The translations under genes were made by a program, and so were the position numbers. Source: Phototrophicus methaneseepsis (GTDB taxonomy: Bacteria > Chloroflexota > Anaerolineae > Aggregatilineales > Phototrophicaceae). From it: a stretch of 64,000 nt of DNA. Positions within the stretch are counted from its first letter, which is position 1. Each line of letters opens with the position of its first letter. Under the pieces are notes generated by a model. The model had not been told where the DNA came from and made no database searches. It saw only the letters and a list, made by a program, of their open reading frames with translations. Where the stretch lies: assembly GCF_015500095.1 (NCBI RefSeq), contig NZ_CP062983.1:4712001-4776000 (forward strand), read 5' to 3'. Below are positions 1 through 64,000 of the stretch, piece by piece.

Positions 1-2
1 GC

Positions 3-899
3 AATCAGGTCCTTATGGAGGCAGATTTCCCGGATGAACTAGCCGCTGCCTTCAACGGTATGGAGCGCCAGGGCAACCCCTGGGGCATCGGCGAGAGCCG
101 CTTTGCCTGGGCCGATGGTCTGGATGTCCCCGTGCCTACTGTCGAAGAAAACCCAGATTTCGACATCCTCTATTGGGTGGGCTGCGCCGCCAGCTACGAC
201 GACCGCGCCAAGAATACAGCACGCTCCCTGGTCAAAGTGATGAACGCCGCGGGGGTTAACTTCGCCGTCCTGGGCGAGATGGAAAATTGCACTGGCGACA
301 GTGCCCGTCGTGGTGGCAATGAATATCTATACTTTGAACTCGCTAGCGCCAATGTCGAAACGCTCAATGAAGTGAATCCGCCGCGTATCGTCGTCACCTG
401 CCCACACTGCCTGCATAACCTGGGCAAAGAGTATCACCAATTTGGCGGCGAATATGAAGTCATCCATCACACAGAACTTATCGAAGAATTGATCCAGGCA
501 GGCAAGTTACCGGCCACAGCCCGCCCAGGCACATGGAGCAACGTCACCTTCCATGATCCCTGCTACCTGGGCCGTCATAATGACATCGTTGAAGCGCCGC
601 GCAATGCCCTTAGCAGCCTGGGCGTAGACCTCATCGAGATGCCGCGCAACAAGAAAAATTCGTTCTGCTGTGGCGCGGGGGGTGCGCAATTCTGGAAAGA
701 AGAAGAACACGGCGAACAAGCCGTCAACCTCGCTCGCTACGAAGAAGCCATGCAAACAGGTGCAGACGTCGTCGCGGTGGGCTGCCCTTTCTGTATGCAA
801 ATGTTTGAATCCGCCCGCAGCGATAAAGGTGAAGGGCCGCAGGTCAAAGACGTGGTCGAACTCATCGCGGAGCAGATGACGGTCCCGGCTGGCGACTAG
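3..899 (+). CDS. (Fe-S)-binding protein, HdrD/GlpC-like CCG-domain C-terminal part (5' partial)
   Basis: The frame is open to the left edge, so the N-terminus lies outside the window. Two cysteine-rich CCG modules are visible: the first has WVGCAAS, ENCTGDSARR and TCPHCLHNLGK, the second has HDPCYLGRHN, SFCCGAGGAQ and GCPFCMQMF. This arrangement is known from heterodisulfide reductase subunit D and the glycolate or glycerol-3-phosphate oxidase Fe-S subunits, where the cysteines hold a [4Fe-4S] or non-cubane cluster. The role would be electron transfer, probably at the cytoplasmic membrane if the missing part carries the usual membrane domain; that is inference. The partner enzyme is not visible. 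A strong terminator follows, so this is the last gene of its transcript. Confidence 0.85.
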   Translation, partial: NQVLMEADFPDELAAAFNGMERQGNPWGIGESRFAWADGLDVPVPTVEENPDFDILYWVGCAASYDDRAKNTARSLVKVMNAAGVNFAVLGEMENCTGDSARRGGNEYLYFELASANVETLNEVNPPRIVVTCPHCLHNLGKEYHQFGGEYEVIHHTELIEELIQAGKLPATARPGTWSNVTFHDPCYLGRHNDIVEAPRNALSSLGVDLIEMPRNKKNSFCCGAGGAQFWKEEEHGEQAVNLARYEEAMQTGADVVAVGCPFCMQMFESARSDKGEGPQVKDVVELIAEQMTVPAGD

Positions 900-922
900 C
901 CCTCACTGATACTTCAACAGTC

Positions 923-950
923 AATCCCCTGGCCTGCCGGGGGATTTTTA
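923..950 (+). terminator. Rho-independent terminator after the Fe-S protein
   Basis: A 10-bp stem (arms 923-932 and 937-946, one G-T wobble) with a 4-nt loop runs into a T-rich stretch. It starts 24 bases after the stop codon. Confidence 0.85.
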
Positions 951-1005
951 TTCCTCTAGCACTCTCTAGACATGCATCATATAGCGAATTCTAAGGATAT
1001 ATCCC

Positions 1006-1032
1006 CTACATTAGACACATATCTTGTATAAT
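1006..1032 (+). promoter_or_regulatory. Possible promoter of the 2-oxoacid dehydrogenase operon
   Basis: A perfect -10 hexamer TATAAT lies at 1027-1032 in an AT-rich gap. The -35 is poor (CTACAT at 1006, 15-bp spacing), so the call rests mainly on the -10 and its position about 95 bases before the E1 alpha start. Confidence 0.35.
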
Positions 1033-1126
1033 ACAGCTAACTAAAGTAAGGCAATTTGCACAAATTATAATATTGATGCTTTTTGCGGTATGCTAATTAT
1101 TATCTGAAGCGTTTTTAGGAGACGTT

Positions 1127-2167
1127 ATGGATTCCCCCGTGACCCAGGCGCAGTACGCAACGCAGCTCTCAGATGACACTTTACGCGATATGTACCGAGC
1201 AATGCTGCTCTCCCGCCGCCTGGATGAACGCTGTTGGGCACTTCATCGGCAGGGTAAGATCGCCTTCCATGTTTCAGCCATCGGCCATGAAGGCTTACAG
1301 GTCGCAGCAGCATTCGCCCTCAATCGTGGCATCGATTTCACCTACCCTTATTATCGAGATTTAGCCTTTTGCATCGCGCTCGGCCTGACGCCGCTGGACT
1401 TTATGCTGTCCGTCTTTGGCAAAGCGGGCGAACCAAGCAGCGGTGGCCGCCAGATGCCCAGCCATTGGTCCAGCAGAGAAAAACACATTGTTAGCCAATC
1501 TTCCGTCGTCGCGGTACAGGTACCGCAGGCCGCCGGGACGGCCTTCGCCATCAATTACAAGCGCAAGGTAGGATTGCTGGCCGCCGATGATACGACACAG
1601 CCGCGTCTGGCCTATGCCTCTGTTGGCGAAGGTGGCACCAGCCAGGGCGAATGGCACGAAGCCATGAACTGGGCTGGCATACACAAATTACCCTTCATCT
1701 GTATGGTTGAGAACAACCAGTACGCCATCTCCGTCCCCTTCGATAAACAATCGGCTGTTCCCCTGGTAGAACGCGCACATGGCTATGGCGTCATCGGCGT
1801 CCAAGTCGACGGAAATGACGTCTTCGCGACGTATGATGCCGTCCGTGCAGCGGCGGAACGTGCTTACACAGGCGAAGGCGCAACGTTGATCGAAGCCATA
1901 ACCTATCGGCTCGTGCCCCATAGCAGCGATGATGATGATCGCAGCTACCGCACGCGGGAAGAAGTGCAGGAATGGAAACAGAAAGACCCGCTTTTGCGCT
2001 TCCAGGCGGAATTATTGAATCAGGGAGTGCTCACGCAGGCGCGTATTGATGCCTTCGAAGAGGCGATTCAAGCGTCTATCACAGAAGCCCAGCAGCAAGC
2101 AGAAGCCGCGCCAGACCCGGACATTGCCTCTGGATTGAGTGGCGTCTACGCTGAGGAGACAATCTGA
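1127..2167 (+). CDS. 2-oxoacid dehydrogenase E1 component, alpha subunit (pyruvate or branched-chain type)
   Basis: This is the thiamine-diphosphate-dependent decarboxylase subunit (346 aa) of a 2-oxoacid dehydrogenase complex, a heterotetramer with the next gene product. The ThDP/Mg motif is seen as GEGGTSQGEWHE followed by VENNQYA near residues 166-199. The loop VPHSSDDDDRSYR near residue 265 is the region that is phosphorylated in animal homologues. These motifs fit the branched-chain E1 alpha (BkdA) and acetoin/pyruvate PdhA families about equally, so the substrate is undecided. The ATG has AGGAG 5 bases upstream. The stop overlaps the next start by one base (TGATG), implying translational coupling. 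Confidence 0.93.
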   Translation: MDSPVTQAQYATQLSDDTLRDMYRAMLLSRRLDERCWALHRQGKIAFHVSAIGHEGLQVAAAFALNRGIDFTYPYYRDLAFCIALGLTPLDFMLSVFGKAGEPSSGGRQMPSHWSSREKHIVSQSSVVAVQVPQAAGTAFAINYKRKVGLLAADDTTQPRLAYASVGEGGTSQGEWHEAMNWAGIHKLPFICMVENNQYAISVPFDKQSAVPLVERAHGYGVIGVQVDGNDVFATYDAVRAAAERAYTGEGATLIEAITYRLVPHSSDDDDRSYRTREEVQEWKQKDPLLRFQAELLNQGVLTQARIDAFEEAIQASITEAQQQAEAAPDPDIASGLSGVYAEETI

Positions 2168-3183
2168 TGACGACAGCAACCGAAACGAACACGGCTGTCC
2201 GCACGATGACCCTCATTCAAGCGCTGACGGAAGCCATGGATGAAGAACTCGCACGCGATGAGCGCATCTTCATCACAGGTGAAGACGTTGGCCCACGGGG
2301 TGGCGTCTTCAGGGCGACGATGGGCCTGTATGAGAAGTATGGCCCGGAACGCATTGTAGATTCCCCCCTTGGCGAGATTTCAATTGCAGCCGTTGGCATC
2401 GGCGCTGCTGTTGCAGGCCTGCGCCCCATCTGCGAGATGCAATTTGCGGATTTTATTCATCCGGCTTTTAACCAGATCGTCAGCGAAGCCGCCAAAATGT
2501 ATTATCGCAGTAACGGGCACTGGCCCTTACCGATGGTTATCCGCGCACCTTATGGGGGTGGGATCGGCGGCGGTTTATATCATAGCCAGAGCGTGGAGGC
2601 GTTCTTCGCCCATGTACCGGGCCTGAAAGTCGTGATTCCGTCAACGCCCTATGATGCCAAAGGCCTGCTTAAGAGCGCCATCCGCGACAACAACCCGGTC
2701 ATGTTCTTTGAACCTAAAAAAGGCTATCGTGCGATTAAGGGCGAAGTCCCCGACGGCGATTACACCGTCCCTATCGGTCCGGCACGCATCGCCCGTGAAG
2801 GCACAGACCTGAGCGTCTATGCCTATGGCATGATGGCACATTACAGCACCATCGCCGCGCAAATGGTCGCTCGCAATCATGATATCGATGTGGAAGTTGT
2901 CGATATTCGTACGCTGCTGCCCCTGGATAAAGAAACACTCTTGAAGTCCTTTAAGAAGACAGGCAAGGCGCTCATCGTCTATGAGGATAACCTGACGATG
3001 GGCTTCGGCGCGGAAGTCGCGGCTATCCTGGCAGATGAAGGTTTTGAATACATGGATGGCCCTATCAAACGCCTCGCTGGCCCGGATGTGCCCGCTGTAC
3101 CTTACAGCCATGCACTCCAGGAAGCGTTTATGCCCAACCCGGAGAAAATTGCAGCCGCCATTCGCGATATTATCGCTTATTAG
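2167..3183 (+). CDS. 2-oxoacid dehydrogenase E1 component, beta subunit
   Basis: This 338-aa protein is the transketolase-like partner of the preceding alpha subunit. Typical family segments are the N-terminal ITGEDVGPRGGVF, GIGAAVAGLRPI, the glycine-rich APYGGGIGGG and the C-terminal transketolase domain with VVDIRTLLPLD and YEDNLTMGFGAEV. In this family the beta subunit contributes residues that activate ThDP and recruits the E2 core. The start shares one base with the alpha-subunit stop, and the stop is 10 bases before the E2 ATG, so all three genes form one operon. The protein is full length. Confidence 0.94.
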   Translation: MTTATETNTAVRTMTLIQALTEAMDEELARDERIFITGEDVGPRGGVFRATMGLYEKYGPERIVDSPLGEISIAAVGIGAAVAGLRPICEMQFADFIHPAFNQIVSEAAKMYYRSNGHWPLPMVIRAPYGGGIGGGLYHSQSVEAFFAHVPGLKVVIPSTPYDAKGLLKSAIRDNNPVMFFEPKKGYRAIKGEVPDGDYTVPIGPARIAREGTDLSVYAYGMMAHYSTIAAQMVARNHDIDVEVVDIRTLLPLDKETLLKSFKKTGKALIVYEDNLTMGFGAEVAAILADEGFEYMDGPIKRLAGPDVPAVPYSHALQEAFMPNPEKIAAAIRDIIAY

Positions 3184-3193
3184 GAGAGCCCAA

Positions 3194-4570
3194 ATGACCA
3201 CACACATCACCATGCCACAACTTGGCGAGAGCGTCGTCGATGGGACTGTTGCAGAATGGCTCAAGCAAGTTGGCGATCCTGTTCAAGAGTATGAACCCAT
3301 CGTGCGCGTCAGCACAGATAAAGTCGATACAGAAATCCCCGCACCAGCTAGCGGCACATTGTTGGCGATTCACGTTCATGAAGGCGATACTGTCGATTCA
3401 GGTTCTATCCTGGGCGTTATCGGCCAGTCTAACGAGAACCCCGTCCAGGCCGACAAACCCAGCAACGGCCACACACAATTGCATACACACTCCGCGACCA
3501 CCACAAAATCAAACAGCAAGCCACAAAATGGCAGTCGCTATACGGGCCACGTGACGCCCGTTGTTGCCCGCATGGTGGCTGAACACGACATTAACCTGGC
3601 TGAAATTTCCGGCAGTGGGCGTCATGGCCGTATCACCAAAAAGGATGTCCTCGCTTACATGGATGAATCCGCTGCTGACGCCAGTGCAACAAAGCCAGCG
3701 GAAGATATCCCCCCTTGGGAACAGCCTGTCGATGGGGATCTGTTCAAGCCAACAGTCGAATATGATTTTGAAGAAGCAGCCACACAGGCCCCCACGAGGG
3801 AAGCCCCTACCCAAAAAACGGCCACCGTTGAAAGTCAGAAACCAACACAAACACCATCAGCCCAGATAGCCGCTGATGCGCCTGGGGAACTCATCCCACA
3901 TACGCCGATGCGGCGCAGCATCGCGGAGCATATGGTCCGCAGCAAGCTGCATACATCCCCACATGTGACGACTGTCTTTGAAGTGGATTTATCGCATGTG
4001 GTTGCACATCGTCAGGCCAATAAAGCCATCTTCGACCAGCAAGGCGTCAACCTGACGTATACCCCCTATTTTGTGGCAGCCTGCATCCCGGCCATCAGGC
4101 AGTATCCGGTTTTCAACAGCCGATGGGAAGAAGAAGGCATTCGACTGAACCCGGTCGTCAATATGGGTATCGCCGTTGCGCTGGATGATGGGCTGATCGT
4201 ACCCGTGCTGAAGAATGCTCAGGACTACAATCTCATCGGGCTGGCGCGGCAGATCAATGACCTGGCAGAACGTGCGCGTAGCAAACGCCTATCGCCGGAT
4301 GAGGTGCGGAACGGCACCTTCACAATCACAAATCATGGTGTGAGCGGCAGCCTCTTTGCCACGCCAATCATCAACCAGCCCCAGGCTGCCATCCTGGGCA
4401 TTGGCGCAATAGAAAGACGCGTCAAAGTGCTTGAGAGTGATGCCATCGCTATCCGTCCCTGCGCATACCTCTCTTTGACGTTTGATCATCGGATGACAGA
4501 CGGCGCGACAGCGGATGCTTTTATGAATGGTATTAAACAGCAATTGGAGAATTGGGCAAAAGAGGGATAA
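3194..4570 (+). CDS. 2-oxoacid dehydrogenase E2 component (dihydrolipoyl acyltransferase)
   Basis: The 458-aa E2 core transfers the acyl group from lipoamide to CoA. The ATG at 3194 follows TAGGAGAG and begins directly with the lipoyl domain. A longer reading would run into the E1 beta gene, so it was rejected. Domains in order are: lipoyl domain (residues about 3-78, lipoylated Lys in TDKVDTE near 43); a flexible Gln/Thr/Ser-rich linker; peripheral E3/E1-binding domain (about 118-153, VTPVVARMVAEHDI); a second Ala/Pro/Thr-rich linker; and the catalytic acyltransferase domain from about 230. The active-site motif DHRMTDG is near residue 432. There is one lipoyl domain. E3 is probably lpdA at 8178-9578. 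Confidence 0.95.
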   Translation: MTTHITMPQLGESVVDGTVAEWLKQVGDPVQEYEPIVRVSTDKVDTEIPAPASGTLLAIHVHEGDTVDSGSILGVIGQSNENPVQADKPSNGHTQLHTHSATTTKSNSKPQNGSRYTGHVTPVVARMVAEHDINLAEISGSGRHGRITKKDVLAYMDESAADASATKPAEDIPPWEQPVDGDLFKPTVEYDFEEAATQAPTREAPTQKTATVESQKPTQTPSAQIAADAPGELIPHTPMRRSIAEHMVRSKLHTSPHVTTVFEVDLSHVVAHRQANKAIFDQQGVNLTYTPYFVAACIPAIRQYPVFNSRWEEEGIRLNPVVNMGIAVALDDGLIVPVLKNAQDYNLIGLARQINDLAERARSKRLSPDEVRNGTFTITNHGVSGSLFATPIINQPQAAILGIGAIERRVKVLESDAIAIRPCAYLSLTFDHRMTDGATADAFMNGIKQQLENWAKEG

Positions 4571-4590
4571 TCAAATCGCAAGATGAACAA

Positions 4591-4619
4591 TTGACTAAAA
4601 ATAGACGACTCTAAAGAAT
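4591..4619 (+). promoter_or_regulatory. Candidate promoter of the first secreted paralogue
   Basis: TTGACT (4591-4596) is followed after 17 bases by AAGAAT (4614-4619) in the AT-rich gap after E2. The -35 is good and the -10 is weak. Confidence 0.4.
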
Positions 4620-4728
4620 AATTAATATCAATTAAGGCACTTTGCCGTTATATTAATGTCACATGGGATCAAAATCCCTGGATTTTTTTAAAGGAAAAAC
4701 TTTAGTTAGAGTAGCAAGCGAATCTTAC

Positions 4729-6204
4729 ATGGGCCGATCACACAGACGATTCGTTAGTATCATAGCCATTGGTATTCTCCTCACCTTTGGCAGCGCCCTT
4801 GCGCAAATCCAACGCTGCGCCGATATTGTCCAAAAAGCATTTGCCTCCGTCGATCAATTTTGTGAACAAACAAGCCGTAATGAAGCCTGCTACGGCAATA
4901 TTTCCATGGAAGTAGAGCCTCAGCCGACGGTGACTGATTTTAACTTCTCGCAAACAGGGGATATTGAATCTGTTGGCGAAATTCTCTCCATGCATTTGGA
5001 TGGGATGGATGAACTCAAAGGCGTATGGGGCCTTGCTCTGATGCGCGTGCAGGCCAGCCTACCGGATAGCCTACCGGGGCAAAATGCAACAATTATCCTC
5101 TTCGGTGATGTTGAAATTGAACAACATGCTGAAATTACAGAAAATCCGATGCAGGCATTCTACTTGCAAACAGGGCTTGGGCATCCGCGCTGTTCAGAGG
5201 TGCCGCAGCATGGTCTGCTCATTCAAACGCCGGAAGGCGCCAGAGAAGTGGCATTCAACATTAACGGGCTGGATATCGTGCTCGGTTCAACTGTGCTCTT
5301 CCAGGCATCTGTTGAAGAAGGCATGACGATCACGCCGATTGAAGGCTCTGCTGTCGTGGAGATGGATGGCAAACAGTACCCTGTCGTCGCAGGGACACAG
5401 ATCCATATCCCTTTGAATGAAAACTTGGAAGCCACGGGCACGCCATCTTTACCAGCGAGCTATACCGAAGAAGCCGTTAACGCCCTACCCATCCAGCTAT
5501 TAGAGCGTGAGATCGAAACAGCCCCGCCAATGCCAGAAAGTGCTTTACAGAAAACGCTGGATTATCTCCTGCGCGGCGAAGCCCCCTGTGGCACGGATGG
5601 CCTTGCAGACTGCGACAGTATGCTGCCTGTCGTGGACCGCATCGCAGATGTCGCGACGGGCATCTTATGGAACGTGGTTTATGATCCCGTGCTCAACGCT
5701 GTTGTGCCTTTAAGCAACACGCTGGACCCGGTAACGGGCGCGGTTAGCGATACACTGGAACCTGTAGCCGATGCAGTCAGCGATACGTTGGAACCTGTAA
5801 CGGACGCAGTTGGCGATACCGTCTCCGGTGTGACAGAGGCCCTACCCGTTGAGGAAACGCTCGATAATGTAACAGAGGTCATAGAGCCCGTAACGGACGC
5901 CATCGAACCTGTAACAGAAGCGGTTGGCGATACGGTGGAACAAGTCACAGAACCTATTACAGAACCCGTTCAGGAAGTTCTGGAACCTATTGGCGACGCT
6001 ATAGCACCGGTCGGTGATGCACTTGAACCTGTTGGCGACGTCGTTGATCCGATTGGAGATGCATTGGCCCCTGTAGGCGAAGCATTGGAGCCAGTGAAGC
6101 AAATTACTGAGCCTGTCACCAATGTTGTCGAACCTATAACCGATGTGGCCTGCAAGCCTCTGGGCGGTCTGCTCAACCTTGTTATCACGTGTGATGAGGA
6201 CTAG
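4729..6204 (+). CDS. Secreted protein with FecR-like domain and acidic E-P-V repeat tail
   Basis: No precise family is recognised. The ATG at 4729 gives a standard signal peptide (MGRSHRRFVSII... ending SALAQ) that aligns residue for residue with the paralogue at 6359. An upstream in-frame ATG at 4663 would add 22 residues without a better ribosome site. The mature N-terminal part has paired cysteines (near QRC, FCEQ, EACYGN) and a segment with FNINGLDIVLGSTVLFQ, EGSAVVEM and VAGTQIHIP. That segment resembles the beta-rich FecR domain (inference). The C-terminus is about 150 residues of degenerate repeats around EPVTDAVGDT. The protein is probably exported and surface-associated. The partner and function are unknown. 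Confidence 0.75.
   Translation: MGRSHRRFVSIIAIGILLTFGSALAQIQRCADIVQKAFASVDQFCEQTSRNEACYGNISMEVEPQPTVTDFNFSQTGDIESVGEILSMHLDGMDELKGVWGLALMRVQASLPDSLPGQNATIILFGDVEIEQHAEITENPMQAFYLQTGLGHPRCSEVPQHGLLIQTPEGAREVAFNINGLDIVLGSTVLFQASVEEGMTITPIEGSAVVEMDGKQYPVVAGTQIHIPLNENLEATGTPSLPASYTEEAVNALPIQLLEREIETAPPMPESALQKTLDYLLRGEAPCGTDGLADCDSMLPVVDRIADVATGILWNVVYDPVLNAVVPLSNTLDPVTGAVSDTLEPVADAVSDTLEPVTDAVGDTVSGVTEALPVEETLDNVTEVIEPVTDAIEPVTEAVGDTVEQVTEPITEPVQEVLEPIGDAIAPVGDALEPVGDVVDPIGDALAPVGEALEPVKQITEPVTNVVEPITDVACKPLGGLLNLVITCDED
5708..6165 (+). repeat. Coding repeat: about 11-12-residue E-P-V/G-D-A units
   Basis: The C-terminus of the secreted protein is built of variants of the unit DTLEPVTDAVS, then DAIEPV, DALEPVGD and similar. 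The period drifts between about 7 and 12 residues. The repeats are acidic with hydrophobic residues every 3-4 positions, compatible with an amphipathic or stalk-like region. Confidence 0.75.
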
Positions 6205-6358
6205 CTATCAGAAATAATATGTATAAGCAATAATATGTATTCTTGAAGTCAGCCTATAAATTAATCAGATTATCAGGTGATGTGGGTGTTGTGGCCTATG
6301 GTATTTTTCGTAGTCATGCCTTAACATTAAGTTAGGTTGTATACGAGAATATAAATCA

Positions 6359-8092
6359 ATGCTCAGATCATTTCGACGTGCCATTTTCATAAGCGTCATA
6401 GGAACTTTACTCACTGTCGGGACAGTGCTCGCACAGCAAACTCAATGCTATGAATTTGTGCAGCGGGCCTTTGCCTCCGTCGATGAATATTGCTCAACAA
6501 CAGGCCGCAACGAAGCCTGTTATGGCAATGTTGCTTTAGATGCAGAACCCCAGGTTGGTGTCAACGAATTTCACTTTTCCAGCGTTGGCGATATTGAAAA
6601 CGTCACCAACATCCAATCTCTTAAACTCTACGATCTTGACGAAAGTGTCGGCGTGTGGGGCATCGCATTCATGCGGTTGCAAGCCAACTTGCCAGATACG
6701 CTACCTGGGCAAAATGCGACGGTCATCCTGTTCGGTGATGTCAGCCTTGAAAATAACGATGATCTAGATTCTAAGAATCTACAAGCATTCTATCTACAAA
6801 CCGGGCTTGGGCGGCCTAGCTGCTCAGAAGTACCCCAGAGCGGGCTACTCATCCAGACCCCTGATGGCGTTGAAGAAGTGACATTTAATATCAACGGCGT
6901 CGACGTGACACTGGGGTCTACCGTGTTGTTCCAGGCACAACCCAACGCAGCCATGACTATTACAACAGTTGAAGGGTCCGCTGTCGTTGCAATTGATGAC
7001 AAGAATTATACGGCGATTGCAGGGACACGCATTCATATCCCTGTCGATGAGAATTTAAAGCCCATCGCAGCCCCGACCTTGCCAGAAGCCTATACAGAAG
7101 AAGACGTACAGGCGTTACCAGTATCCTTATTGGAGCGCCCAATTGAAGTCGCAGCGCCGATGGCACAAGATGTGCTGCAACGTGTTCGTGACCGACTTTC
7201 GGCGGGACTGGTGCCCTGTGGTGAAGATGGATTGCCAGCTTGTGACAGTATGAAGCCGGTAGTCAATCGTGGCAATCATTTGGCACATGATGATGACTGG
7301 ACCCCTGGCGAGCCAAATGGCAAGGGGCCAGATGGGGATGGCCCACCAGGGCAAAATAACCAGCCGACAACACCAGGCAGTAGTGAAAATACGCCAGCCA
7401 ACAATGGCACTGGCAATAGTAGCAACGGCAACAGTGGCACCAACAATAATGGTACCGGCAATAGCAATAACGCCAACAACAATAATGGCAACGGTAACAA
7501 CGGTAATAACGCCAACAACAGTAACAATAACAACAACGATAGTAACAGTAACCCTGGTAACAGTGGCAACAATAATTCCGGCAACAACAATATGGGTGGC
7601 AATAGCAACTCAAACAACAACAGTAACAACGGAAATGGCCCTGGTGGTAATGGTCCCCCAGGGCAGCAAAATAGCACAACTGCCCCTGGAAACAGCGAGA
7701 ATACCTCTGCAAATAATCAGCCCAACAACGGGAATAGCAGAAGCGACAGCGGCAACCAGAGTGCCGCTGATTCGGGTTCTGGTAGTAGCAATCCCGGCAA
7801 TAGCGATACCCCTGGCAACGATAATAACCCCGACAACAGCAATAACCCTGGCAATTCTGGTAATGCCCCTCATAACAACGATAATCCCAATAACAGCGAC
7901 ACTCCCGGTAACAACGATAATCCTGATAATTCCGGCAACAACGACACCCCTGGTCACAGCGATAACCCCGGCAACAATGGCAATTCTAGTAATGCTCCTC
8001 ATAACAACGATAACCCCAATAACAGCGACGCTCCCGGTAACAGCGATAACCCTGGAAACTCCGGCAAATCTGGCAACGGCAAGAACCCGTAA
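6359..8092 (+). CDS. Secreted FecR-like-domain protein with Asn/Gly/Ser/Pro-rich tail (paralogue)
   Basis: This 577-aa protein is a clear paralogue of the preceding gene. The signal peptide (MLRSFRRAIF... ending TVLAQ), the cysteines, FYLQTGLG, CSEVPQSGLLIQTP, FNINGVDVTLGSTVLFQ and AGTRIHIP are shared over about 300 residues. The tails are unrelated: here residues about 310-577 are almost entirely N, G, S, P and D, with tandem units such as NNDNPNNSD and GNSDNPGNSG. Such tails are usually disordered and extracellular; adhesion or spacing from the cell wall is inference. The gene has its own 154-bp upstream gap, so it may be transcribed separately. Function is unknown. Confidence 0.75.
   Translation: MLRSFRRAIFISVIGTLLTVGTVLAQQTQCYEFVQRAFASVDEYCSTTGRNEACYGNVALDAEPQVGVNEFHFSSVGDIENVTNIQSLKLYDLDESVGVWGIAFMRLQANLPDTLPGQNATVILFGDVSLENNDDLDSKNLQAFYLQTGLGRPSCSEVPQSGLLIQTPDGVEEVTFNINGVDVTLGSTVLFQAQPNAAMTITTVEGSAVVAIDDKNYTAIAGTRIHIPVDENLKPIAAPTLPEAYTEEDVQALPVSLLERPIEVAAPMAQDVLQRVRDRLSAGLVPCGEDGLPACDSMKPVVNRGNHLAHDDDWTPGEPNGKGPDGDGPPGQNNQPTTPGSSENTPANNGTGNSSNGNSGTNNNGTGNSNNANNNNGNGNNGNNANNSNNNNNDSNSNPGNSGNNNSGNNNMGGNSNSNNNSNNGNGPGGNGPPGQQNSTTAPGNSENTSANNQPNNGNSRSDSGNQSAADSGSGSSNPGNSDTPGNDNNPDNSNNPGNSGNAPHNNDNPNNSDTPGNNDNPDNSGNNDTPGHSDNPGNNGNSSNAPHNNDNPNNSDAPGNSDNPGNSGKSGNGKNP
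7340..8085 (+). repeat. Low-complexity coding repeat (Asn/Gly/Ser/Pro)
   Basis: The bases are dominated by AAC, AAT, GGC, GGT and AGC codons. A longer internal duplication is visible in the protein: the segment starting NAPHNNDNPNNSD occurs twice, near nucleotides 7862 and 7993. The stretch is prone to slippage and length variation. Confidence 0.8.
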
Positions 8093-8117
8093 AATACGCT
8101 CTAGCTCTAAATGACAA

Positions 8118-8155
8118 ATAAAAAAGGGCAAGCATCGTTACCGATACTCACCCTT
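8118..8155 (-). terminator. Rho-independent terminator of lpdA
   Basis: Read on the minus strand, a 14-bp stem (8155-8142 with 8137-8124, three G-T wobbles) and a 4-nt loop are followed by TTTTTTATTT. It lies 23 bases past the lpdA stop. Confidence 0.9.
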
Positions 8156-8177
8156 CATTGCTCTCAAAGAGCTTGTG

Positions 8178-9578
8178 TTACATATTCAGCATGTGCCCTT
8201 CCAGGCCATGAGCAGCTTCCTTGATGGCTTCGCTCAGGGTCGGGTGAGAATGCACGTTACGTGCAATTTCATTTGGCGTTAGTTCCCAACGCTGTGCCAA
8301 GGTCAATTCCGGCAATAGTTCGGTCACACCGGGGCCGATCATATGCGCGCCCAGGATTTCGCCATACTTCTTATCACTAATGACCTTGACCCAACCAACA
8401 GGTTCATTCAAGCCCAACGCCTTACCGTTGACCTGGAACGGGAATTTAGCGACGTTGATATCGTAGCCCTTCGCCTTGGCCTGTTCTTCTGTATAGCCAA
8501 AAGCGCCGATCTGCGGATTGCAGTAAATGGCGCGAGGCATGAAGTCGAAATCAAGCGTGACGGTTTCCGCACCCGCGATATTCTCCGCAGCGATCACACC
8601 CATTGTCTCAGCGACATGGGCAAGCATCATCTTGGCCGTCACATCACCGATCGCGTAGATATTGGGCACGTTCGTCTGCATCTTTTCGTTGATGTCAATC
8701 GCACCGCGTTCCGTCAGCTTGACACCTGTATTTTCAAGGCCATAGCCCTGGGTACGAGGACGGAAGCCAATAGCCACCATGGCCTTATCCGCTTCGACAG
8801 TCTTCTTTTCGCCCTTGGCACGGTCCGTGATGTTGACCTTTACCCCACTGCCGGAATCTTCGACAGAATCTACGCTATGGCCGGTCAGGATTGTCACGCC
8901 CATCTTCTTATAAATCTTGGTCAGTTCCTTGCTGATTTCCGGGTCTTCATTCGGCAGAATACGATCCAGGAATTCAACAATGGTCACTTCGACGCCGTAA
9001 TTAGACATGACATAAGCAAATTCAACGCCAATGACGCCGCCGCCCGCGATGACAATGCTCTTAGGCAGATGATCCGTCATGATCTGCGTTTCCCAGGTCA
9101 CAACATTATCGCTGAATTCCACACCTGGCAGTGTGTTATCCACAGCACCCGTCGCAATGATCGCATTCTTGAATTTGAGCGTTTCCGTCTTGCCATCGTT
9201 GAGTTCAACATCAATCGTGTTGGCATCTTTGAAGGTCGCCCAGCCATCATACTCATCGGCTTTGTTCTTCTTCATCAAGAAATGCACGCCCTTCACCAGG
9301 CGTTCGCTCACCTGACGGCTACGCTTGAAGGCCGCACCATAATCGAATGAGAAGTCACCACTGATACCCAGTTCTTCGGATTCGTTCTTCAAAATTGAGA
9401 CGACTTCTGCATTGTGCAACAGCGCTTTTGAAGGGATACAGCCGACGTTCAAGCAGACGCCACCCCAGTATTTCTTCTCTATAATGGCCGTCTTGAGGCC
9501 GAGCTGACCCGCACGAACCGCAGCAATATAGCCACCAGGCCCAGCACCTACGATGACGACATCGTACTCTTTCGCCAT
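8178..9578 (-). CDS. lpdA: Dihydrolipoyl dehydrogenase (E3)
   Basis: This FAD enzyme reoxidises E2 dihydrolipoamide with NAD+ (466 aa, full length). The FAD-binding GAGPGG is at residues 11-16. The redox disulfide is in [10 protein letters not shown] (Cys42, Cys47). The NAD-binding [13 protein letters not shown] and the second FAD motif NIYAIGDV follow. The catalytic His-Glu pair is in HPTLSE near residues 445-450. The ATG at 9578 has GGAGAA 6 bases upstream; a longer upstream reading adds 40 residues with no homology and was rejected. The gene is not in the E1/E2 operon but lies 3.6 kb away on the opposite strand, and probably serves that complex and others. Confidence 0.95.
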
Positions 9579-9690
9579 AGAAGTTTCTCCTGAAACATTA
9601 GATACAACCCTGTAATGATACCAGAGGCGTATGATTAGCAGATAAGGAACTATCAGAAATCCGATAGAAACACGACTAAAATACGAACAG

Positions 9691-9724
9691 AAAAGCACTT
9701 ATCTATAGCTAGACAAGTGCTTTT
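9691..9724 (-). terminator. Terminator downstream of the LysM/SAF protein
   Basis: A 10-bp perfect inverted repeat (9691-9700 and 9715-9724) has A-rich and T-rich outer ends, so it could act in both directions. It lies 47 bases past the minus-strand stop at 9771. Confidence 0.7.
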
Positions 9725-9770
9725 AGTTTAACGAATGTTCCCAGCAGTGTGTAGCGCCGTTTGTGACCGC

Positions 9771-11642
9771 TCAGGGTTGGCTAATGGATGCCACATCGTG
9801 GGTGATCAAGGTTCGTGGTGGGATTGTCTGCGTTGTATAGACAGCCTGACCTGCGAGAAGTGCTTCAATAATCGCCTGGTCCGCTTCCCATCCGCCAGCA
9901 GAATCACCATAACGAGGTAGATAAACCCAGATGATACGATCTTGCTGAATAATCGTCCCCGCCGGAATTTCCTCGACGAAGGTCATAGGCACTTTGACGT
10001 AAGCCTCCGAAAAATCGGACAGGTCGAGCAAATCCTCGCCGACGTTTTGCGCTGTTAACACCTGCCCGGCGAAGATCGGCATCCGAGCGAATTGATCTAT
10101 GAACGATGCTGTATCTATGTAAGCACCTTCCGGCACGAGGTGAGCCGGGTATGTTTGCGGAGCGACCATATCCAGGCCGATGACCGCCCCCTGGGGTACA
10201 TCATGCAAAGCCGTGAAGATGGTTATATAGTCGCCTGACTCGGCTTCTGATTCATCAGGCTCCAGCATAAAAGTCCGTATGATCTCCCCTTCAACAATAG
10301 GAACCGCTGCCATTCTGCCGACGACAGCTTCATAGTCTGCATTGCCAAATGTTTCTATCTCCTCAAAACTGCGCCCCAGGAAGCCCTCAGACGTGAGCAT
10401 ATCGCGTGTAATTTCCACACCTGGGGATATATGCTGTGCTGCTACAAGCACCTGCACCGGATTCATAACCTGGGCGGGCGTTTGCCCCTCAAACGGGTTT
10501 AGGTCCGGCAGATGAGCCAACGAACCTTCAGAGCCCGTTATAGTCACATAATCCTCAGACACCCATCCTGTAGGAATGACATCCGTCTCACTGCCAAAAT
10601 TCAGCGCATAATTCACGAACAAGAGCCAATCCTGGTAGCGGCCTTGGATGACAACCCGCGACAGATCATCTTCTGGCGTCCAATAGCCTATGACATTATC
10701 GCCTACGACAGGCTCAGAACGCACGGGCACCTCTGCCACACCGCGTCGCAATTCCATGAGGACACAGGACCCCGTAGGAATCACCAACACATCCCCTACT
10801 TGTAGGAGCCCTGTAGACTCATCATATAATTTGTTCGCCCACCAAATCATCTCAGGTGCTGTATCATACATCTCTGCGATAAGCATTAAAGTCTCACCCG
10901 ATTGCACTGAATGAAGCAATATCTGGCATGATGCCTCGTTTGATGGCGTGGAACTCAGCGTCGGGGTATCGGATGGCATGGGTGTCATTGTCAGGGTCGG
11001 CGTGTGAGTCGCGGTTGGCATGGGCGTATCTGATGGCGTGATGGTAAATGTCGGCGTCAGTGTCAACGTGGGCGTCGCTGTATCCGTTAATGTGGCGGTG
11101 GATGTCGGTGTATACGTCGGTGTCGCTGTCATGACCTGGGCAACATCCAGCGCGTTAGAAACAACGCCAGCATGTGTATCCGTTGGCGTGCTTGATGCTC
11201 TCGGCCCCATCGTCACAGGGGACGTTGGCGTCGAGATGGGGTCCGCATAAGGCAGGACATCACGCCCCCGCTGCGTGAGGATCAGCAAGGCGCCTGCTAA
11301 GACCATCAGCGTCAAGACAGCAGCCGTTGCCATCATCCAGGGGTAGCGGCTTCGGGTCCGTTTTTGTTTCGTCCACATATCATCTTCTCTCATGGCGAGA
11401 ACCTCCTTTTGCTGATGATCCTGATTTTCACCTTGCGCGTAAGGCGCATGCCCGTTGGGATGGGCCATTTTCATACGCTGGATCAGGGCATCTTCTAACT
11501 GTTGTTGTGTTGCCTCATTTGCCTGCGGCTGCAAGCCAACCAGGGCATCAATCAGCTTGTCGTGGCTGGGTTCGTTTCTCTGCGCACGATTGATCGCATC
11601 AGACCATTCATCATGTTCAAATGGGTTATCATGTTCATTCAT
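9771..11642 (-). CDS. Single-pass membrane protein with LysM and SAF domains; putative anti-sigma partner
   Basis: This 623-aa protein starts at the ATG at 11642, which overlaps the end of the sigma-factor gene by 8 bases. Residues 1-100 are soluble and Gln/Glu/His-rich. Residues about 101-123 form one membrane segment (YPWMMATAAVLTLMVLAGALL). A Thr/Pro/Ser stalk follows (TPTPT-type repeats, about 130-235), then a LysM-like peptidoglycan-binding domain (SVQSGETLMLIAEMYDTAP to GDVLVIPTG). The C-terminal half has SAF/CpaB-like segments (VAAQHISPGVEITRDML, ALHDVPQGAVIGLDMV, VEEIPAGTIIQQDRIIWV). The topology suggests a cytoplasmic sigma-binding part and an outer wall-sensing part. The anti-sigma role rests only on the gene pairing. 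Confidence 0.75.
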   Translation of the reverse strand: MNEHDNPFEHDEWSDAINRAQRNEPSHDKLIDALVGLQPQANEATQQQLEDALIQRMKMAHPNGHAPYAQGENQDHQQKEVLAMREDDMWTKQKRTRSRYPWMMATAAVLTLMVLAGALLILTQRGRDVLPYADPISTPTSPVTMGPRASSTPTDTHAGVVSNALDVAQVMTATPTYTPTSTATLTDTATPTLTLTPTFTITPSDTPMPTATHTPTLTMTPMPSDTPTLSSTPSNEASCQILLHSVQSGETLMLIAEMYDTAPEMIWWANKLYDESTGLLQVGDVLVIPTGSCVLMELRRGVAEVPVRSEPVVGDNVIGYWTPEDDLSRVVIQGRYQDWLLFVNYALNFGSETDVIPTGWVSEDYVTITGSEGSLAHLPDLNPFEGQTPAQVMNPVQVLVAAQHISPGVEITRDMLTSEGFLGRSFEEIETFGNADYEAVVGRMAAVPIVEGEIIRTFMLEPDESEAESGDYITIFTALHDVPQGAVIGLDMVAPQTYPAHLVPEGAYIDTASFIDQFARMPIFAGQVLTAQNVGEDLLDLSDFSEAYVKVPMTFVEEIPAGTIIQQDRIIWVYLPRYGDSAGGWEADQAIIEALLAGQAVYTTQTIPPRTLITHDVASISQP

Positions 11643-12288
11643 GGATGATGTCTTCCTGCGTGAGGGCACTATCGTCATTTGTACGATCGTCATTTAAGGC
11701 GAACTTATGCTTCAGATCGTTCAGCGCACGGACCAAATGGCTAGCAACCGTACGCTCATCCAGGCCAAGCACGACGGCAATCTCTTGATTACGCAACCCA
11801 GCGAAAAAGCGCAGCGTCACAACCTCTTGGCGACGTGGTGATAAGGTCTGGATCTGTGCGTGTAGCTGTTTGAATAATTCTTTGCGGCTGATGACGTCAT
11901 CTGGCGTCAGCGCATGAGATGGTAAATCCGGGAGTTCATCAAGCGGCACATTACTGCTGCGATGCTGGTTACGGTAAAATTGAGCCACTTCATTGCTAGC
12001 GATGCGGAAGAGCCACCCGGCAAAGCTACCCGGCCCACGATCATTAAAGCCTGGCAGCGCGCTAACAACGCGCATAAAGATCGTTGCCGTAATATCTTCA
12101 GCATCTTGCTTACGCCCCACGCGGGCTGCAACGTAAGCAAACACACGGGGATAGTAATGTCGGTAAAGCCTGCGGAAGGCTTCCGGCTGATATACTGCTG
12201 CCTGGATAAGCTGAGCCTCATCGTTCAGTGCGTTGTGTTCATCAGGCGGTTGATCTGGCAAAGTATCTCTTGGTGATGCGCTCAACAA
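11635..12288 (-). CDS. RNA polymerase ECF-type sigma factor
   Basis: This is a sigma-70 family factor of the ECF class. Region 2 is seen as AFRRLYRHYYPRVFAYVAAR, DAEDITATIFMRV and GWLFRIASN. Region 4 is LSPRRQEVVTLRFF followed by the helix-turn-helix NQEIAVVLGLDERTVASHL. I place the start at TTG 12288 (or the adjacent TTG 12285) because GGAGGAG (12300-12294) sits 5-8 bases upstream. An ATG at 12327 gives 13 more residues but only a weak ribosome site. The stop overlaps the LysM/SAF membrane gene, so the two are translationally coupled, as is usual for sigma/anti-sigma pairs. Target promoters are unknown. Confidence 0.88.
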   Translation of the reverse strand: MLSASPRDTLPDQPPDEHNALNDEAQLIQAAVYQPEAFRRLYRHYYPRVFAYVAARVGRKQDAEDITATIFMRVVSALPGFNDRGPGSFAGWLFRIASNEVAQFYRNQHRSSNVPLDELPDLPSHALTPDDVISRKELFKQLHAQIQTLSPRRQEVVTLRFFAGLRNQEIAVVLGLDERTVASHLVRALNDLKHKFALNDDRTNDDSALTQEDIIHE

Positions 12289-12416
12289 ATAGACTCCTCC
12301 ATCAGCGGCTTTATATATAAAACGCATTTATCCCAAGAATACTGCATTGAGTGACGAGATTGAGTCGATGAGGAGAAGTTAGAGGGAGGGGGTTTGGAGA
12401 GGGATTTAAGAGAAGC

Positions 12417-12455
12417 AAAAATCAAGCTGACAAGCCCGTTTATAGGGGCTTGTCA
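12417..12455 (-). terminator. Terminator after the polytopic membrane protein
   Basis: A 10-bp perfect stem (12428-12437 with 12446-12455) is followed on the minus strand by a short T run at 12424-12420. It lies 15 bases after the stop at 12470. Confidence 0.75.
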
Positions 12456-12469
12456 ACTAAATGATACGC

Positions 12470-13222
12470 CTACGCAGGTCTATTAAACAAATCTCGGATT
12501 TGGACCATGCAATAGCGTACAAAAAACAAGCTCCACGCAACAATGCCCAGGAACTTCGCGCCATCTTCCAGCAAGTAGCGGATGTTGCTCATCGTACCTG
12601 TTGCCGCTTTCTGGACGCCATCAACCACGACGATGGGGTTACCTGTCGCATCCCCTAATGCAGTATAAACCCCCGGCAGCAGCTCATGTAGATTATCAAC
12701 TGCCAGGCTGATGAAAAAGAATATAGCTGCCAGTAGCATGAGCACATATTCAGAACGCCGCAGCAAATGCCGGAAGCTCAAGAAATAAATGCCAACAAGC
12801 ACAATATACAATGTGAAGACCACAGGCTCCGATACGCCGACGTAGTTGAGGAAGACATCATCGTGCAACAAGAATAGGTCATCGACAGTTAAATAAAATG
12901 ACAACAGGCTGGAAGCCAGTAAAAACTGGCGCGCCGGATGATCTGGATAGGACCGCAGCAGCAAATACGTAAAGTAGCAAATAGCCGCCGCACTCATCCA
13001 GATCAGGATGCCCAAATTGGAAATGAAGCCCGTATAAAAAGGCACCCCGCCCTCGTACGTCGTGTCGTTAATGAGCATCGATACCGGGACGCTTCTTTGA
13101 AAGGTCAGGATTAAGAAGAAGATGCCAATAGGGATGTAAACCCATAACAGTAAGGGGAGCAGCCTGCGGAATTGATACCTTGCGTCAGACAACAAAGAAC
13201 CTTGGTTGGATAACTCTTTCAT
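12470..13222 (-). CDS. Polytopic membrane protein of unknown function
   Basis: A 250-aa protein with about six or seven hydrophobic segments (for example LLPLLLWVYIPIGIFFLIL, LGILIWMSAAAICYFTYLLL, VVFTLYIVLVGIYFLSF, VLMLLAAIFFFISLAV). Charged residues are placed at membrane borders: DDLFLLHDD near residue 115, DNLHE near 178 and LEDGAKFLGI near 220. Asp/His residues at membrane faces are seen in membrane hydrolases such as the CREST superfamily, but I do not recognise the exact family and make no functional claim. It is transcribed alone, downstream of the SpoU methyltransferase on the same strand with a 157-bp gap. Confidence 0.65.
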   Translation of the reverse strand: MKELSNQGSLLSDARYQFRRLLPLLLWVYIPIGIFFLILTFQRSVPVSMLINDTTYEGGVPFYTGFISNLGILIWMSAAAICYFTYLLLRSYPDHPARQFLLASSLLSFYLTVDDLFLLHDDVFLNYVGVSEPVVFTLYIVLVGIYFLSFRHLLRRSEYVLMLLAAIFFFISLAVDNLHELLPGVYTALGDATGNPIVVVDGVQKAATGTMSNIRYLLEDGAKFLGIVAWSLFFVRYCMVQIRDLFNRPA

Positions 13223-13379
13223 TAGCTTGATCTCTATGTACAGTGAACATGTAACAATAACAACAACGATCGCCGTCTATGCGACCGTGAAGAAGCGTCA
13301 GAGCAACCAATCAAACAGCGGGAACTGCTTTAGGGGCTATCTATTTATTGAGCCTGATGATCTGGCATCAGGCAATTTC

Positions 13380-14156
13380 TTACGATATGCTGCGCTGGCG
13401 CACAGCCTCAAAGAGAATTACAGCCGTCGCACCCGCCGCATTGAGCGACTCGGTGGATTCTGCCATAGGGATCGCAACCGGGATGCCACCCAATGCCCGC
13501 GCATTATCGCTCACGCCGTGGGCTTCGTTGCCAATGATGAGCGTCCATGGCTGCGTCCAATCAACGGAGGTATAGCGCTCTTCAGCATCGCCCGTCGCGA
13601 CAAAAATCTGTGTGGATTCACAAAACGTCGCAATTTCCTGCCAGCTTGCTTCCACAATCGGCACTCGGAAGTGCGCCCCCATTCCGCTGCGCAGCACCTT
13701 AGGATTATAAGGATCGACACAGCCAGGGCTGAGGATGACCAGTTCGACGCCCGCGGCGCCTGCCGTCCGCAGAATCGTGCCCATATTGCCTGGTTCACGC
13801 ACAGCATCCAGCACGAGCATACGTAAAGGGTTATTTGGCAGTTCTGGCATGGGGATCGTGAACACACCCACCAGCCCGGATGTATTCTCTGTATCGCTAA
13901 CGTACTTAACAACGTCATCACTAGCCGGGAGCAGTTCCGTCCCCGCAGCGCGCAGTTGGTTGAGCAGCGGCGTCCCCTCGTTGGATTCACTGTAAAATGC
14001 AAACAAAGGACGACGATTGCGTGAGAGCGCATCCCCAATCAGCCGATGCCCTTCCAGCACCATTTTGCGCTCACCACGCCGGGCGCGCGCCTTCGTTTGC
14101 AGGGTTTTGGTCAGCTTCACACGCTGGTTCTGCGTGCTGGTAATCTGTTCAACCAT
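13380..14156 (-). CDS. SpoU/TrmH-family RNA 2'-O-ribose methyltransferase
   Basis: This 258-aa protein methylates ribose 2'-OH in rRNA or tRNA using S-adenosylmethionine. Residues about 1-90 form the L30e-like substrate-binding domain (QNQRVKLTKTLQTKARARR, VLEGHRLIGDA). The SPOUT knot domain follows with motif 1 LDAVREPGNMGTILRTAGA, motif 2 LIIGNEAHGVS and motif 3 IPMAESTESLNAAGATAV. In this family the Arg and Asn of motif 1 are catalytic. The ATG at 14156 has AAGGTGG 7 bases upstream; an alternative TTG at 14186 lacks a ribosome site. It belongs to the TrmH/RlmB-like group; the exact target nucleotide cannot be read from sequence. Confidence 0.9.
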   Translation of the reverse strand: MVEQITSTQNQRVKLTKTLQTKARARRGERKMVLEGHRLIGDALSRNRRPLFAFYSESNEGTPLLNQLRAAGTELLPASDDVVKYVSDTENTSGLVGVFTIPMPELPNNPLRMLVLDAVREPGNMGTILRTAGAAGVELVILSPGCVDPYNPKVLRSGMGAHFRVPIVEASWQEIATFCESTQIFVATGDAEERYTSVDWTQPWTLIIGNEAHGVSDNARALGGIPVAIPMAESTESLNAAGATAVILFEAVRQRSIS

Positions 14157-14288
14157 GGCACAACCACCTTTTACAGGCGAATTCAATCAATGACAAGCAA
14201 ATACTAATTTGGGCCAAATCTTTTGTAATAATCTTAAATAGCTAGCGTATTATAGATTTTAAACATATTCTACATTCGGAGCCATTCC

Positions 14289-14600
14289 ATGAAAGAAAAG
14301 AACAGTCCAAAAAAGAAATTTCCCGCTCTTCGCTTCATCATGCAGCTCTACAAAGGCATTGCTATCCTAATTGGTGGATTGTATGCCATTGTCGTTGTTT
14401 ATAGCCTTTTCCAGGATGGCATCTTTATGGCATTTATTGCTGCCATTTCAGGCTTCTTCGCTTTTGTCGGCATCTTTGCATTTGGCGAGTTCATCGAAGT
14501 TTTCTTGTCGATTGAGAGCACCAACCGCACGATGGTAGAATTACAAAAGCGTATACTACAACTTGAGATCAACGCAATCAACAAGAATGAGACGTTTTAG
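14289..14600 (+). CDS. Small membrane protein with two helices and a C-terminal coiled coil
   Basis: A 103-aa protein of unknown function. The N-terminus is Lys-rich (KEKNSPKKK). Two hydrophobic segments follow (about 20-42, YKGIAILIGGLYAIVVVYSL; about 47-70, FMAFIAAISGFFAFVGIFAFG). The C-terminal 30 residues look coiled-coil (NRTMVELQKRILQLEINAI). A CGGAG lies 9 bases before the ATG. It is divergent from the SpoU methyltransferase across an AT-rich 132-bp gap. It may be an oligomeric inner-membrane protein; no family is recognised. Confidence 0.65.
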   Translation: MKEKNSPKKKFPALRFIMQLYKGIAILIGGLYAIVVVYSLFQDGIFMAFIAAISGFFAFVGIFAFGEFIEVFLSIESTNRTMVELQKRILQLEINAINKNETF

Positions 14601-14639
14601 CAAGGCATCAGTCAAGCATCATGCATTGAGCCATTAAAT

Positions 14640-14666
14640 GCAAAGGGCGGCTCGATGAGTCGCCCT
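14640..14666 (-). terminator. Probable terminator of infC-rpmI-rplT
   Basis: A 9-bp GC-rich stem (14644-14652 with 14658-14666) is followed on the minus strand by TTTGCATTT. It lies 25 bases beyond the rplT stop. Confidence 0.65.
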
Positions 14667-14691
14667 GCTGATCGCTGCTTTAAATGGCGCT

Positions 14692-15045
14692 TTACTGATG
14701 CGCCTGGCTGACTTCTGCCAGCTTGCTGAAAGCAACCGCATCACGCACAGCCAGGTCGGCCATGACTTTGCGATCCATCTCAACACCCGCCTGCTTCAAG
14801 CCGTACATAAAGCGGCTGTAGGACAGGCCATTGATGCGAGCTGCTGCATTGATGCGCACAATCCACAGACGGCGCAGTTGACGCCGCCGCTGACGGCGGT
14901 CACGGTAAGCATAGAACAGGCTCTTGAGCATAGCCTCGTTCGAACGCTTGAACAGGCGGCCACGGGTACCCCATTGGCCTTTTGTCATCTTCAGTACTTT
15001 TTTGTGCTTACGGCGGCGCACAAAGCCGGTGCGTGCTCTAGGCAT
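14692..15045 (-). CDS. rplT: 50S ribosomal protein L20
   Basis: This protein binds 23S rRNA early in large-subunit assembly. The 117-aa sequence matches the family throughout: [19 protein letters not shown] at the start, a long basic helix with [18 protein letters not shown], then [20 protein letters not shown]. Length is normal. It is the last gene of infC-rpmI-rplT, the standard bacterial order. In other bacteria L20 represses this operon through a leader structure; no such structure could be confirmed here. Confidence 0.97.
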
Positions 15046-15123
15046 GACATGAACTCCTGACAGAAAATGCCCAGAGCATGCACCCTGGGCGAATGATTGC
15101 GAACAATACCCAACGCAGCGAAA

Positions 15124-15372
15124 TTACGCGGGTGGGTTGGCCTTATACAGACCCAGATACGGTGCCAACCTGCGAATCCGCTTGAGGGTCGCCGGCTGGG
15201 AAACCAGTTGCATCTTATCCAACTGCTGCTTGACGCGCGATGAGCGACGACGACGGAAGTGGCTCTTACCACCCTTTGTACGCACAACCTTACCACTACC
15301 CGTAGTACGGAAGCGCTTCGCCGTTGCCTTGTGTGTCTTCAGCTTGTACTTCTTCTGCTTTTTCTTCGCCAC
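15124..15372 (-). CDS. rpmI: 50S ribosomal protein L35
   Basis: An 82-aa basic protein of the large subunit. The family signature is present: KLKTHKATAKRFRTTGSGKV near the start, then KGGKSHFRRRRSSRVKQQL. It is about 15-18 residues longer than the usual L35 (64-66 aa). The excess is at the C-terminus (KRIRRLAPYLGLYKANPPA). It lies between infC (18-base gap) and rplT (78-base gap), as expected. Confidence 0.95.
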   Translation of the reverse strand: MAKKKQKKYKLKTHKATAKRFRTTGSGKVVRTKGGKSHFRRRRSSRVKQQLDKMQLVSQPATLKRIRRLAPYLGLYKANPPA

Positions 15373-15390
15373 TGTGCGATTACTCCGTCG

Positions 15391-15933
15391 TTATTTCTTT
15401 TCAGCGATCGGCGCCAGGACCATGAGCATGTCACGGCCTTCCATGTTCGGCATTTGCTCGACCACGCTGACATCACTAAGTTCATCTTTAACGCCCTCGA
15501 GTCGTTCACGACCAATGTGAGAATGTGTAATCTCACGACCGCGGAAACGAAGACGGACCTTCACTTTTTTACCTTCTTCCAGCCATTTGCGCGCCCGCTT
15601 GAGGCTAATGCCAAGATGATAATCATCTGTCTTGGGCTTAAGCTGGATTTCCTTAACTTCGATTTTGACCTGGTTCTTTTTGGCGCGTTTCTCTTTACGC
15701 TTTTGCTCGTACTGGAACTTGCCAAAATCCATGACTTTACAGACAGGCGGGTTGGCTTCGGGCGCAACCTCTACCAGATCGAGGCCACGTTCGGTAGCCA
15801 TACCCAGGGCTTCGCGCAGCGGTACAATGCCGACATTGCGGGACGTAGGGCCTTTTTCGCCAGCTTCTTCCACAATTAGGCGCACTTCACGCGCGCGGAT
15901 CTCTTGATTGATACGATAATCGGAGCCGGAAAT
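15391..15933 (-). CDS. infC: Translation initiation factor IF-3, with a probable AUU start codon
   Basis: IF-3 binds the 30S subunit and checks initiator tRNA and start-codon pairing. The N-terminal domain includes DYRINQEIRAREVRLI, and the C-terminal domain has KEIQLKPKTDDYHLGI and KVKVRLRFRGREI. No ATG is available at the conserved N-terminus. A GTG at 15885 would cut off the conserved RINQEIRARE segment. The reading frame opens after TGA at 15948, and its only fitting start is ATT at 15933, 8 bases after AAAGG; this gives 180 aa, the normal IF-3 length. AUU starts in infC are established in E. coli and B. subtilis, where IF-3 represses its own synthesis by rejecting this codon. The same control is inferred here. 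Confidence 0.93.
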   Translation of the reverse strand: MSGSDYRINQEIRAREVRLIVEEAGEKGPTSRNVGIVPLREALGMATERGLDLVEVAPEANPPVCKVMDFGKFQYEQKRKEKRAKKNQVKIEVKEIQLKPKTDDYHLGISLKRARKWLEEGKKVKVRLRFRGREITHSHIGRERLEGVKDELSDVSVVEQMPNMEGRDMLMVLAPIAEKK

Positions 15934-16002
15934 CGCGTTAACCTTTCATCTCTCTCTATTGCAACATCAACAATATATGGTACATTGCCGATGTAGTACA
16001 TT

Positions 16003-16031
16003 AGTCTATCATAGCGGTTTTAGGCAGTCAA
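16003..16031 (-). promoter_or_regulatory. Promoter of infC-rpmI-rplT
   Basis: On the minus strand TTGACT (16031-16026) and TAGACT (16008-16003) are separated by exactly 17 bases. This gives a leader of about 60 nt before the AUU start. Confidence 0.65.
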
Positions 16032-16209
16032 TTATTAAATTAACTGTCTGAACGATTCGCCTTCGTGCTCGGAAGCACAAAATCAGGCCTCACCTGCGTG
16101 AACAAATCTGTTCACACATCGCGACCCAAGCGTGTTTACCTGCACCTTAGATGACTTCCTACTATCTTACATAAATAACCTGCGCCATCATACCCTTGAT
16201 AACTCCAAG

Positions 16210-17421
16210 ATGGCACTAGCAGTGGCACCAAAAGAAAGCACAAAACTTATGAGCAGTATTCCCGTCACCATCAGAAAAATCGAAACACCACGAGACTTTA
16301 AGGCCTTCTTTGAGTTCCCGTGGGTGCTCTATAAAGATGACCTGCACTGGGTTCCCCCTCTCGTCAGCGTTCGTAAAGAGCTGCTCGACAGGGAAAAAGG
16401 CCCCGCTTGGGAATATATCGAAGGGGAGCTCTTCGGCGCGTGGCGCGGCGAGCAGATGGTAGGCACCATCGCAGGCTTCGTCAGCCATCGTCATAATCAA
16501 TTTAACGACGATAACGTGGGATGGTTTGGCTTCTTCGAAGTCTATGATGATCAGGAAGCTGCCACTGCCCTGCTCAACGCAGCCGCAGAATGGGTATTTT
16601 CTCACGGTTATGATGCGATACTGGGGCCAGCCAATATGACGCTCCATGAGGAGTGCGGCTTACTGATTGAAAACTTCGACGATCCCGTTATTTTGATGCC
16701 TTATAACAAGTCCTATTATCAAAAGCTTGTCGAGAATGCTGGTTTCGGCAAGTCAATGGATGTCGTCAGCTTCTATTTTGATCGTGAGATGGCCCAGGAA
16801 GCAGGTGCTGCGGACCGCATGGCAAAAATTACCAAACGTGCCAGGGAGCGCAGCGGCATCACGATTCGTCCTATTGATGCCAAGCGCAAAAAAGAGGAGT
16901 TCCAACTCTTCCGCGACTTATACAATGACGCATGGATCAACAACTGGGGCTTTGTGCCGATGACAGACCGTGAACTGGATGCCCTTGTCGAGAGCCTGGG
17001 CCAGTTCTTCGACCCCAGCATGGCTTTCTTCGCGGAGGTCAATGGCGAACCAGCGGGCTTTGCACTGGCAATCCCCAACTTCAATGAAGTGCTCAAACTC
17101 GGCTACCCACGCCCCGGCACACCAGAAATCTTCACCCTGCTCAAAGTGCTGTGGTACTGGAAGGTGCAGCGCGTCATTACGGGGACCCGCCTCCCCTTAC
17201 TGGGTGTCAAGCAAGAATATCGTGATACGCCCGTTGTTATCTGTCTGATTGAGGCTGTTTTCAGAGCGATTACAGAGAGCCGCTATGGTTATATTGACTG
17301 TGGATGGGTGCTGGAAACAAACCCGCTCGTTAAATTAACGACCACGCTCGGGCTGAAGATATACAAGACACACCGCTTCTACCAGCAAGATGCACCTCAA
17401 CCGTTACCAGAGGATGCATAA
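16210..17421 (+). CDS. GNAT-like acyltransferase-family protein (uncharacterised)
   Basis: The protein (403 aa from 16210) resembles the bacterial family annotated as GNAT-superfamily N-acetyltransferases with about 380 residues. Two GNAT-like halves can be traced: FGAWRGEQMVGTIAGFVSHRHNQ near residue 75, and AFFAEVNGEPAGFALAIPNFNEVL near 280. The segment ILGPANMTLHEECGLLIENF between them is typical. Substrate and role are unknown. The start is uncertain: GTG 16132, ATG 16210 and ATG 16249 are all in frame and none has a strong ribosome site; homology begins around IPVTIRKIETPRDF, just after 16249. It is divergent from the infC operon and probably a single-gene transcript. Confidence 0.7.
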   Translation: MALAVAPKESTKLMSSIPVTIRKIETPRDFKAFFEFPWVLYKDDLHWVPPLVSVRKELLDREKGPAWEYIEGELFGAWRGEQMVGTIAGFVSHRHNQFNDDNVGWFGFFEVYDDQEAATALLNAAAEWVFSHGYDAILGPANMTLHEECGLLIENFDDPVILMPYNKSYYQKLVENAGFGKSMDVVSFYFDREMAQEAGAADRMAKITKRARERSGITIRPIDAKRKKEEFQLFRDLYNDAWINNWGFVPMTDRELDALVESLGQFFDPSMAFFAEVNGEPAGFALAIPNFNEVLKLGYPRPGTPEIFTLLKVLWYWKVQRVITGTRLPLLGVKQEYRDTPVVICLIEAVFRAITESRYGYIDCGWVLETNPLVKLTTTLGLKIYKTHRFYQQDAPQPLPEDA

Positions 17422-17424
17422 CCA

Positions 17425-17459
17425 TAAATAAAAACAGGGTACGCGGCGTCCGTACCCTG
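17425..17459 (-). terminator. Terminator after the lone solute-binding protein
   Basis: A 9-bp perfect stem (17435-17443 with 17451-17459) is followed on the minus strand by TTTTTATTTATGG. It may also stop the convergent plus-strand GNAT gene. Confidence 0.8.
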
Positions 17460-17519
17460 CTGCTATCTCCATATAGGCTGAATCTCTATGGTGAGTGCCT
17501 TATAAATAAGCGATTCAGC

Positions 17520-18833
17520 TTAGTTACGTGTCTCCTGGTTGACGACCTGCTCAGCCGCATCCTCAGCGCTCTGTTCTTTCGTGACGACAGAAGCAAACGC
17601 CTCTTGCATAGCACGTGCCAGGGTCCCGCCCTGGCTATCCGCTAATGGCAGCCGCGCATTATTGAGCAGCGTCCGGTAGAAAGCAACGTCAACACCTTCT
17701 GGCAAGCTTTGTTCCAGCACACTACGCCGCGAAGGAACCATCAGCAATGCATTTGCAGCCTCAATCTGGTTCTCGGCGCTCATCATATCTGTGATGTAAT
17801 CAATCGCTAGCTGGCGCTGATCAGAATTCGTCGTTGTGATGACCCACATCCAGCCGTCCAGCAGCGTAATCGTGTCGCCTTCATCTGTTGGGATAGGCCC
17901 GATACCCACATTTGGCATCTGCTGCAAAATACGGAAATACGTCGAAGAATTGAAAACAGCAGAGGGCAACTCCCCACGCAAAAATTCAGCCATGTAATCC
18001 TGTGAGGAGCCATAATTCAAGACAAAGCCATCAATAAGCCCCTCATTGCTAGCCTGCTCATAAAATGAGAGCGTCTGCGTCAGCGAAGCCGGGTTAAACG
18101 TCAGCGTGCCATCGCGCAGTAAACTGCCGCCGGATGCCAGATATTGCAGATAAAACACATCATTGATGCCACGTGTCCGTCGTCCGGGGAAGACAAGGCT
18201 ATCACCGCGTTCGAACCAGCTTTCATAGTCCCAGGCTGCATTCGCCGGGATTTCTGTTGAATCTGGGTAAACCACATGCAGCACCTGCACCATATAAGGC
18301 AGGCCATATAACTCTTCTGAAATCTGCCCCAGGCTTAATGTCGATTCCAGACTGCCGATAACACCTGTAGAAAATCGGCCTTCCAACGAGTGGATAATGC
18401 CCAAGCGCTGAGCTGCAACCAGGTCTTGCCGGCGCAGCAGGGTGACATCCGGCAGTGCAGCAGGCGCGACTGTATCAGCAGAGCGCAGCATCGCCATAAG
18501 GCCGCCAATTTCCTGGTCACTCTTGATACGCGTCTCAATTTGCACATCCATGCGCTCAGCAAAGGCATCCGTCTGTCCTTGTAAGACGCTCGTAATCGTC
18601 GGATCATCAGGAGGATAAAGCGTATCCGGCCACCAGATGCGCATGGTTTGCACCTCCGGGATCAGGGTCGGGGTTGGCTCGCTAGCAGGGGTCGCCGTGC
18701 TATCTTGCCCTACCACAACAGTGGCAAAGCTCAAGCAACCAAGCAGCAGGAAGTAGTTTATGATAAAAAAGCGCGGCACAGTACGCTGATGCTTGCTTTT
18801 TCTGTTATTTCGTTGATGCGGTATCCATTGCAT
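17520..18833 (-). CDS. Extracellular solute-binding protein, ABC importer family 1 type (orphan)
   Basis: This 437-aa exported protein has a long basic N-terminus (HQRNNRKSKHQR) and a hydrophobic core (FFIINYFLLLGCLSFATVVVG). Either Cys in LLLGC is a lipobox cysteine or cleavage is after VVVG. A short Thr/Pro spacer follows (TATPASEPTPTL). The mature part has family-1 features: MRIWWPDTL, VTLLRRQDLVAAQRLG, LYGLPYMVQVLHVVYP, GWMWVITTTNSDQRQ and FRGEL-like loops. The ATG has AGGAGCG upstream. No permease or ATPase is adjacent, so the ligand is unknown and the protein must work with a remote transporter or as a sensor. Confidence 0.8.
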   Translation of the reverse strand: MQWIPHQRNNRKSKHQRTVPRFFIINYFLLLGCLSFATVVVGQDSTATPASEPTPTLIPEVQTMRIWWPDTLYPPDDPTITSVLQGQTDAFAERMDVQIETRIKSDQEIGGLMAMLRSADTVAPAALPDVTLLRRQDLVAAQRLGIIHSLEGRFSTGVIGSLESTLSLGQISEELYGLPYMVQVLHVVYPDSTEIPANAAWDYESWFERGDSLVFPGRRTRGINDVFYLQYLASGGSLLRDGTLTFNPASLTQTLSFYEQASNEGLIDGFVLNYGSSQDYMAEFLRGELPSAVFNSSTYFRILQQMPNVGIGPIPTDEGDTITLLDGWMWVITTTNSDQRQLAIDYITDMMSAENQIEAANALLMVPSRRSVLEQSLPEGVDVAFYRTLLNNARLPLADSQGGTLARAMQEAFASVVTKEQSAEDAAEQVVNQETRN

Positions 18834-19255
18834 GAACTCGCTCCTTATATTGCCGGGCCAATGAATGATATCAGAGGCAAGATGAGCCTATCGTCTTGCG
18901 AACTGAGGCTCCTCTTAGCAGGTGGTTTCAACCTCGATAACAATGGCACAGCGACCGGATTGTACCCGAAGCAGCCAGTACGGTACAGGTCATTGCACAG
19001 ATCACGCGGCGGCCATAAGCCAGCAGTTTTAATGGACTGATCTTCATAGGCGAGAAGTATTGCTAAATATATTTCGACTTTCGCTATTACGATTTGTTCA
19101 AGGTATAAATTAAGGCGAGTAAGTAAGATTAATACTTTAACCCATCTTATTAGATAGATGCCCTTATTTCACGGCGAATAACCAGCCTTAGCCACCAACA
19201 TATGGATAAAACCTAACCAGAGGTGGTCAAAATTGATCGCAAACGGAATTTTAGA
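18834..19255. other. Intergenic region without a convincing gene
   Basis: This 422-bp gap lies between the divergent orphan binding protein and the response regulator. The left half is GC-richer and carries only short overlapping frames. The right half (19050-19180) is AT-rich and probably holds the regulator promoter, but no clear -35/-10 pair stands out. Confidence 0.5.
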
Positions 19256-19630
19256 ATGACGACTATTTTACATTTGGAAGATGATGGTCCATTGCGCGAT
19301 ATCCTGGCAAAAGCAGTCAAAAATACTGCGCCAGATATTGTATTGGAACAGTTCACAACCAGTAACCAGGTACTGACTTATTTGGAAGATCATATCATGA
19401 GTGTGGATCTATTCATCCTGGATATTCGTGTAAACGGAGAAATGGACGGCCTGGAGCTCAGCCAGAAGATACGCGAGATGGGGTCCCACCGCCCGATCAT
19501 CATCACATCTGCTTACATCAAACCACAGCCCACCAAACTCAGGGAGCTTAATGCCCGTTGGATGGCGAAGCCGTGGCACATCCTGGAACTTGCCGATACG
19601 ATAATCCCCTTGGCAATATCCAAGCTCTAA
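19256..19630 (+). CDS. Single-domain response regulator (CheY-like receiver)
   Basis: A 124-aa receiver domain with no output domain. The acidic pair is in ILHLEDDGPL, the phosphoacceptor Asp in DLFILDIRV near residue 54, the switch Thr/Ser in IIITSAYIK and the conserved Lys in MAKPWHILEL. It would be phosphorylated by a histidine kinase and act through protein contact. No kinase gene is in the window. The ATG at 19256 begins directly at the domain; a GTG at 19223 would add 11 basic residues. Stand-alone receivers can serve phosphorelays, chemotaxis or other signalling, and the context does not decide. Confidence 0.85.
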   Translation: MTTILHLEDDGPLRDILAKAVKNTAPDIVLEQFTTSNQVLTYLEDHIMSVDLFILDIRVNGEMDGLELSQKIREMGSHRPIIITSAYIKPQPTKLRELNARWMAKPWHILELADTIIPLAISKL

Positions 19631-19677
19631 AAACATAGGGTAATTCTATGCTGGCCCGATTTTCAGGATAATAGGCG

Positions 19678-20847
19678 TTAATCGTGGCCGAGCAGCGGAA
19701 TTTGATAAATCTCCCCCACGATCCGGCTCAATTCCCCATCCCCCCAAACCAGCCGCCCAGGCGTCCCTTGCCCAACAGAAACATATAACGCGCCTTCATA
19801 ATAGGTGATGTTGGTCGGCGCATCGAGCTTATCAGCCAGCGTCACGGGGCGCCCGCCCTCCGCGGGGTACATCTGCAAACGCCCACTGTAACGCAGATAG
19901 CCGCCAGGGTCTGGTGAGCCGGATGGATCAAACAGATCAAAATCATGGGTAATGACAGGGGTCGGCCATTGTGTCGTCATTTCCAACACATAGATATTGC
20001 CCAATTCATCAACAGCGACATCGACGGCTGTCGTCAGGCCCGTGATTTCATCTGTAATGAGGCCTGTTTCAGGGTTAACGCGGACGACTTTCGCATCCCC
20101 AGGCATAAACGACAGAATCGCATCGTTATAATCCCATAACTGGCCGGAAAAGAGCGTCACCAGAAGATCGCCCGTCGTAGCATCATACGCGATACCCGAA
20201 GGCACCGCCTGCTGACCATGAGCCAACATGTCGAAGGTCGCAATTCGGGTCACTTCGCCTGCCAACGTCACAGCACTCAGGGAATTACTGGAGCTTTCCG
20301 TGACGTAAATCAGGCCTGTTTCTTCTACATAGACAATCGCGTTGAGGGTACTTGGGAGCCGCATCAAATTGCCCTCAACGTTCAGATCGGCGCTGACTTC
20401 TACAATGGAAATTGTCTCGAAGTTATCATCCAGCGTAAAGAAGATACGACCATCTGGCAGTGTAAGCACATCACCAACGCCGACAATTTCATCACGGCCC
20501 GGATTGAACTGGTACAGGATGTTATAACCCGGCAGTTTTTCAGCTATTGGGGTCCGCTCATCTGCGTCGTCATAATCGCCATCGCCGTTGACATCACGAA
20601 AGAGGCTGATACGTCCAGTCTGGTCTAAACGAGATGTCGGGTTAATCCCCATGCCAGCTTCCCCGACGATCATTTCACCCGATGGCAAAAAAGCCACGCC
20701 CCGCGGATTCTGTAGCCGGGTTGCAACGCGGATGAGCGGCGGCATCTCCTGGGTTAGCACAATTTGTGGGGTCAAAAGCAGACCCAGGCAAAGAAAACAG
20801 CACATCAAACAAATACGATAAACAACAATTAAATGAAGCCTTTTCAC
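19678..20847 (-). CDS. Secreted ScyD/ScyE-like six-bladed beta-propeller protein
   Basis: This 389-aa protein has an N-terminal signal (LIVVYRICLMCCFLCLGLLL, ending IVLTQ). NHL/SMP30-like blades follow, with NPRGVAFLPSGEMIVGEAG, GVGDVLTLPDGRIFFTLDD, PSGIAYDATTGDLLVTLF and DVAVDELGNIYVLEM. The pattern of starting near PRGVAF and ending with a VSVGQG segment fits the ScyD/ScyE family. In cyanobacteria that family is linked to scytonemin synthesis; outside them it is mostly uncharacterised. The start is GTG, overlapping the upstream glycosidase stop by 4 bases (GTGA), so the two are coupled. It may bind or process an extracellular glycan (inference). Confidence 0.75.
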   Translation of the reverse strand: MKRLHLIVVYRICLMCCFLCLGLLLTPQIVLTQEMPPLIRVATRLQNPRGVAFLPSGEMIVGEAGMGINPTSRLDQTGRISLFRDVNGDGDYDDADERTPIAEKLPGYNILYQFNPGRDEIVGVGDVLTLPDGRIFFTLDDNFETISIVEVSADLNVEGNLMRLPSTLNAIVYVEETGLIYVTESSSNSLSAVTLAGEVTRIATFDMLAHGQQAVPSGIAYDATTGDLLVTLFSGQLWDYNDAILSFMPGDAKVVRVNPETGLITDEITGLTTAVDVAVDELGNIYVLEMTTQWPTPVITHDFDLFDPSGSPDPGGYLRYSGRLQMYPAEGGRPVTLADKLDAPTNITYYEGALYVSVGQGTPGRLVWGDGELSRIVGEIYQIPLLGHD

Positions 20848-22730
20848 CAGATCAACACCTTTATTTCATAACCGCCCAGAGCCACAAATTCATGGAAAGC
20901 CACCACATGCCCTTCTCCAGATTGGGCATAAGGGTCTAATAGAGAAGCATGCTTCAGTTCTGGCTCTTGAATATCGACAGTTACAGGCTCGGCACGTTCA
21001 TTGAACAGCATCAACCAATTGTGGCCCTGCTTACGCACGTGACGAACGCGTAAGCCCTGAGTAGACGCACGAATAAGGAGCCTAGACGGCAAGGAAGCAC
21101 GCAGTGCCTCAATGCATGAGGCCGTGTCGTCATCCCAATTCACGACCGATAACGTAGTCTCTAAAGAGCGAATCCGTTCTTTTACTGGCTCGCTCAATAC
21201 ATAATCGACAACCAGCACATCATAGACCTGCTGCAAAACCTGAATACCGCCTTCTGCTGTCGTATTCGCAATAAGCAAATCCTCCACGTCAAGATAGTTA
21301 AAATCTATCTGATGCTCAAAACACGCCTTTGCCGCACGCCATGGCAAATGATGATGCTGGCCGATGATAGCCACATGACAAACATGCTCGCTATCTGTGT
21401 TCAACCATGCCAACCGCCGGCACGCCATCGCAAAGCGCCGGAAACCATCTCCCCACCAGGGACTATGCAAGCCCACATCTGGTGGGCGTTCATGCAAACG
21501 CGGGCCGCACACAGAATAGTAAAATGCATGGGGTATCAGCAAATTGCAGCCGCGGATAAGCAACCAATGCGCCAGCCACTTCATTTCCTCAAATGTCAGG
21601 TTATGACCATACGCGCCGCAGAACTCATTAGCATTCCGGCGATGCCCCATATGTAGCATCATAGAAGAAGCTGCTTTTGCCTGGGTCGATTGGCGTCCTT
21701 CTAAAGCAGAATCATGCTCCGGCTCGATGAATCGCCAGACAATATCCTGCCCTGGGATGTGAAAATAGCGCAGGTGGCGTGTTGCGTCGGGTTCAGCGGG
21801 GTGACCTGTCAGCGCGATATGATGTGCCTCGCACCAACGATACAATTGCGCATAATAAGTTTCTTCCAGTCGGTGTTCGACAGCACGCTCGTAATCGTAG
21901 CGGATATGGGATGGGGCATCATCATCCCACAAAGCAGGCAAAAAAGCAGTGAAGTCATAACCCAGGTAAGCGTTCACATGGGATAGAATATCCGCTGTAC
22001 CTGGGATAACCTCCGCTTCCTGAGGGCGACCAAGCAGCATAGGCTCGTCTGTGAAGATAGCGGGAATCGTCCCGCCAAAATAAGCACCAAATTCACGATG
22101 ATAAATATCGTAACTGTGCCGGATAAAACTGGCGACCGCCTCTGGGTTCAGCAGGTCCGCTGCTAAAGGTTCATCTTCCGGCGGTTCATCGCTATCTTCG
22201 TTGATGAAGTGCAGCCCCCGGATGACAGCTTGTATCGGGCGCTGGATAATGGCATAGTGCCGCCCCTTATAAAGCGTCTCAGCGATGAGCGACTGGTATG
22301 GACCGAGGCGAATAGCACCATCTGAATCAATTTGCACGCCCTGAACGCTGCTATCAGGCACGACAGCGTCCAGATCAATACGCACAAGCCCTCGGCATTG
22401 ATAAGCCGGGTCTTCCGCCACCACCTGCCCAGAAGCCGACCCGCTCGGATACATACCCTCATCATAGAGGATGAGCCACATACCGCGCTTGTGCGCTTCT
22501 TCAATGACAAAGCGCATCTTATTGAGCAGCTCAGGCGACATCCAGCCCATATCACGAGGCAATCCCACACGGGGATGAATCACAAATGCATGCACCCCAT
22601 GAGCTTGAAAGGCATCGAGCTGCCTTGTGAGTTCCTCCTCATCCAGGCGATCATTCCAGAACCAGAACGGTGCAAGCGAAAATTCAGCAGGCGGTCGCTG
22701 CCACATCGATAAGATATAAGGTTGTCGCAT
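20844..22730 (-). CDS. Glycoside hydrolase, GH106-like (alpha-L-rhamnosidase-type TIM barrel)
   Basis: This is a 628-aa cytoplasmic protein with no signal peptide. Segments typical of the GH106-related group include APFWFWNDRLDEEELTRQL, FVIHPRVGLPRDMGWMS, LILYDEGMYPSGSASGQV, IFTDEPMLLG, TFEEMKWLAHWLLIRGCNLL and PHAFYYSVCGPR. Acidic residues in YDEGMYPSG and FTDEP are candidate catalytic or metal-ligand residues (inference by family). It is shorter than many GH106 enzymes (over 800 aa) and appears to lack C-terminal beta domains. It lies 41 bases downstream of a LacI regulator and overlaps the ScyD-like gene. With the divergent importer it suggests uptake and hydrolysis of a deoxyhexose-containing glycoside. 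Confidence 0.7.
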   Translation of the reverse strand: MRQPYILSMWQRPPAEFSLAPFWFWNDRLDEEELTRQLDAFQAHGVHAFVIHPRVGLPRDMGWMSPELLNKMRFVIEEAHKRGMWLILYDEGMYPSGSASGQVVAEDPAYQCRGLVRIDLDAVVPDSSVQGVQIDSDGAIRLGPYQSLIAETLYKGRHYAIIQRPIQAVIRGLHFINEDSDEPPEDEPLAADLLNPEAVASFIRHSYDIYHREFGAYFGGTIPAIFTDEPMLLGRPQEAEVIPGTADILSHVNAYLGYDFTAFLPALWDDDAPSHIRYDYERAVEHRLEETYYAQLYRWCEAHHIALTGHPAEPDATRHLRYFHIPGQDIVWRFIEPEHDSALEGRQSTQAKAASSMMLHMGHRRNANEFCGAYGHNLTFEEMKWLAHWLLIRGCNLLIPHAFYYSVCGPRLHERPPDVGLHSPWWGDGFRRFAMACRRLAWLNTDSEHVCHVAIIGQHHHLPWRAAKACFEHQIDFNYLDVEDLLIANTTAEGGIQVLQQVYDVLVVDYVLSEPVKERIRSLETTLSVVNWDDDTASCIEALRASLPSRLLIRASTQGLRVRHVRKQGHNWLMLFNERAEPVTVDIQEPELKHASLLDPYAQSGEGHVVAFHEFVALGGYEIKVLIW

Positions 22731-22771
22731 CAGGTTGCTTTCTAATAAACATAATTATCATGCGCCTCTAT

Positions 22772-23788
22772 CTAGGGGCTCTCAAACTGCCGTGTGCTAT
22801 CACGAACGATGAGATTCGGCAGTAACACCCGTTGATGCAGTTCCATCGTCGGGTCCGTTAGTAAATCCACAAGATAGCGCACGGCCAGTTCATCCTGTTT
22901 GATGAACTTAAACTCGACAGTTGTCAGAAGAGGGTCTGTATAGCGGGATAGTTCCGAATTGTCGAAGCCGACGACGGAAACATCATCTGGTACGTTCAGC
23001 CCACATTCCCTAAAGCCGCGCAACGCCCCCATAGCCATGCCATCCGTCCCAACAACCACAGCCGTAAAACGCTCCCCAGACTGAATGAGCTTTAAGGCAG
23101 CCTGATAACCACTCTCCATAGAGTAATCCCCAAAAGCGACAGGCCCTGGTTCAAGACCATTTTCCTGAATGACGTTCTCCCAGGCCGTATAACGCCAGTG
23201 TCCATTCAGTATCTGGGTTTTTGGGGGAATCGCTGCAATCTGTCGATGGCCGAGCTGAATCAAATGCTCAACAGCCAACCGCGCCGCATAAACCTGGTCA
23301 AAACCTACCCACGCCAACCTGGACCCAGGGCGATAGTCACGGCGAACGAGGGGCAAGTCATGGCTGAGCGCCTCCAGGACATCATCTTCCATCCATAGCA
23401 AAGGCGCATACAGGACCACACCATCTACAAGGCGTGCCCTGGCGCTATCCAGCGTCGCACCCAATTCTTCTTCAGTCGTTTCAGAAACGAGGAGGTTGTA
23501 CCCCGTCTGTTTTGCCGCGTGAGCCATGCGCTTAGTAGATTCCGCTAGGCGGCCACTGTGTTCAATATCAACAAGGATAAGCTCTAACGTCTGAGAGCGA
23601 TTGGTCGTCAGCATCTGGGCTGCGTGGTTCGGGCGATAGTCTAATTCATCCATCAGGCGCAAAATGCGTTTACGCGTCTTAACAGAAACCCCTGGCTTGT
23701 TATTGATCACAAGGGATACCGTTTGATATGAGACATTCGCTAACTTGGCAACATCACGGATGGTAACGGTTTTCTTCTTCGGCGTCAT
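22772..23788 (-). CDS. LacI-family transcriptional regulator
   Basis: This 338-aa repressor has an N-terminal LacI helix-turn-helix (TIRDVAKLANVSYQTVSLV, residues about 8-28), the hinge helix near YRPNHAAQML, and a periplasmic-binding-protein-like effector domain (DGVVLYAPLL, GVGTDGMAMGALRG-type segment, SVVGFDNSELSRYTDPLLTTV). It heads the operon with the GH106-like and ScyD-like genes and is divergent from the sugar importer. Two 12-bp palindromes in the intergenic gap, one near its own start and one over the importer promoter, are likely operators. It probably represses both transcripts until the imported sugar or a derivative binds. Confidence 0.93.
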   Translation of the reverse strand: MTPKKKTVTIRDVAKLANVSYQTVSLVINNKPGVSVKTRKRILRLMDELDYRPNHAAQMLTTNRSQTLELILVDIEHSGRLAESTKRMAHAAKQTGYNLLVSETTEEELGATLDSARARLVDGVVLYAPLLWMEDDVLEALSHDLPLVRRDYRPGSRLAWVGFDQVYAARLAVEHLIQLGHRQIAAIPPKTQILNGHWRYTAWENVIQENGLEPGPVAFGDYSMESGYQAALKLIQSGERFTAVVVGTDGMAMGALRGFRECGLNVPDDVSVVGFDNSELSRYTDPLLTTVEFKFIKQDELAVRYLVDLLTDPTMELHQRVLLPNLIVRDSTRQFESP

Positions 23789-23816
23789 ATCATGGAACTC
23801 TCTATCATAAAGCAGC

Positions 23817-23828
23817 TTGAACGTTCAA
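23817..23828. promoter_or_regulatory. Candidate LacI-family operator (regulator side)
   Basis: TTGAACGTTCAA is a perfect 12-bp palindrome with the central CG step preferred by LacI-family proteins. It is 29 bases upstream of the regulator start, consistent with autoregulation. Confidence 0.6.
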
Positions 23829-23910
23829 TTAAAGTTGCCCAGTCTCATTCAGGAATATTCATCAATATACCCCAATTTTGATCGAAAACCTAAAAACGTG
23901 CGCTGATTTA

Positions 23911-23939
23911 TTTACAACTGAACAAAAATATGTTATAGA
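23911..23939 (+). promoter_or_regulatory. Promoter of the sugar ABC importer
   Basis: TTTACA (23911-23916) and TATAGA (23934-23939) are spaced 17 bases apart. The expected transcription start falls inside the palindrome at 23945-23958. Confidence 0.65.
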
Positions 23940-23944
23940 ATTTA

Positions 23945-23969
23945 CTTGACTGGTCAAGTGACCGTCAAG
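23945..23969. promoter_or_regulatory. Candidate LacI-family operator (importer side)
   Basis: CTTGACTGGTCAAG (23945-23958) is a 6-bp-arm palindrome sharing the TTGA....TCAA core with the regulator-side site. An extra GTCAAG half-site lies at 23964-23969. Its position just downstream of the -10 fits a transcription-blocking operator. Confidence 0.6.
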
Positions 23970-24028
23970 CTGTAAGCAATTTAGAGAAATACTTACACGT
24001 CATTCGTTACTGAAAGGTTATTTTTACT

Positions 24029-25324
24029 ATGCGTACTCGTTTTCGTCTTTCTGTTATCGCCATCTTATTGATGGCACTCACCCTCGGCGTTGGTGTACAA
24101 GCGCAGGATACGGTTGAACTCAGTGTTACATGGTGGGGTTCGCAAAATCGTCATGATCGTACGATTGAAGTCATCGAGATGTTCCAGGAAGAACATCCTA
24201 ATATCGAAGTCGTTTATGAATTCTCCGGCTGGAGCGACTATTGGACCCGCGTCAATACACAAGCGGCAGGTGGCAATATTGCCTGTGTGATGCAGCAAGA
24301 TTATGCATTCCTGACGGAATGGGCGACGCGTGGCCTGCTCAAACCGCTTGATGAGCTGGTTGAATCCAGCGCGATTGACGTTTCTAGCGTATCAGAATCC
24401 GTGTTAGATAGTGGCCGCGTCGATGGTGGCCTGTATGGCATCAGCCTGGGGACGAACTCACAGGTCTATATCCTGGATGCAGACGCCTTCGAAGCAGCTG
24501 GCATTGAACTCCCGGCATGGGATTGGACGTGGGATGATTTTGAAGAAATCGCTACGCAGCTTCACGATACATCCGACATCTGGGCGACTGCTTACGGCCC
24601 ATGGGACGATGGCAACATCAAGTCTCTGATGATCAGCAGCGGCCAATGGCTGTTCAATGAAGATGGAACCGCTATCGGCGTCGAAGACCCGACCCCGCTG
24701 ATTGAACACCTGGAACGCATCAAACGCTTGATGGACGCAGGCGCAATCGCCCCGATGGAAGAACAAGCTGATGTCACTGCCCCTGGCCTGGAAGGCTCCC
24801 CCATCGTCGATGGCCGCGAAGCAATCCGTTACCAGTGGAGCAACCAGGTTGTCGCCCTCTACGCAGCAGCAGGTGAAGGCCGCAACTTCGTCATGTATCC
24901 GATCCCACGCGTTGCTGACGGCGTCACACCGAACTACCTCAAACCGTCCATGTTCTTCTCCATCACGGATAACTGCGAACATGTTGAAGAAGCCGCTATG
25001 TTCATCGACTACTTCACCAATAATGTTGAAGCCAACGAAGTGCTCTTTGCTGAGCGTGGCGTCCCGATTTCAGAACCTATCCGCGACTATCTGGCTGACC
25101 AGGTCGATGAAGTCACAGCCCAGGTCTTTGACTATATCGCCCAAATCTCCGAAGATGCACAGCCCGTGCCGCCGCCAGATCCGGCTGGTTACAGTGATGT
25201 CAACACCAACGTCATCACCCCACAATTCGTGGAGCCCGTGCTGTTCGGTATGATGTCTGCACAAGAAGGTTATGACATCTTCCTGATGGAAGCCAACAAC
25301 ATTCTCGCTCAAAATCAACAATAG
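24029..25324 (+). CDS. Sugar ABC importer, extracellular solute-binding protein (family 1)
   Basis: A 431-aa exported binding protein. The signal peptide (RTRFRLSVIAILLMALTLGV, cleavage after VQAQ) is followed by the family-1 start VELSVTWWGSQNRHDRTIEV. Other features are VVYEFSGWSDYWTRVNTQ, MQQDYAFLTEWATRGLLKPL and LYGISLGTNSQVY. It captures a sugar outside the membrane and delivers it to the two permeases encoded next. It is expected to be controlled by the LacI repressor encoded divergently. A strong hairpin directly after the gene probably keeps binding-protein mRNA more abundant than the permease part. Confidence 0.93.
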   Translation: MRTRFRLSVIAILLMALTLGVGVQAQDTVELSVTWWGSQNRHDRTIEVIEMFQEEHPNIEVVYEFSGWSDYWTRVNTQAAGGNIACVMQQDYAFLTEWATRGLLKPLDELVESSAIDVSSVSESVLDSGRVDGGLYGISLGTNSQVYILDADAFEAAGIELPAWDWTWDDFEEIATQLHDTSDIWATAYGPWDDGNIKSLMISSGQWLFNEDGTAIGVEDPTPLIEHLERIKRLMDAGAIAPMEEQADVTAPGLEGSPIVDGREAIRYQWSNQVVALYAAAGEGRNFVMYPIPRVADGVTPNYLKPSMFFSITDNCEHVEEAAMFIDYFTNNVEANEVLFAERGVPISEPIRDYLADQVDEVTAQVFDYIAQISEDAQPVPPPDPAGYSDVNTNVITPQFVEPVLFGMMSAQEGYDIFLMEANNILAQNQQ

Positions 25325-25333
25325 GCTATAATC

Positions 25334-25369
25334 AGCGTAGGGGATAGCTCTTTCGTTATCCCCTACGCT
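25334..25369 (+). terminator. Intra-operon hairpin after the binding protein
   Basis: A 13-bp perfect stem (25334-25346 with 25357-25369) starts 10 bases past the stop codon. There is only a weak T run (AATAAATTTTC), so it may be a partial terminator or an mRNA-stabilising stem. Confidence 0.7.
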
Positions 25370-25420
25370 AATAAATTTTCGGTAATAAATCATTTTTACG
25401 AGAACTAAGGATTATAGACA

Positions 25421-26407
25421 ATGGCTGATAACGTCGTTCCTGCGACAGATAGCCCCGATACAGCCACAACTGCGACCTCGCCCAGGCAACAAAACGCAGC
25501 CAAAAGAGGTAGCAAGGATTTTAAGACCAATAATCTGGCTGGGTATATCTTCATCTCGCCCTGGATCATCGCCTTTGCCCTATTCACACTGATCCCCGTT
25601 GTGATTTCAGTTTATCTAGCCTTCACCAACTTTGACACGCTCAGCAATCAGGGCGACTTCATCGGCCTGGGCAACTTCCAACGCATGTTCTTTGAAGATG
25701 CACGTTATGGTCGTTCCGTTTCAGCAACTGTAAAGTACGTGATCTTCTCCGTGCCATTGCGGTTGACCTTTGCGCTCCTGATTGCCCTCCTGCTCAATAC
25801 CAACCGCCGCGGCGTTTACCTGTATCGCGCCGCTTATTACATCCCCTCCGTCATCGGCGGTAGTGTGGCTGTTGCGGTGATGTGGCGGCAGTTATTCGGC
25901 ACGGAAGGCCTGGTGAACGCATTTATTGCGATCTTCGGCTTCGACCCTGTCCGCTGGCTGGGCAACCCACAAACCGCTATCTGGACGCTCATTATCCTGG
26001 CAGCGTGGCAGTTTGGCTCTCCGATGCTGATCTTCCTGGCTGGCCTGCGGCAGGTACCACAGGCATTATATGAGGCCGCAGAGATTGACGGGGCAACACG
26101 CATCCGGCAGTTTTTTAATATCACACTGCCGCTCATTACCCCGATTATCTTCTTCAACCTCGTCATCCAGATGATTGGGGCCTTCAGGACGTTTACGCAA
26201 GCCTTCATCGTCACAGGTGGCACCGGGAGCCCGCTGGATACAACCCTCTTCTATGCTATTTACCTTTATAACCGAGCATTTAACTCCTTCGAGATGGGAT
26301 ATGCCGCGGCGATGGCATGGGTGATGCTGGTTGTGATTGCCGCGCTGACGGCGTTGAACTTCTTGTTATCGAAACGCTGGGTCTACTACGAAACGGATTT
26401 GGAGTAA
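25421..26407 (+). CDS. Sugar ABC importer permease, MalF/UgpA type
   Basis: This 328-aa inner-membrane permease has about six segments (LAGYIFISPWIIAFALFTLI, then further helices). The EAA loop that contacts the ATPase is EAAEIDGATRIRQFFNITLP near residue 220. A 40-residue Thr/Lys-rich cytoplasmic N-terminus precedes the first helix. A further feature is the segment FTNFDTLSNQGDFIGLGNF, common in this family. It pairs with the following MalG-type permease. No ATPase gene follows, so the importer probably shares a multipurpose MsmK-like ATPase. Confidence 0.93.
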   Translation: MADNVVPATDSPDTATTATSPRQQNAAKRGSKDFKTNNLAGYIFISPWIIAFALFTLIPVVISVYLAFTNFDTLSNQGDFIGLGNFQRMFFEDARYGRSVSATVKYVIFSVPLRLTFALLIALLLNTNRRGVYLYRAAYYIPSVIGGSVAVAVMWRQLFGTEGLVNAFIAIFGFDPVRWLGNPQTAIWTLIILAAWQFGSPMLIFLAGLRQVPQALYEAAEIDGATRIRQFFNITLPLITPIIFFNLVIQMIGAFRTFTQAFIVTGGTGSPLDTTLFYAIYLYNRAFNSFEMGYAAAMAWVMLVVIAALTALNFLLSKRWVYYETDLE

Positions 26408-26411
26408 TCAC

Positions 26412-27320
26412 ATGGCAACTCAAGTCGAACCAGCACTGTTAACGAACAATGCCACCATCACAGAAATCCGTGCTGAAAAGAAGCGGCAGGAACTGACAAA
26501 ATCCATTATCTATCATGTGGGCGTCGGCCTTTTCGCGTTGATTATGCTCTATCCTGTGATCTGGCTGGTGGTCAGTTCCTTAAAGCCGCCGGATGAGATT
26601 TTCGGCAATGTGACGTCACTGATTCCCAGCGAGATCCGTCTGGAAAACTATATTGAAGGTTGGGCCGGATTCGGTGGCATCACCTTTGCGACATTCTTCA
26701 AGAATTCATTTATTTACGCGGGCCTGGGCACGCTGATTGAAGTCACGGCATCTATCTTCGTCGGCTACGGCTTCGCGCGCGTCAAATTCCGTGGCAAAAG
26801 TATCCTGTTCGGCATTATGATGCTCACGCTGATGATGCCCACAGAAGTGCTGCTTATCCCTCAGTATATTATCTTCACCCAGCTTGGCTGGATTAATACC
26901 TTCCTACCCTTGTTGGTGCCGCGTATTGGTGGCGGGGCTTTCTTTATCTTCATGATTGTGCAATTTATCCGCGGCATCCCTATTGACCTGGACGAAGCCG
27001 CGATGATCGACGGTGCAGGCCAGTTCAAGATATTCCGCTATGTCATCGCGCCTCAACTCACTCCGGCTATCATCACGGCGACGATCTTTTGCTTTTACTG
27101 GACCTGGGACGAGTTCCTTGGCCCCCTTATCTACCTGACCAATCCAAAGCTCTATACTGTCTCTGTCGCGCTGCGTTCCTTTACAGATGCCACCAGCCAG
27201 ACAAACTGGGGAGCCGTCTTCTCGATGTTGGTTTTGTCGTTGATGCCGGCGTTAATCCTGTTCATCTTCTTCCAGCGGTACCTGGTAGAAGGCATCGCCA
27301 CAACAGGTATGAAAGGCTAA
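26412..27320 (+). CDS. Sugar ABC importer permease, MalG/UgpE type
   Basis: A 302-aa permease with six predicted helices, beginning near VGLFALIMLYPVIWLVVSSL. The EAA loop is DEAAMIDGAGQFKIFRYVIA near residue 195, and the C-terminus FFQRYLVEGIATTGMKG is typical of the family. GGAG lies 8 bases before the ATG and the gap to the MalF-type gene is only 4 bases, so the two are co-translated. It forms the transmembrane channel with its partner. Confidence 0.94.
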   Translation: MATQVEPALLTNNATITEIRAEKKRQELTKSIIYHVGVGLFALIMLYPVIWLVVSSLKPPDEIFGNVTSLIPSEIRLENYIEGWAGFGGITFATFFKNSFIYAGLGTLIEVTASIFVGYGFARVKFRGKSILFGIMMLTLMMPTEVLLIPQYIIFTQLGWINTFLPLLVPRIGGGAFFIFMIVQFIRGIPIDLDEAAMIDGAGQFKIFRYVIAPQLTPAIITATIFCFYWTWDEFLGPLIYLTNPKLYTVSVALRSFTDATSQTNWGAVFSMLVLSLMPALILFIFFQRYLVEGIATTGMKG

Positions 27321-27324
27321 GCTC

Positions 27325-28008
27325 ATGGAACAGGCAGAGATGAGGCGCACGGAAAAAGCAGAAGGACCTATCACCAGCGCGACAAAGAAAATCGCCCGTC
27401 GTGACGAAATCCACGTCTGGTCCGGCCCAATCCTGGCGAATATGCTGTGGGTGTTGCTCTCGATATTCCTGATCACCATGCCGCTCGCCCTGGTGGGCCT
27501 CATCGGCTTCATCTATCGCTGGATGACTGACCGCGATACGCGTGTCTTTGCCATCTTCTTTGGCACCATCCGCCAGACGTGGATAAAGTGCTATCTCCTT
27601 TTCGCGCTCGATATCGCGGTGGGGGCCTTAATTTACTTCAACTTCCTCATGTTCCAGATAATGGATATGACGGATGTCCTGGCTTTCCTATCACGCAGCC
27701 TCACGGTGATGGTATTGGCCTTCCTCGTGCTGTTCAACGTGCATGCTTGGGTGCTGATCGCCATCTGGGATGCATCCTTCAAACGCATTATGGATTTCAC
27801 CCTGCGCCTGATCTTCGCACAGCCCATCTGGTCCTTGCTGTTCGCTATGGCGATCATCTTCTTCGTCGTCCTGACGTTGAATATGCCCGCAATGGTCCTG
27901 GTCATGGTGACAGGGGCAATCGCTGCCTATATCGCCTCGTGGGGTACCCAGTTCCTCGTGAGGAAATATCTCACGGAAGAGCAATTTTCGATCATTGAAA
28001 TTCGCTAA
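27325..28008 (+). CDS. YesL-like (DUF624) membrane protein in sugar ABC operon
   Basis: A 227-aa membrane protein with about five to six helices. WSGPILANMLWVLLSIFLI, MPLALVGLIGFIYRWM and FFGTIRQTWIKCYLLFALDI match the pattern of the YesL/DUF624 family: two N-terminal helices, then an F...IRQ.W segment. Members commonly sit beside family-1 sugar importers, and their role is unknown. It starts 5 bases after the permease stop and is the last gene before a terminator. Confidence 0.75.
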   Translation: MEQAEMRRTEKAEGPITSATKKIARRDEIHVWSGPILANMLWVLLSIFLITMPLALVGLIGFIYRWMTDRDTRVFAIFFGTIRQTWIKCYLLFALDIAVGALIYFNFLMFQIMDMTDVLAFLSRSLTVMVLAFLVLFNVHAWVLIAIWDASFKRIMDFTLRLIFAQPIWSLLFAMAIIFFVVLTLNMPAMVLVMVTGAIAAYIASWGTQFLVRKYLTEEQFSIIEIR

Positions 28009-28050
28009 ATCATGCGTAACAGGCAGATTTTATAAAAAGATAAGTCTCTA

Positions 28051-28086
28051 AAAGGCCAGCAATATGTTGGCCTTTCGCGCTTTTTC
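28051..28086 (+). terminator. Terminator of the first sugar importer operon
   Basis: An 8-bp stem (28051-28058 with 28068-28075) is followed by CGCGC and then a T run at 28081-28085. The remaining gap to 28313 is AT-rich and shows no gene. Confidence 0.65.
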
Positions 28087-28313
28087 GCCCGGTTAAAAAC
28101 GCTAAATAACCGCGAATTCCTGCATATCTAGTGGTTTTAACTAAATTTCACCTAAGAATACAGGCAATATTACCAAGAGTATTTGTATCATTTATCCTGA
28201 CGCGATAATATGTAGGTTCCTTTAATAGAGTCTTCAAGCTAATATCTGTTTGTATCTTCACCGCTTGGAGATCTCTTAAATAAATCATATTCACATGTTA
28301 TAGGAGACACGTA

Positions 28314-30029
28314 ATGGCCCGATATATTCGTTCTCTTGGTGTCGTAGCTGTTATTGCGCTACTGATGACCGCCCTGGGTATTACTTCCGCCCAGGATATG
28401 GAAAATGTCTTACGTACTGACCTGGGTTCAAGTGATGTACCAACCCTCGACCCAGCACTCGCAACAGACAGCTCCTCAATCCAGATTATCAATGAAACCT
28501 ACATCGGTCTGACTATGCTCGATGATGAAACCGCCTCTACCGAGCCAGGCATCGCTGAAAGCTGGGATGTTACTGATAACGGTGATGGCACCACCACCTA
28601 CACCTTCAACCTGATGCAGGAAATCCCGTGGGTGAAGTACAACGCCGAAAGTGGCGAAGTTGAACAGGTTATGGACGCTGATGGCAACCCGCGTTACGTA
28701 ACCGCTTATGACCTGGAATATGGTTGGGAACGTACCCTGAACCCGCTGACCGGTGGCGAATACGCTTATGTGCTCGCTCCGGAAGTCATCGGTGGTGCGG
28801 ACTTCAACTTCCAGGAAGTCGGTGAAGACAACGAACTGACCGTCACCCGCGACAGCGTTATGTTTGCTGCCGTTGACGATTACACCTTCGAAGTCACAAC
28901 CGATGCTCCGAAAGAAGCACAACTTTCCATTTACGGCATGTGGATGGCTCGTCCTCAACCGTCATGGGTGATTGAAGAAGCTGGCGAACTCTGGATTGAA
29001 CCAGAAAACTTCGTGAGCTATGGCCCCTTCGCCCTGTGGGAGTGGAACCACGACGAATTCATCAGCATCGTCAAGAACCCCTTCTGGCCGGGTACCGATA
29101 ACAACCCGCAGGCTCAGTTGGACGGCGTCGTCTTCAACTTCCTGGACAGCGTGACAGCTCTGGCTGAATACGAAGCCGGTAACCTGGACGATCTGGACGA
29201 AGTTGACAGCGCTTCCATCCCGCGCATCCAGTCAGACCCGACCCTGAGCGAAGAACTGGTTATCGAAGACGGTTCCTGCTCCTACTACTATGGCATGAGC
29301 GTCAACGTTGAACCGATGACCAACGTTCACCTACGCCGTGCGCTCAGCTATGCTGTTGATCGCCAGCAGATCGTTGACGAAGTTCTCCAGGGTGGCCAGA
29401 CGCCAGCAAGCTACTTCACACTGCCGAGCCTGAACGCAGCCCCGCAGCCTGAGTACATGGAAGAAATGGGCTACGGCATTGGCTACGATCCGGATGCAGC
29501 CGTTGAAGAACTCGAAATCGCTATGGAAGAAATGGGCGTCGGCAGCGTTGACGAAATCGCACCGGTCACCCTGCTCTACAACACCAGTGAAGGTCACCGC
29601 CGTATCGCAGAAGCTATCCGCGATCAGTGGGATGAAACACTCGGTATTGAAGTTCAGCTGACCAACCAGGACTTCGGCGTTTACCTGGATCAGCGTCCTG
29701 AATTCCCGATCTGGCGTGCAGGCTGGTGCTTCGACTATCCTGACACCAACAACTTCCTGTTCGATGTCTTCCATTCATCCAGCACCAACAACGATACTGG
29801 CTATGTCAGCGAAGAATTCGATTCACTGGTTGCACAGGCTGCTACAGAAACCGATACCGAAACACGTATGGAACTGTACGCACAGGCTGAACAACTGCTG
29901 GTCTTCGAAGATGCTGCGATCATCCCGATCTACTGGTACAGCGACCTCGAACTGACCAAGCCGTATGTTGACCGTACCTATGCCGTTGACAACTCCGAAC
30001 AGTACGAAAACTGGAGCATGAGCCGCTAA
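28314..30029 (+). CDS. Peptide-type ABC importer substrate-binding protein (SBP_bac_5)
   Basis: This 571-aa exported protein belongs to the DppA/OppA class. The signal peptide (ARYIRSLGVVAVIALLMTAL, cleavage after TSAQ) is followed by LRTDLGSSDVPTLDPALATD, the usual class start. Later motifs are GIAESWDVTDNGDGTTTYTF, NVHLRRALSYAVDRQQIVDE and TNQDFGVYLDQR. It binds oligopeptides or other large solutes outside the membrane. TAGGAGA is 7 bases before the ATG. Codons are biased (GTT, GAA, CTG and AAC favoured), suggesting high expression. The matching permeases are 570 bp downstream, after a terminator. Confidence 0.94.
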   Translation: MARYIRSLGVVAVIALLMTALGITSAQDMENVLRTDLGSSDVPTLDPALATDSSSIQIINETYIGLTMLDDETASTEPGIAESWDVTDNGDGTTTYTFNLMQEIPWVKYNAESGEVEQVMDADGNPRYVTAYDLEYGWERTLNPLTGGEYAYVLAPEVIGGADFNFQEVGEDNELTVTRDSVMFAAVDDYTFEVTTDAPKEAQLSIYGMWMARPQPSWVIEEAGELWIEPENFVSYGPFALWEWNHDEFISIVKNPFWPGTDNNPQAQLDGVVFNFLDSVTALAEYEAGNLDDLDEVDSASIPRIQSDPTLSEELVIEDGSCSYYYGMSVNVEPMTNVHLRRALSYAVDRQQIVDEVLQGGQTPASYFTLPSLNAAPQPEYMEEMGYGIGYDPDAAVEELEIAMEEMGVGSVDEIAPVTLLYNTSEGHRRIAEAIRDQWDETLGIEVQLTNQDFGVYLDQRPEFPIWRAGWCFDYPDTNNFLFDVFHSSSTNNDTGYVSEEFDSLVAQAATETDTETRMELYAQAEQLLVFEDAAIIPIYWYSDLELTKPYVDRTYAVDNSEQYENWSMSR

Positions 30030-30096
30030 GTAGGGCTTTACTTCAGTCACCGTGGTTAACACCATCGTGAGTAACGACGTCATATAGGCGCCATTT

Positions 30097-30131
30097 AAAC
30101 GAGGGGACTATTTATAGCCCCCTCGTTTTAG
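30097..30131 (+). terminator. Terminator after the peptide-binding protein
   Basis: A 10-bp stem (30097-30106 with 30119-30128) leads directly into TTTTA. Confidence 0.85.
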
Positions 30132-30599
30132 ATACTGCTATGGCTTAATACGGTTACGGCTTTGTTCGCCGCCATGACGACCCTCATCACGTCTTACCGA
30201 TAGTTTTTAAGATAGACATGTTATATATGTGAGATATGTACGCTGTACGTTTAGCACAATTTACGATAGATTTACCGGTCGTGGGTGAGAAATCGCAAGA
30301 AGTCAGCACCATTCCTGTATGTAGCCTGTACAAAACAGACAACACTTTGACTGACACATTGACAAATGTATAAGAGCAAGACCAATTTACAGTATGTAAA
30401 GTTGGTTATTTCAAAATTCGGGATTATTGTGAAAATAGTCACATTCGACCCAAACATAAACTTCATCGTTTATCGTTAAAATTCTCACATCCCAAATTCT
30501 TGTTACTTATTGATTCAGCAAATTGATTTCAATAATTGATTTCATCAACCAACATAAGCAGGGCCTATTTCAAGTGGGCGTTCTAAGTAGGAGGTCGCT
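30132..30599. other. Intergenic region upstream of the DppB-type permease
   Basis: This is AT-rich with no convincing gene. It ends in a strong ribosome site (AGGAGG, 30590-30595) for the permease. A promoter for the permease genes is likely here because a terminator closes the binding-protein transcript, but no clear -35/-10 pair could be chosen. Confidence 0.5.
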
Positions 30600-31610
30600 A
30601 TGGGCGCATTTATCGGGCGCCGAGTTCTCTGGATGGTTTTAGTCTTATTTGTCGTTTCCATCATCACATTTTTCTTGATGCGTGCCGTCCCCGGCGGCCC
30701 GTTCGACTCAGAACGAGATTTCCCCGATTCTGTGATCGAAAATTTGGAAGCGCGTTTTGGTCTGAGCGATCCACTCATCATCCAGTATTTCCGTTACATT
30801 GGTCAAATCATCGTCCCCACCGTGACGGAACCCGGCCCTCCCCGCAGTACGTCGGAAGATTATCTCGTTTCTATTGACCTGCCAGGTGGCGAAACAACCC
30901 TGCGCTGGATGAACTTCGGCCCATCGCTTGTGGTTCGCAGTCGCAGCGTGACCGATATATTCCGGGAAAACCTGGGCGTTACAGTCCAACTCGGGTTTGC
31001 GGCTGTTTTAGTGGCCCTGACGATCGGCTTACCAGCCGGCATCATCGCCGCACTGAACCGTAACACGGTATGGGATTACGTTGGCATGGGGATTGCGACC
31101 ATTGGCGTCTCCGTGACGGCGATCACGCTGGGTCCACTGTTGCAATATATCTTCGGGGTTGAGCTGGGCTTACTGCCTATTTCGGGTTGGGGGACGCCAG
31201 AACACGTGATTATGCCCGCCTTTACATTGGGTTTTTCCCAGGCAGCTATCATTGCTCGCCTGACGCGTGCAAGCCTGTTACAGGTCTTGAACGAAGATTA
31301 TATTCGTACGGCGCGCGCAAAAGGCCTTAACAGTCGGCGCATCCTGATTGTGCATGTGCTGAAGAACGGTATGATCCCGGTCGTGACAGTCTTAGGCCCA
31401 CTCGTGGCCTCCCTGGTAACCGGGTCATTCGTCACGGAACAAATCTTCGCTATCCCCGGCATCGGGCGCGCTTATGTACAGAGTATTGGTAATCGCGACT
31501 ATACACTGATTATGGGCACGACGTTACTATTTGCATTCGCACTCGTCATCGCCAACACCATTGTCGATCTGTCGTATGGTTGGCTCGATCCACGCATACG
31601 CTACAACTAA
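30600..31610 (+). CDS. Peptide-type ABC importer permease, DppB class
   Basis: A 336-aa inner-membrane permease. The N-terminus FIGRRVLWMVLVLFVVSIIT and the PGGPF segment are class hallmarks. A periplasmic loop of about 80 residues precedes the core helices (ENLGVTVQLGFAAVLVALTI). The ATPase-contact loop is DYIRTARAKGLNSRRILIVH. The gene ends with YGWLDPRIRYN, the typical DppB terminus. AGGAGG lies 5 bases before the ATG. It pairs with the unusual DppC-type permease 16 bases downstream. No DppD/DppF ATPase is nearby. Confidence 0.94.
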   Translation: MGAFIGRRVLWMVLVLFVVSIITFFLMRAVPGGPFDSERDFPDSVIENLEARFGLSDPLIIQYFRYIGQIIVPTVTEPGPPRSTSEDYLVSIDLPGGETTLRWMNFGPSLVVRSRSVTDIFRENLGVTVQLGFAAVLVALTIGLPAGIIAALNRNTVWDYVGMGIATIGVSVTAITLGPLLQYIFGVELGLLPISGWGTPEHVIMPAFTLGFSQAAIIARLTRASLLQVLNEDYIRTARAKGLNSRRILIVHVLKNGMIPVVTVLGPLVASLVTGSFVTEQIFAIPGIGRAYVQSIGNRDYTLIMGTTLLFAFALVIANTIVDLSYGWLDPRIRYN

Positions 31611-31626
31611 TCGTGAGGAATAGACG

Positions 31627-33621
31627 ATGACTACTGCAGAAAATACAGAAAAACAGAGTGTAGCCTATCTGGATACACCAACATCATCAAACACACGAGG
31701 CTATTGGGGCGATGCATGGTACCGCCTGACCCGTAACCGGCTGGCTATCATCGGGCTGATCATCCTTGTAGTCAATATTTTGCTGGCTATATTTGCCCCC
31801 CTGGTCGCGGTAGAAGGCATTGACGACCAGAACACCGATGAGGCCAACGCGGCCCCGGCCTGGGTGATCAATCTCTTCCCCATCCTGCAGGCCCGTGACG
31901 AAGCCTTCGATGCATCGGATGGTATCATCACCGTAGAAACAGGTCAGGAAGTTAGAGAAGGCGATTTACTTGTCGATTACACGGTTAGCAATCTACAGGC
32001 AACCACAAGTGGCACCGTCTTCATCGACACACGCCGCTTTTATCTGGTGCCAGATACCGTGGAAATTGCTCGTTATCCCATTCCAGATGGCCCTCGCCCT
32101 ACCGTCAGTAACCTGGATAGTGTTGAAGCAGGCGATACCCTCTTTGGTGACCAAACAGCCCCTTATGACGCAACCGTACACATCGTAAATAACGAAATCT
32201 GGTTACAGCCAACGACTGTCTGGCGCCTGAGTGCTGGCGATGTCGTCGTAGAGAACCTGCAAGAAGTTGCGCCGGGCGATGTGCTGATTGAAACAGAAGA
32301 TGGGACAATCACCACAGCATTTGGCGGCACCATCTTCCTGACGCGCAATAATGTCGAACTGGCACTCATTGAGCCATCTCGCATTGAGGTGCCGGAAGAT
32401 GCCGAAATCCAGGTACGTGATGGCCGTGAAGTCACGGCAGGCGCAACCCTCTTTGATGATGTGACGGCTCCCATCACAGGCGATGCCTTCATCGTAGAAA
32501 ATGAAGATGGCAGCCGCGAAATTATCATCCGTCAGGCAGAACAGTGGCTCATCACCGACAGCGGCATTGCTATATCGGATACAGGCCATGTCGAAGCTGG
32601 TGAGATGCTCGTTGACCTGAGCAACCGCAACGTCTATGCCAATATGGATGGTACCGTCTTTATTTCCAGCAGTGATGACGTCCTGCTGACGCCAAATGCC
32701 GTCCAACGTGTCGAACGTCCAGCAGGTACGGAGCCTGATGTAGAAAATGAGCAGCCCGTCCTGATTGGTGAGCCGCTCATTGGCAGCACCAATGCCAATA
32801 AACAGGGCGTGGCTTACGTCACAGATGACGCGGTTTATGTGCTGCCAAAGAGCACAGGCTATACGCCACTGCGTAACAAATACCCGCTCGGCGCAGATTA
32901 CCTGGGCCGTGATCTCTGGTCGCGCATTGTCTATGGCGCACGCGTGTCGCTGCTGGCAGCCTTCATTGGTCCACTGGTGAGTATCCTCGTCGGTATGCCC
33001 TATGGCCTTATCAGCGGCTATTTTGGTGGCTCTGTCGACAACTGGATGATGCGCTTTGTAGACCTGATGTACGCCTTCCCGACCCTGCTGTTGATTATCC
33101 TGTTGATGGCGTTCTTCCGCAGCAGCGCGGCAGCCACCGCCCCTGGCACATTCGCCTATCAAATGGGCGAAATAGACCGAGCGACGGGCGGCGTGTTCTT
33201 CATCTTCTTGGGTATCGGCCTGACATCCTGGATGCAGTTGGCACGCCTGACGCGTGGGCAGGTCCTTTCCGCCCGTGCACAAGAATACGTCGTCGCCGCA
33301 GAAGCATTAGGCCAATCAACGCCGCAGATTATGCTTCGCCACATCATGCCGAATATTCTTGGCCCCATTGTCATCAGCGAAACGCTTTCTATCCCAACCT
33401 ACATCCGCTACGAAGCGTTCCTGAGCTTCATCGGCCTGGGCGTCAACGCGCCAACGCCGAGTTGGGGTAATATGATCAGTGATGGCGCCGCCGTGTTACG
33501 GAACTATCCGCACGAAGCGTTGTTCCCGGCGCTGGCCCTCTTCCTGATTATGTTCGCGTTCAACTTCCTGGGTGATGGTCTGCGTGATGCGCTCGACCCA
33601 CGTCTGCGTGGTACCGAATAA
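31627..33621 (+). CDS. Peptide-type ABC importer permease, DppC class, with a large repeat-containing insertion
   Basis: This 664-aa protein is about twice the length usual for DppC (around 300 aa). Residues 1-62 are the normal N-terminus and first helix (RLTRNRLAIIGLIILVVNIL). The core resumes at about residue 405 with YPLGADYLGRDLWSRIVYGA, five more helices, the ATPase-contact loop YVVAAEALGQSTPQIMLRH and the ending GDGLRDALDPRLRGTE. Between them, about 310 residues (98-405) form roughly six 50-residue units of the pattern V..GD.L....A..GTVF....V.L.P. This resembles barrel-sandwich hybrid folds as in the RNA polymerase beta-prime subunit or biotinyl domains (inference). By topology the insert is outside the membrane. 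The frame is continuous and the ATG has GAGGAA upstream. Confidence 0.9.
   Translation: MTTAENTEKQSVAYLDTPTSSNTRGYWGDAWYRLTRNRLAIIGLIILVVNILLAIFAPLVAVEGIDDQNTDEANAAPAWVINLFPILQARDEAFDASDGIITVETGQEVREGDLLVDYTVSNLQATTSGTVFIDTRRFYLVPDTVEIARYPIPDGPRPTVSNLDSVEAGDTLFGDQTAPYDATVHIVNNEIWLQPTTVWRLSAGDVVVENLQEVAPGDVLIETEDGTITTAFGGTIFLTRNNVELALIEPSRIEVPEDAEIQVRDGREVTAGATLFDDVTAPITGDAFIVENEDGSREIIIRQAEQWLITDSGIAISDTGHVEAGEMLVDLSNRNVYANMDGTVFISSSDDVLLTPNAVQRVERPAGTEPDVENEQPVLIGEPLIGSTNANKQGVAYVTDDAVYVLPKSTGYTPLRNKYPLGADYLGRDLWSRIVYGARVSLLAAFIGPLVSILVGMPYGLISGYFGGSVDNWMMRFVDLMYAFPTLLLIILLMAFFRSSAAATAPGTFAYQMGEIDRATGGVFFIFLGIGLTSWMQLARLTRGQVLSARAQEYVVAAEALGQSTPQIMLRHIMPNILGPIVISETLSIPTYIRYEAFLSFIGLGVNAPTPSWGNMISDGAAVLRNYPHEALFPALALFLIMFAFNFLGDGLRDALDPRLRGTE
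31921..32850 (+). repeat. About six coding repeats inserted in the DppC-type permease
   Basis: Unit starts recognised in the protein are GQEVREGDLLVD, DSVEAGDTLFGD, QEVAPGDVLIET, REVTAGATLFDD, GHVEAGEMLVD and QPVLIGEPLIGS. Each is followed 10-20 residues later by a G-T-V-F-like strand. The units are divergent, so this is an old duplication rather than slippage. Confidence 0.8.
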
Positions 33622-33642
33622 AAGCGCCACAGCAAGAGAGAG

Positions 33643-33688
33643 TTAACCAAGCAGGCAAGGTGCATTTGTGCTTTGCCTGCTTGGTTAG
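33643..33688. other. Long intergenic hairpin between the DppC and ROK genes
   Basis: A near-perfect 17-bp stem (33644-33660 with 33671-33687, one G-T pair) has a 10-nt loop. There is no T run on either strand, so it is not a classical terminator. It could protect the upstream mRNA 3' end. Confidence 0.6.
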
Positions 33689-33775
33689 TGACCAATCCAT
33701 ATTGCCACGCCCCATAAATCAGGGTACAAATGACGCCATTATCAGCTCAGCAACCCTCAGAAGAGGTGCCCTCCT

Positions 33776-34696
33776 ATGTCATCAACAAAACCAGAACGCG
33801 CAGCCATTGGCGTCGATGTTGGCGGCACCAAAATTGCATTCCATTTAGGCGATGGAACGGGTTGGTCTGTTGAGGAGCGCATCATTCCGACCCCTGTCAC
33901 AGAGGGCGCAACAGCGATCTTAGCCGCCATTATCCAAGAGTGCCGCCAAATTCAAGAAGCTGCCAGCCAGCAAGGTATTGAAGTTGTCGCCGTTGGGGTT
34001 GGTTCCGCGGGACAAATTGATACTGAACGCGGCATCGTCCTGGATGCAAACGAGAATCTACCCGGTTGGCAAGGCATCCCCATCAGCGCGACGATTTCAG
34101 CGGCATTAGGCATCCCCGTTTATGTCGATAATGATGTGAAAGTGCTCGCCCTGGCAGAAAGCCACATCGGCGCAGGTCGCCCTTACGATCATATTCTCTA
34201 TGTGGCAGTCGGCACAGGGATTGGCGGCGCAATCGTCATCCATAACCGGATATGGCATGGGGCACATGGCAGCGCTGGCGAAATTGGCTATCTTTATACA
34301 GGCACCGGGCGCACGCTAGAAGAATGCGCGGCTGGCCCGCCCCTGGCTCAGGCTTACGCTAATGCCACAGGGAAAGTCAGCGTCACGCTCTATGATGTCG
34401 CCCAATATGCAGGGGATGGTGACGAAACCGCTGTGCGTGTCATTGAACAAGGGGCGGAAATATTGGGACGTGTTCTGGCGCCTGTGCTCTGCCTGCTGGA
34501 CCCACAAGCACTTATTATTGGTGGCGGCGTGCCCGATATTGGGGACCTATGGTGGCAGCCATTCCTGGATGCCTTACAAATGGCCCCTTTAGCCAGCGCG
34601 CGTAATATCCCGGTCAAGCGTGCTGAGCTAGGCACATCAGCAGGTGTACTGGGGGCTTCACTCATGGCGCTGAATCGTCTGGAAAGTCAGGCATAG
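33776..34696 (+). CDS. ROK-family sugar kinase, probable N-acetylmannosamine kinase
   Basis: This 306-aa protein has an N-terminal ATP motif DVGGTK (residues 14-19), catalytic Asp in VYVDNDVK (DND at 118-120), GTGIGGAIV and GSAGEIGY. The ROK zinc site is not conserved: the His after EIG is Tyr, and the usual CxCGxxGC is replaced by a segment with a single Cys (TLEECAAG). That departs from classical glucokinase/NanK ROK proteins. NanE starts immediately after the stop codon, so phosphorylation of N-acetylmannosamine is the most likely role (context inference). Glucose or another amino sugar is possible. Confidence 0.85.
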   Translation: MSSTKPERAAIGVDVGGTKIAFHLGDGTGWSVEERIIPTPVTEGATAILAAIIQECRQIQEAASQQGIEVVAVGVGSAGQIDTERGIVLDANENLPGWQGIPISATISAALGIPVYVDNDVKVLALAESHIGAGRPYDHILYVAVGTGIGGAIVIHNRIWHGAHGSAGEIGYLYTGTGRTLEECAAGPPLAQAYANATGKVSVTLYDVAQYAGDGDETAVRVIEQGAEILGRVLAPVLCLLDPQALIIGGGVPDIGDLWWQPFLDALQMAPLASARNIPVKRAELGTSAGVLGASLMALNRLESQA

Positions 34697-35371
34697 ATGG
34701 ACAAAGATGCATTCATTGAGCAGGTACGCAACAAACTCATCGTTTCCTGCCAGGCCCTCCCCGATGAACCGCTCTATGGCGCGCAGATTATGGCCCGCAT
34801 GGCGGTCGCAGCCCAGATTGGCGGCGCATCCGCAATCCGCGCCAACAGTCCCGCAGATATTCAGGCAATTAAAGCAGCAGTCGATTTACCTGTGATCGGC
34901 CTCTATAAACAGGGCGATACAGGCATCTACATTACGCCCACCCATGAAGCTATTCTGGCGGTCATTGCTGCCGGATGCGATGTGGTCGCGCTTGATGCTA
35001 CCTTGCGCCCTCGCCCAAGTGAGGCATCACTCCAAACCCTATTCGAGACAATCCATGCTCAGGGCAAGCTGATCCTGGCCGATGTCTCCACATTTGAGGA
35101 AGGCCAGAACGCGCAAGCTTTGGGTGCTGATTTCGTCGCGCCGACCCTCTCGGGCTACACAGAATACACGCCCAAACTCGATGGCCCTGATTTCGAACTC
35201 ATTGCACGTCTGGCCGCTGAGCTAAACATCCCAACTATCGCAGAAGGCCGCATCCACACGCCGGCTCAGGCTCGCCAAGCGCTTGATTCAGGTGCATTAG
35301 CCGTGGTTGTCGGCTCAGCCATTACGAGGCCGCGCCTGATTACTAAGTCGTTCGTGGATGCACTTTTATAA
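34697..35371 (+). CDS. nanE: N-acetylmannosamine-6-phosphate 2-epimerase
   Basis: A 224-aa TIM-barrel enzyme converting ManNAc-6-P to GlcNAc-6-P in sialic acid and amino-sugar breakdown. Family features are [15 protein letters not shown] at the start, [30 protein letters not shown] (with the expected catalytic Lys), [25 protein letters not shown] and [12 protein letters not shown]. The ATG is directly adjacent to the ROK kinase stop, so the two are coupled. No NanA lyase is present in the window. The preceding peptide-type importer could supply amino-sugar oligomers or muropeptides (inference). Confidence 0.92.
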
Positions 35372-35387
35372 CATCAGTCATCTGCTC

Positions 35388-36329
35388 TCACACATAATGA
35401 ATCGTCAGCACAATATCCTGGGGATGATTGCCATACTTTTTGCCGAAGATATTGATGCCGCCTACGTGGCGTGCATCTGGCCTGACGCCAATACGCACTG
35501 AGATAAAATCATTCTCTGTGACGTACAGCTCTGAAAGCGACACATCAGAAACCTGCGTGCCGTCAATAAAGGTGCCCATATTATCCACCCGCCACACCTT
35601 CAACAGCCCATACTGCGAACTATCCACATTGACCCATTCCGGCGTTAGCATACCCCGCTCACCACCAAAATCTGCCGGGCTTGTCCAGACGCCAAGCTCT
35701 ACGCCATTGATCCACACGCTAATATCAGACGGCCAATTGTAATGATGGGTCACTGCCTCAGAACACGCTTCAAAACTCAGGTGCAAGCTTTCCGGCGTTG
35801 TCTGGGGCGGCATACGGTTCGGAAAGCGATATTCTACATACCCATGATGAAACCATAATCGCTGCGCATAGATATGTTCCGGCTCATAAAATGCTGAAGG
35901 GCGATCTAGATAGCTGATGATATTTGTCTCGCTGTGTAGGCCGCATGTTGGCGCAACCTGACAATCTGCGTAAGCACCAATCGGCATGGAGACGTCCATC
36001 GTGCGGTAAATGTGCGAATCCGTACTCCGAAACGGCACCGTAATTGTGCTAAAAGCACGTGCACAAACTTTCTGTGTGCCGCGCGTGCCAGGCCGCCAAT
36101 CCGTGAATAACAGGCCCGCATCTTCCAGAACGCTCAAATGCAGGTTTGCCGTTGAAAGAGGCAGGTCTAATTCTTCCGCGATTGTGCTCACATTATGAGG
36201 CCCCGAACCCAAAAACTTGAGGATACGCAGCCTCGTCTCAGAAGCCAACGCCTTAAAAACCTTCATCGCCTGCTCGTCATCTGTATCTAACTCCAGCACA
36301 GGCATATTGTAAGGGATTTCACTACTCAT
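35388..36329 (-). CDS. ArsR-like winged-helix regulator with C-terminal sensor-like domain
   Basis: This 313-aa protein begins with an ArsR-type winged helix (residues about 22-90: VFKALASETRLRILKFL, NVSTIAEELDLPLSTANLHL, LEDAGLLFTDWRPGTRG). No metal-binding Cys cluster is seen. Residues about 115-313 form a beta-rich domain with SLHLSFEACSEA, WPSDISVWINGVELG and DARHVGGINIFGKKYGNHP, as in predicted regulators beside sugar ABC systems (COG4189-like, my recognition). It is divergent from the second sugar importer and is probably its regulator. An imperfect inverted repeat on the importer promoter is a candidate site. Confidence 0.8.
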   Translation of the reverse strand: MSSEIPYNMPVLELDTDDEQAMKVFKALASETRLRILKFLGSGPHNVSTIAEELDLPLSTANLHLSVLEDAGLLFTDWRPGTRGTQKVCARAFSTITVPFRSTDSHIYRTMDVSMPIGAYADCQVAPTCGLHSETNIISYLDRPSAFYEPEHIYAQRLWFHHGYVEYRFPNRMPPQTTPESLHLSFEACSEAVTHHYNWPSDISVWINGVELGVWTSPADFGGERGMLTPEWVNVDSSQYGLLKVWRVDNMGTFIDGTQVSDVSLSELYVTENDFISVRIGVRPDARHVGGINIFGKKYGNHPQDIVLTIHYV

Positions 36330-36557
36330 TTTTGCTAATCCTGTTCAATAAAGCTTATTCACTCTATTTTACTTCATATTAACATGAAATATTCGATCTT
36401 TTTCATACGACTAGTGTAGATATTCCTTAATGAAAACAACTCTAAATTAATTGTTTGAAATTTAGTTTTTAGCGCTTTTCTAAGGATTTTTAGCTCTTTT
36501 TAAGGTCCAAATAAAGAAAACTACGCCAAAACTATATTGATTTTGTATTGAGATTCC

Positions 36558-36587
36558 TTGACTGTAGACGACAGCTAACTATAGTCA
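36558..36587 (+). promoter_or_regulatory. Promoter of the second sugar importer with overlapping inverted repeat
   Basis: TTGACT (36558-36563) and TATAGT (36580-36585) are spaced 16 bases apart. GACTGTAG (36560-36567) and CTATAGTC (36579-36586) form an imperfect inverted repeat (7 of 8) covering both boxes, a plausible operator for the divergently encoded ArsR-like regulator. Confidence 0.65.
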
Positions 36588-36621
36588 TTTATGAAGTAAA
36601 TTATTTTAAATGGAGATAAGA

Positions 36622-37875
36622 ATGTTTAAGTCTAAGAAACATCTTCTATTCATCGTCATGGCGTTACTACTGATCAGTTCTTTTGCAGTTTCCGCCCAAG
36701 ATTCCGTTACCATCACATTCTGGAGCCCGTTCACAGGTCCCGATGGACAGACCATCGAAGAAATGGTCAATGAGTTCAATACAACGGCTGGCCCTGAAGC
36801 AGGCGTCCAGGTCGAAATGTTGATTGTCCCCTGGGATGAGTATTACACCAAGCTCACCGTCGCAATGGCTTCTAACCAGACGCCGAACCTGGCAATTGCA
36901 CACTCTCACCGCGTCCCGGCCTTCGCACAAGAAGGCACATTGTTAGAGTTCACGCCAGAAGCACTGGAAACACTTGGCATCACCGGTGAGGATTATATCC
37001 CTGCCCTGTGGAATGCTGGCGAGTACGAAGGAGCCCGTTACGCGCTCCCGATCGATGCTTTCCCGCGCAACATGTTCTATAACAAAACCGTCTTTGAAAA
37101 TGCAGGCCTGGACCCAGAAGCCGCCCCCACCAACATGGAAGAACTAACCGCAGCCCTGGACGCTATCAAGGCCAGTGGTGGCGAAGATATGGTCCCGCTC
37201 TTCTTCTCAACAAGTGGTTCATGGGCCGCCCGTGAATTCTACTCACTTTATATGCAGTACGAACCGAACCTGCTGAATGAAGATGGCACAGGCGTCTCCG
37301 AAAACTTCCAGGAAGCCGCTACAAAAGCGCTGGAAATCACCACCGGGTTCATCGATGATGGTTATGCCCTCGCTACCCCTGGCGACTGGACAGCGCTCTT
37401 CGCACAGGATCAAGTGGGTATCGTCTTCGCACAGATTACTCACCTGCTCTCACTCTCGCAGATTGAAGACCTGGACTTCGGCACAGCCGGATTCCCAACC
37501 CTTGGCGATACCCCGGCGAACTTCACGCTCGGCCATAACTTCATCCTGCCCATCGGCAGCGGCCAGGACGAAGCGCACATCAACGCCAGCCTGACCTTCA
37601 TCAACTGGTTTGGCGATCATGCTCTGGCATGGGCAGCGGGCGGCAAAGTTCCCGCAACCTTCGCAGTCATTGAAAACCCCGAATTCGAAGCGATGGAAGC
37701 ACAGGCTATCGTTACAGAACAGATGGATGCCATGATGCTGCCTCCCATCATCCCTGAACAATCCGAAATTGACGTGATCGTCCAGGAAAATTTGGAAGCC
37801 ATCTACGGCAGACAAAGCTCCATTGAAGATGCTGTTAACCGTATGGCAGATGAGATCAACGCCTTATTAGGCTAG
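36622..37875 (+). CDS. Sugar ABC importer, extracellular solute-binding protein (family 1)
   Basis: A 417-aa exported protein. The ATG at 36622 is chosen because GGAGATAAGA lies directly upstream, while the in-frame ATG at 36610 overlaps that ribosome site. The signal peptide (FKSKKHLLFIVMALLLISSF, cleavage after VSAQ) is followed by VTITFWSPFTGPDGQTIEEM, typical of family-1 sugar-binding proteins. Later features are YALPIDAFPRNMFYNKTVF and INWFGDHALAWAAGGKVPAT. With the two permeases downstream and a GH51-like enzyme, an arabinose-containing oligosaccharide is a reasonable ligand (inference). Confidence 0.93.
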   Translation: MFKSKKHLLFIVMALLLISSFAVSAQDSVTITFWSPFTGPDGQTIEEMVNEFNTTAGPEAGVQVEMLIVPWDEYYTKLTVAMASNQTPNLAIAHSHRVPAFAQEGTLLEFTPEALETLGITGEDYIPALWNAGEYEGARYALPIDAFPRNMFYNKTVFENAGLDPEAAPTNMEELTAALDAIKASGGEDMVPLFFSTSGSWAAREFYSLYMQYEPNLLNEDGTGVSENFQEAATKALEITTGFIDDGYALATPGDWTALFAQDQVGIVFAQITHLLSLSQIEDLDFGTAGFPTLGDTPANFTLGHNFILPIGSGQDEAHINASLTFINWFGDHALAWAAGGKVPATFAVIENPEFEAMEAQAIVTEQMDAMMLPPIIPEQSEIDVIVQENLEAIYGRQSSIEDAVNRMADEINALLG

Positions 37876-37885
37876 CCAAATCAAC

Positions 37886-37921
37886 GGCCTCTCGCGTAGT
37901 CAATTGCACGAGAGGCCCTTT
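37886..37921 (+). terminator. Intra-operon hairpin/terminator after the binding protein
   Basis: A 9-bp perfect stem (37886-37894 with 37909-37917) is followed by CTTTAATAG. It parallels the hairpin after the other sugar-binding protein gene at 25334. Confidence 0.7.
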
Positions 37922-37931
37922 AATAGATTTT

Positions 37932-37959
37932 GCGAAGATTTCGCTTGCGAAGATTTCGC
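37932..37959. repeat. Two tandem copies of a 13-bp palindrome
   Basis: GCGAAGATTTCGC occurs at 37932-37944 and 37947-37959, each with 5-bp arms, separated by TT and followed by ATTTTT. The block could fold as one larger hairpin acting as a second terminator, or be a binding site, between the binding protein and the permease gene. Confidence 0.6.
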
Positions 37960-37999
37960 ATTTTTCTCGCCATTAAATGATTCTTGTTTGGGAGTCCCC

Positions 38000-38854
38000 A
38001 TGCGCAAAGCATTTCCCTACCTGTTATTAGCACCCTATTTGTTATTTTTTATCCTCTTCCTGGGTTATCCCATTCTGCGTGGTGGCTATATGAGCCTGTT
38101 CGACTGGGGCATTATGGGGCCAAAAGAATTCCTGGGGCTGGGTAACTACATTGATCTCTTCAGTGATGACCGCTTCTGGCGCGTGTTGGGCAACAGCTTG
38201 CTCTTTACCCTTCTCTACGTTCCACCTGTCATCATCATTTCGATGCTACTGGCGGTGCTGCTCCACGGATTCTTACCGGGCATCTCAATTTTTCGCTCGG
38301 CGTTCTTCCTACCTATGGTCATCAACGTATCCGTCTCTGCGATTGCCATCCAATGGGTGATGGACCCCCAGATCGGGTTACTAAACCGATTTTTAGATGG
38401 GGTCGGGTTACCGACGCAGACATGGCTCAATCAGCAAGGATGGGCCATGCTGGTCGTGAGTATGGTTGTGATCTGGTCATCGTCTGGCTTTAACATCATT
38501 ATCTTCCTCGCCGGGTTGGAGAATATCTCCACAGAGATATATGAAGCCGCTGAGGTCGATGGCAGCAGTACATGGCATACCTTTTTGCACATTACCGTGC
38601 CGCTGCTGCGGCCTGTAACGCTGCTTGTGGCTGTCCTTAGTATGATCAGTTCGCTGCAAGTCTTCGGTGAAATCTTCATGCTGACGGGCGGTGGCCCTTT
38701 CGGCAGCACGACCGTCCTGGCCTATTACCTGTATGAACAGGGCTTCAACAACTTCAAATTCGGGACAGCGGCGGCGGTTGGCGTGGTCATGACGGGCATC
38801 ATCGCCCTCCTGACGTTCATCCAATTCCGCTTCTTGGGCGAAAGGAACGCGTAA
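38000..38854 (+). CDS. Sugar ABC importer permease, MalF type
   Basis: A 284-aa permease. The ATG at 38000 has GGGAG 5 bases upstream and begins the first helix directly (RKAFPYLLLAPYLLFFILFL). A longer upstream reading crosses the hairpin repeats and was rejected. The remaining helices follow, with the ATPase-contact loop EAAEVDGSSTWHTFLHITVP near residue 192 and MLTGGGPFGSTTVLAYYLYE. It works with the next permease. No ATPase gene is in the operon. Confidence 0.93.
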   Translation: MRKAFPYLLLAPYLLFFILFLGYPILRGGYMSLFDWGIMGPKEFLGLGNYIDLFSDDRFWRVLGNSLLFTLLYVPPVIIISMLLAVLLHGFLPGISIFRSAFFLPMVINVSVSAIAIQWVMDPQIGLLNRFLDGVGLPTQTWLNQQGWAMLVVSMVVIWSSSGFNIIIFLAGLENISTEIYEAAEVDGSSTWHTFLHITVPLLRPVTLLVAVLSMISSLQVFGEIFMLTGGGPFGSTTVLAYYLYEQGFNNFKFGTAAAVGVVMTGIIALLTFIQFRFLGERNA

Positions 38855-38857
38855 GCC

Positions 38858-39697
38858 ATGTTTAAATCTCTAAGTGGTCGGCGCACCCTGCGCTATGTCG
38901 TCCTCATTGTCCTCAGCCTGATCTGGATATCACCCCTGCTGGCGATCTTCATCTTCTCGTTCGCGCCCAATCAAGACATCCTGCGTATGGAGATCTTCCC
39001 GACGAGCTTCACACTGGAACACTATAACACCGTCATGACGACGACCTTACGCGGCGTCAGCATACCTACGTCTCTGGTCAACAGCACCATCATTGTGGTC
39101 ATCCAGGTTCTGGGTGTGCTCATCCTGGATATTCCCGCAGCCTATGCCCTGGCCCGCACGAACTTCTTCGGGCGAGACATCATCTTCGCGCTGATCTTGA
39201 TCACGATGATGATGCCAGGCCATATCATCCTCATGTCGCTTTACGAAATAATGGCGAATATGTCCCTGGTGAACACACTACCAGGTATCTTGTTACCCGG
39301 CCTGCCCCGCGTGATTGGCATCTTCTTACTACGGCAGTTCTTTAGGGAAATCCCGAATGAACTTGAAGACGCGGCCCGGTTGGATGGCGCTGGGGATTGG
39401 CAAATCTTCCTGAGGATTATGGTACCGCTGGCGAACCCAGCGATTGCCACGCTGACGGTGATTACAGTCCTTTATAGTTGGAATAACTTCCTGTGGCCGT
39501 TGGTCATTATCAACACACCAGAAATGATGACGGCACCGATTGCGATGGCGTATCTGGATTCTGGTACCAATGCGACACAGAACTATGCCGATTTGTTGGC
39601 GGCTGCCTTCGTGACGACACTACCTGTCATCGTCTTCTTCTTTGCTGCCCAGGGGCGCATCATCCAGGGCATTTCACCATCATCCGGTATTAAATAA
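38858..39697 (+). CDS. Sugar ABC importer permease, MalG type
   Basis: A 279-aa permease with six helices. The ATPase-contact loop is EDAARLDGAGDWQIFLRIMV, and the C-terminus FFAAQGRIIQGISPSSGIK is typical. It starts 4 bases after the MalF-type stop, so the pair is co-translated. The GH51-like enzyme follows 21 bases later in the same operon. Confidence 0.93.
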   Translation: MFKSLSGRRTLRYVVLIVLSLIWISPLLAIFIFSFAPNQDILRMEIFPTSFTLEHYNTVMTTTLRGVSIPTSLVNSTIIVVIQVLGVLILDIPAAYALARTNFFGRDIIFALILITMMMPGHIILMSLYEIMANMSLVNTLPGILLPGLPRVIGIFLLRQFFREIPNELEDAARLDGAGDWQIFLRIMVPLANPAIATLTVITVLYSWNNFLWPLVIINTPEMMTAPIAMAYLDSGTNATQNYADLLAAAFVTTLPVIVFFFAAQGRIIQGISPSSGIK

Positions 39698-39718
39698 GAG
39701 AACTGAATTGGGAAGCAT

Positions 39719-41194
39719 ATGAGCTATAACATTGAGATTAATCCCACGCCACGCTTCGAAAAGGCACCTACCCTATACATGCAGTTCATGGAGCCGTTGG
39801 GCACAACAGATTCATCCGTAGAGGCCGCCTGGGACTTCACACAAAATCGCTGGCGCCCACAATTTATCGAACTCCTGCGCGAGCTCGGCCCTGGCTGTAT
39901 ACGTTGGGGCGGTATTCTCACCAGTTTCTGGAAGTGGCGCGAAGGCATCGGCAGCCGTGACCAACGTAAGCCCATGTTGAACTACTTATGGGGTGGCCTG
40001 GAATCCAACCAAGTTGGCATCCATGAAATTCTTGATCTGTGCCAGCAGGTCCAGGCAGAGCCGCTCATGGCAGTGAACTTCGCCGCTGATGGCCGCCCCG
40101 CTTACATAAATACCGTAACTGGCGAAAAACGCGCAGGCACAGCGGAAGAAGCGGCTGAACTGGTCAGTTACTGCAACGACCCGGATCATCCAGAACGCAG
40201 CGCCAACGGTCAGGCCGCGCCCTGGGGCATCAATCTATGGCAGATTGGCAACGAAACCTCCTACCCTAAGGGTGGTCAACGCTTTACGATGACCGAGAAT
40301 GCTCAAAAATACCTGGAATTCGCTAAAGCGATGCGCGCCCGTGACAACAGCATCCAGTTAGTCGGATGGGGCGATGAACAACGCGACAGCGATGAATGGT
40401 GGGCACCGGAACTCCTGGCAACGGCTGGCGAGTATGTCGACTATGTGGCTGTGCACATGATGCACCAGCACCCTAAGCGAGAAAATACCATTCTCATCAG
40501 CAATGATTATGCACATGACTATGACTGTGCCTGGGAAGAACTCGACGAGATTTATGACCTCGTTGAGACGAAACTGACGACGATACGCCAAATTGTGGAG
40601 GGCACAGGCTCCGATGCCAAGCTCGCCATCACAGAAGGCCATCTCTCGCTGAAGCCCCACAATACTAACCCCCTGCTCTACGAATGGCTATCCGGGCTGT
40701 ATCATGCTCGTATCATGGCATTGTATGAGCGAAACAGTGACTTCGTGAAAATCTCTACCCTGGCGGATTTCTTCGGCACACGCTGGACCGTTAACGCTGT
40801 GATGCTCGGTGGCCCACATCAGGATGCTTATCTGATGCCTGTTGGCGTTATCATGAGCTTCTTTAAGAAATACAGCGGTGAGCAAGGGTTGGAAGTTCCG
40901 GCTCGTGTGGGTGCCCTGGAATTTTCCGCAAGTCGTACGGACGACAGCGTATACGTACATATCGTCAATACGGACCTGCACCATGCTCAGCCGTTCGACA
41001 TCAAACTTTCCGAGGGGACCATTCAGAAAGCGACCGTCTACGAGATTGCACCTGGCGATCTATCCGCATCTGTCGACCATCAGAAGCCGAATACCTTCAC
41101 GCCAACAGAGCACACCGCCTCTGTGACGGAAAATCAGGTCAATTGGGAATTTCCGCCGGCGTCTGTCTCAGTCGTCCAATTGCAACTCGCTTAA
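39719..41194 (+). CDS. Glycoside hydrolase, GH51-like alpha-L-arabinofuranosidase
   Basis: This 491-aa protein has no signal peptide, so it is probably cytoplasmic. The clan GH-A TIM barrel is suggested by GPGCIRWGGILTSFWKW, the acid/base Glu in WQIGNETS (Glu179) and the probable nucleophile in AITEGHLS (Glu306). The C-terminal 110 residues form the beta domain common to GH51 arabinofuranosidases (VPARVGALEFSAS, VYVHIVNTDLHHAQPFDIKL). In GH51 the enzyme releases terminal L-arabinofuranose from arabinan or arabinoxylan oligomers. Placement behind the importer fits intracellular hydrolysis of the imported oligosaccharide. Specificity within GH-A cannot be fixed from sequence reading alone. Confidence 0.8.
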   Translation: MSYNIEINPTPRFEKAPTLYMQFMEPLGTTDSSVEAAWDFTQNRWRPQFIELLRELGPGCIRWGGILTSFWKWREGIGSRDQRKPMLNYLWGGLESNQVGIHEILDLCQQVQAEPLMAVNFAADGRPAYINTVTGEKRAGTAEEAAELVSYCNDPDHPERSANGQAAPWGINLWQIGNETSYPKGGQRFTMTENAQKYLEFAKAMRARDNSIQLVGWGDEQRDSDEWWAPELLATAGEYVDYVAVHMMHQHPKRENTILISNDYAHDYDCAWEELDEIYDLVETKLTTIRQIVEGTGSDAKLAITEGHLSLKPHNTNPLLYEWLSGLYHARIMALYERNSDFVKISTLADFFGTRWTVNAVMLGGPHQDAYLMPVGVIMSFFKKYSGEQGLEVPARVGALEFSASRTDDSVYVHIVNTDLHHAQPFDIKLSEGTIQKATVYEIAPGDLSASVDHQKPNTFTPTEHTASVTENQVNWEFPPASVSVVQLQLA

Positions 41195-41217
41195 CTTAAA
41201 AAACTTCCCCCATAAGC

Positions 41218-41265
41218 AGCCCTTTTGTATCGGTCCCATACAGGATTGATACAAAGGGGCTTTTT
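41218..41265 (+). terminator. Terminator of the second sugar importer operon
   Basis: A 14-bp stem with one G-T pair (41218-41231 with 41248-41261) is followed by TTTT. Confidence 0.9.
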
Positions 41266-41354
41266 AATCCCTCTCACATAGCGGCATAAAAGACCATCTC
41301 GCTTTATCAAAAGCGCCATCTGCTTGCGATAAGAAGTTTAGAAGTATCCAACAC

Positions 41355-41390
41355 CTTCTGAACATCTTCTGAACACGCCTCTTTTAGCAT
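41355..41390 (+). promoter_or_regulatory. 11-bp direct repeat upstream of the polyphosphate polymerase gene
   Basis: CTTCTGAACAT (41355-41365) is followed immediately by CTTCTGAACAC (41366-41376), matching 10 of 11. A possible -10, TAGCAT, lies at 41385-41390. Direct repeats with 11-bp spacing just upstream of a -10 are the layout of PhoB/OmpR-type activator sites. A short hairpin (41470-41475 with 41481-41486) lies just before the start codon. The rest of 41266-41499 shows nothing else. Confidence 0.45.
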
Positions 41391-41499
41391 AGACACCAGA
41401 TTAGCGGACCAACCTTATAACAGGCTCACCGCAAAGAACGCGACACATGAACGTTAAACGGTTGTACAGAGGAGAATACGTCTCCTAGGGTAGGTATTT

Positions 41500-42324
41500 A
41501 TGATCAACATCGACACGCTGCTTCGTCATTCGATGAAGCCCAACAAAGATACCGATTTACAACAGGCTCTGGCGTCATTCTCGCCCATTCATCTACAAGA
41601 TATGGCGAACGTCTCGCTCTTGAACCGCATAGATACGAAATACATGATGCCCCTGAGCGAACTACCCCAAATTCTGGCGCAGCTACAAACACAGTATCGC
41701 ATCCTCGATATTGATGGCACGCGCCTGAACCAATATCACACGGTCTACTTTGATGAGTCGGGCTTCACATTTTATAACCAGCATCACAATCAGTACGGCA
41801 CGCGCTATAAAGTCCGTGCGCGCCAGTATGTGGATACAGAGCTGATGTTCTTCGAAGTCAAGCACAAGTCCAATCGCAAGCGCACCATCAAATCCCGGCT
41901 ACCGCTGGATAGCGCCCGCGATTTAAACCCGGCGCAAATCAACGCATTCGTCGATCTCTACGTACCCGTCGATTCAACCCGGCTGGAGCCGAAGCTGTGG
42001 AACGATTATCGTCGCCTGACGCTCGTCGGCAAAACACGCCCGGAGCGCGTGACGATTGATCTCGACCTGGCATTTGGTTGGCATGATGATTTTGCAGAAC
42101 TACCAGGGATCGCTATTGCAGAGGTCAAACAAGAGAAGTTCTCACAGGATTCGGCCTTCATCCAGCAAATGCGCCGGATGGGTATCCGCAGTACCTCATT
42201 CAGCAAGTACTGCTCAGGCGTTTACCTGCTCTATGAAGAAGTCAAGCGAAACAACTTTAAGCCAGTGATGCGCCAGGTCAGCAAGCTGGTAGAACAGGAG
42301 GGGCTGCATGGAAGCGCTCAGTAG
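41500..42324 (+). CDS. Polyphosphate polymerase VTC-domain protein
   Basis: A 274-aa protein of the VTC/CYTH triphosphate tunnel fold. Basic and acidic tunnel residues are visible in LLNRIDTKYMM, YGTRYKVRARQY, MFFEVKHKSNRKRTIKSR and IAIAEVKQEKFSQ. In the yeast VTC complex this domain makes polyphosphate from ATP, and bacterial homologues are usually annotated by that similarity. The activity of bacterial forms is less well established. The gene overlaps the DUF4956 membrane protein by 17 bases, suggesting that the two products form a membrane-associated complex. Confidence 0.85.
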   Translation: MINIDTLLRHSMKPNKDTDLQQALASFSPIHLQDMANVSLLNRIDTKYMMPLSELPQILAQLQTQYRILDIDGTRLNQYHTVYFDESGFTFYNQHHNQYGTRYKVRARQYVDTELMFFEVKHKSNRKRTIKSRLPLDSARDLNPAQINAFVDLYVPVDSTRLEPKLWNDYRRLTLVGKTRPERVTIDLDLAFGWHDDFAELPGIAIAEVKQEKFSQDSAFIQQMRRMGIRSTSFSKYCSGVYLLYEEVKRNNFKPVMRQVSKLVEQEGLHGSAQ

Positions 42325-42934
42325 TTATGCCCTGGGGTTCGGGGTCAACCTGGTCATCATCTTCATCATAGTGCGGTTCATTTACTACCCTCGGCAGCGG
42401 GCAAAAGACTATGTCTTCACGTTCTTCGCCTTCAATACCATCATCTACTTTGTGATGGGCTTGTTCAGCAGCAGCGCGATGAGTTTAGGCGCCGGTTTCG
42501 GCCTATTCGCGATTTTCTCAATCTTGCGCTATCGCACCAATACGATCCCGATCCGTGAGATGACATACCTGTTTATCGTGACGGCGCTCCCTGTCATCAA
42601 CTCCGTTTTCTTGAATACGAGCGCTTATGTAGAGTTTGCTGTCAGCAATGTATCCGTTATTGCGGTGCTGTATATCCTGGAGCAAGGCTGGGGATTCCGC
42701 TATGAAATCCGCAAGACCATTAATTACGAGCGCATCGATATGATCCGGCCCGAAAAATGGCCAGAGCTCATCGCAGACCTGGAAGAACGCACCGGTTTAT
42801 CCATCAACCGGATTGAAATTGGTGATTTGAACTTTCTGCGGGATTCTGCTCACATCACGATTTATTGTGATGCGGATGCCTTTGAAGGCAAGAAAGTCAG
42901 GCTCATACCCAACTTTTCCGTTAACGATGACTAG
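42308..42934 (+). CDS. DUF4956 membrane protein
   Basis: A 208-aa protein with about four helices in the first 130 residues (GFGVNLVIIFIIVRFIYYP, FTFFAFNTIIYFVMGLF, LGAGFGLFAIFSILRYRTN, MTYLFIVTALPVINSV), then a cytoplasmic domain (GLSINRIEIGDLNFLRDSAH). The segment ILRYRTNTIPIREMTYLF is characteristic of DUF4956. This family is repeatedly encoded next to VTC-domain proteins. By analogy to yeast it may guide the polyphosphate chain at the membrane (inference). AGGAGG precedes the ATG inside the VTC gene. Confidence 0.88.
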   Translation: MEALSSYALGFGVNLVIIFIIVRFIYYPRQRAKDYVFTFFAFNTIIYFVMGLFSSSAMSLGAGFGLFAIFSILRYRTNTIPIREMTYLFIVTALPVINSVFLNTSAYVEFAVSNVSVIAVLYILEQGWGFRYEIRKTINYERIDMIRPEKWPELIADLEERTGLSINRIEIGDLNFLRDSAHITIYCDADAFEGKKVRLIPNFSVNDD

Positions 42935-43042
42935 CCTATAACGGCAGTCCTGTTAAAACACGCACGTTGATCGTGCCGCCAGCACAAAATATGCTGGCAT
43001 ATTCACCCAATCAACAAGGAACAACTGTAGGAGTTAAACGAC

Positions 43043-44863
43043 ATGAAAGCAGTACGAATCACGGCAATGCTATTAGGAGTTATGATGCTCCTGACCATCG
43101 CCACAGCCGTCTTTGCTCAAGAAACCACCTATACGGCGGATACAACCATCAGCCTGAGTGACGATGCAATCTCCGTCGAGGGCAATGGGGCCTCTGTTGA
43201 AGGCCATATCGTCACCATCACATCAGCAGGAACCTACAGCATCAGCGGCACATTGGCTGATGGTCAGGTCACAGTCGATAGTGAAGATGAAGCAGCCGTC
43301 GTCCTCATCCTGAATGGCGTCGACATCAGCAGCACGACATCCGCCCCCATCAATATTGCAAATGCGGAGGAAGTCGTCCTGGTCCTGGCCGATGGCACCG
43401 AGAACTTCGTCTCCGATGCATCGACTTACGTCTATGAGAATGAAGAAGACGATGAACCGAATGCCGCCGTTTTCAGTGATGATGATATGACCATCACAGG
43501 CAGTGGCAGCCTGACGGTAGAAGCCAACTTCAATGATGGCATCGCCAGCAAAGACAGCCTCACCATCACAGGCGGTACTCTGAACGTGACATCGGTCGAT
43601 GATGGCATCCGTGGTAAAGATTCCCTCGTGATTGATGGCGCCACTATCACCATCACATCTGAAGGCGATGCCCTCAAATCTGACGAAGACGAAGATGCCG
43701 AACTGGGCTATATCACCATCGAAAGCGGTACATTCAACATAACAGCAGGTGGCGATGGCATCCAGGCGGAAACAGACCTGACAATCAATGATGGTACTTT
43801 TAACATCAGCACAGCCGGTGGCAGCACAGCCACAATTGACGAGGATTTATCGGCCAAGGGCATCAAAGCAGGTGCAATCCTGACGATCAATGGCGGCACA
43901 TTCGACATTGACACCGGAGATGATGCCGTTCACGCCAACGATACCGTGATCGTCAACAATGGCACATTCAACATCGCAACTGGCGACGACGCGCTCCATG
44001 CCGATCTCACGCTAGAAATCAATGGCGGCGATATTAACATCACCCGTTCTTACGAAGGGATCGAAAGCTCGGTCATTACCTTCAATGCAGGCAATATCCA
44101 CGTCGTTTCCAGTGATGATGGCGTTAACGCCTCCGGCGGCGACACTGAAACCACTGAAGGGACCGCACAAGCAACACCTGAGGATATGGGCACACCGCCA
44201 GAAAATAATGGTGAATTCACAGGTACGCCGCCAGAAGGGGCGCAGGACAGGGGCCCTGGCGGCAATCGATTCCCCGGCGGTAATGGCAACGGGGGCTTCC
44301 CTGGTGGTGGCTTCGGAGAAGATGGCGATAATTACATCTACTTCAACGGCGGCACCATCGTCATTGATGCAGAAGGTGATGGCATCGACGCCAACGGCTC
44401 TATCGAAATGTCCGGTGGTGTGGTCATCGTCAATGGCCCGACTATGAGCATGAATGGTGCCCTGGACTATAATGTATCCTTCAATATCACTGGCGGAACA
44501 CTGGTCGCTGTAGGCAGCAATGGCATGGCACAAGCACCCAGCCAATCATCAACACAGTACGTCATGATGGTCAACCTGGATGCATCCCAACCAGAAGGCA
44601 CCTTGCTCCACATTGAATCCAGCGATGGCGAAAGCATACTCACCTTTGCGCCAACCAAAGCCTATCAGTCCATCGTCGTCTCCTCACCAGATATTGAAGA
44701 AGGCGCAACATACACTATCTATACGGGTGGCAGCGCAGATGGCACAGCAACGGATGGCCTCTATACAGAGAGTAGCTACATAGGTGGCATTCAAAGCACC
44801 AGCCTGACTGTTTCCGGTATTGTGACGCAAATCGGCAATGGCGGTGGCAGAGGCCCCCGCTAA
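43043..44863 (+). CDS. Secreted carbohydrate-binding beta-helix protein, Cthe_2159/DUF4353-like
   Basis: A 606-aa exported protein. The signal peptide (KAVRITAMLLGVMMLLTIAT, cleavage near VFAQ) is followed by many short beta-helix turns of the form SLTITGGTLNVTSVDDGI, ITIESGTFNITAGGDGI and TLEINGGDINITRSYEGI. This matches the Cthe_2159 family, whose founding member binds acidic plant polysaccharide. A Gly/Pro/Asn-rich loop (residues about 375-430, GPGGNRFPGGNG) interrupts the helix. Asp-rich turns suggest bound calcium (inference). It follows the VTC-DUF4956 pair with a good AGGAG and is probably in the same operon; families of this kind often occur with CotH and VTC genes. Confidence 0.83.
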   Translation: MKAVRITAMLLGVMMLLTIATAVFAQETTYTADTTISLSDDAISVEGNGASVEGHIVTITSAGTYSISGTLADGQVTVDSEDEAAVVLILNGVDISSTTSAPINIANAEEVVLVLADGTENFVSDASTYVYENEEDDEPNAAVFSDDDMTITGSGSLTVEANFNDGIASKDSLTITGGTLNVTSVDDGIRGKDSLVIDGATITITSEGDALKSDEDEDAELGYITIESGTFNITAGGDGIQAETDLTINDGTFNISTAGGSTATIDEDLSAKGIKAGAILTINGGTFDIDTGDDAVHANDTVIVNNGTFNIATGDDALHADLTLEINGGDINITRSYEGIESSVITFNAGNIHVVSSDDGVNASGGDTETTEGTAQATPEDMGTPPENNGEFTGTPPEGAQDRGPGGNRFPGGNGNGGFPGGGFGEDGDNYIYFNGGTIVIDAEGDGIDANGSIEMSGGVVIVNGPTMSMNGALDYNVSFNITGGTLVAVGSNGMAQAPSQSSTQYVMMVNLDASQPEGTLLHIESSDGESILTFAPTKAYQSIVVSSPDIEEGATYTIYTGGSADGTATDGLYTESSYIGGIQSTSLTVSGIVTQIGNGGGRGPR

Positions 44864-44884
44864 AGACAAACATGTGTCATTAGT

Positions 44885-44919
44885 AAAAAGGCACTGACTT
44901 TAGCAGCCAGTGCCTTTTT
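44885..44919. terminator. Bidirectional terminator
   Basis: An 11-bp stem (44886-44896 with 44908-44918) has poly-A on the left and poly-T on the right. It sits between two convergent genes and can terminate both. Confidence 0.85.
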
Positions 44920-44973
44920 GCGTTCTAGCTAATTAGCTAGTACCTAACAATAAGCTTCAAGCGTATATACTTA

Positions 44974-45792
44974 TCAAGCTTTGATATAACTAGCCATTGC
45001 AGAACTATATGCTGGTAACATAGCGATAAAATTACTATTCTGATACATCTCATGAATAGGATCATAGCTCTTAATTGGCATCAGACCGTTATATGCTAAT
45101 TTATAGATATCATAGCCATATTCACGCAAATAACGGTCCACATCAGCGAGCAATACACCTGCACTGGAATATTGAGCACCATACTCAAACTGAATTGTTT
45201 TGATTCGCTTTTCTTTTAAGAGGCTATCCGCGCCTTGCAAAACAAATAATTCATGCCCTTCTGTATCAATCTTTAAAAGATCGATATAGTCCATACTACA
45301 CTCGTGAACATATTTAGTGATGGTAGAGATATGAACTGTTTCTTCAGAAACCGAAGGTTTTCCATACAGATCATGCAAAGAATTTTGCCCATGTCCATCA
45401 CCATAAATCTGCAATTTTAGTTCCGACTCAGCTTTACCAAGTCCCAAGTGATTTAGATGTACATTTGAAGGGAAGTTATTTTTCTTCAGCTCAGAAAACG
45501 TATAACTAGATGGTTCAAACGCATAGATAGAAGCATTAGGTTTAACTAAGAGAACTTGTTTTGACCAACTCCCAACGTTTGCGCCAACATCAAAGACAAC
45601 ACATGTTTCATCAAATTGAGGTAGTAGACGCTCCAGAAACAGCACTTCGCCATTCGTGTGCATATCTGCGTTATTTTGAGCAAGATAATCATCTACATAG
45701 CGGCGAGCAAATCGAAATAGTAAAGGATGATGTGGAATCAAAGAATAAGTCAATCTTCTTCCAAGTTTTTGAAGCCTTGTTTTTTCCTTCAT
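44974..45792 (-). CDS. FkbM-family methyltransferase
   Basis: A 272-aa S-adenosylmethionine-dependent methyltransferase. Motif I is VVFDVGANVGSWSKQVLL, the second acidic loop is IYAFEPSSYTFSELKKN, and the FkbM-specific DLLKIDTEGHELFVLQGA follows. Such enzymes O-methylate sugars or small molecules and are common in surface polysaccharide clusters. It begins a region with visibly higher A+T and different codon use than the first 44 kb. It is convergent with the Cthe_2159-like gene and divergent from the GT2 gene. Confidence 0.88.
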   Translation of the reverse strand: MKEKTRLQKLGRRLTYSLIPHHPLLFRFARRYVDDYLAQNNADMHTNGEVLFLERLLPQFDETCVVFDVGANVGSWSKQVLLVKPNASIYAFEPSSYTFSELKKNNFPSNVHLNHLGLGKAESELKLQIYGDGHGQNSLHDLYGKPSVSEETVHISTITKYVHECSMDYIDLLKIDTEGHELFVLQGADSLLKEKRIKTIQFEYGAQYSSAGVLLADVDRYLREYGYDIYKLAYNGLMPIKSYDPIHEMYQNSNFIAMLPAYSSAMASYIKA

Positions 45793-45936
45793 TCCAATTT
45801 CCCGTTACTATGTTTGGTCGCGTTCAAATAGCACATCAACTATAATATACCTTGTTTGTGCGCGTAGACATTTAAAAGATACGAATACAGTCCCTATGCT
45901 ATATCAACGTTATTGTTAGTGAGTGTATATCTGGAT

Positions 45937-46845
45937 ATGATGCCAAAAATCTCTGTGATTATTCCGTGTTACAATGCGGCTCAAACGTTACCTATAGCCT
46001 TAGCATCTCTCCTCGCACAAACTTATGACAATTGGGAATGTATTGTTATTGATGATGGCTCCTCAGATCGCCCTATCGACATTGTGGATGCCGCCAATGA
46101 TACGCGCATACACTTTCACCGTTTTGAAGAAAACCGCGGACGTGCGGCAGCACGACAATATGCGCTAGAAATGGCAGACGGATCTTACCTATGCATGATC
46201 GATGCTGACGACTGGATATATCCTCATAAACTTGCCTTACAAGCTAAATTTATGTCGCAACATCCAGAAATTGCTGTTGTAAGCACAGGTATGGCTATTG
46301 TCGATGAACAAAACAAGATTGTTCGCGCACGTGTCGCCACACAGGACGACGTCAGATTATATGCGCCCCTGGGCCACCCACAATTTCCTCCTATAGCGCA
46401 CGGCCCATCAATGATTCGTCTGGATATTGCGAAGCAACATCAATATGATCCAAGTTTCCGATTATCACAGGATGTGGATTTTCTTTTAAAAATGCTCATC
46501 GATCATCCATTCGCTGCTTTGCATGATCTCACGTATGTTTACTCTGAAATTACGTCTGTCAATCTTAAAAAGATACTGGAAACTCATTCTTACAGTCGCC
46601 AAATGTTCTTAAAATATCGCCAAAAATATCCAAGCGATGTATATAGAAACATTGCGGTCATTCACCTCAAGAATTTGATATATTTTATGGCGTTTAATCT
46701 AGGGTTTGGAGAACAAATGATAAAACGACGTTCCCAACAACCTTCCAGTAATGAGGTGAAGAACTTCTATAATGCATGGGATACTGTCAAAATGATGCTT
46801 GAGAATGTATTCTCAAACAAATATCCAGTAGGGCATCTCGATTAA
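45937..46845 (+). CDS. Glycosyltransferase family 2
   Basis: A 302-aa GT-A fold transferase for polysaccharide assembly on the cytoplasmic side. The N-terminus KISVIIPCYNAAQTLPIAL, the nucleotide-binding WECIVIDDGSSD and the metal-binding DADDW are diagnostic. The start is taken at ATG 45937, directly before the first beta strand. A TTG at 45913 is in frame and would add 8 residues; neither has a strong ribosome site. The 3' end overlaps the convergent GT4 gene by 4 bases. Donor sugar is unknown. Confidence 0.87.
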   Translation: MMPKISVIIPCYNAAQTLPIALASLLAQTYDNWECIVIDDGSSDRPIDIVDAANDTRIHFHRFEENRGRAAARQYALEMADGSYLCMIDADDWIYPHKLALQAKFMSQHPEIAVVSTGMAIVDEQNKIVRARVATQDDVRLYAPLGHPQFPPIAHGPSMIRLDIAKQHQYDPSFRLSQDVDFLLKMLIDHPFAALHDLTYVYSEITSVNLKKILETHSYSRQMFLKYRQKYPSDVYRNIAVIHLKNLIYFMAFNLGFGEQMIKRRSQQPSSNEVKNFYNAWDTVKMMLENVFSNKYPVGHLD

Positions 46846-48026
46846 CTAGTCAAAAGGTGTCGATATTCTTTCAATTGATGCACCCATATATCTTGTGGTT
46901 TAAAGTCCTGAAGCACCCGTAAACGGCCATTTCGTCCGTGCAAATGCCTCAAGTCTGGGTTGGTCACATAATGTTGTATCGCATCTACTAATTCATCTAC
47001 ATTCGCAACTTCAACCAACTGACCAGTCTTATCATCAACAACCGCGTCCACACAACCAGGAATCTGGGTCGTAATGACCGGCAATTGCATTGCTGCTGCC
47101 TCTAGTGGCGTAACAGGAAAACCTTCTCGATAAGAGGGTAAAACAACCATGTCCATTATTGAATAAAACTTTGGCATATCCTGTAAATTCTCAACAAACC
47201 CCACCATACGAATCCGATTATCCTGACTTAAAGTTTCTAACGCTTTAGTGGAAATGCTATCTCGTTCTTCTGCAGGACCGATTAATAACAAATACAAGTG
47301 CTGGTACTTCTCTTTAAGTTGCTGCCATGCCGATATCAGTTCATAAATACCCTTATCCTGAACCAACCGCCCTACAAATCCGACGACAAGTGCATCTTCA
47401 GGTAAATCCATTGAGTGACGACGTGTTTTCCGTTCTTCTACATAACTATCAGGATTGAACAACCCCTCTGCATCCACACCGTTAATGCTCCCATGATTCA
47501 GCACCTTAATTTTTTCTGCCTGACAAAGTTTCTCTTCAATAAGTATCTGCTTTATCGATGGGCTGACACAGTAAACTTGATCAGCAAGATGGCAAGATAC
47601 CCATTCGCTGAACAGAAGTAGCTTCCGTTTTAAGCCCACTTGCGTCATGAAAGGTAAACCATGCACATGATAAATTTTTATCGGAGAGTCCGCTAAGCTA
47701 GCAGCTATCATGCCAACCAGCCCAGCTTTAGGGGTATGCGTGTGCACGATGTCATAACGTTTTTCTCTGAAAAGCTTCAGTAACCGCATAATTGTTGCTA
47801 TATCTTTAAACGGCGATATCATCCGGTAAATATCTATTGCATGCGTCCTAACCCCTTCTTCATTTCCAAATTCATTCAAAAGCTTCCCAGGAGATGACAA
47901 CACTTCAACCTCAAATCCATTCGCCTTCATATACGCTATCTGTCCCCTTAAAAAGCGCAACGATATTGGTACAGTCATCAAGTGAAGCAGAGAAGTCTTA
48001 TTATCACTCACTGGGCTTTCTTTCAT
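46842..48026 (-). CDS. Glycosyltransferase family 4
   Basis: A 394-aa GT-B fold retaining transferase. YDIVHTHTPKAGLVGMIAA in the N-terminal half, VVGFVGRLVQDKGIYELI in the second, and the nucleotide-binding SYREGFPVTPLEAAA (E-x7-E type) are typical. It adds a sugar to a lipid-linked polysaccharide intermediate. I prefer ATG 48026; a GTG at 48041, 7 bases after the upstream ligase stop, is also possible and would be translationally coupled. It lies in the operon flippase-ligase-GT4 on the minus strand. Confidence 0.88.
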   Translation of the reverse strand: MKESPVSDNKTSLLHLMTVPISLRFLRGQIAYMKANGFEVEVLSSPGKLLNEFGNEEGVRTHAIDIYRMISPFKDIATIMRLLKLFREKRYDIVHTHTPKAGLVGMIAASLADSPIKIYHVHGLPFMTQVGLKRKLLLFSEWVSCHLADQVYCVSPSIKQILIEEKLCQAEKIKVLNHGSINGVDAEGLFNPDSYVEERKTRRHSMDLPEDALVVGFVGRLVQDKGIYELISAWQQLKEKYQHLYLLLIGPAEERDSISTKALETLSQDNRIRMVGFVENLQDMPKFYSIMDMVVLPSYREGFPVTPLEAAAMQLPVITTQIPGCVDAVVDDKTGQLVEVANVDELVDAIQHYVTNPDLRHLHGRNGRLRVLQDFKPQDIWVHQLKEYRHLLTS

Positions 48027-48048
48027 CTCAATAAATAGCACGACTAAA

Positions 48049-49254
48049 TCAACTCTTCACGAGATATACGCGCGACACCAACCCCAGATATAGCATAAAA
48101 TATCGATCGCGATGCAACGTGCCATGGATCATCATCACAAAAGTCGAAAATAAAAAAGCAATCACGATATAGTAGGCTGCTGTTATAAGGATGTTCGAAT
48201 TACTTCGCCTCTGTCTGAAAACATCAAAAAATAACCAGAAGAAAGCAACAAAACCAGGAACGCCCAGATCAACCAATATGGAAGTATAGGCACTGTGCAT
48301 CTCATGCTTACCCGTTGGTGAAATTAGATAATTCCTACCAATCCCTACACCCCATGGGAACCATTGGCCTATATTGTTAAACACAGATTCATACTGTTCA
48401 AAAATAAAATTATCTGGGTCACTAGCAATTTCAAAAGCATTATCAATACGTTCTACAACAAAAAACTCATTCAGATTTTCCCCATTCCCCAAAACGATCC
48501 CTACGCCAAGCGTAACAAGAAAAACGACAATACCATAAGCCCGTTTATCGTTCTTCATCAGCCCTAAAAACAGATAAATTGCCATAGCAACAGAGATAGC
48601 AAAAATAGCTGTTCGACGACTACCCCCGATCACAAACAAGCTAGATAACAATCCAGTGATGACAATCAGAAGCCATCGCTTTTTCACTAAAATATTGCCA
48701 AATGTAAATACAATACCTGTCACCATATAGCCATAGACGGACAACTGTGCGCCATTTCTAAACGTTCCAGTTACACGTCCAATCAATCTCGACTGAAACC
48801 ACTGTTGTGTCGGAAAAAGAAAGTCATGAATCACAATAATGGCCTGCCAATAAACGCTAGCAAAAATCCCCGCAATGAGAACTTTTAAACTATGAAGATC
48901 TTTAGCTATGGTGTAGCCAAGAATCCAGTAGAGAAAAGCCATAAAAAGTGCTGCAAACTCAGCTAATACCCCTGTATAACTACTCAAACCTGGGTCACTT
49001 GCAGTAAAGAACAAACCTAGACAGCATGAAAAAATTAAAACATAGATATAGAATTTACCGGCAAAGCTTATATTGATTTGGCGAGCAATAAAGCTATTAA
49101 TAAGAAAGAAGATAACCAGAATGTCCACTATGGCGATTCGGCTGAATATATTGTTCGCTTCAATAGCCGTATCAACATTTCCAGTTAAATTGATAAGCGG
49201 CAATAACAAACCAATCGCGAAGATTAATATGTCTATTGTTCTTACACTTTTCAT
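48049..49254 (-). CDS. O-antigen ligase/polymerase-family membrane protein
   Basis: A 401-aa protein with ten or more helices (for example SVRTIDILIFAIGLLLPLI, GFVAFFWLFFDVF). A large external loop lies in the C-terminal half (VVERIDNAFEIASDPDNFIFE to GIGRNYLISPTGKHEMHSAY). The motif PWGVGIGRNYLISP followed by HSAYTSILVDLGVPG is what is seen in WaaL/Wzy-type proteins. It would polymerise or transfer the polysaccharide repeat outside the membrane. Ligase versus polymerase cannot be told from sequence. It is between the flippase and GT4 genes. Confidence 0.85.
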   Translation of the reverse strand: MKSVRTIDILIFAIGLLLPLINLTGNVDTAIEANNIFSRIAIVDILVIFFLINSFIARQINISFAGKFYIYVLIFSCCLGLFFTASDPGLSSYTGVLAEFAALFMAFLYWILGYTIAKDLHSLKVLIAGIFASVYWQAIIVIHDFLFPTQQWFQSRLIGRVTGTFRNGAQLSVYGYMVTGIVFTFGNILVKKRWLLIVITGLLSSLFVIGGSRRTAIFAISVAMAIYLFLGLMKNDKRAYGIVVFLVTLGVGIVLGNGENLNEFFVVERIDNAFEIASDPDNFIFEQYESVFNNIGQWFPWGVGIGRNYLISPTGKHEMHSAYTSILVDLGVPGFVAFFWLFFDVFRQRRSNSNILITAAYYIVIAFLFSTFVMMIHGTLHRDRYFMLYLGLVSRVYLVKS

Positions 49255-49330
49255 CGCAGCCCTACAGAACCCATCCTGGCATAATATTCAAATTTTCCGC
49301 ATGGCCCTTCATTAATCAGACTAATCTATT

Positions 49331-50641
49331 TCAGAGCATTGATTTTGATTCTTTCGATATCTTCCTGATGCCATAGAAAACGACTATGCCGCTACCTGCT
49401 AACTGGAACACAAGGCTAGAAACCCGAGTCAGCGCAGCTCCTATCAGGCCATAGGTTGGAATAAAGTAGAAGCTCGTCCCAATTACTACAAGAAGCACAA
49501 ACAAAAAAAGCGGCAACTGTACTTTGTAATATCGCAAAGCTAACATCGCGAAGTTAAATACTGAAGCCAAATTAGAGATAATAGATGCAAACATCAAGAT
49601 GAGGAATACATCAATGAAGTCAACATACTCTGGCTGATAAAAAAAAGAAATTAAATCTCGCCCAAATAAGAGAGATACTACAAATCCTGCTACACCTAAA
49701 CCAACTGCGATTCCCAAATCAATCATGAGAATTCGTGTGAACTGGGACAAGTTTCGATCGTGAGCATAAGCGGACATACGAGGCAATGTCGCATGCCCTA
49801 GTGCAGCCACAACTGTCGCCTGGACGACCATTAAGTAGGCCAAAGCGGAAAATACGCCTAATTCACTTTCGCCTAAAGAACTTTCAATAAAATATCTTGG
49901 CACATTGAGATTTAGTGATGTCAGGGAAGCAACAATTCCTAAGGGTAGAGATAATAAGATCAGGCTCCAATACTGATTCATCACTTTATATATATTGACC
50001 TTACGCGCAAATTTACTCTGATTTTCAGCAAATATCAGAAACTTAGTGCTCATTCGATCATAGGTAATTAATAAAATAAACCACAGCAACGCCATAAGGC
50101 CTGTGCCTACAATAACCGAACCCGTAAGCCACATCGCAAAAAACATTACAACAACTGATGAAATACCTCGAATGATTAAAGACTTTGCAATACGGTCCAT
50201 GCGTTCTCGTTGCTGTTGGAGACCATAGTAAATATCACTTATAGCCTCGAAGCATTTCGCCAAGCCTACAAAAAGAATCACCATAGATGTTTCAGCACTG
50301 TAGTCGCCGAACAGAGCAACAATGATAATTGCCATTAAGGCAATAACAGTTGTAACAATGCGAAGGCCAAGATATTCAACAAATCGATAGCTATCCAGCT
50401 GATCCGTTACCTGGACTGTCCGGAGTTGAAGGTTAGAAAATATAACAATAGGAGATGTTAAAGCCATAGCCAGTGCAAATTGCCCCACTAATGCGGGATC
50501 ACCAAATTTTGCCACAATAATCACAAGGCCCCATTGAGAAGCTGCATAGATCACATTGCCGACTAACGTCCAAGAAAAATTCGCTTTGAGCGATAAGGCT
50601 TGATCACTATTTTTCTTTGCGGCTTTTAACCAGAGTCTCAT
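49331..50641 (-). CDS. Oligosaccharide flippase (Wzx/MATE-like)
   Basis: A 436-aa protein with about 12 to 14 helices that would move the lipid-linked repeat unit across the membrane. The N-terminus KANFSWTLVGNVIYAASQWG matches polysaccharide-export MATE proteins, and AMALTSPIVIFSNLQLRTVQ follows. I take ATG 50641 (RLWLKAAKKN) as start with GGAAG upstream; ATG 50659 and TTG 50686 are in frame alternatives. It is the first gene of the minus-strand polysaccharide operon, and the 600-bp gap upstream must hold its promoter. Confidence 0.87.
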   Translation of the reverse strand: MRLWLKAAKKNSDQALSLKANFSWTLVGNVIYAASQWGLVIIVAKFGDPALVGQFALAMALTSPIVIFSNLQLRTVQVTDQLDSYRFVEYLGLRIVTTVIALMAIIIVALFGDYSAETSMVILFVGLAKCFEAISDIYYGLQQQRERMDRIAKSLIIRGISSVVVMFFAMWLTGSVIVGTGLMALLWFILLITYDRMSTKFLIFAENQSKFARKVNIYKVMNQYWSLILLSLPLGIVASLTSLNLNVPRYFIESSLGESELGVFSALAYLMVVQATVVAALGHATLPRMSAYAHDRNLSQFTRILMIDLGIAVGLGVAGFVVSLLFGRDLISFFYQPEYVDFIDVFLILMFASIISNLASVFNFAMLALRYYKVQLPLFLFVLLVVIGTSFYFIPTYGLIGAALTRVSSLVFQLAGSGIVVFYGIRKISKESKSML

Positions 50642-50686
50642 GGCATTACTTACTTCCATACAGGCGAATAACAGCATGTTCGACAA

Positions 50687-51293
50687 ATCGCAAACTGAGA
50701 TTCATTCATTGAATCACTGATTACCGTAATCAAGTTATACGATTTCACAATCTGTATGAGCATGCAAACATTAAATATATTGTTCACCTCATAACAGACT
50801 CAATTACAATATTATCAGCAGGCAGATTCATCTAACTACATGGCATCTAAAAGGCTAGGCATTACTAGATTGCGTATACTATTACAGGTATTGAAAAATC
50901 ACTGCTCTATGTGAAAAGATAATTGACCATTACCTCAACAGAAAACTTCCTAAATAACTATTAACTATACATTTCAAACTACACTTATGGCCTTGGTCCC
51001 CCTTTGCGTCTCTCATTGTTATGTATGCTGCAATTGAATATGTATAGTCTATAACTATAAAGTTATTACTTTCTACACTATTGTACCTCCATCAAGAAAG
51101 AATATCTGAATAGTTAACGAACGACCACCTCACAACTTAAAATTCATGCTATCATCACTTAAGATTCATCTATTAAAAGCTTTTGCGACTAGATTATATA
51201 GAAGATTTATTGACAGGAATCTAATAACTTTTTCATCCTTTATGTAATTTCGATGAAAAACAATAGATTGGCTGTTGTTCCACCAGACGGATC
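50687..51293. other. AT-rich intergenic region with no recognisable gene
   Basis: About 600 bases with only short frames and no strong hairpin. It separates the polysaccharide cluster from the propeller array. It presumably holds the flippase promoter on the minus strand, but no box pair can be assigned with confidence. Confidence 0.5.
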
Positions 51294-51314
51294 TGAGGCA
51301 CTGTTACTGATCAA

Positions 51315-52136
51315 TTGCAGCCGTATCCTCAAGGCTTGCAAGGCGGGATTGCACCATTGCAGGATCGAATTCTGCTATATCGTTCAAACATTCTAGTCAG
51401 TTATAACCATTTGCGTGATACAGGCACTCTGCAACATGGTGGGTTGGTAAGAGCAGGGCTAGACTACCAACTGTTCGCATATCCATATGGTAACAATGGC
51501 ATTCCTGATTGTTCTGATGAAATGAAACAAAGAGGCCGAACAGATTGCCGAGAATGGGCACATTTACATCTAGAGGTTTATTACGATATTAACGATGATC
51601 TGACAGATGGTCTGCGTTTGAACCCACTTTTAGTATTTAGTGTCGTAACCGCCACCTTAGTCGCAGATTATATTGACCCTTACTATCCTCACTATCTATA
51701 CGAAAGGTATGAATGGGTTCCGGCAGATAATAGTGACCCGACTCTAGCATAACCTAATAGCGAAGGTTGGTTTGATGGTGTGACGTTTACAAATGCTCAT
51801 TCGGGTATTTCTGAGGTTCGCAAAGATCAAGAAGAGGACATGGACATCGGTATTAGGTCCGAAGATAATTCAGTAATATATATTCTTGGCGACGACAGGT
51901 CTTTAGCTAATGATACAACCACTGATAATGATACATGTGTATTTATTTGGGCAAGGATTGACCAAAATGTTCGTTTTAGAAATGGACAAAGCCCAACTTG
52001 TTATACTCCGGGTATTCAGTCATTTGGGGCACCTCCTAACGAGTATGATGGCATAGAGGGCCTTTCTTCATCTGGGCGATGGATAGACGATATGAGAAGC
52101 CTCATTGATAAGCTACTTGCGATGAATACGAACTGA
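51315..52136 (+). pseudogene. Remnant of an M23-like peptidase gene with an in-frame stop
   Basis: The frame from TTG 51315 gives YNHLRDTGTLQHGGLVRAG and later WAHLHLEVYYD with GLRLNPLLVF. These are the typical C-terminal elements of lysostaphin-type M23 peptidases (HxH zinc ligand), though the upstream HxxxD half is missing and a TGA blocks the frame at 51294. TAA at 51750-51752 interrupts the frame, which then continues without a shift (PNSEGWFDGVTFTNAH) to a stop at 52134-52136. Both halves read as one protein of about 273 residues. I treat it as a decayed gene; expression of the pieces is unproven. Confidence 0.65.
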
Positions 52137-52207
52137 CCAAGAAAACATTTAGATTGATGACGAGATAAGAACATATTCATCCGCTATTAATTTGGAGAAA
52201 TCGCTTG

Positions 52208-53767
52208 ATGTACAGATTTCTGTGCTTACTAGTTGTCGGATTTTGCTTTGTCAGCCCCACATTTACATTGGTAGGTCAGTCCGGCGCAAGTCAAGGCAAC
52301 GTCCACGACCTAGCTATCAGTAGTAGTGGTATGGTGTTAGGTGCTATATACTCAAATCCTGATTCTACTGTAGTTGATCTTTTTGATACAACCACGGGGC
52401 ATTACATTGAGAGTGTTAACTTTATATCTGCTAGCCTAGTCAGAATAGCATTGAGTCCTCAAGGCGATCGTTTGCTATTGCTAGATTCAGATTCAAACGT
52501 GCGATACTATGATCGACTAACAGGAACGGGCAAGAATATAGGTGGCACGCTAACTGGCATAAGTGATATTGAATGGAGCCCAAATAGTAGCTTAGTTGCT
52601 TATAGTTGGGGAGGCATTGTTGTATTATACGATACACAAAGTAATGAAGAAATTGGATCACTAGCATCCGACTTGATACCTGCTGTGGCATCATTGAATT
52701 GGCGAATGGATGGTCAATATCTGGTTTCAAACAACTATAGCAGAAATGTCATAGCTGGACGTAGGGCAGCCTTTGCAGCCTGGAATATGGAAACTAGTAA
52801 TATGGATAACCCGACACCTACATTCATTGTAAACGATATAGGTGGTGGGCCAATCGAGTACAACCCTGACGGAAACAGAATAGCTGTATTCAACTATCTA
52901 GAAGGTAACAATCAGATCGCAATTTACAATGTGATTGATTCTTTGGTCGAGCATACAATCACTCTTGAAGAATATGCCCCAGTATTTAAATGGAATCCTG
53001 AAGGGACACATCTGGCAGTAAGCGGTCAACAGATTCGGATATTTGATACTTCATCATGGGAAATAGTTAATACAATCAGCACACCCATTGCTGCAACTGC
53101 TGTTCAATGGACACCAGATGGGCAACACATTTTCAATAATGGTGGCCCTGATGGGCTCTATATTGATGAATATCCACTTGCCGAAATCACCTTAATTCCC
53201 TACCTTGCACAAATCGTTAATGATGAAAATGAGGTGGTCGACGATGGTGGCACAATTGAACTTGTCGATGAAACAAGTATTGTGCTAGAAGTCACTACAA
53301 ATCCTACAACTGTGGGAAGTGTTGCAATTGAAATTAACGGGACACCATCTATAGATAACAGCCCGCCGTATGAAACTAGCCCTTTAGGGATAGGTAACTA
53401 CGCACTTTCAGTTGTAGCTTACTCAGAGCCAGATAGTGAAGGCCTGGCCAGCGCTCCACTCACAATCACATTTGAAATCGTCGATCCAACTCTTCCCCCT
53501 GCAGCCAACGCAGGTACAGATCAAACAGTAACTGCTGAGCTTACCGGATCAGCCTTAGTCACTCTTGATGGCAGCGGCAGTAGCGATTCTGATGGTACTA
53601 TCGTTGATTATGTCTGGACCGAAGATGATGTAGAGATTGCCACAGGCGTTTCACCCCAAGTAACGCTTCCTGTTGGAATCCATACCATCACACTGACTGT
53701 AACAGACGATGATGGTTTAACAGATACCGATACGGTTGTTATTACTGTAGAAGAGAACCCGCAATAG
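52208..53767 (+). CDS. Secreted beta-propeller protein with Ig-like and PKD domains
   Basis: A 519-aa exported protein. The signal peptide is YRFLCLLVVGFCFVSPTFTL, and GGAG precedes the ATG by 10 bases. Residues about 30-345 are WD40/TolB-like blades (GISDIEWSPNSSLVAYSWGG, VFKWNPEGTHLAVSGQ, AVQWTPDGQHIFNNGG). An Ig-like bacterial domain follows (about 350-430, SIVLEVTTNPTTVGSVAIEI), then a PKD domain (about 435-516, DGSGSSDSDGTIVDYVWTED to LTVTDDDGLTDTDT). The TAG at 53765 is followed in the same frame by 43 open codons homologous to the C-terminal tail of the neighbour at 57060-57181, so a longer ancestral protein was probably truncated here. Confidence 0.85.
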   Translation: MYRFLCLLVVGFCFVSPTFTLVGQSGASQGNVHDLAISSSGMVLGAIYSNPDSTVVDLFDTTTGHYIESVNFISASLVRIALSPQGDRLLLLDSDSNVRYYDRLTGTGKNIGGTLTGISDIEWSPNSSLVAYSWGGIVVLYDTQSNEEIGSLASDLIPAVASLNWRMDGQYLVSNNYSRNVIAGRRAAFAAWNMETSNMDNPTPTFIVNDIGGGPIEYNPDGNRIAVFNYLEGNNQIAIYNVIDSLVEHTITLEEYAPVFKWNPEGTHLAVSGQQIRIFDTSSWEIVNTISTPIAATAVQWTPDGQHIFNNGGPDGLYIDEYPLAEITLIPYLAQIVNDENEVVDDGGTIELVDETSIVLEVTTNPTTVGSVAIEINGTPSIDNSPPYETSPLGIGNYALSVVAYSEPDSEGLASAPLTITFEIVDPTLPPAANAGTDQTVTAELTGSALVTLDGSGSSDSDGTIVDYVWTEDDVEIATGVSPQVTLPVGIHTITLTVTDDDGLTDTDTVVITVEENPQ

Positions 53768-53791
53768 GATCTGATTTTAGCATCTCAGTGC

Positions 53792-54180
53792 TCACCTTAT
53801 CCCGACACAAAACGAGTCTGGCAGGTCAGCAACACGAATGATACAGCGATGCCAACAAATACAGGCATACAAAATATACTAGCGCGAGGTATAGAGTAGA
53901 ATCCATCAATGATAGCAGGTGTCGATGATCTACTCCAAAGGCTCGAAATAAGGCAAGGCAGTAATAACTAAATGCCCAGTTTCAAAATGGAAGTCATTAT
54001 ATGAAATATGTGGCACAAATTCTTATTCTTGTCCTTATTGGTATAGGTGCACAGGCACAATACGAGAATACCTACCTAGTTTCTCCTCACCTTTCTCTTA
54101 GTGGTGATGGATCAATCGCCGCTGTCTCAGGTCGAAGTGTCGAGGATATTTCGGCAAGAAATGGATTTCGCTATCCTATT
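53792..54180 (+). repeat. Direct repeat copy A (pairs with 55023-55412)
   Basis: It is offset from copy B by 1,231 bp. Over the first 290 bases only two mismatches are seen; the last 100 bases diverge more. It covers the degenerate C-terminal tail coding region plus the start and signal peptide of the gene at 54001. Confidence 0.9.
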
Positions 54181-55005
54181 GATTTCTACAATACTGAAAC
54201 GGGAGAATTTATCAGTTCATACGGAGCTAGTGAGGGGAATATTGGTGGCCTATCACTCAATTCAGATGGCAAGTTATTAGTATATAGCACTACAGATGGT
54301 GAAGTAACTATAGTCAATTTAGCAAATGGGAATCAGCCAGAGGTCCTATTACCAGGTGGATTTGTAGAAGTCGGATATCCCGTATGGAATCCTGCTGGAA
54401 CTGAGATAGCTGTAAGCTTCGGTGCGGGACTACAATTCTACAACTCAATTTCCAATCTTCGATTACAATTTGTCGGTGATGAGAACGCGAGTAGAATTCC
54501 GGGTTTCGATTGGAGCGCTAATGGGAAGACTATTGCATATACAAAATTTGTAGGTGGTGATCCCGATGGCATATTATTTGCAGTCCAGTTAGATGAACAG
54601 TTCCATTCAAGTATCGTTAGAGAGATATCTATTTCTACAAGTTTAGCTATAGCACTTAATGCAAATGGTAATCTAGTAGCAACAACATCCCAGGAAGGCA
54701 TAATTGTTACATTCCTAGATGACGAAACACAACGTATATTATCGGACAATGGGTTGCAGTTGGGTATCACATCTCTTGATTGGAGTCCTGATGGAAGTCG
54801 TATTGTGGCTGGGGCTAACGAATTGATAGTCGTTTGGGATGTTGAAACGGGAGATATATTAGAGACCATGCAGGTTGATAGTATTGCATACGATGTGACT
54901 TGGTCTCCTGATGGGCAACATCTGTACTATAGTGGCGAGCCAGCAGGTATTTACCGAGATGGACTACCGTTACAGGAATCAATAGCTAATTCAAACCCAG
55001 ATTAA
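54001..55005 (+). CDS. Secreted beta-propeller protein (no PKD domain)
   Basis: A 334-aa exported protein. The signal peptide KYVAQILILVLIGIGAQAQ is followed by about six or seven blades: GGLSLNSDGKLLVYSTTDGE, VGYPVWNPAGTEIAVSFGAG, GITSLDWSPDGSRIVAGANE and DVTWSPDGQHLYYSGEPAGI. It ends directly after the propeller, unlike its neighbours with PKD domains. The ligand is unknown; these propellers are usually protein-interaction or sensing scaffolds. The gene lies in the AT-rich array of related genes, and its first 180 bases are repeated in a broken copy downstream. Confidence 0.82.
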   Translation: MKYVAQILILVLIGIGAQAQYENTYLVSPHLSLSGDGSIAAVSGRSVEDISARNGFRYPIDFYNTETGEFISSYGASEGNIGGLSLNSDGKLLVYSTTDGEVTIVNLANGNQPEVLLPGGFVEVGYPVWNPAGTEIAVSFGAGLQFYNSISNLRLQFVGDENASRIPGFDWSANGKTIAYTKFVGGDPDGILFAVQLDEQFHSSIVREISISTSLAIALNANGNLVATTSQEGIIVTFLDDETQRILSDNGLQLGITSLDWSPDGSRIVAGANELIVVWDVETGDILETMQVDSIAYDVTWSPDGQHLYYSGEPAGIYRDGLPLQESIANSNPD

Positions 55006-55022
55006 CACTTGATTCCATCTGT

Positions 55023-55412
55023 TCACCTTATCCCGACACAAAACGAGTCTGGCAAGTCAGCAACACGAATGATACAGCGATGCCAACAAATACAGGCATA
55101 CAAAATATACTAGCGCGAGGTATAGAGTGGAATCCATCAATGATAGCAGGTGTCGATGATCTACTCCAAAGGCTCGAAATAAGGCAAGGCAGTAATAACT
55201 AAATGCCCAGTTTCAAAATGGAAGTCATTATATGAAATATGTGGCACAAATTCTTATTCTTGTCCTTATTGGTATAGGTGCACAGGCACAATACGAGAAT
55301 ACCTACGTCGTTTCTCCTCACCTTTCTCTATAGTGGTGATGGGTCGGTCATTGCTGTCTCAAGTCGAAGTTTCGAGGATGTTTCGGCAAGAAATGGATTC
55401 CGCTATCCTATT
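55023..55412 (+). repeat. Direct repeat copy B (pairs with 53792-54180)
   Basis: It carries one extra base relative to copy A in CTCTATAGTGG (near 55330), which creates an early TAG in the duplicated gene. It has TGG where copy A has an in-frame TAG (53897). Confidence 0.9.
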
Positions 55413-55748
55413 CACCTCAACGAATTCTCTTCCTTTAACCATGTCGCTATGGTTGTTCGTGGGGCAGAAAATGGGATGACATTGGAAACTGCTCTAGATT
55501 ATGTCTTGATAGCATAAGTATCGTATAGCTCTCCAGGATATTTCCCTTCTGATGCCGAAGACCTGAGGCTAAAGATTGCTCCAGATGGTTATATAGGCCG
55601 TTACGAAGTGATTAGGTTGCGGAGTTTCTTGTACAAACATCTGACCGGTATTGGACAATCTTTCTTATCCAGTGATCTGAGTACACTAGCTGCATCGTAT
55701 ATTAGACATTGGTCTCCAACCGAACTTGGATTAAGCAACCCATCCTGA
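55232..55748 (+). pseudogene. Frameshifted copy of the 54001 propeller gene joined to another degraded gene
   Basis: The first 32 codons repeat the signal peptide of the gene at 54001. A single-base insertion near 55330 brings TAG at 55328-55330. In the +1 frame the homology continues (YSGDGSVIAVSSRS to ARNGFRYPI) and stops abruptly at about 55412. After that the sequence is unrelated: EFSSFNHVAMVVRGAENGM resembles the active-site region of NlpC/P60-like YiiX proteins. That part has an in-frame TAA at 55514-55516 and ends at 55748. The piece looks like a recombination junction between two decayed genes. Confidence 0.75.
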
Positions 55749-55780
55749 TGGTCAATTAGCATAAATACGAAGGCAATACA

Positions 55781-57181
55781 ATGAACGCAAGAATCATGAT
55801 TAGCTTGGGATTAGTCCTAATGTGGTTTACAGGGGCAGTACAAGCACAAACAGACAATAATCTAATAGTCGGTGACAATACGTTTTGGACAGTACCTAGC
55901 AATGAATGCGATTCTCCTAATAGATTCTGTGAAGTTCGTATTAGCACAAAAGGAAACATTTATGGTTGGGATGCGACAAACTACAGATTATACATGAGCC
56001 CCATCAACACTGAGCACTATGATGTTTATGATTTGAGTGCCTACTCAGAATATCTCATATTCGTTACCGATTTCATACCCATAGATAATGAGAAATTTGT
56101 GGTCTTTTTCTCACCAAGTGGAGCATCACAAGCGTTGACAAGATATGATCTTGTTAGCCAAACAATTGAGGTTATGGATTTTCCGGTTGAATACGAATTG
56201 CTTGGCTGTAACCGATATACTAGCACACAACAGACCACTCTAAGACAGATATTTCAATTAGGAACGGATCAATACATCATTGCATGCACGAATTCACCTC
56301 AAGATCGCCCAGTCATTCAAATCATAAATGTGCAAACTCTCACTATAACTGACACCATTGATATTAATGGGCAGTTTTTTGACATCATTCAGCCAAATTG
56401 GATTATTTCAGGCGGATGGGACAACAAAATCTATGCTTTAGTCAATAATCCCGAGACAATAATTGATAATCTCCCATCTATTGACAACTCAGTAGAGGAG
56501 ATCGTTCTAATATTTGATGTTATGAGTGACAGTTGGTCATACAAGGTCAAGCCTCTTGAAAATACTCTTGAGATAGCCGGAGTACTTCCCAACAGTGGAG
56601 GGAGTATTTTCATAAATCACGCTGCAAATGACAAAGAGTTAATTCACTTTAGCCCCAACTTTAGAATATTGCACCGAATTCCTATTGGCAATCTAGTCTT
56701 CCAAGGTTTAAACCAAAATGGAGATTTCTTTCTTTCTACAGGTGACGACTATTCTGATGTCAGAATCATAAATATCGATGATTATCCTCTTTTGGCTTCT
56801 CCGCCTGTTTCACGCGCCGGATAAGATATGATAAGTATTGATTACAATACAGATGGTAGTGAAAGCGTAATTCTTGGTGGTTCAGAAAGTAACGATGAAG
56901 ATGGTAATATAACAAGTTACATTTGGACTCAAGACAATCAAATAATTGCTGAAGGGATTAATCCAGAAGTCACACTGCCCATTGGCATACACACAATTCA
57001 CCTTACTGTCATGGATGACGATGGCTTGACAGATATGGATACGGTTGTTATCTCTGTTGAGAAACTGGAAGACCTCGTTTTAGAGTCTCAGTGCTCACCA
57101 AGACCTCAAACAGTACGACTCTGGCAAGTCAGCAACACGAATGATACGGCTATCGACTTCACCTGGGAAATAGGAAACTAA
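55781..57181 (+). pseudogene. Secreted propeller/PKD gene interrupted by a premature TAA
   Basis: From ATG 55781 the frame encodes a signal peptide (MNARIMISLGLVLMWFTGAV, cleavage after VQAQ) and a beta-rich domain to PPVSRAG. TAA follows at 56822-56824, then the same frame continues with NTDGSESVILGGSESNDEDG, a PKD domain, and a tail with SQCSPRPQTVRLWQVSN and FTWEIGN. In intact neighbours the PKD domain begins with ANAGTDQT or AGPDQT, so the stop falls exactly inside that start. The complete product would have 466 residues. The N-terminal piece alone (347 aa) could still be exported. Confidence 0.75.
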
Positions 57182-57491
57182 ACAATGAAGTCCAAAACCG
57201 TAATAGTATGTACAATCTATACGATTCTAGTATCGATAAGCTTGTACTATCCAATCGATTTAGTACTAGCGCAAGAAAGTTCTAACCAGATAGGCATACA
57301 AGTTGTAGATGGATATGTGAATATATTTGTAATTGAACAATCAGGTACAATTACAACACTTGATTCACAAAATAATGCTATAAATTCATTACTCACCACA
57401 TTCCTACCAACCAAGGTTCAAACGCCGTCTGATCGGTACCCCTTATAGTAAGACAAGAGTCTGAGAAAAAAGCCAGCTAAAGGGGGAATCA

Positions 57492-57743
57492 ATGAGCCGA
57501 CGAATTGCCAAAGAAATCAAGGAAGAAATCCTGAGTAAGGTACAGTCAGGCGAACGTGTAGCCGATCTGGCCAAGCAGTATGGGGTCAGTACCAAATCAA
57601 TCTACGGATGGCTGCGTCAAGACAGTGGCGAAACCGTTATTTCAGTGCTGGAATACAACAAACTCAAACGCGAGAACGAAGAACTGAAGCGGCTCATCGG
57701 CGAGTTGACGCTGAATATGCATCAGCAAAAAAAGTCGAAATAG
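57492..57743 (+). CDS. IS3-family transposase OrfA (copy 1)
   Basis: An 83-aa DNA-binding protein. The helix-turn-helix is in residues about 5-45 (EEILSKVQSGERVADLAKQY, VSTKSIYGWLRQ), and a leucine-zipper-like stretch follows (YNKLKRENEELKRLIGELTL). GGGGG lies 5-9 bases before the ATG. Near its end, CAGCAAAAAAAGTC (57724-57737) holds an A7G slippery stretch where a -1 frameshift would join it to OrfB. OrfA alone usually acts as a regulator of transposition. Confidence 0.93.
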   Translation: MSRRIAKEIKEEILSKVQSGERVADLAKQYGVSTKSIYGWLRQDSGETVISVLEYNKLKRENEELKRLIGELTLNMHQQKKSK

Positions 57744-58555
57744 TTCGCCAAAGCAGGCTGAAATCAGTCTGTGCTGACGCACTGGGCATCAACCGCAAGA
57801 ACATCTATCGGCAGCTCAGGCAAGCTGCCAAAGACCGCATTCTTAAAGAACAGATCGAGGCGGTGCATCGTGAGCATCCCGCTTACGGCCATCGCCGAAT
57901 AGCACTGCATCTGGGTATCAATCACAAACGCACGCAGCGGGTGATGGCCAAATTCAAGCTGAAACCGCCCAGACGCCGAGCCAAACGCTATAGCACCGTC
58001 TCAACATCCCATCACAGCTATAACAATCTGCTGAAAGACCAGACTGTGACGCGTCCACATCAGGTGTGGTGCAGCGATCTGAGCCGCATCGTGTATCGCG
58101 GCACCCTCTGGTATATCGCCACCATCGAAGACCTCTTCACTCGCCAGATCATCGCTCAGCGCATGGGTAAACGGCATGACAGCCATCTGGTTTTAGCCAC
58201 GCTGCAACAGGCCTTGGCGACCGGATGCCAGCCGCAACTCTTCCATTCAGATCAGGGCAATGAATTTATGGCTCAGCGTTGTACCGACTATCTGGAGCAG
58301 CGGGGGATTCAGGTTTCGGTCAGCGATGTCGCCTCACCCTGGCAGAACGGTTGCATGGAATCCTTCTTCGGACGCTTTAAGCACGAGCTGGGTGATCTCG
58401 ACCGTTTTGATTCACCTGGCGAGATGATCGAGGCCATTTACCACCATATCCACTACTACAATCATCACCGAATTCACACGGCTCTCAAGATGCCACCGGC
58501 TACTTTTGCCGCCAAAACTTTCTCAGACAACGGTCTTCATGTTTGGGGTACTTGA
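57608..58555 (+). CDS. IS3-family transposase OrfB, DDE integrase domain (copy 1)
   Basis: The catalytic part, probably made as an OrfAB fusion of about 354 residues by -1 frameshifting at the A7G stretch. The OrfB-specific sequence begins with KVEIVRQSRLKSVCADALGI. An HTH_21-like segment (EHPAYGHRRIALHLGINHKR) precedes the DDE core: Asp in VWCSDLSRI, Asp in FHSDQGNEF and Glu in CMESFFGRFKHEL, with 35 residues between the second Asp and the Glu. The stop lies inside the right terminal repeat. The upstream part of this frame (before 57731) overlaps OrfA and is probably not translated independently. Confidence 0.93.
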   Translation: MAASRQWRNRYFSAGIQQTQTRERRTEAAHRRVDAEYASAKKVEIVRQSRLKSVCADALGINRKNIYRQLRQAAKDRILKEQIEAVHREHPAYGHRRIALHLGINHKRTQRVMAKFKLKPPRRRAKRYSTVSTSHHSYNNLLKDQTVTRPHQVWCSDLSRIVYRGTLWYIATIEDLFTRQIIAQRMGKRHDSHLVLATLQQALATGCQPQLFHSDQGNEFMAQRCTDYLEQRGIQVSVSDVASPWQNGCMESFFGRFKHELGDLDRFDSPGEMIEAIYHHIHYYNHHRIHTALKMPPATFAAKTFSDNGLHVWGT

Positions 58556-59540
58556 CAGTCAGATGTTGCTATCTCACCAGATGGTCACAAATTGGCACTA
58601 CTAGCCTATAGCCTTGATGGTTCAGATGAAACACATCTAATCATATACTCCTTTGAAAATAACTCTGTTGAAAATATGATATTGGTAGGATATGGTAAGA
58701 TTCATTGGTCACCAGCAAGTGATTCAGTTCTAATTTTCCCCCCTCTTACTGATGGTTTCGGGCTTTATACAGTCTTACATGATATTTATCTTTACGATCT
58801 GACTACTACGAATCTAATACAGCTGACGTTTACACCCGCAGAACGGGATGAGCGGAATATGCTATGGGTTCCAGATTCATCAGTGATAGTGTTCACACAC
58901 GAATTGCAGCAATGTTTGTCAAACTGCAATGGCTTGGTTGAGAATCTTTACACGATGCAGATGGATGGAACAACATTGCAACAACTAACTGATATTTCTA
59001 CAGTGTTGCCAATAGAGCAAGTTTCAAATGGAGTATGTCTTACAAAAAACCTGAAATGGGATAGCAATAGCGAACGCATTTATTTTATAGTTTCATGTGA
59101 GGATGCTGAACAAGAGTTTCTGTATTCAACTTCATTAGAGGGACAAACCCATCTTGAGCTAAATTTGCCTAGTATGTTTCAGCCAACTGAAACAAGTATA
59201 TACTCACAAGTTCAGATTAAACACTACTATCTCGATACATTGGTTAATCGAATTGTAGTTATTGCTAGTATTGATAAAGTCAATGTAGATAATTCTACTA
59301 CTGTTAGGTCAATCCATATCTATCAGATCGATCATAGTCTAACCGAGTTGTACTCAGCTAATATTCCTAACAATTATTTCGTTAGTACATCCGACCTTAA
59401 CATATCACAAAATCTTGTGGCTGTTGGCACCCTAGACGCAACATCTACAGCCCTCGGCGAACTATACATAATAGACTTAGAGACAGCGTCTCAGATTCAA
59501 ACTAGGGAGACCAACCAGCGCATATGTGATACAAGGTGTG

Positions 59541-60488
59541 TCAAGTACCCCAAACATGAAGACCGTTGTCTGAGAAAGTTTTGGCGGCAAAAGTAGCCGG
59601 TGGCATCTTGAGAGCCGTGTGAATTCGGTGATGATTGTAGTAGTGGATATGGTGGTAAATGGCCTCGATCATCTCGCCAGGTGAATCAAAACGGTCGAGA
59701 TCACCCAGCTCGTGCTTAAAGCGTCCGAAGAAGGATTCCATGCAACCGTTCTGCCAGGGTGAGGCGACATCGCTGACCGAAACCTGAATCCCCCGCTGCT
59801 CCAGATAGTCGGTACAACGCTGAGCCATAAATTCATTGCCCTGATCTGAATGGAAGAGTTGCGGCTGGCATCCGGTCGCCAAGGCCTGTTGCAGCGTGGC
59901 TAAAACCAGATGGCTGTCATGCCGTTTACCCATGCGCTGAGCGATGATCTGGCGAGTGAAGAGGTCTTCGATGGTGGCGATATACCAGAGGGTGCCGCGA
60001 TACACGATGCGGCTCAGATCGCTGCACCACACCTGATGTGGACGCGTCACAGTCTGGTCTTTCAGCAGATTGTTATAGCTGTGATGGGATGTTGAGACGG
60101 TGCTATAGCGTTTGGCTCGGCGTCTGGGCGGTTTCAGCTTGAATTTGGCCATCACCCGCTGCGTGCGTTTGTGATTGATACCCAGATGCAGTGCTATTCG
60201 GCGATGGCCGTAAGCGGGATGCTCACGATGCACCGCCTCGATCTGTTCTTTAAGAATGCGGTCTTTGGCAGCTTGCCTGAGCTGCCGATAGATGTTCTTG
60301 CGGTTGATGCCCAGTGCGTCAGCACAGACTGATTTCAGCCTGCTTTGGCGAACTATTTCGACTTTTTTTGCTGATGCATATTCAGCGTCAACTCGCCGAT
60401 GAGCCGCTTCAGTTCTTCGTTCTCGCGTTTGAGTTTGTTGTATTCCAGCACTGAAATAACGGTTTCGCCACTGTCTTGACGCAGCCAT
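59541..60488 (-). CDS. IS3-family transposase OrfB, DDE integrase domain (copy 2)
   Basis: Identical in protein sequence to the OrfB of copy 1, with the same CSDLSRI, HSDQGNE and ESFFGRFK catalytic motifs. It is expressed by frameshifting from its OrfA. Confidence 0.93.
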   Translation of the reverse strand: MAASRQWRNRYFSAGIQQTQTRERRTEAAHRRVDAEYASAKKVEIVRQSRLKSVCADALGINRKNIYRQLRQAAKDRILKEQIEAVHREHPAYGHRRIALHLGINHKRTQRVMAKFKLKPPRRRAKRYSTVSTSHHSYNNLLKDQTVTRPHQVWCSDLSRIVYRGTLWYIATIEDLFTRQIIAQRMGKRHDSHLVLATLQQALATGCQPQLFHSDQGNEFMAQRCTDYLEQRGIQVSVSDVASPWQNGCMESFFGRFKHELGDLDRFDSPGEMIEAIYHHIHYYNHHRIHTALKMPPATFAAKTFSDNGLHVWGT

Positions 60489-60604
60489 CCGTAGATTGAT
60501 TTGGTACTGACCCCATACTGCTTGGCCAGATCGGCTACACGTTCGCCTGACTGTACCTTACTCAGGATTTCTTCCTTGATTTCTTTGGCAATTCGTCGGC
60601 TCAT
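60353..60604 (-). CDS. IS3-family transposase OrfA (copy 2)
   Basis: Identical in protein sequence to OrfA of copy 1 (83 aa, helix-turn-helix plus leucine-zipper-like segment), with the same A7G frameshift site near its 3' end. Confidence 0.93.
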   Translation of the reverse strand: MSRRIAKEIKEEILSKVQSGERVADLAKQYGVSTKSIYGWLRQDSGETVISVLEYNKLKRENEELKRLIGELTLNMHQQKKSK

Positions 60605-61318
60605 TGATTCCCCCTTTAGCTGGCTTTTTTCTCAGACTCTTGTCTTACTATAAGGGGTACCGATCAGTGGTTAAATTCCAGTTTGATCACGTATGACCAG
60701 TTAGTTGAGGGCTTTTGCAGGGAAGTAAGTAACTCACTATGGTTGTGGGACATATACTCCAATCTTGCTGAACCTCTGAATTTTACAGACGGAGTACATT
60801 TGATTGCTATCAATATCCCAGTCACAGTTGTCATTCCACCAGTTGCCGACGCAGGAAATGATCAAGTTATATACGGCGATTCAACTAGCTTGGAGACGGT
60901 CCTTCTAGATGGTTCTAATAGCATCGATGAAGATGGAATTATTGTTAATTATAATTGGGCTGAGAACAGCATCGAAATTGCCACAGGTGTTAGTCCACAA
61001 ATAGCACTTGCCGTTGGAATACACACTATCACATTGACCGTAACAGATGTCGATGGTTTGACGAACACTGACACGATTACCATCACTGTTTTTGAATGAC
61101 CCTACCCTATACCCTACCGATCAAACTAAAACATACCTCTTTGTTCCGCCATTAAACGGCCAAATGTTAACTACTCATCCATTCGGTGTATCCAACAATC
61201 AACCTTATGTTAGAATTTTCCCTTACAGTGCTAATATTCATGTATCGATTCTGGTGTTATTGGCGTGGTACCCTAGTTAGATTTTTACTTGAGCCTATCT
61301 CAGGGATCATAAAATCAA

Positions 61319-62587
61319 ATGAGAAGACAACACATAGTTTTGTCCATGTGGCTTTGCACAATCGTGATACTACTAACCAGTTTGGGGATACTCACAAGCG
61401 CCCAAGATTGGTCTCTTCGCGGGGCAGAAGTTCGATCACTTGATTATAGTCCTGATGGCAACTATCTAGCTATCGGTGGTGGACCCTTTGCGTGTGTTCC
61501 ACCAGATGAGGGCATAGATATCAGCCCATTTGCCATACGAATTATCGATACACAAACGGGAGCTATCCTCCACGCCCTTGAGGCCCATCATTGCGCTGTA
61601 AGTGCTATAAGTTGGAGTCCTGATGGCAGTCAGTTAGCCAGCACAGGCGATGATGGCAGAATCTATATATGGAATGCTACAACAAACCAAATCACAGCGA
61701 CAATTTACGGAAGTGATCAACGACCGACAGCAGGCATTGTTTGGCATCCTGATGGTAATATGGTTGCTGGATTTAGTCCTACTGCTCAAGGCGTTTATAT
61801 ATGGAATACAACGACTAGCGAAATTGTAGCTAGATTGCAGCATAACAATAATCAGGGTTTGATTGAAACTATAGCATGGCGTCCTGATGGGACACAAATC
61901 GCAGCAGCAGATCAGAGCGGGTTTTTGCACATTTGGGATATAACAAATGTCCTGACCACTGGAAATGGTGTGCTGCTAAATAGCTATCCTGACTTACCAG
62001 CCGCCTCATTTGCATGGCGTGAAGATGGTCTTCTGGCCGTAGGTTTACTTGAAATCCTGATCGTTAACCCAGATACCGGAAATATCGTGAATCAACTCAG
62101 TGGACATAGTAATGCCATAATCACTTTAGCGTGGCATCCCGATGGGATACGGTTAGCTAGTGGTGGCTTGGATGGGATGGTACGCGTCTGGGACACCTCA
62201 ACCAACACACTTATAACGTCTTTTGATTATGGTCCTTACGTAAGAGCTGTAACATGGAGCCCAGATGGCAACACCCTGGCATATGGAGGTGATGCAGGGG
62301 AAGATGTAACGATACACCAGTTGCCAACTGCTCATGCTGGCCCAGACCAGACGATAACAGACACAGATGGTAGCAGCGAGGAAATCGTTACTCTCGACGG
62401 TTCTAGTAGCAGCGATTCAGATGGGACAGTTGCAAGCTACAGGTGGACTGAAGATGATGTAGAGATTACCACAAGCGTTAGCCCACAAGTGGAGCTTGCT
62501 GTTGGCATTCATACCATCATGCTGACTGTAACAGACAATGATGGTTTGACAGACACCGACACAGTTACAATCACTGTTTTTGAATGA
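61319..62587 (+). CDS. Secreted WD40 beta-propeller protein with PKD domain
   Basis: A 422-aa exported protein. The signal peptide (RRQHIVLSMWLCTIVILLTS, cleavage near TSAQ) is followed by about seven canonical WD40 blades: VRSLDYSPDGNYLAIGGG, VSAISWSPDGSQLASTGDDG with IYIWNATT, LAWHPDGIRLASGGLDG with VRVWDTST, and VTWSPDGNTLAYGGDAG. A C-terminal PKD domain follows (AHAGPDQTITDTDGSSEE to TVTDNDGLTDTDTVTITV). This is the best-preserved gene of the array. Such proteins are probably surface or periplasmic scaffolds; the partner is unknown. After its stop the same frame stays open into the next gene (see the 62711 entry). Confidence 0.88.
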   Translation: MRRQHIVLSMWLCTIVILLTSLGILTSAQDWSLRGAEVRSLDYSPDGNYLAIGGGPFACVPPDEGIDISPFAIRIIDTQTGAILHALEAHHCAVSAISWSPDGSQLASTGDDGRIYIWNATTNQITATIYGSDQRPTAGIVWHPDGNMVAGFSPTAQGVYIWNTTTSEIVARLQHNNNQGLIETIAWRPDGTQIAAADQSGFLHIWDITNVLTTGNGVLLNSYPDLPAASFAWREDGLLAVGLLEILIVNPDTGNIVNQLSGHSNAIITLAWHPDGIRLASGGLDGMVRVWDTSTNTLITSFDYGPYVRAVTWSPDGNTLAYGGDAGEDVTIHQLPTAHAGPDQTITDTDGSSEEIVTLDGSSSSDSDGTVASYRWTEDDVEITTSVSPQVELAVGIHTIMLTVTDNDGLTDTDTVTITVFE

Positions 62588-62669
62588 TCCTACTCTACCA
62601 ATCAAAGTAAGTGGGCTTTCCGAGCTGAAGATGAGGCTAATTATCCCCAGTTAATCCAGGAGAAAGATA

Positions 62670-62711
62670 ATGATCTATATGGATCACAAAATCATGGAGC
62701 AACTGCCCTGA
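62670..62711 (+). CDS. Possible 13-residue leader ORF overlapping the next start
   Basis: ATG 62670 is preceded by the strongest ribosome site of the array (AGGAG, 62658-62662) and ends with TGA 62709-62711, sharing one base with ATG 62711. It could couple translation into the next gene. It could equally be chance; the peptide has no recognisable features. Confidence 0.3.
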   Translation: MIYMDHKIMEQLP

Positions 62712-64000
62712 TGGCAAAAACAACGATTACCCACGAGAAAAATCTGTTCATGAGGCCCTGCCCAAAGCAAATACGATTTTCAGGTTATCTCCGCTTGTTT
62801 CTCTTTATGTTTGTCGTATTTACATCTACTCAGTTCAAAGTGAATGGGCAGACGGGCATAAAGATTGGCGTGGTTGCAGATATTGCCTATAGCCCTGATG
62901 GAAGCAAAATTGCTATCGCTGCTGGATCCCCAATCTGCAGTGACAATTCAGAACATTTCATCAAAATCATTGACTCAGAATCACAAATTGAGCTTCAAAG
63001 CCTACAAGGTCATACTTGTCCTATTCTATCCGTAGCCTGGAGCCCTGATGGCACAAAATTAGCCAGTACGGGCCAGGACAATAAAATTCTCATTTGGGAT
63101 ATTGCTACAGGGCAATCGATATTGGTTATGACACATGCTAATTCTTTTGGTCAGTTTTCACTCGATTGGAGCCCAGATGGAACCAGATTAGTAAGTCTAA
63201 TTGAAGGTGGGCGTAGAGTTGATGTGTGGGATATGTCAACTGAACAATATCTTTCATATCTTGAAGGACATGAAGATTCCGTTAACGATATAGAGTGGAG
63301 TCCAAGTGGGAATCAATTAGCAAGTGGTTCATCCGATAGAACAATTCGAATCTGGGATTTTGCGACGCGTACAACAATTATGTCTCTCAGTGAGCATACA
63401 GCATCTGTAATTGCAGTTGGATGGAGCCCAGATGGTAGTAAAATCGCGAGTGGTGGTGCTGACAACACACTTCGAATATGGGATGCTTCGACTGGGCAAC
63501 CTTTAACTGTATTTAGTAGCTCTACTCCAATTATGGCACTTAGCTGGAGCAATGATAGTAGTAGAGTAGCTAGTGCTAATGGCGATGGCAATATTCAAGT
63601 TATACACCTTCTCCCAGAACCAACAATCGACACACTACAAACAGGTTTAGGACCATTACTAGATGTTGAGTGGAATCCACAGAATAGTGATGAATTTGCC
63701 TATTTTGGTAGAGATACAGGTAGAGACAGTGGAGCACAGGGAGTTTTATTTGATCAACTTAGTATTCCTGTCGCTAACGCTAGCCAGGACCAAACGATAA
63801 CAGATACAGATAATGACGGTTCAGAATTGGTTTCTCTTGAAGGCTCTAGTAGCAGTGATTCTGATGGCACTATCGTCGATTACGTCTGGACTGAAGATGA
63901 TGTAGAGATTGCCACAGGCGTTAGCCCACAAGTTGAGCTTGCTGTTGGAATCCATAGCATCGTGCTGACTGTAACAGACAATGATGGTTTGACAGATACC
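62711..64000 (+). CDS. Secreted WD40 beta-propeller protein with PKD domain (3' partial)
   Basis: The frame runs open for 430 codons to the window edge. ATG 62711 or ATG 62750 starts a signal-like segment (FSGYLRLFLFMFVVFTSTQ, possible cleavage near VNGQ). At least six WD40 blades follow: VADIAYSPDGSKIAIAAG, LSVAWSPDGTKLASTGQDN with ILIWDIAT, NDIEWSPSGNQLASGSSDR with IRIWDFAT, and VGWSPDGSKIASGGADN. A PKD domain follows (SSSSDSDGTIVDYVWTED to TVTDNDGLTDT), cut by the edge. The frame is also open upstream to the stop of the 61319 gene, so the two genes may derive from one longer reading frame. It is closely related to the 61319 product. Confidence 0.87.
   Translation, partial: MAKTTITHEKNLFMRPCPKQIRFSGYLRLFLFMFVVFTSTQFKVNGQTGIKIGVVADIAYSPDGSKIAIAAGSPICSDNSEHFIKIIDSESQIELQSLQGHTCPILSVAWSPDGTKLASTGQDNKILIWDIATGQSILVMTHANSFGQFSLDWSPDGTRLVSLIEGGRRVDVWDMSTEQYLSYLEGHEDSVNDIEWSPSGNQLASGSSDRTIRIWDFATRTTIMSLSEHTASVIAVGWSPDGSKIASGGADNTLRIWDASTGQPLTVFSSSTPIMALSWSNDSSRVASANGDGNIQVIHLLPEPTIDTLQTGLGPLLDVEWNPQNSDEFAYFGRDTGRDSGAQGVLFDQLSIPVANASQDQTITDTDNDGSELVSLEGSSSSDSDGTIVDYVWTEDDVEIATGVSPQVELAVGIHSIVLTVTDNDGLTDT

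Follow-up and report, generated by a model that had tools for sequence, protein, structure and literature searches.

The locus and its permease gene

The window, by which we mean the whole 64-kb stretch of DNA that was analyzed, carries a substrate-binding protein gene, a DppB-type permease gene and a DppC-type permease gene in that order (Table 1). The last of these is a 664-aa frame without internal stops, for which the initial annotation had given the correct coordinates, frame and start. Since OppC_N (56.0 bits, cut-off 23.9) and BPD_transp_1 (108.9 bits, cut-off 26.4) both exceeded their Pfam cut-offs, and did so in the expected order, we assigned the product to the DppC/OppC-type permeases, confirming the earlier reading of a normal DppC frame with a first transmembrane helix (TM1) and a LGADYLGRD core. 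No Pfam family rose above its curated cut-off between these two domains. None of the named NCBIfam equivalogs (Opp3C, Opp4C, OppC, DppC and NikC) reached its cut-off, the best being Opp3C with 284 against 450 bits, and the protein stayed under the cut-off for all of the best 25 of 31 matched NCBIfam models. Judged by these profiles, it is a member of the superfamily with no named NCBIfam equivalog.

Table 1. Features of the permease locus, with positions in the window
Feature	Position	Strand	Basis
Family-5 substrate-binding protein, signal peptide without lipobox cysteine	28314..30029	+	PF00496, 2.4e-63; N-terminus read directly
DppB-type partner permease	30600..31610	+	PF00528, 6.6e-38; PF19300, 1.7e-8
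DppC/OppC-type ABC permease with putatively extracytoplasmic SBHM array, 664 aa	31627..33621	+	Intact frame; 77%-identical same-genus ortholog L053
OppC_N region including TM1, residues 26-77	31702..31857	+	Pfam PF12911, 3.8e-15; helix 38-55 in model
Whole insert in TM1-TM2 loop, residues 91-412	31897..32862	+	Missing from shorter relatives; position by alignment
SBHM domain copy 1 (units 1+2), residues 97-202	31915..32232	+	Profile A3 boundaries; window-free HMM 46.7 bits
SBHM domain copy 2 (units 3+4), residues 202-312	32230..32562	+	Profile A3 boundaries; window-free HMM 29.5 bits; AlphaFold2 pLDDT 83.9
SBHM domain copy 3 (units 5+6), residues 311-417	32557..32877	+	Profile A3 boundaries; window-free HMM 51.3 bits
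BPD_transp_1 membrane core, residues 456-661	32992..33609	+	Pfam PF00528, 3.4e-31; pLDDT mostly >90

The gene shares OppC_N, BPD_transp_1 and the order binding protein-DppB-DppC with E. coli DppC (PDB 8z1v) and OppC (8z21), and phmmer aligned the protein with 8z21_B at an E-value of 5.2e-60. In contrast to both, it has ~320 extra residues between TM1 and TM2, and no ABC ATPase gene was detected when the window was scanned for ATPase motifs. Elsewhere in the genome there are 16 matches to oligo_HPY, the ATPase tail family. We applied the same scan to eight further loci carrying an inserted loop (seven with the domain described below and one with SH3b repeats; 8-17 kb) and to 25 insert-free loci, each 10.5 kb or longer. 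It found no ATPase gene in 8/8 of the former but also none in 11/25 of the latter, and the lack of one was rejected as a carrier-only trait.

Genes for a ROK kinase and a NanE epimerase lie directly downstream of the permease (33776-35371). A sialic-acid importer of the SatABCD type was considered on this account, but neither gene was recognised by eye among the frames listed beside the same-genus operon; the genomic context therefore leaves the substrate unfixed. A promoter and terminator scan returned sites no more numerous than in shuffles. A plasmid search with the 664-aa protein gave 3776 partial record matches, none of which covered >80% of it. Elsewhere in the window, one 315-aa transposase with rve domains occurs twice in inverted orientation (57608-58555, +; 59541-60488, -), flanking an ORF at 58592-59596, and a 577-aa secreted-looking protein (6359-8092, +) has a long, low-complexity C-terminal half rich in Asn, Gly, Ser and Pro.

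Repeat structure and predicted fold of the insert

The conserved core of the 664-aa permease (LGADYLGRD) starts at residue 421. For comparison we took the best 80 of 590 confirmed named-genome relatives and located the core site in 62 of them; it lay within 150 residues of the open-frame start in 56, the exceptions being L159, L179, L190, L192, L195 and L198. Because of this difference in core position, the claim of some 310 extra residues where DppC proteins usually have a short segment was correct, and alignment placed an insert of about 320 residues in the TM1-TM2 loop. In the short forms, 'W...FPxMxP' passes nearly straight into 'GY/GF V..N..Y..GAD'. Long search matches among the 80 relatives gave the impression of long permeases, but the frames were mostly short and the matches had extended into upstream sequence. 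L190, L192, L195 and L198 (Izimaplasma/Izemoplasma, Fusibacter and Firmicutes) are OppC-type proteins whose TM1-TM2 loops of ~116-236 residues are unrelated in sequence.

The initial annotation had described the insert as six units of about 50 residues. When the six units were scored pairwise, odd units matched odd units at z 5.7-8.4 and even units matched even units in two of three pairs (z 6.9 and 5.9; units 4 and 6 only 1.6), and the odd-even pairs scored 1.5-5.1. Since the units alternate in this manner, the repeat is better described as a two-unit domain of ~107 residues present three times. The domain boundaries were set with profile A3, built from 12 domain copies that include these three. 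We also built an HMM from five single-copy relatives only (L051, L052, L115, L117 and L118), from which the window and same-genus proteins were excluded. This window-free HMM scored 125.1 bits on the permease over three tandem stretches (97-198, 202-306 and 311-418), and the best of 4,000 scrambled-insert controls (2,000 shuffled and 2,000 block-reversed) reached 12.9 bits. The repeats are thus real, but they form three two-unit domains rather than six equal units.

The initial annotation had likened the insert to a barrel-sandwich hybrid fold and had suggested profile searches and structure prediction. When profile A3 was searched against all PDB sequences, RNA polymerase beta' ranked first (Thermus RpoC, 8.3e-14; isolated Thermus beta' insert 2auj, 1.2e-12; cyanobacterial SI3 8emb, 7.2e-10), followed by Thermotoga NusG at 1.1e-5 and a biotin carboxylase chain at 2e-4. 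These E-values are sums over several stretches per chain, and the best single stretches in the alignments shown had values of 0.0018 (5tjg) and 0.00032 (6oy6). The matched region of RpoC is the sandwich-barrel hybrid motif (SBHM). Matches to the Pfam family RPOC_hybrid (PF21668) stayed under its cut-off of 27 bits: four of the insert-bearing DppC proteins, P0001 among them, scored 12.7-13.4 bits, no match was listed for three others, and the genome's own RpoC, with 14.6 bits, was likewise under this cut-off. Biotin_lipoyl_2 (cut-off 29.8 bits) remained unreached at 17.2 bits in the 664-aa permease and 26.3 bits in its ortholog L053.

In a full-length AlphaFold2 model, made from an alignment of 35 sequences without insert-bearing relatives, the membrane core was good and the insert mostly had pLDDT <50; copies 1 and 3 were modelled in this context only. 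The middle copy was also modelled alone, with the other two copies of the same protein as its alignment, and was predicted as an all-beta domain (pLDDT 83.9, pTM 0.65). In a Foldseek search with this model, all of the best 50 matches were RNA polymerase chains or SI3; the best, 8emb, had an E-value of 5e-3 and a probability of 1.00, and none reached 0.001. Structural alignment of the Foldseek top 1000 gave plastid beta'' a Z of 9.9 (1.2 A over 56 residues), followed by NusG domain 2 (9.4), Thermus beta' (9.3), NqrA (7.6) and RnfC (7.0); according to the tool's note, a Z below 8 may reflect merely a common arrangement, and most of the rows cover the second unit only (model residues 45-101). Both routes point to compact, repeated SBHM-like domains, and the assignment of the insert units as SBHMs, by sequence and by the predicted fold of the middle copy, is well supported.

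The architecture can therefore be stated with confidence: a DppC-type permease with a three-copy SBHM array in its TM1-TM2 loop. The array is probably extracytoplasmic, as had been suggested, judging from the fold of DppC proteins and from the basic residues RLTRNR ahead of TM1. It resembles the SBHM insertions of RNA polymerase beta' (2auj, the SI3 of 8emb, plastid PEP) in that tandem SBHMs form an insertion, and differs from them in lying in what would be the outer loop of a transporter and in repeating a two-unit domain three times. SBHMs have been described in RnfC and PduS (PMC1796856, in the cited part). RnfC, PduS and NqrA thus represent other protein classes with a barrel-sandwich hybrid domain, but each has one such domain and no array, and Pfam RnfC_N and NQRA_N stayed below cut-off in our protein. 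No paper in the literature searched combined barrel-sandwich hybrid, ABC transporter and permease, and no permease of this type appeared among the matches listed by further searches, as judged by title and start of abstract; as far as searched, the architecture is undescribed.

Distribution of the insert and its relation to RNA polymerase

A 669-residue ortholog with three copies and 77% identity (L053) is present in a second genome of the genus (G001). When profile A2 was run against 154 genomes from the order, insert-bearing DppC proteins were found in eight (G000, G001, G002, G006, G011, G024, G467 and G470), representing six genera of one family, that of the window. The insert had three copies in G000 and G001 and one copy in the six other carriers, although the gene of G006 is cut by the contig end. 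A further 123 of the 154 genomes gave other matches only, mostly frames of RpoC size, and the RpoC motif was found in 21 of 22 fetched non-permease loci (L092-L113; absent in L097). No SBHM match was detected at an E-value of 1 in the 80 named relative loci, the best 80 of 590, which are mostly from Chloroflexota with many labelled Anaerolineae. In 400 genomes drawn from the phylum there was no DppC match at 1e-9 beyond the window's own; another 50 genomes of the draw matched in frames of 862-2055 residues, and all 11 of those fetched (L213-L223) carried the RpoC motif. A class-level search of 396 genomes contributes no counts here, since conserved core was part of its query. The presence of the insert in related genomes speaks against a fusion artefact; with compact repeated domains predicted as well, neither of the two refuting outcomes named in the initial annotation was observed.

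Several other loci departed from the common DppC form. The single-copy permease of G011 (L118:3497-5182, -) has a second insertion of ~85 residues past AFFRSAF, apparently in the TM3-TM4 extracytoplasmic loop and without a Pfam match. G041 encodes a 762-aa DppC (L050:1709-3997, -) with SH3_3 and SH3_4 repeats in the TM1-TM2 loop (Pfam 2.7e-20 and 2.7e-17), placed nearer to TM1 than the SBHM array. In G103, a 688-aa frame (L059, from 223 onward, +) fuses the N-terminal part of a binding protein with a DppC that has no TM1, which looks like a deletion or an assembly join; in G047, DppC is spread over two frames at L029 (stretches of 355 and 190 aa), suggesting a frameshift or assembly error.

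We compared the insert and the membrane core between the window and G001. The insert had a pN of 0.23, a pS of 0.75 and an amino-acid identity of 66.5%, and the core had a pN of 0.054, a pS of 0.583 and an identity of 92.5%; no pN/pS ratio is given because the silent sites are saturated. By these counts the insert is under purifying selection and evolves faster than the core. A tree of 59 permease cores did not unite the seven carriers entered into one clade and required four changes, while a single carrier clade, that is, a single origin of the insert, was not rejected (p-AU 0.232). L026, L027, L029, L030, L123, L127, L151 and L152 were left out of this tree for want of a core, and L117 (G006) because the contig stops within its frame. 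G011 holds both an insert-bearing (L118) and an insert-free (L020) permease of this clade.

Several observations connected the insert with RpoC. A profile built from 23 Chloroflexota RpoC segments alone scored 74.5 bits on the 664-aa permease against 12.0 for the best control, and a profile-profile comparison gave a probability of 99.1. Profile A3 scored 36-76 bits on the Chloroflexota RpoC loci L092-L114. In the window's own genome, the sole listed match outside permeases was a frame of 1529 residues, read as RpoC (E 1.4e-4). The view that the insert domains are homologous to RpoC SBHMs is thus supported. The comparison with RpoC SBHMs proposed in the initial annotation was borne out, and the biotinyl families proposed beside it stayed sub-cut-off. 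The genome's RpoC (L114:10-4581, +; 1523 aa) also has a sub-cut-off apolipoprotein-like, coiled-coil match at ~145-320 (27 bits, cut-off 90).

Outside these groups, 12 genomes were reached through relatives with other labels, and six of them had no A3 match at an E-value of 1. In the remainder, RpoC loci scored 43 bits in Bipolaricaulota, 40 in Spirochaetales and 11-19 at L201-L204, and the carrier-sized frames of these other-label genomes (144-150 residues) scored under their RpoC loci. A domain tree was built from 79 columns with 51 of 65 matches kept by coverage; many forks are unresolved, branches are long and the RpoC rows fall in two registers. It placed the permease domains in an unresolved group with three other-register Chloroflexota RpoC rows, one of them from the same family (G005), and two rows from other phyla, apart from the family's main-register RpoC rows. 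A tree holding the permease domains together was not rejected (p-AU 0.329). A recent capture from the family's own RpoC was considered; this tree, with its unresolved forks, does not show it.

Possible role of the array

In E. coli, DppB and DppC lie under a cap formed by DppA, into which a periplasmic scoop motif of DppB reaches; the two permeases are unlike each other in TM1 and in the periplasmic regions TM1-TM2 and TM3-TM4 (PMC12136057, in the cited part). By analogy, the SBHM array would enter the DppC TM1-TM2 loop on the side capped by DppA. In cyanobacterial RNA polymerase, the inserted SBHM array of SI3 arches over and binds sigma (PMC10120043, in the cited part). B. subtilis App, Dpp and Opp are described in the cited part of PMC11466899 as type I importers without regulatory domains. 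GlnPQ importers have extra extracytoplasmic domains joined to the membrane subunit, but those domains bind substrate, whereas here SBHMs occur beside a separate binding protein (PMC8025302, in the cited part).

A binding-protein gene lies nearby in all carrier loci whose contig reaches that far; at L052 the contig ends ahead of it. Inspected by eye, the seven binding proteins found at eight other carrier loci (SBHM or SH3b) all lacked a lipobox cysteine, and an automatic count detected a lipobox in none of the six that could be scored (L118 was unscored). Among the 39 insert-free loci L119-L157, 27 were scored, of which 16 had a lipobox and 11 did not; lipobox loss was accordingly rejected as a carrier-only trait. 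Two more binding proteins of the window (24029 and 36610) also have no lipobox. The net charge was -38 over 335 residues for the insert and -84 over 545 residues for the binding protein, and since both are acidic, simple charge docking is disfavoured.

The initial annotation had named the binding protein, a lipoprotein or the envelope as possible docking partners. We read the protein as the DppC subunit of an ABC importer of the peptide type that has taken up an SBHM array in its TM1-TM2 extracytoplasmic loop. Our preferred reading of the array, which we hold tentatively, is that it would form a stiff arm outside the membrane. This arm may bind or corral the soluble, unlipidated binding protein and so keep it near the translocator, much as the SBHM insert of cyanobacterial RNA polymerase extends towards sigma and holds it. 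We prefer it because the array would enter the loop on the side capped by DppA, because of the SI3 analogy and because the carrier binding proteins lack a lipobox. It is weakened by the 11/27 insert-free loci and the two other binding proteins of the window that also lack one, by the acidity of both partners, by the occurrence of both permease forms in G011 and by the pLDDT below 50 of most of the insert in the full-length model, which leaves its placement on the transporter unpredicted.

Nearly as likely, and doubtful in itself, is that the array acts as an envelope anchor or spacer, fixing the importer to wall, S-layer or matrix without contact to the binding protein. SH3b domains of bacteria are commonly wall-binding, and the permease of G041 carries SH3_3/SH3_4 repeats in the same loop; that unrelated beta-repeat arrays share one loop suggests a need for reach or adhesion rather than for one specific contact. 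However, this is a single SH3b case, its array lies nearer to TM1 so that the two arrays may be non-equivalent, and to our knowledge SBHMs are not wall-binding modules.

The insert may also be a tolerated ornament that has no defined partner and sits in a loop permissive to added domains, which we consider unlikely. Its faster change relative to the core, its patchy presence on the permease tree and the long, unrelated loops of L190, L192, L195 and L198 would fit such a history, but amino-acid change stays well under silent change (pN 0.23 against a saturated pS of 0.75) and the insert persists across six genera. We find it improbable that different bacterial lineages use the DppC TM1-TM2 loop as a docking port for unrelated beta-repeat arrays (RNA-polymerase-type SBHMs, SH3b repeats) that hold an unanchored binding protein, with the SBHM array captured from beta'. 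That the insert binds a ligand or serves as a carrier module (biotinyl/lipoyl-like, metal or glycan) is less probable again: the insert has sub-threshold Pfam likeness to Biotin_lipoyl_2, RnfC_N, NQRA_N and PTS_EIIA_1, but all of these are under cut-off, and residues 91-412 hold two Lys and no Cys, with no MKM-like site seen on reading the sequence. Misassembly or an accidental fusion of two genes can be dismissed, given a single-contig genome, identical junctions in the second genome of the genus and single copies inserted at this site in other genera.

The locus offers a clearly delimited case in which the permease subunit of an ABC importer has a probably extracytoplasmic array of its own, and in which SBHMs form an array in a protein other than RNA polymerase. 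Natural variants with zero, one and three copies share one scaffold, which makes the role of the arm directly testable. Should an unanchored binding protein be held by the arm, this would represent a further route of retention besides lipidation and direct fusion; and if the less probable docking-port reading with capture from beta' were true, a module of the transcription machine would be at work outside the cell membrane.
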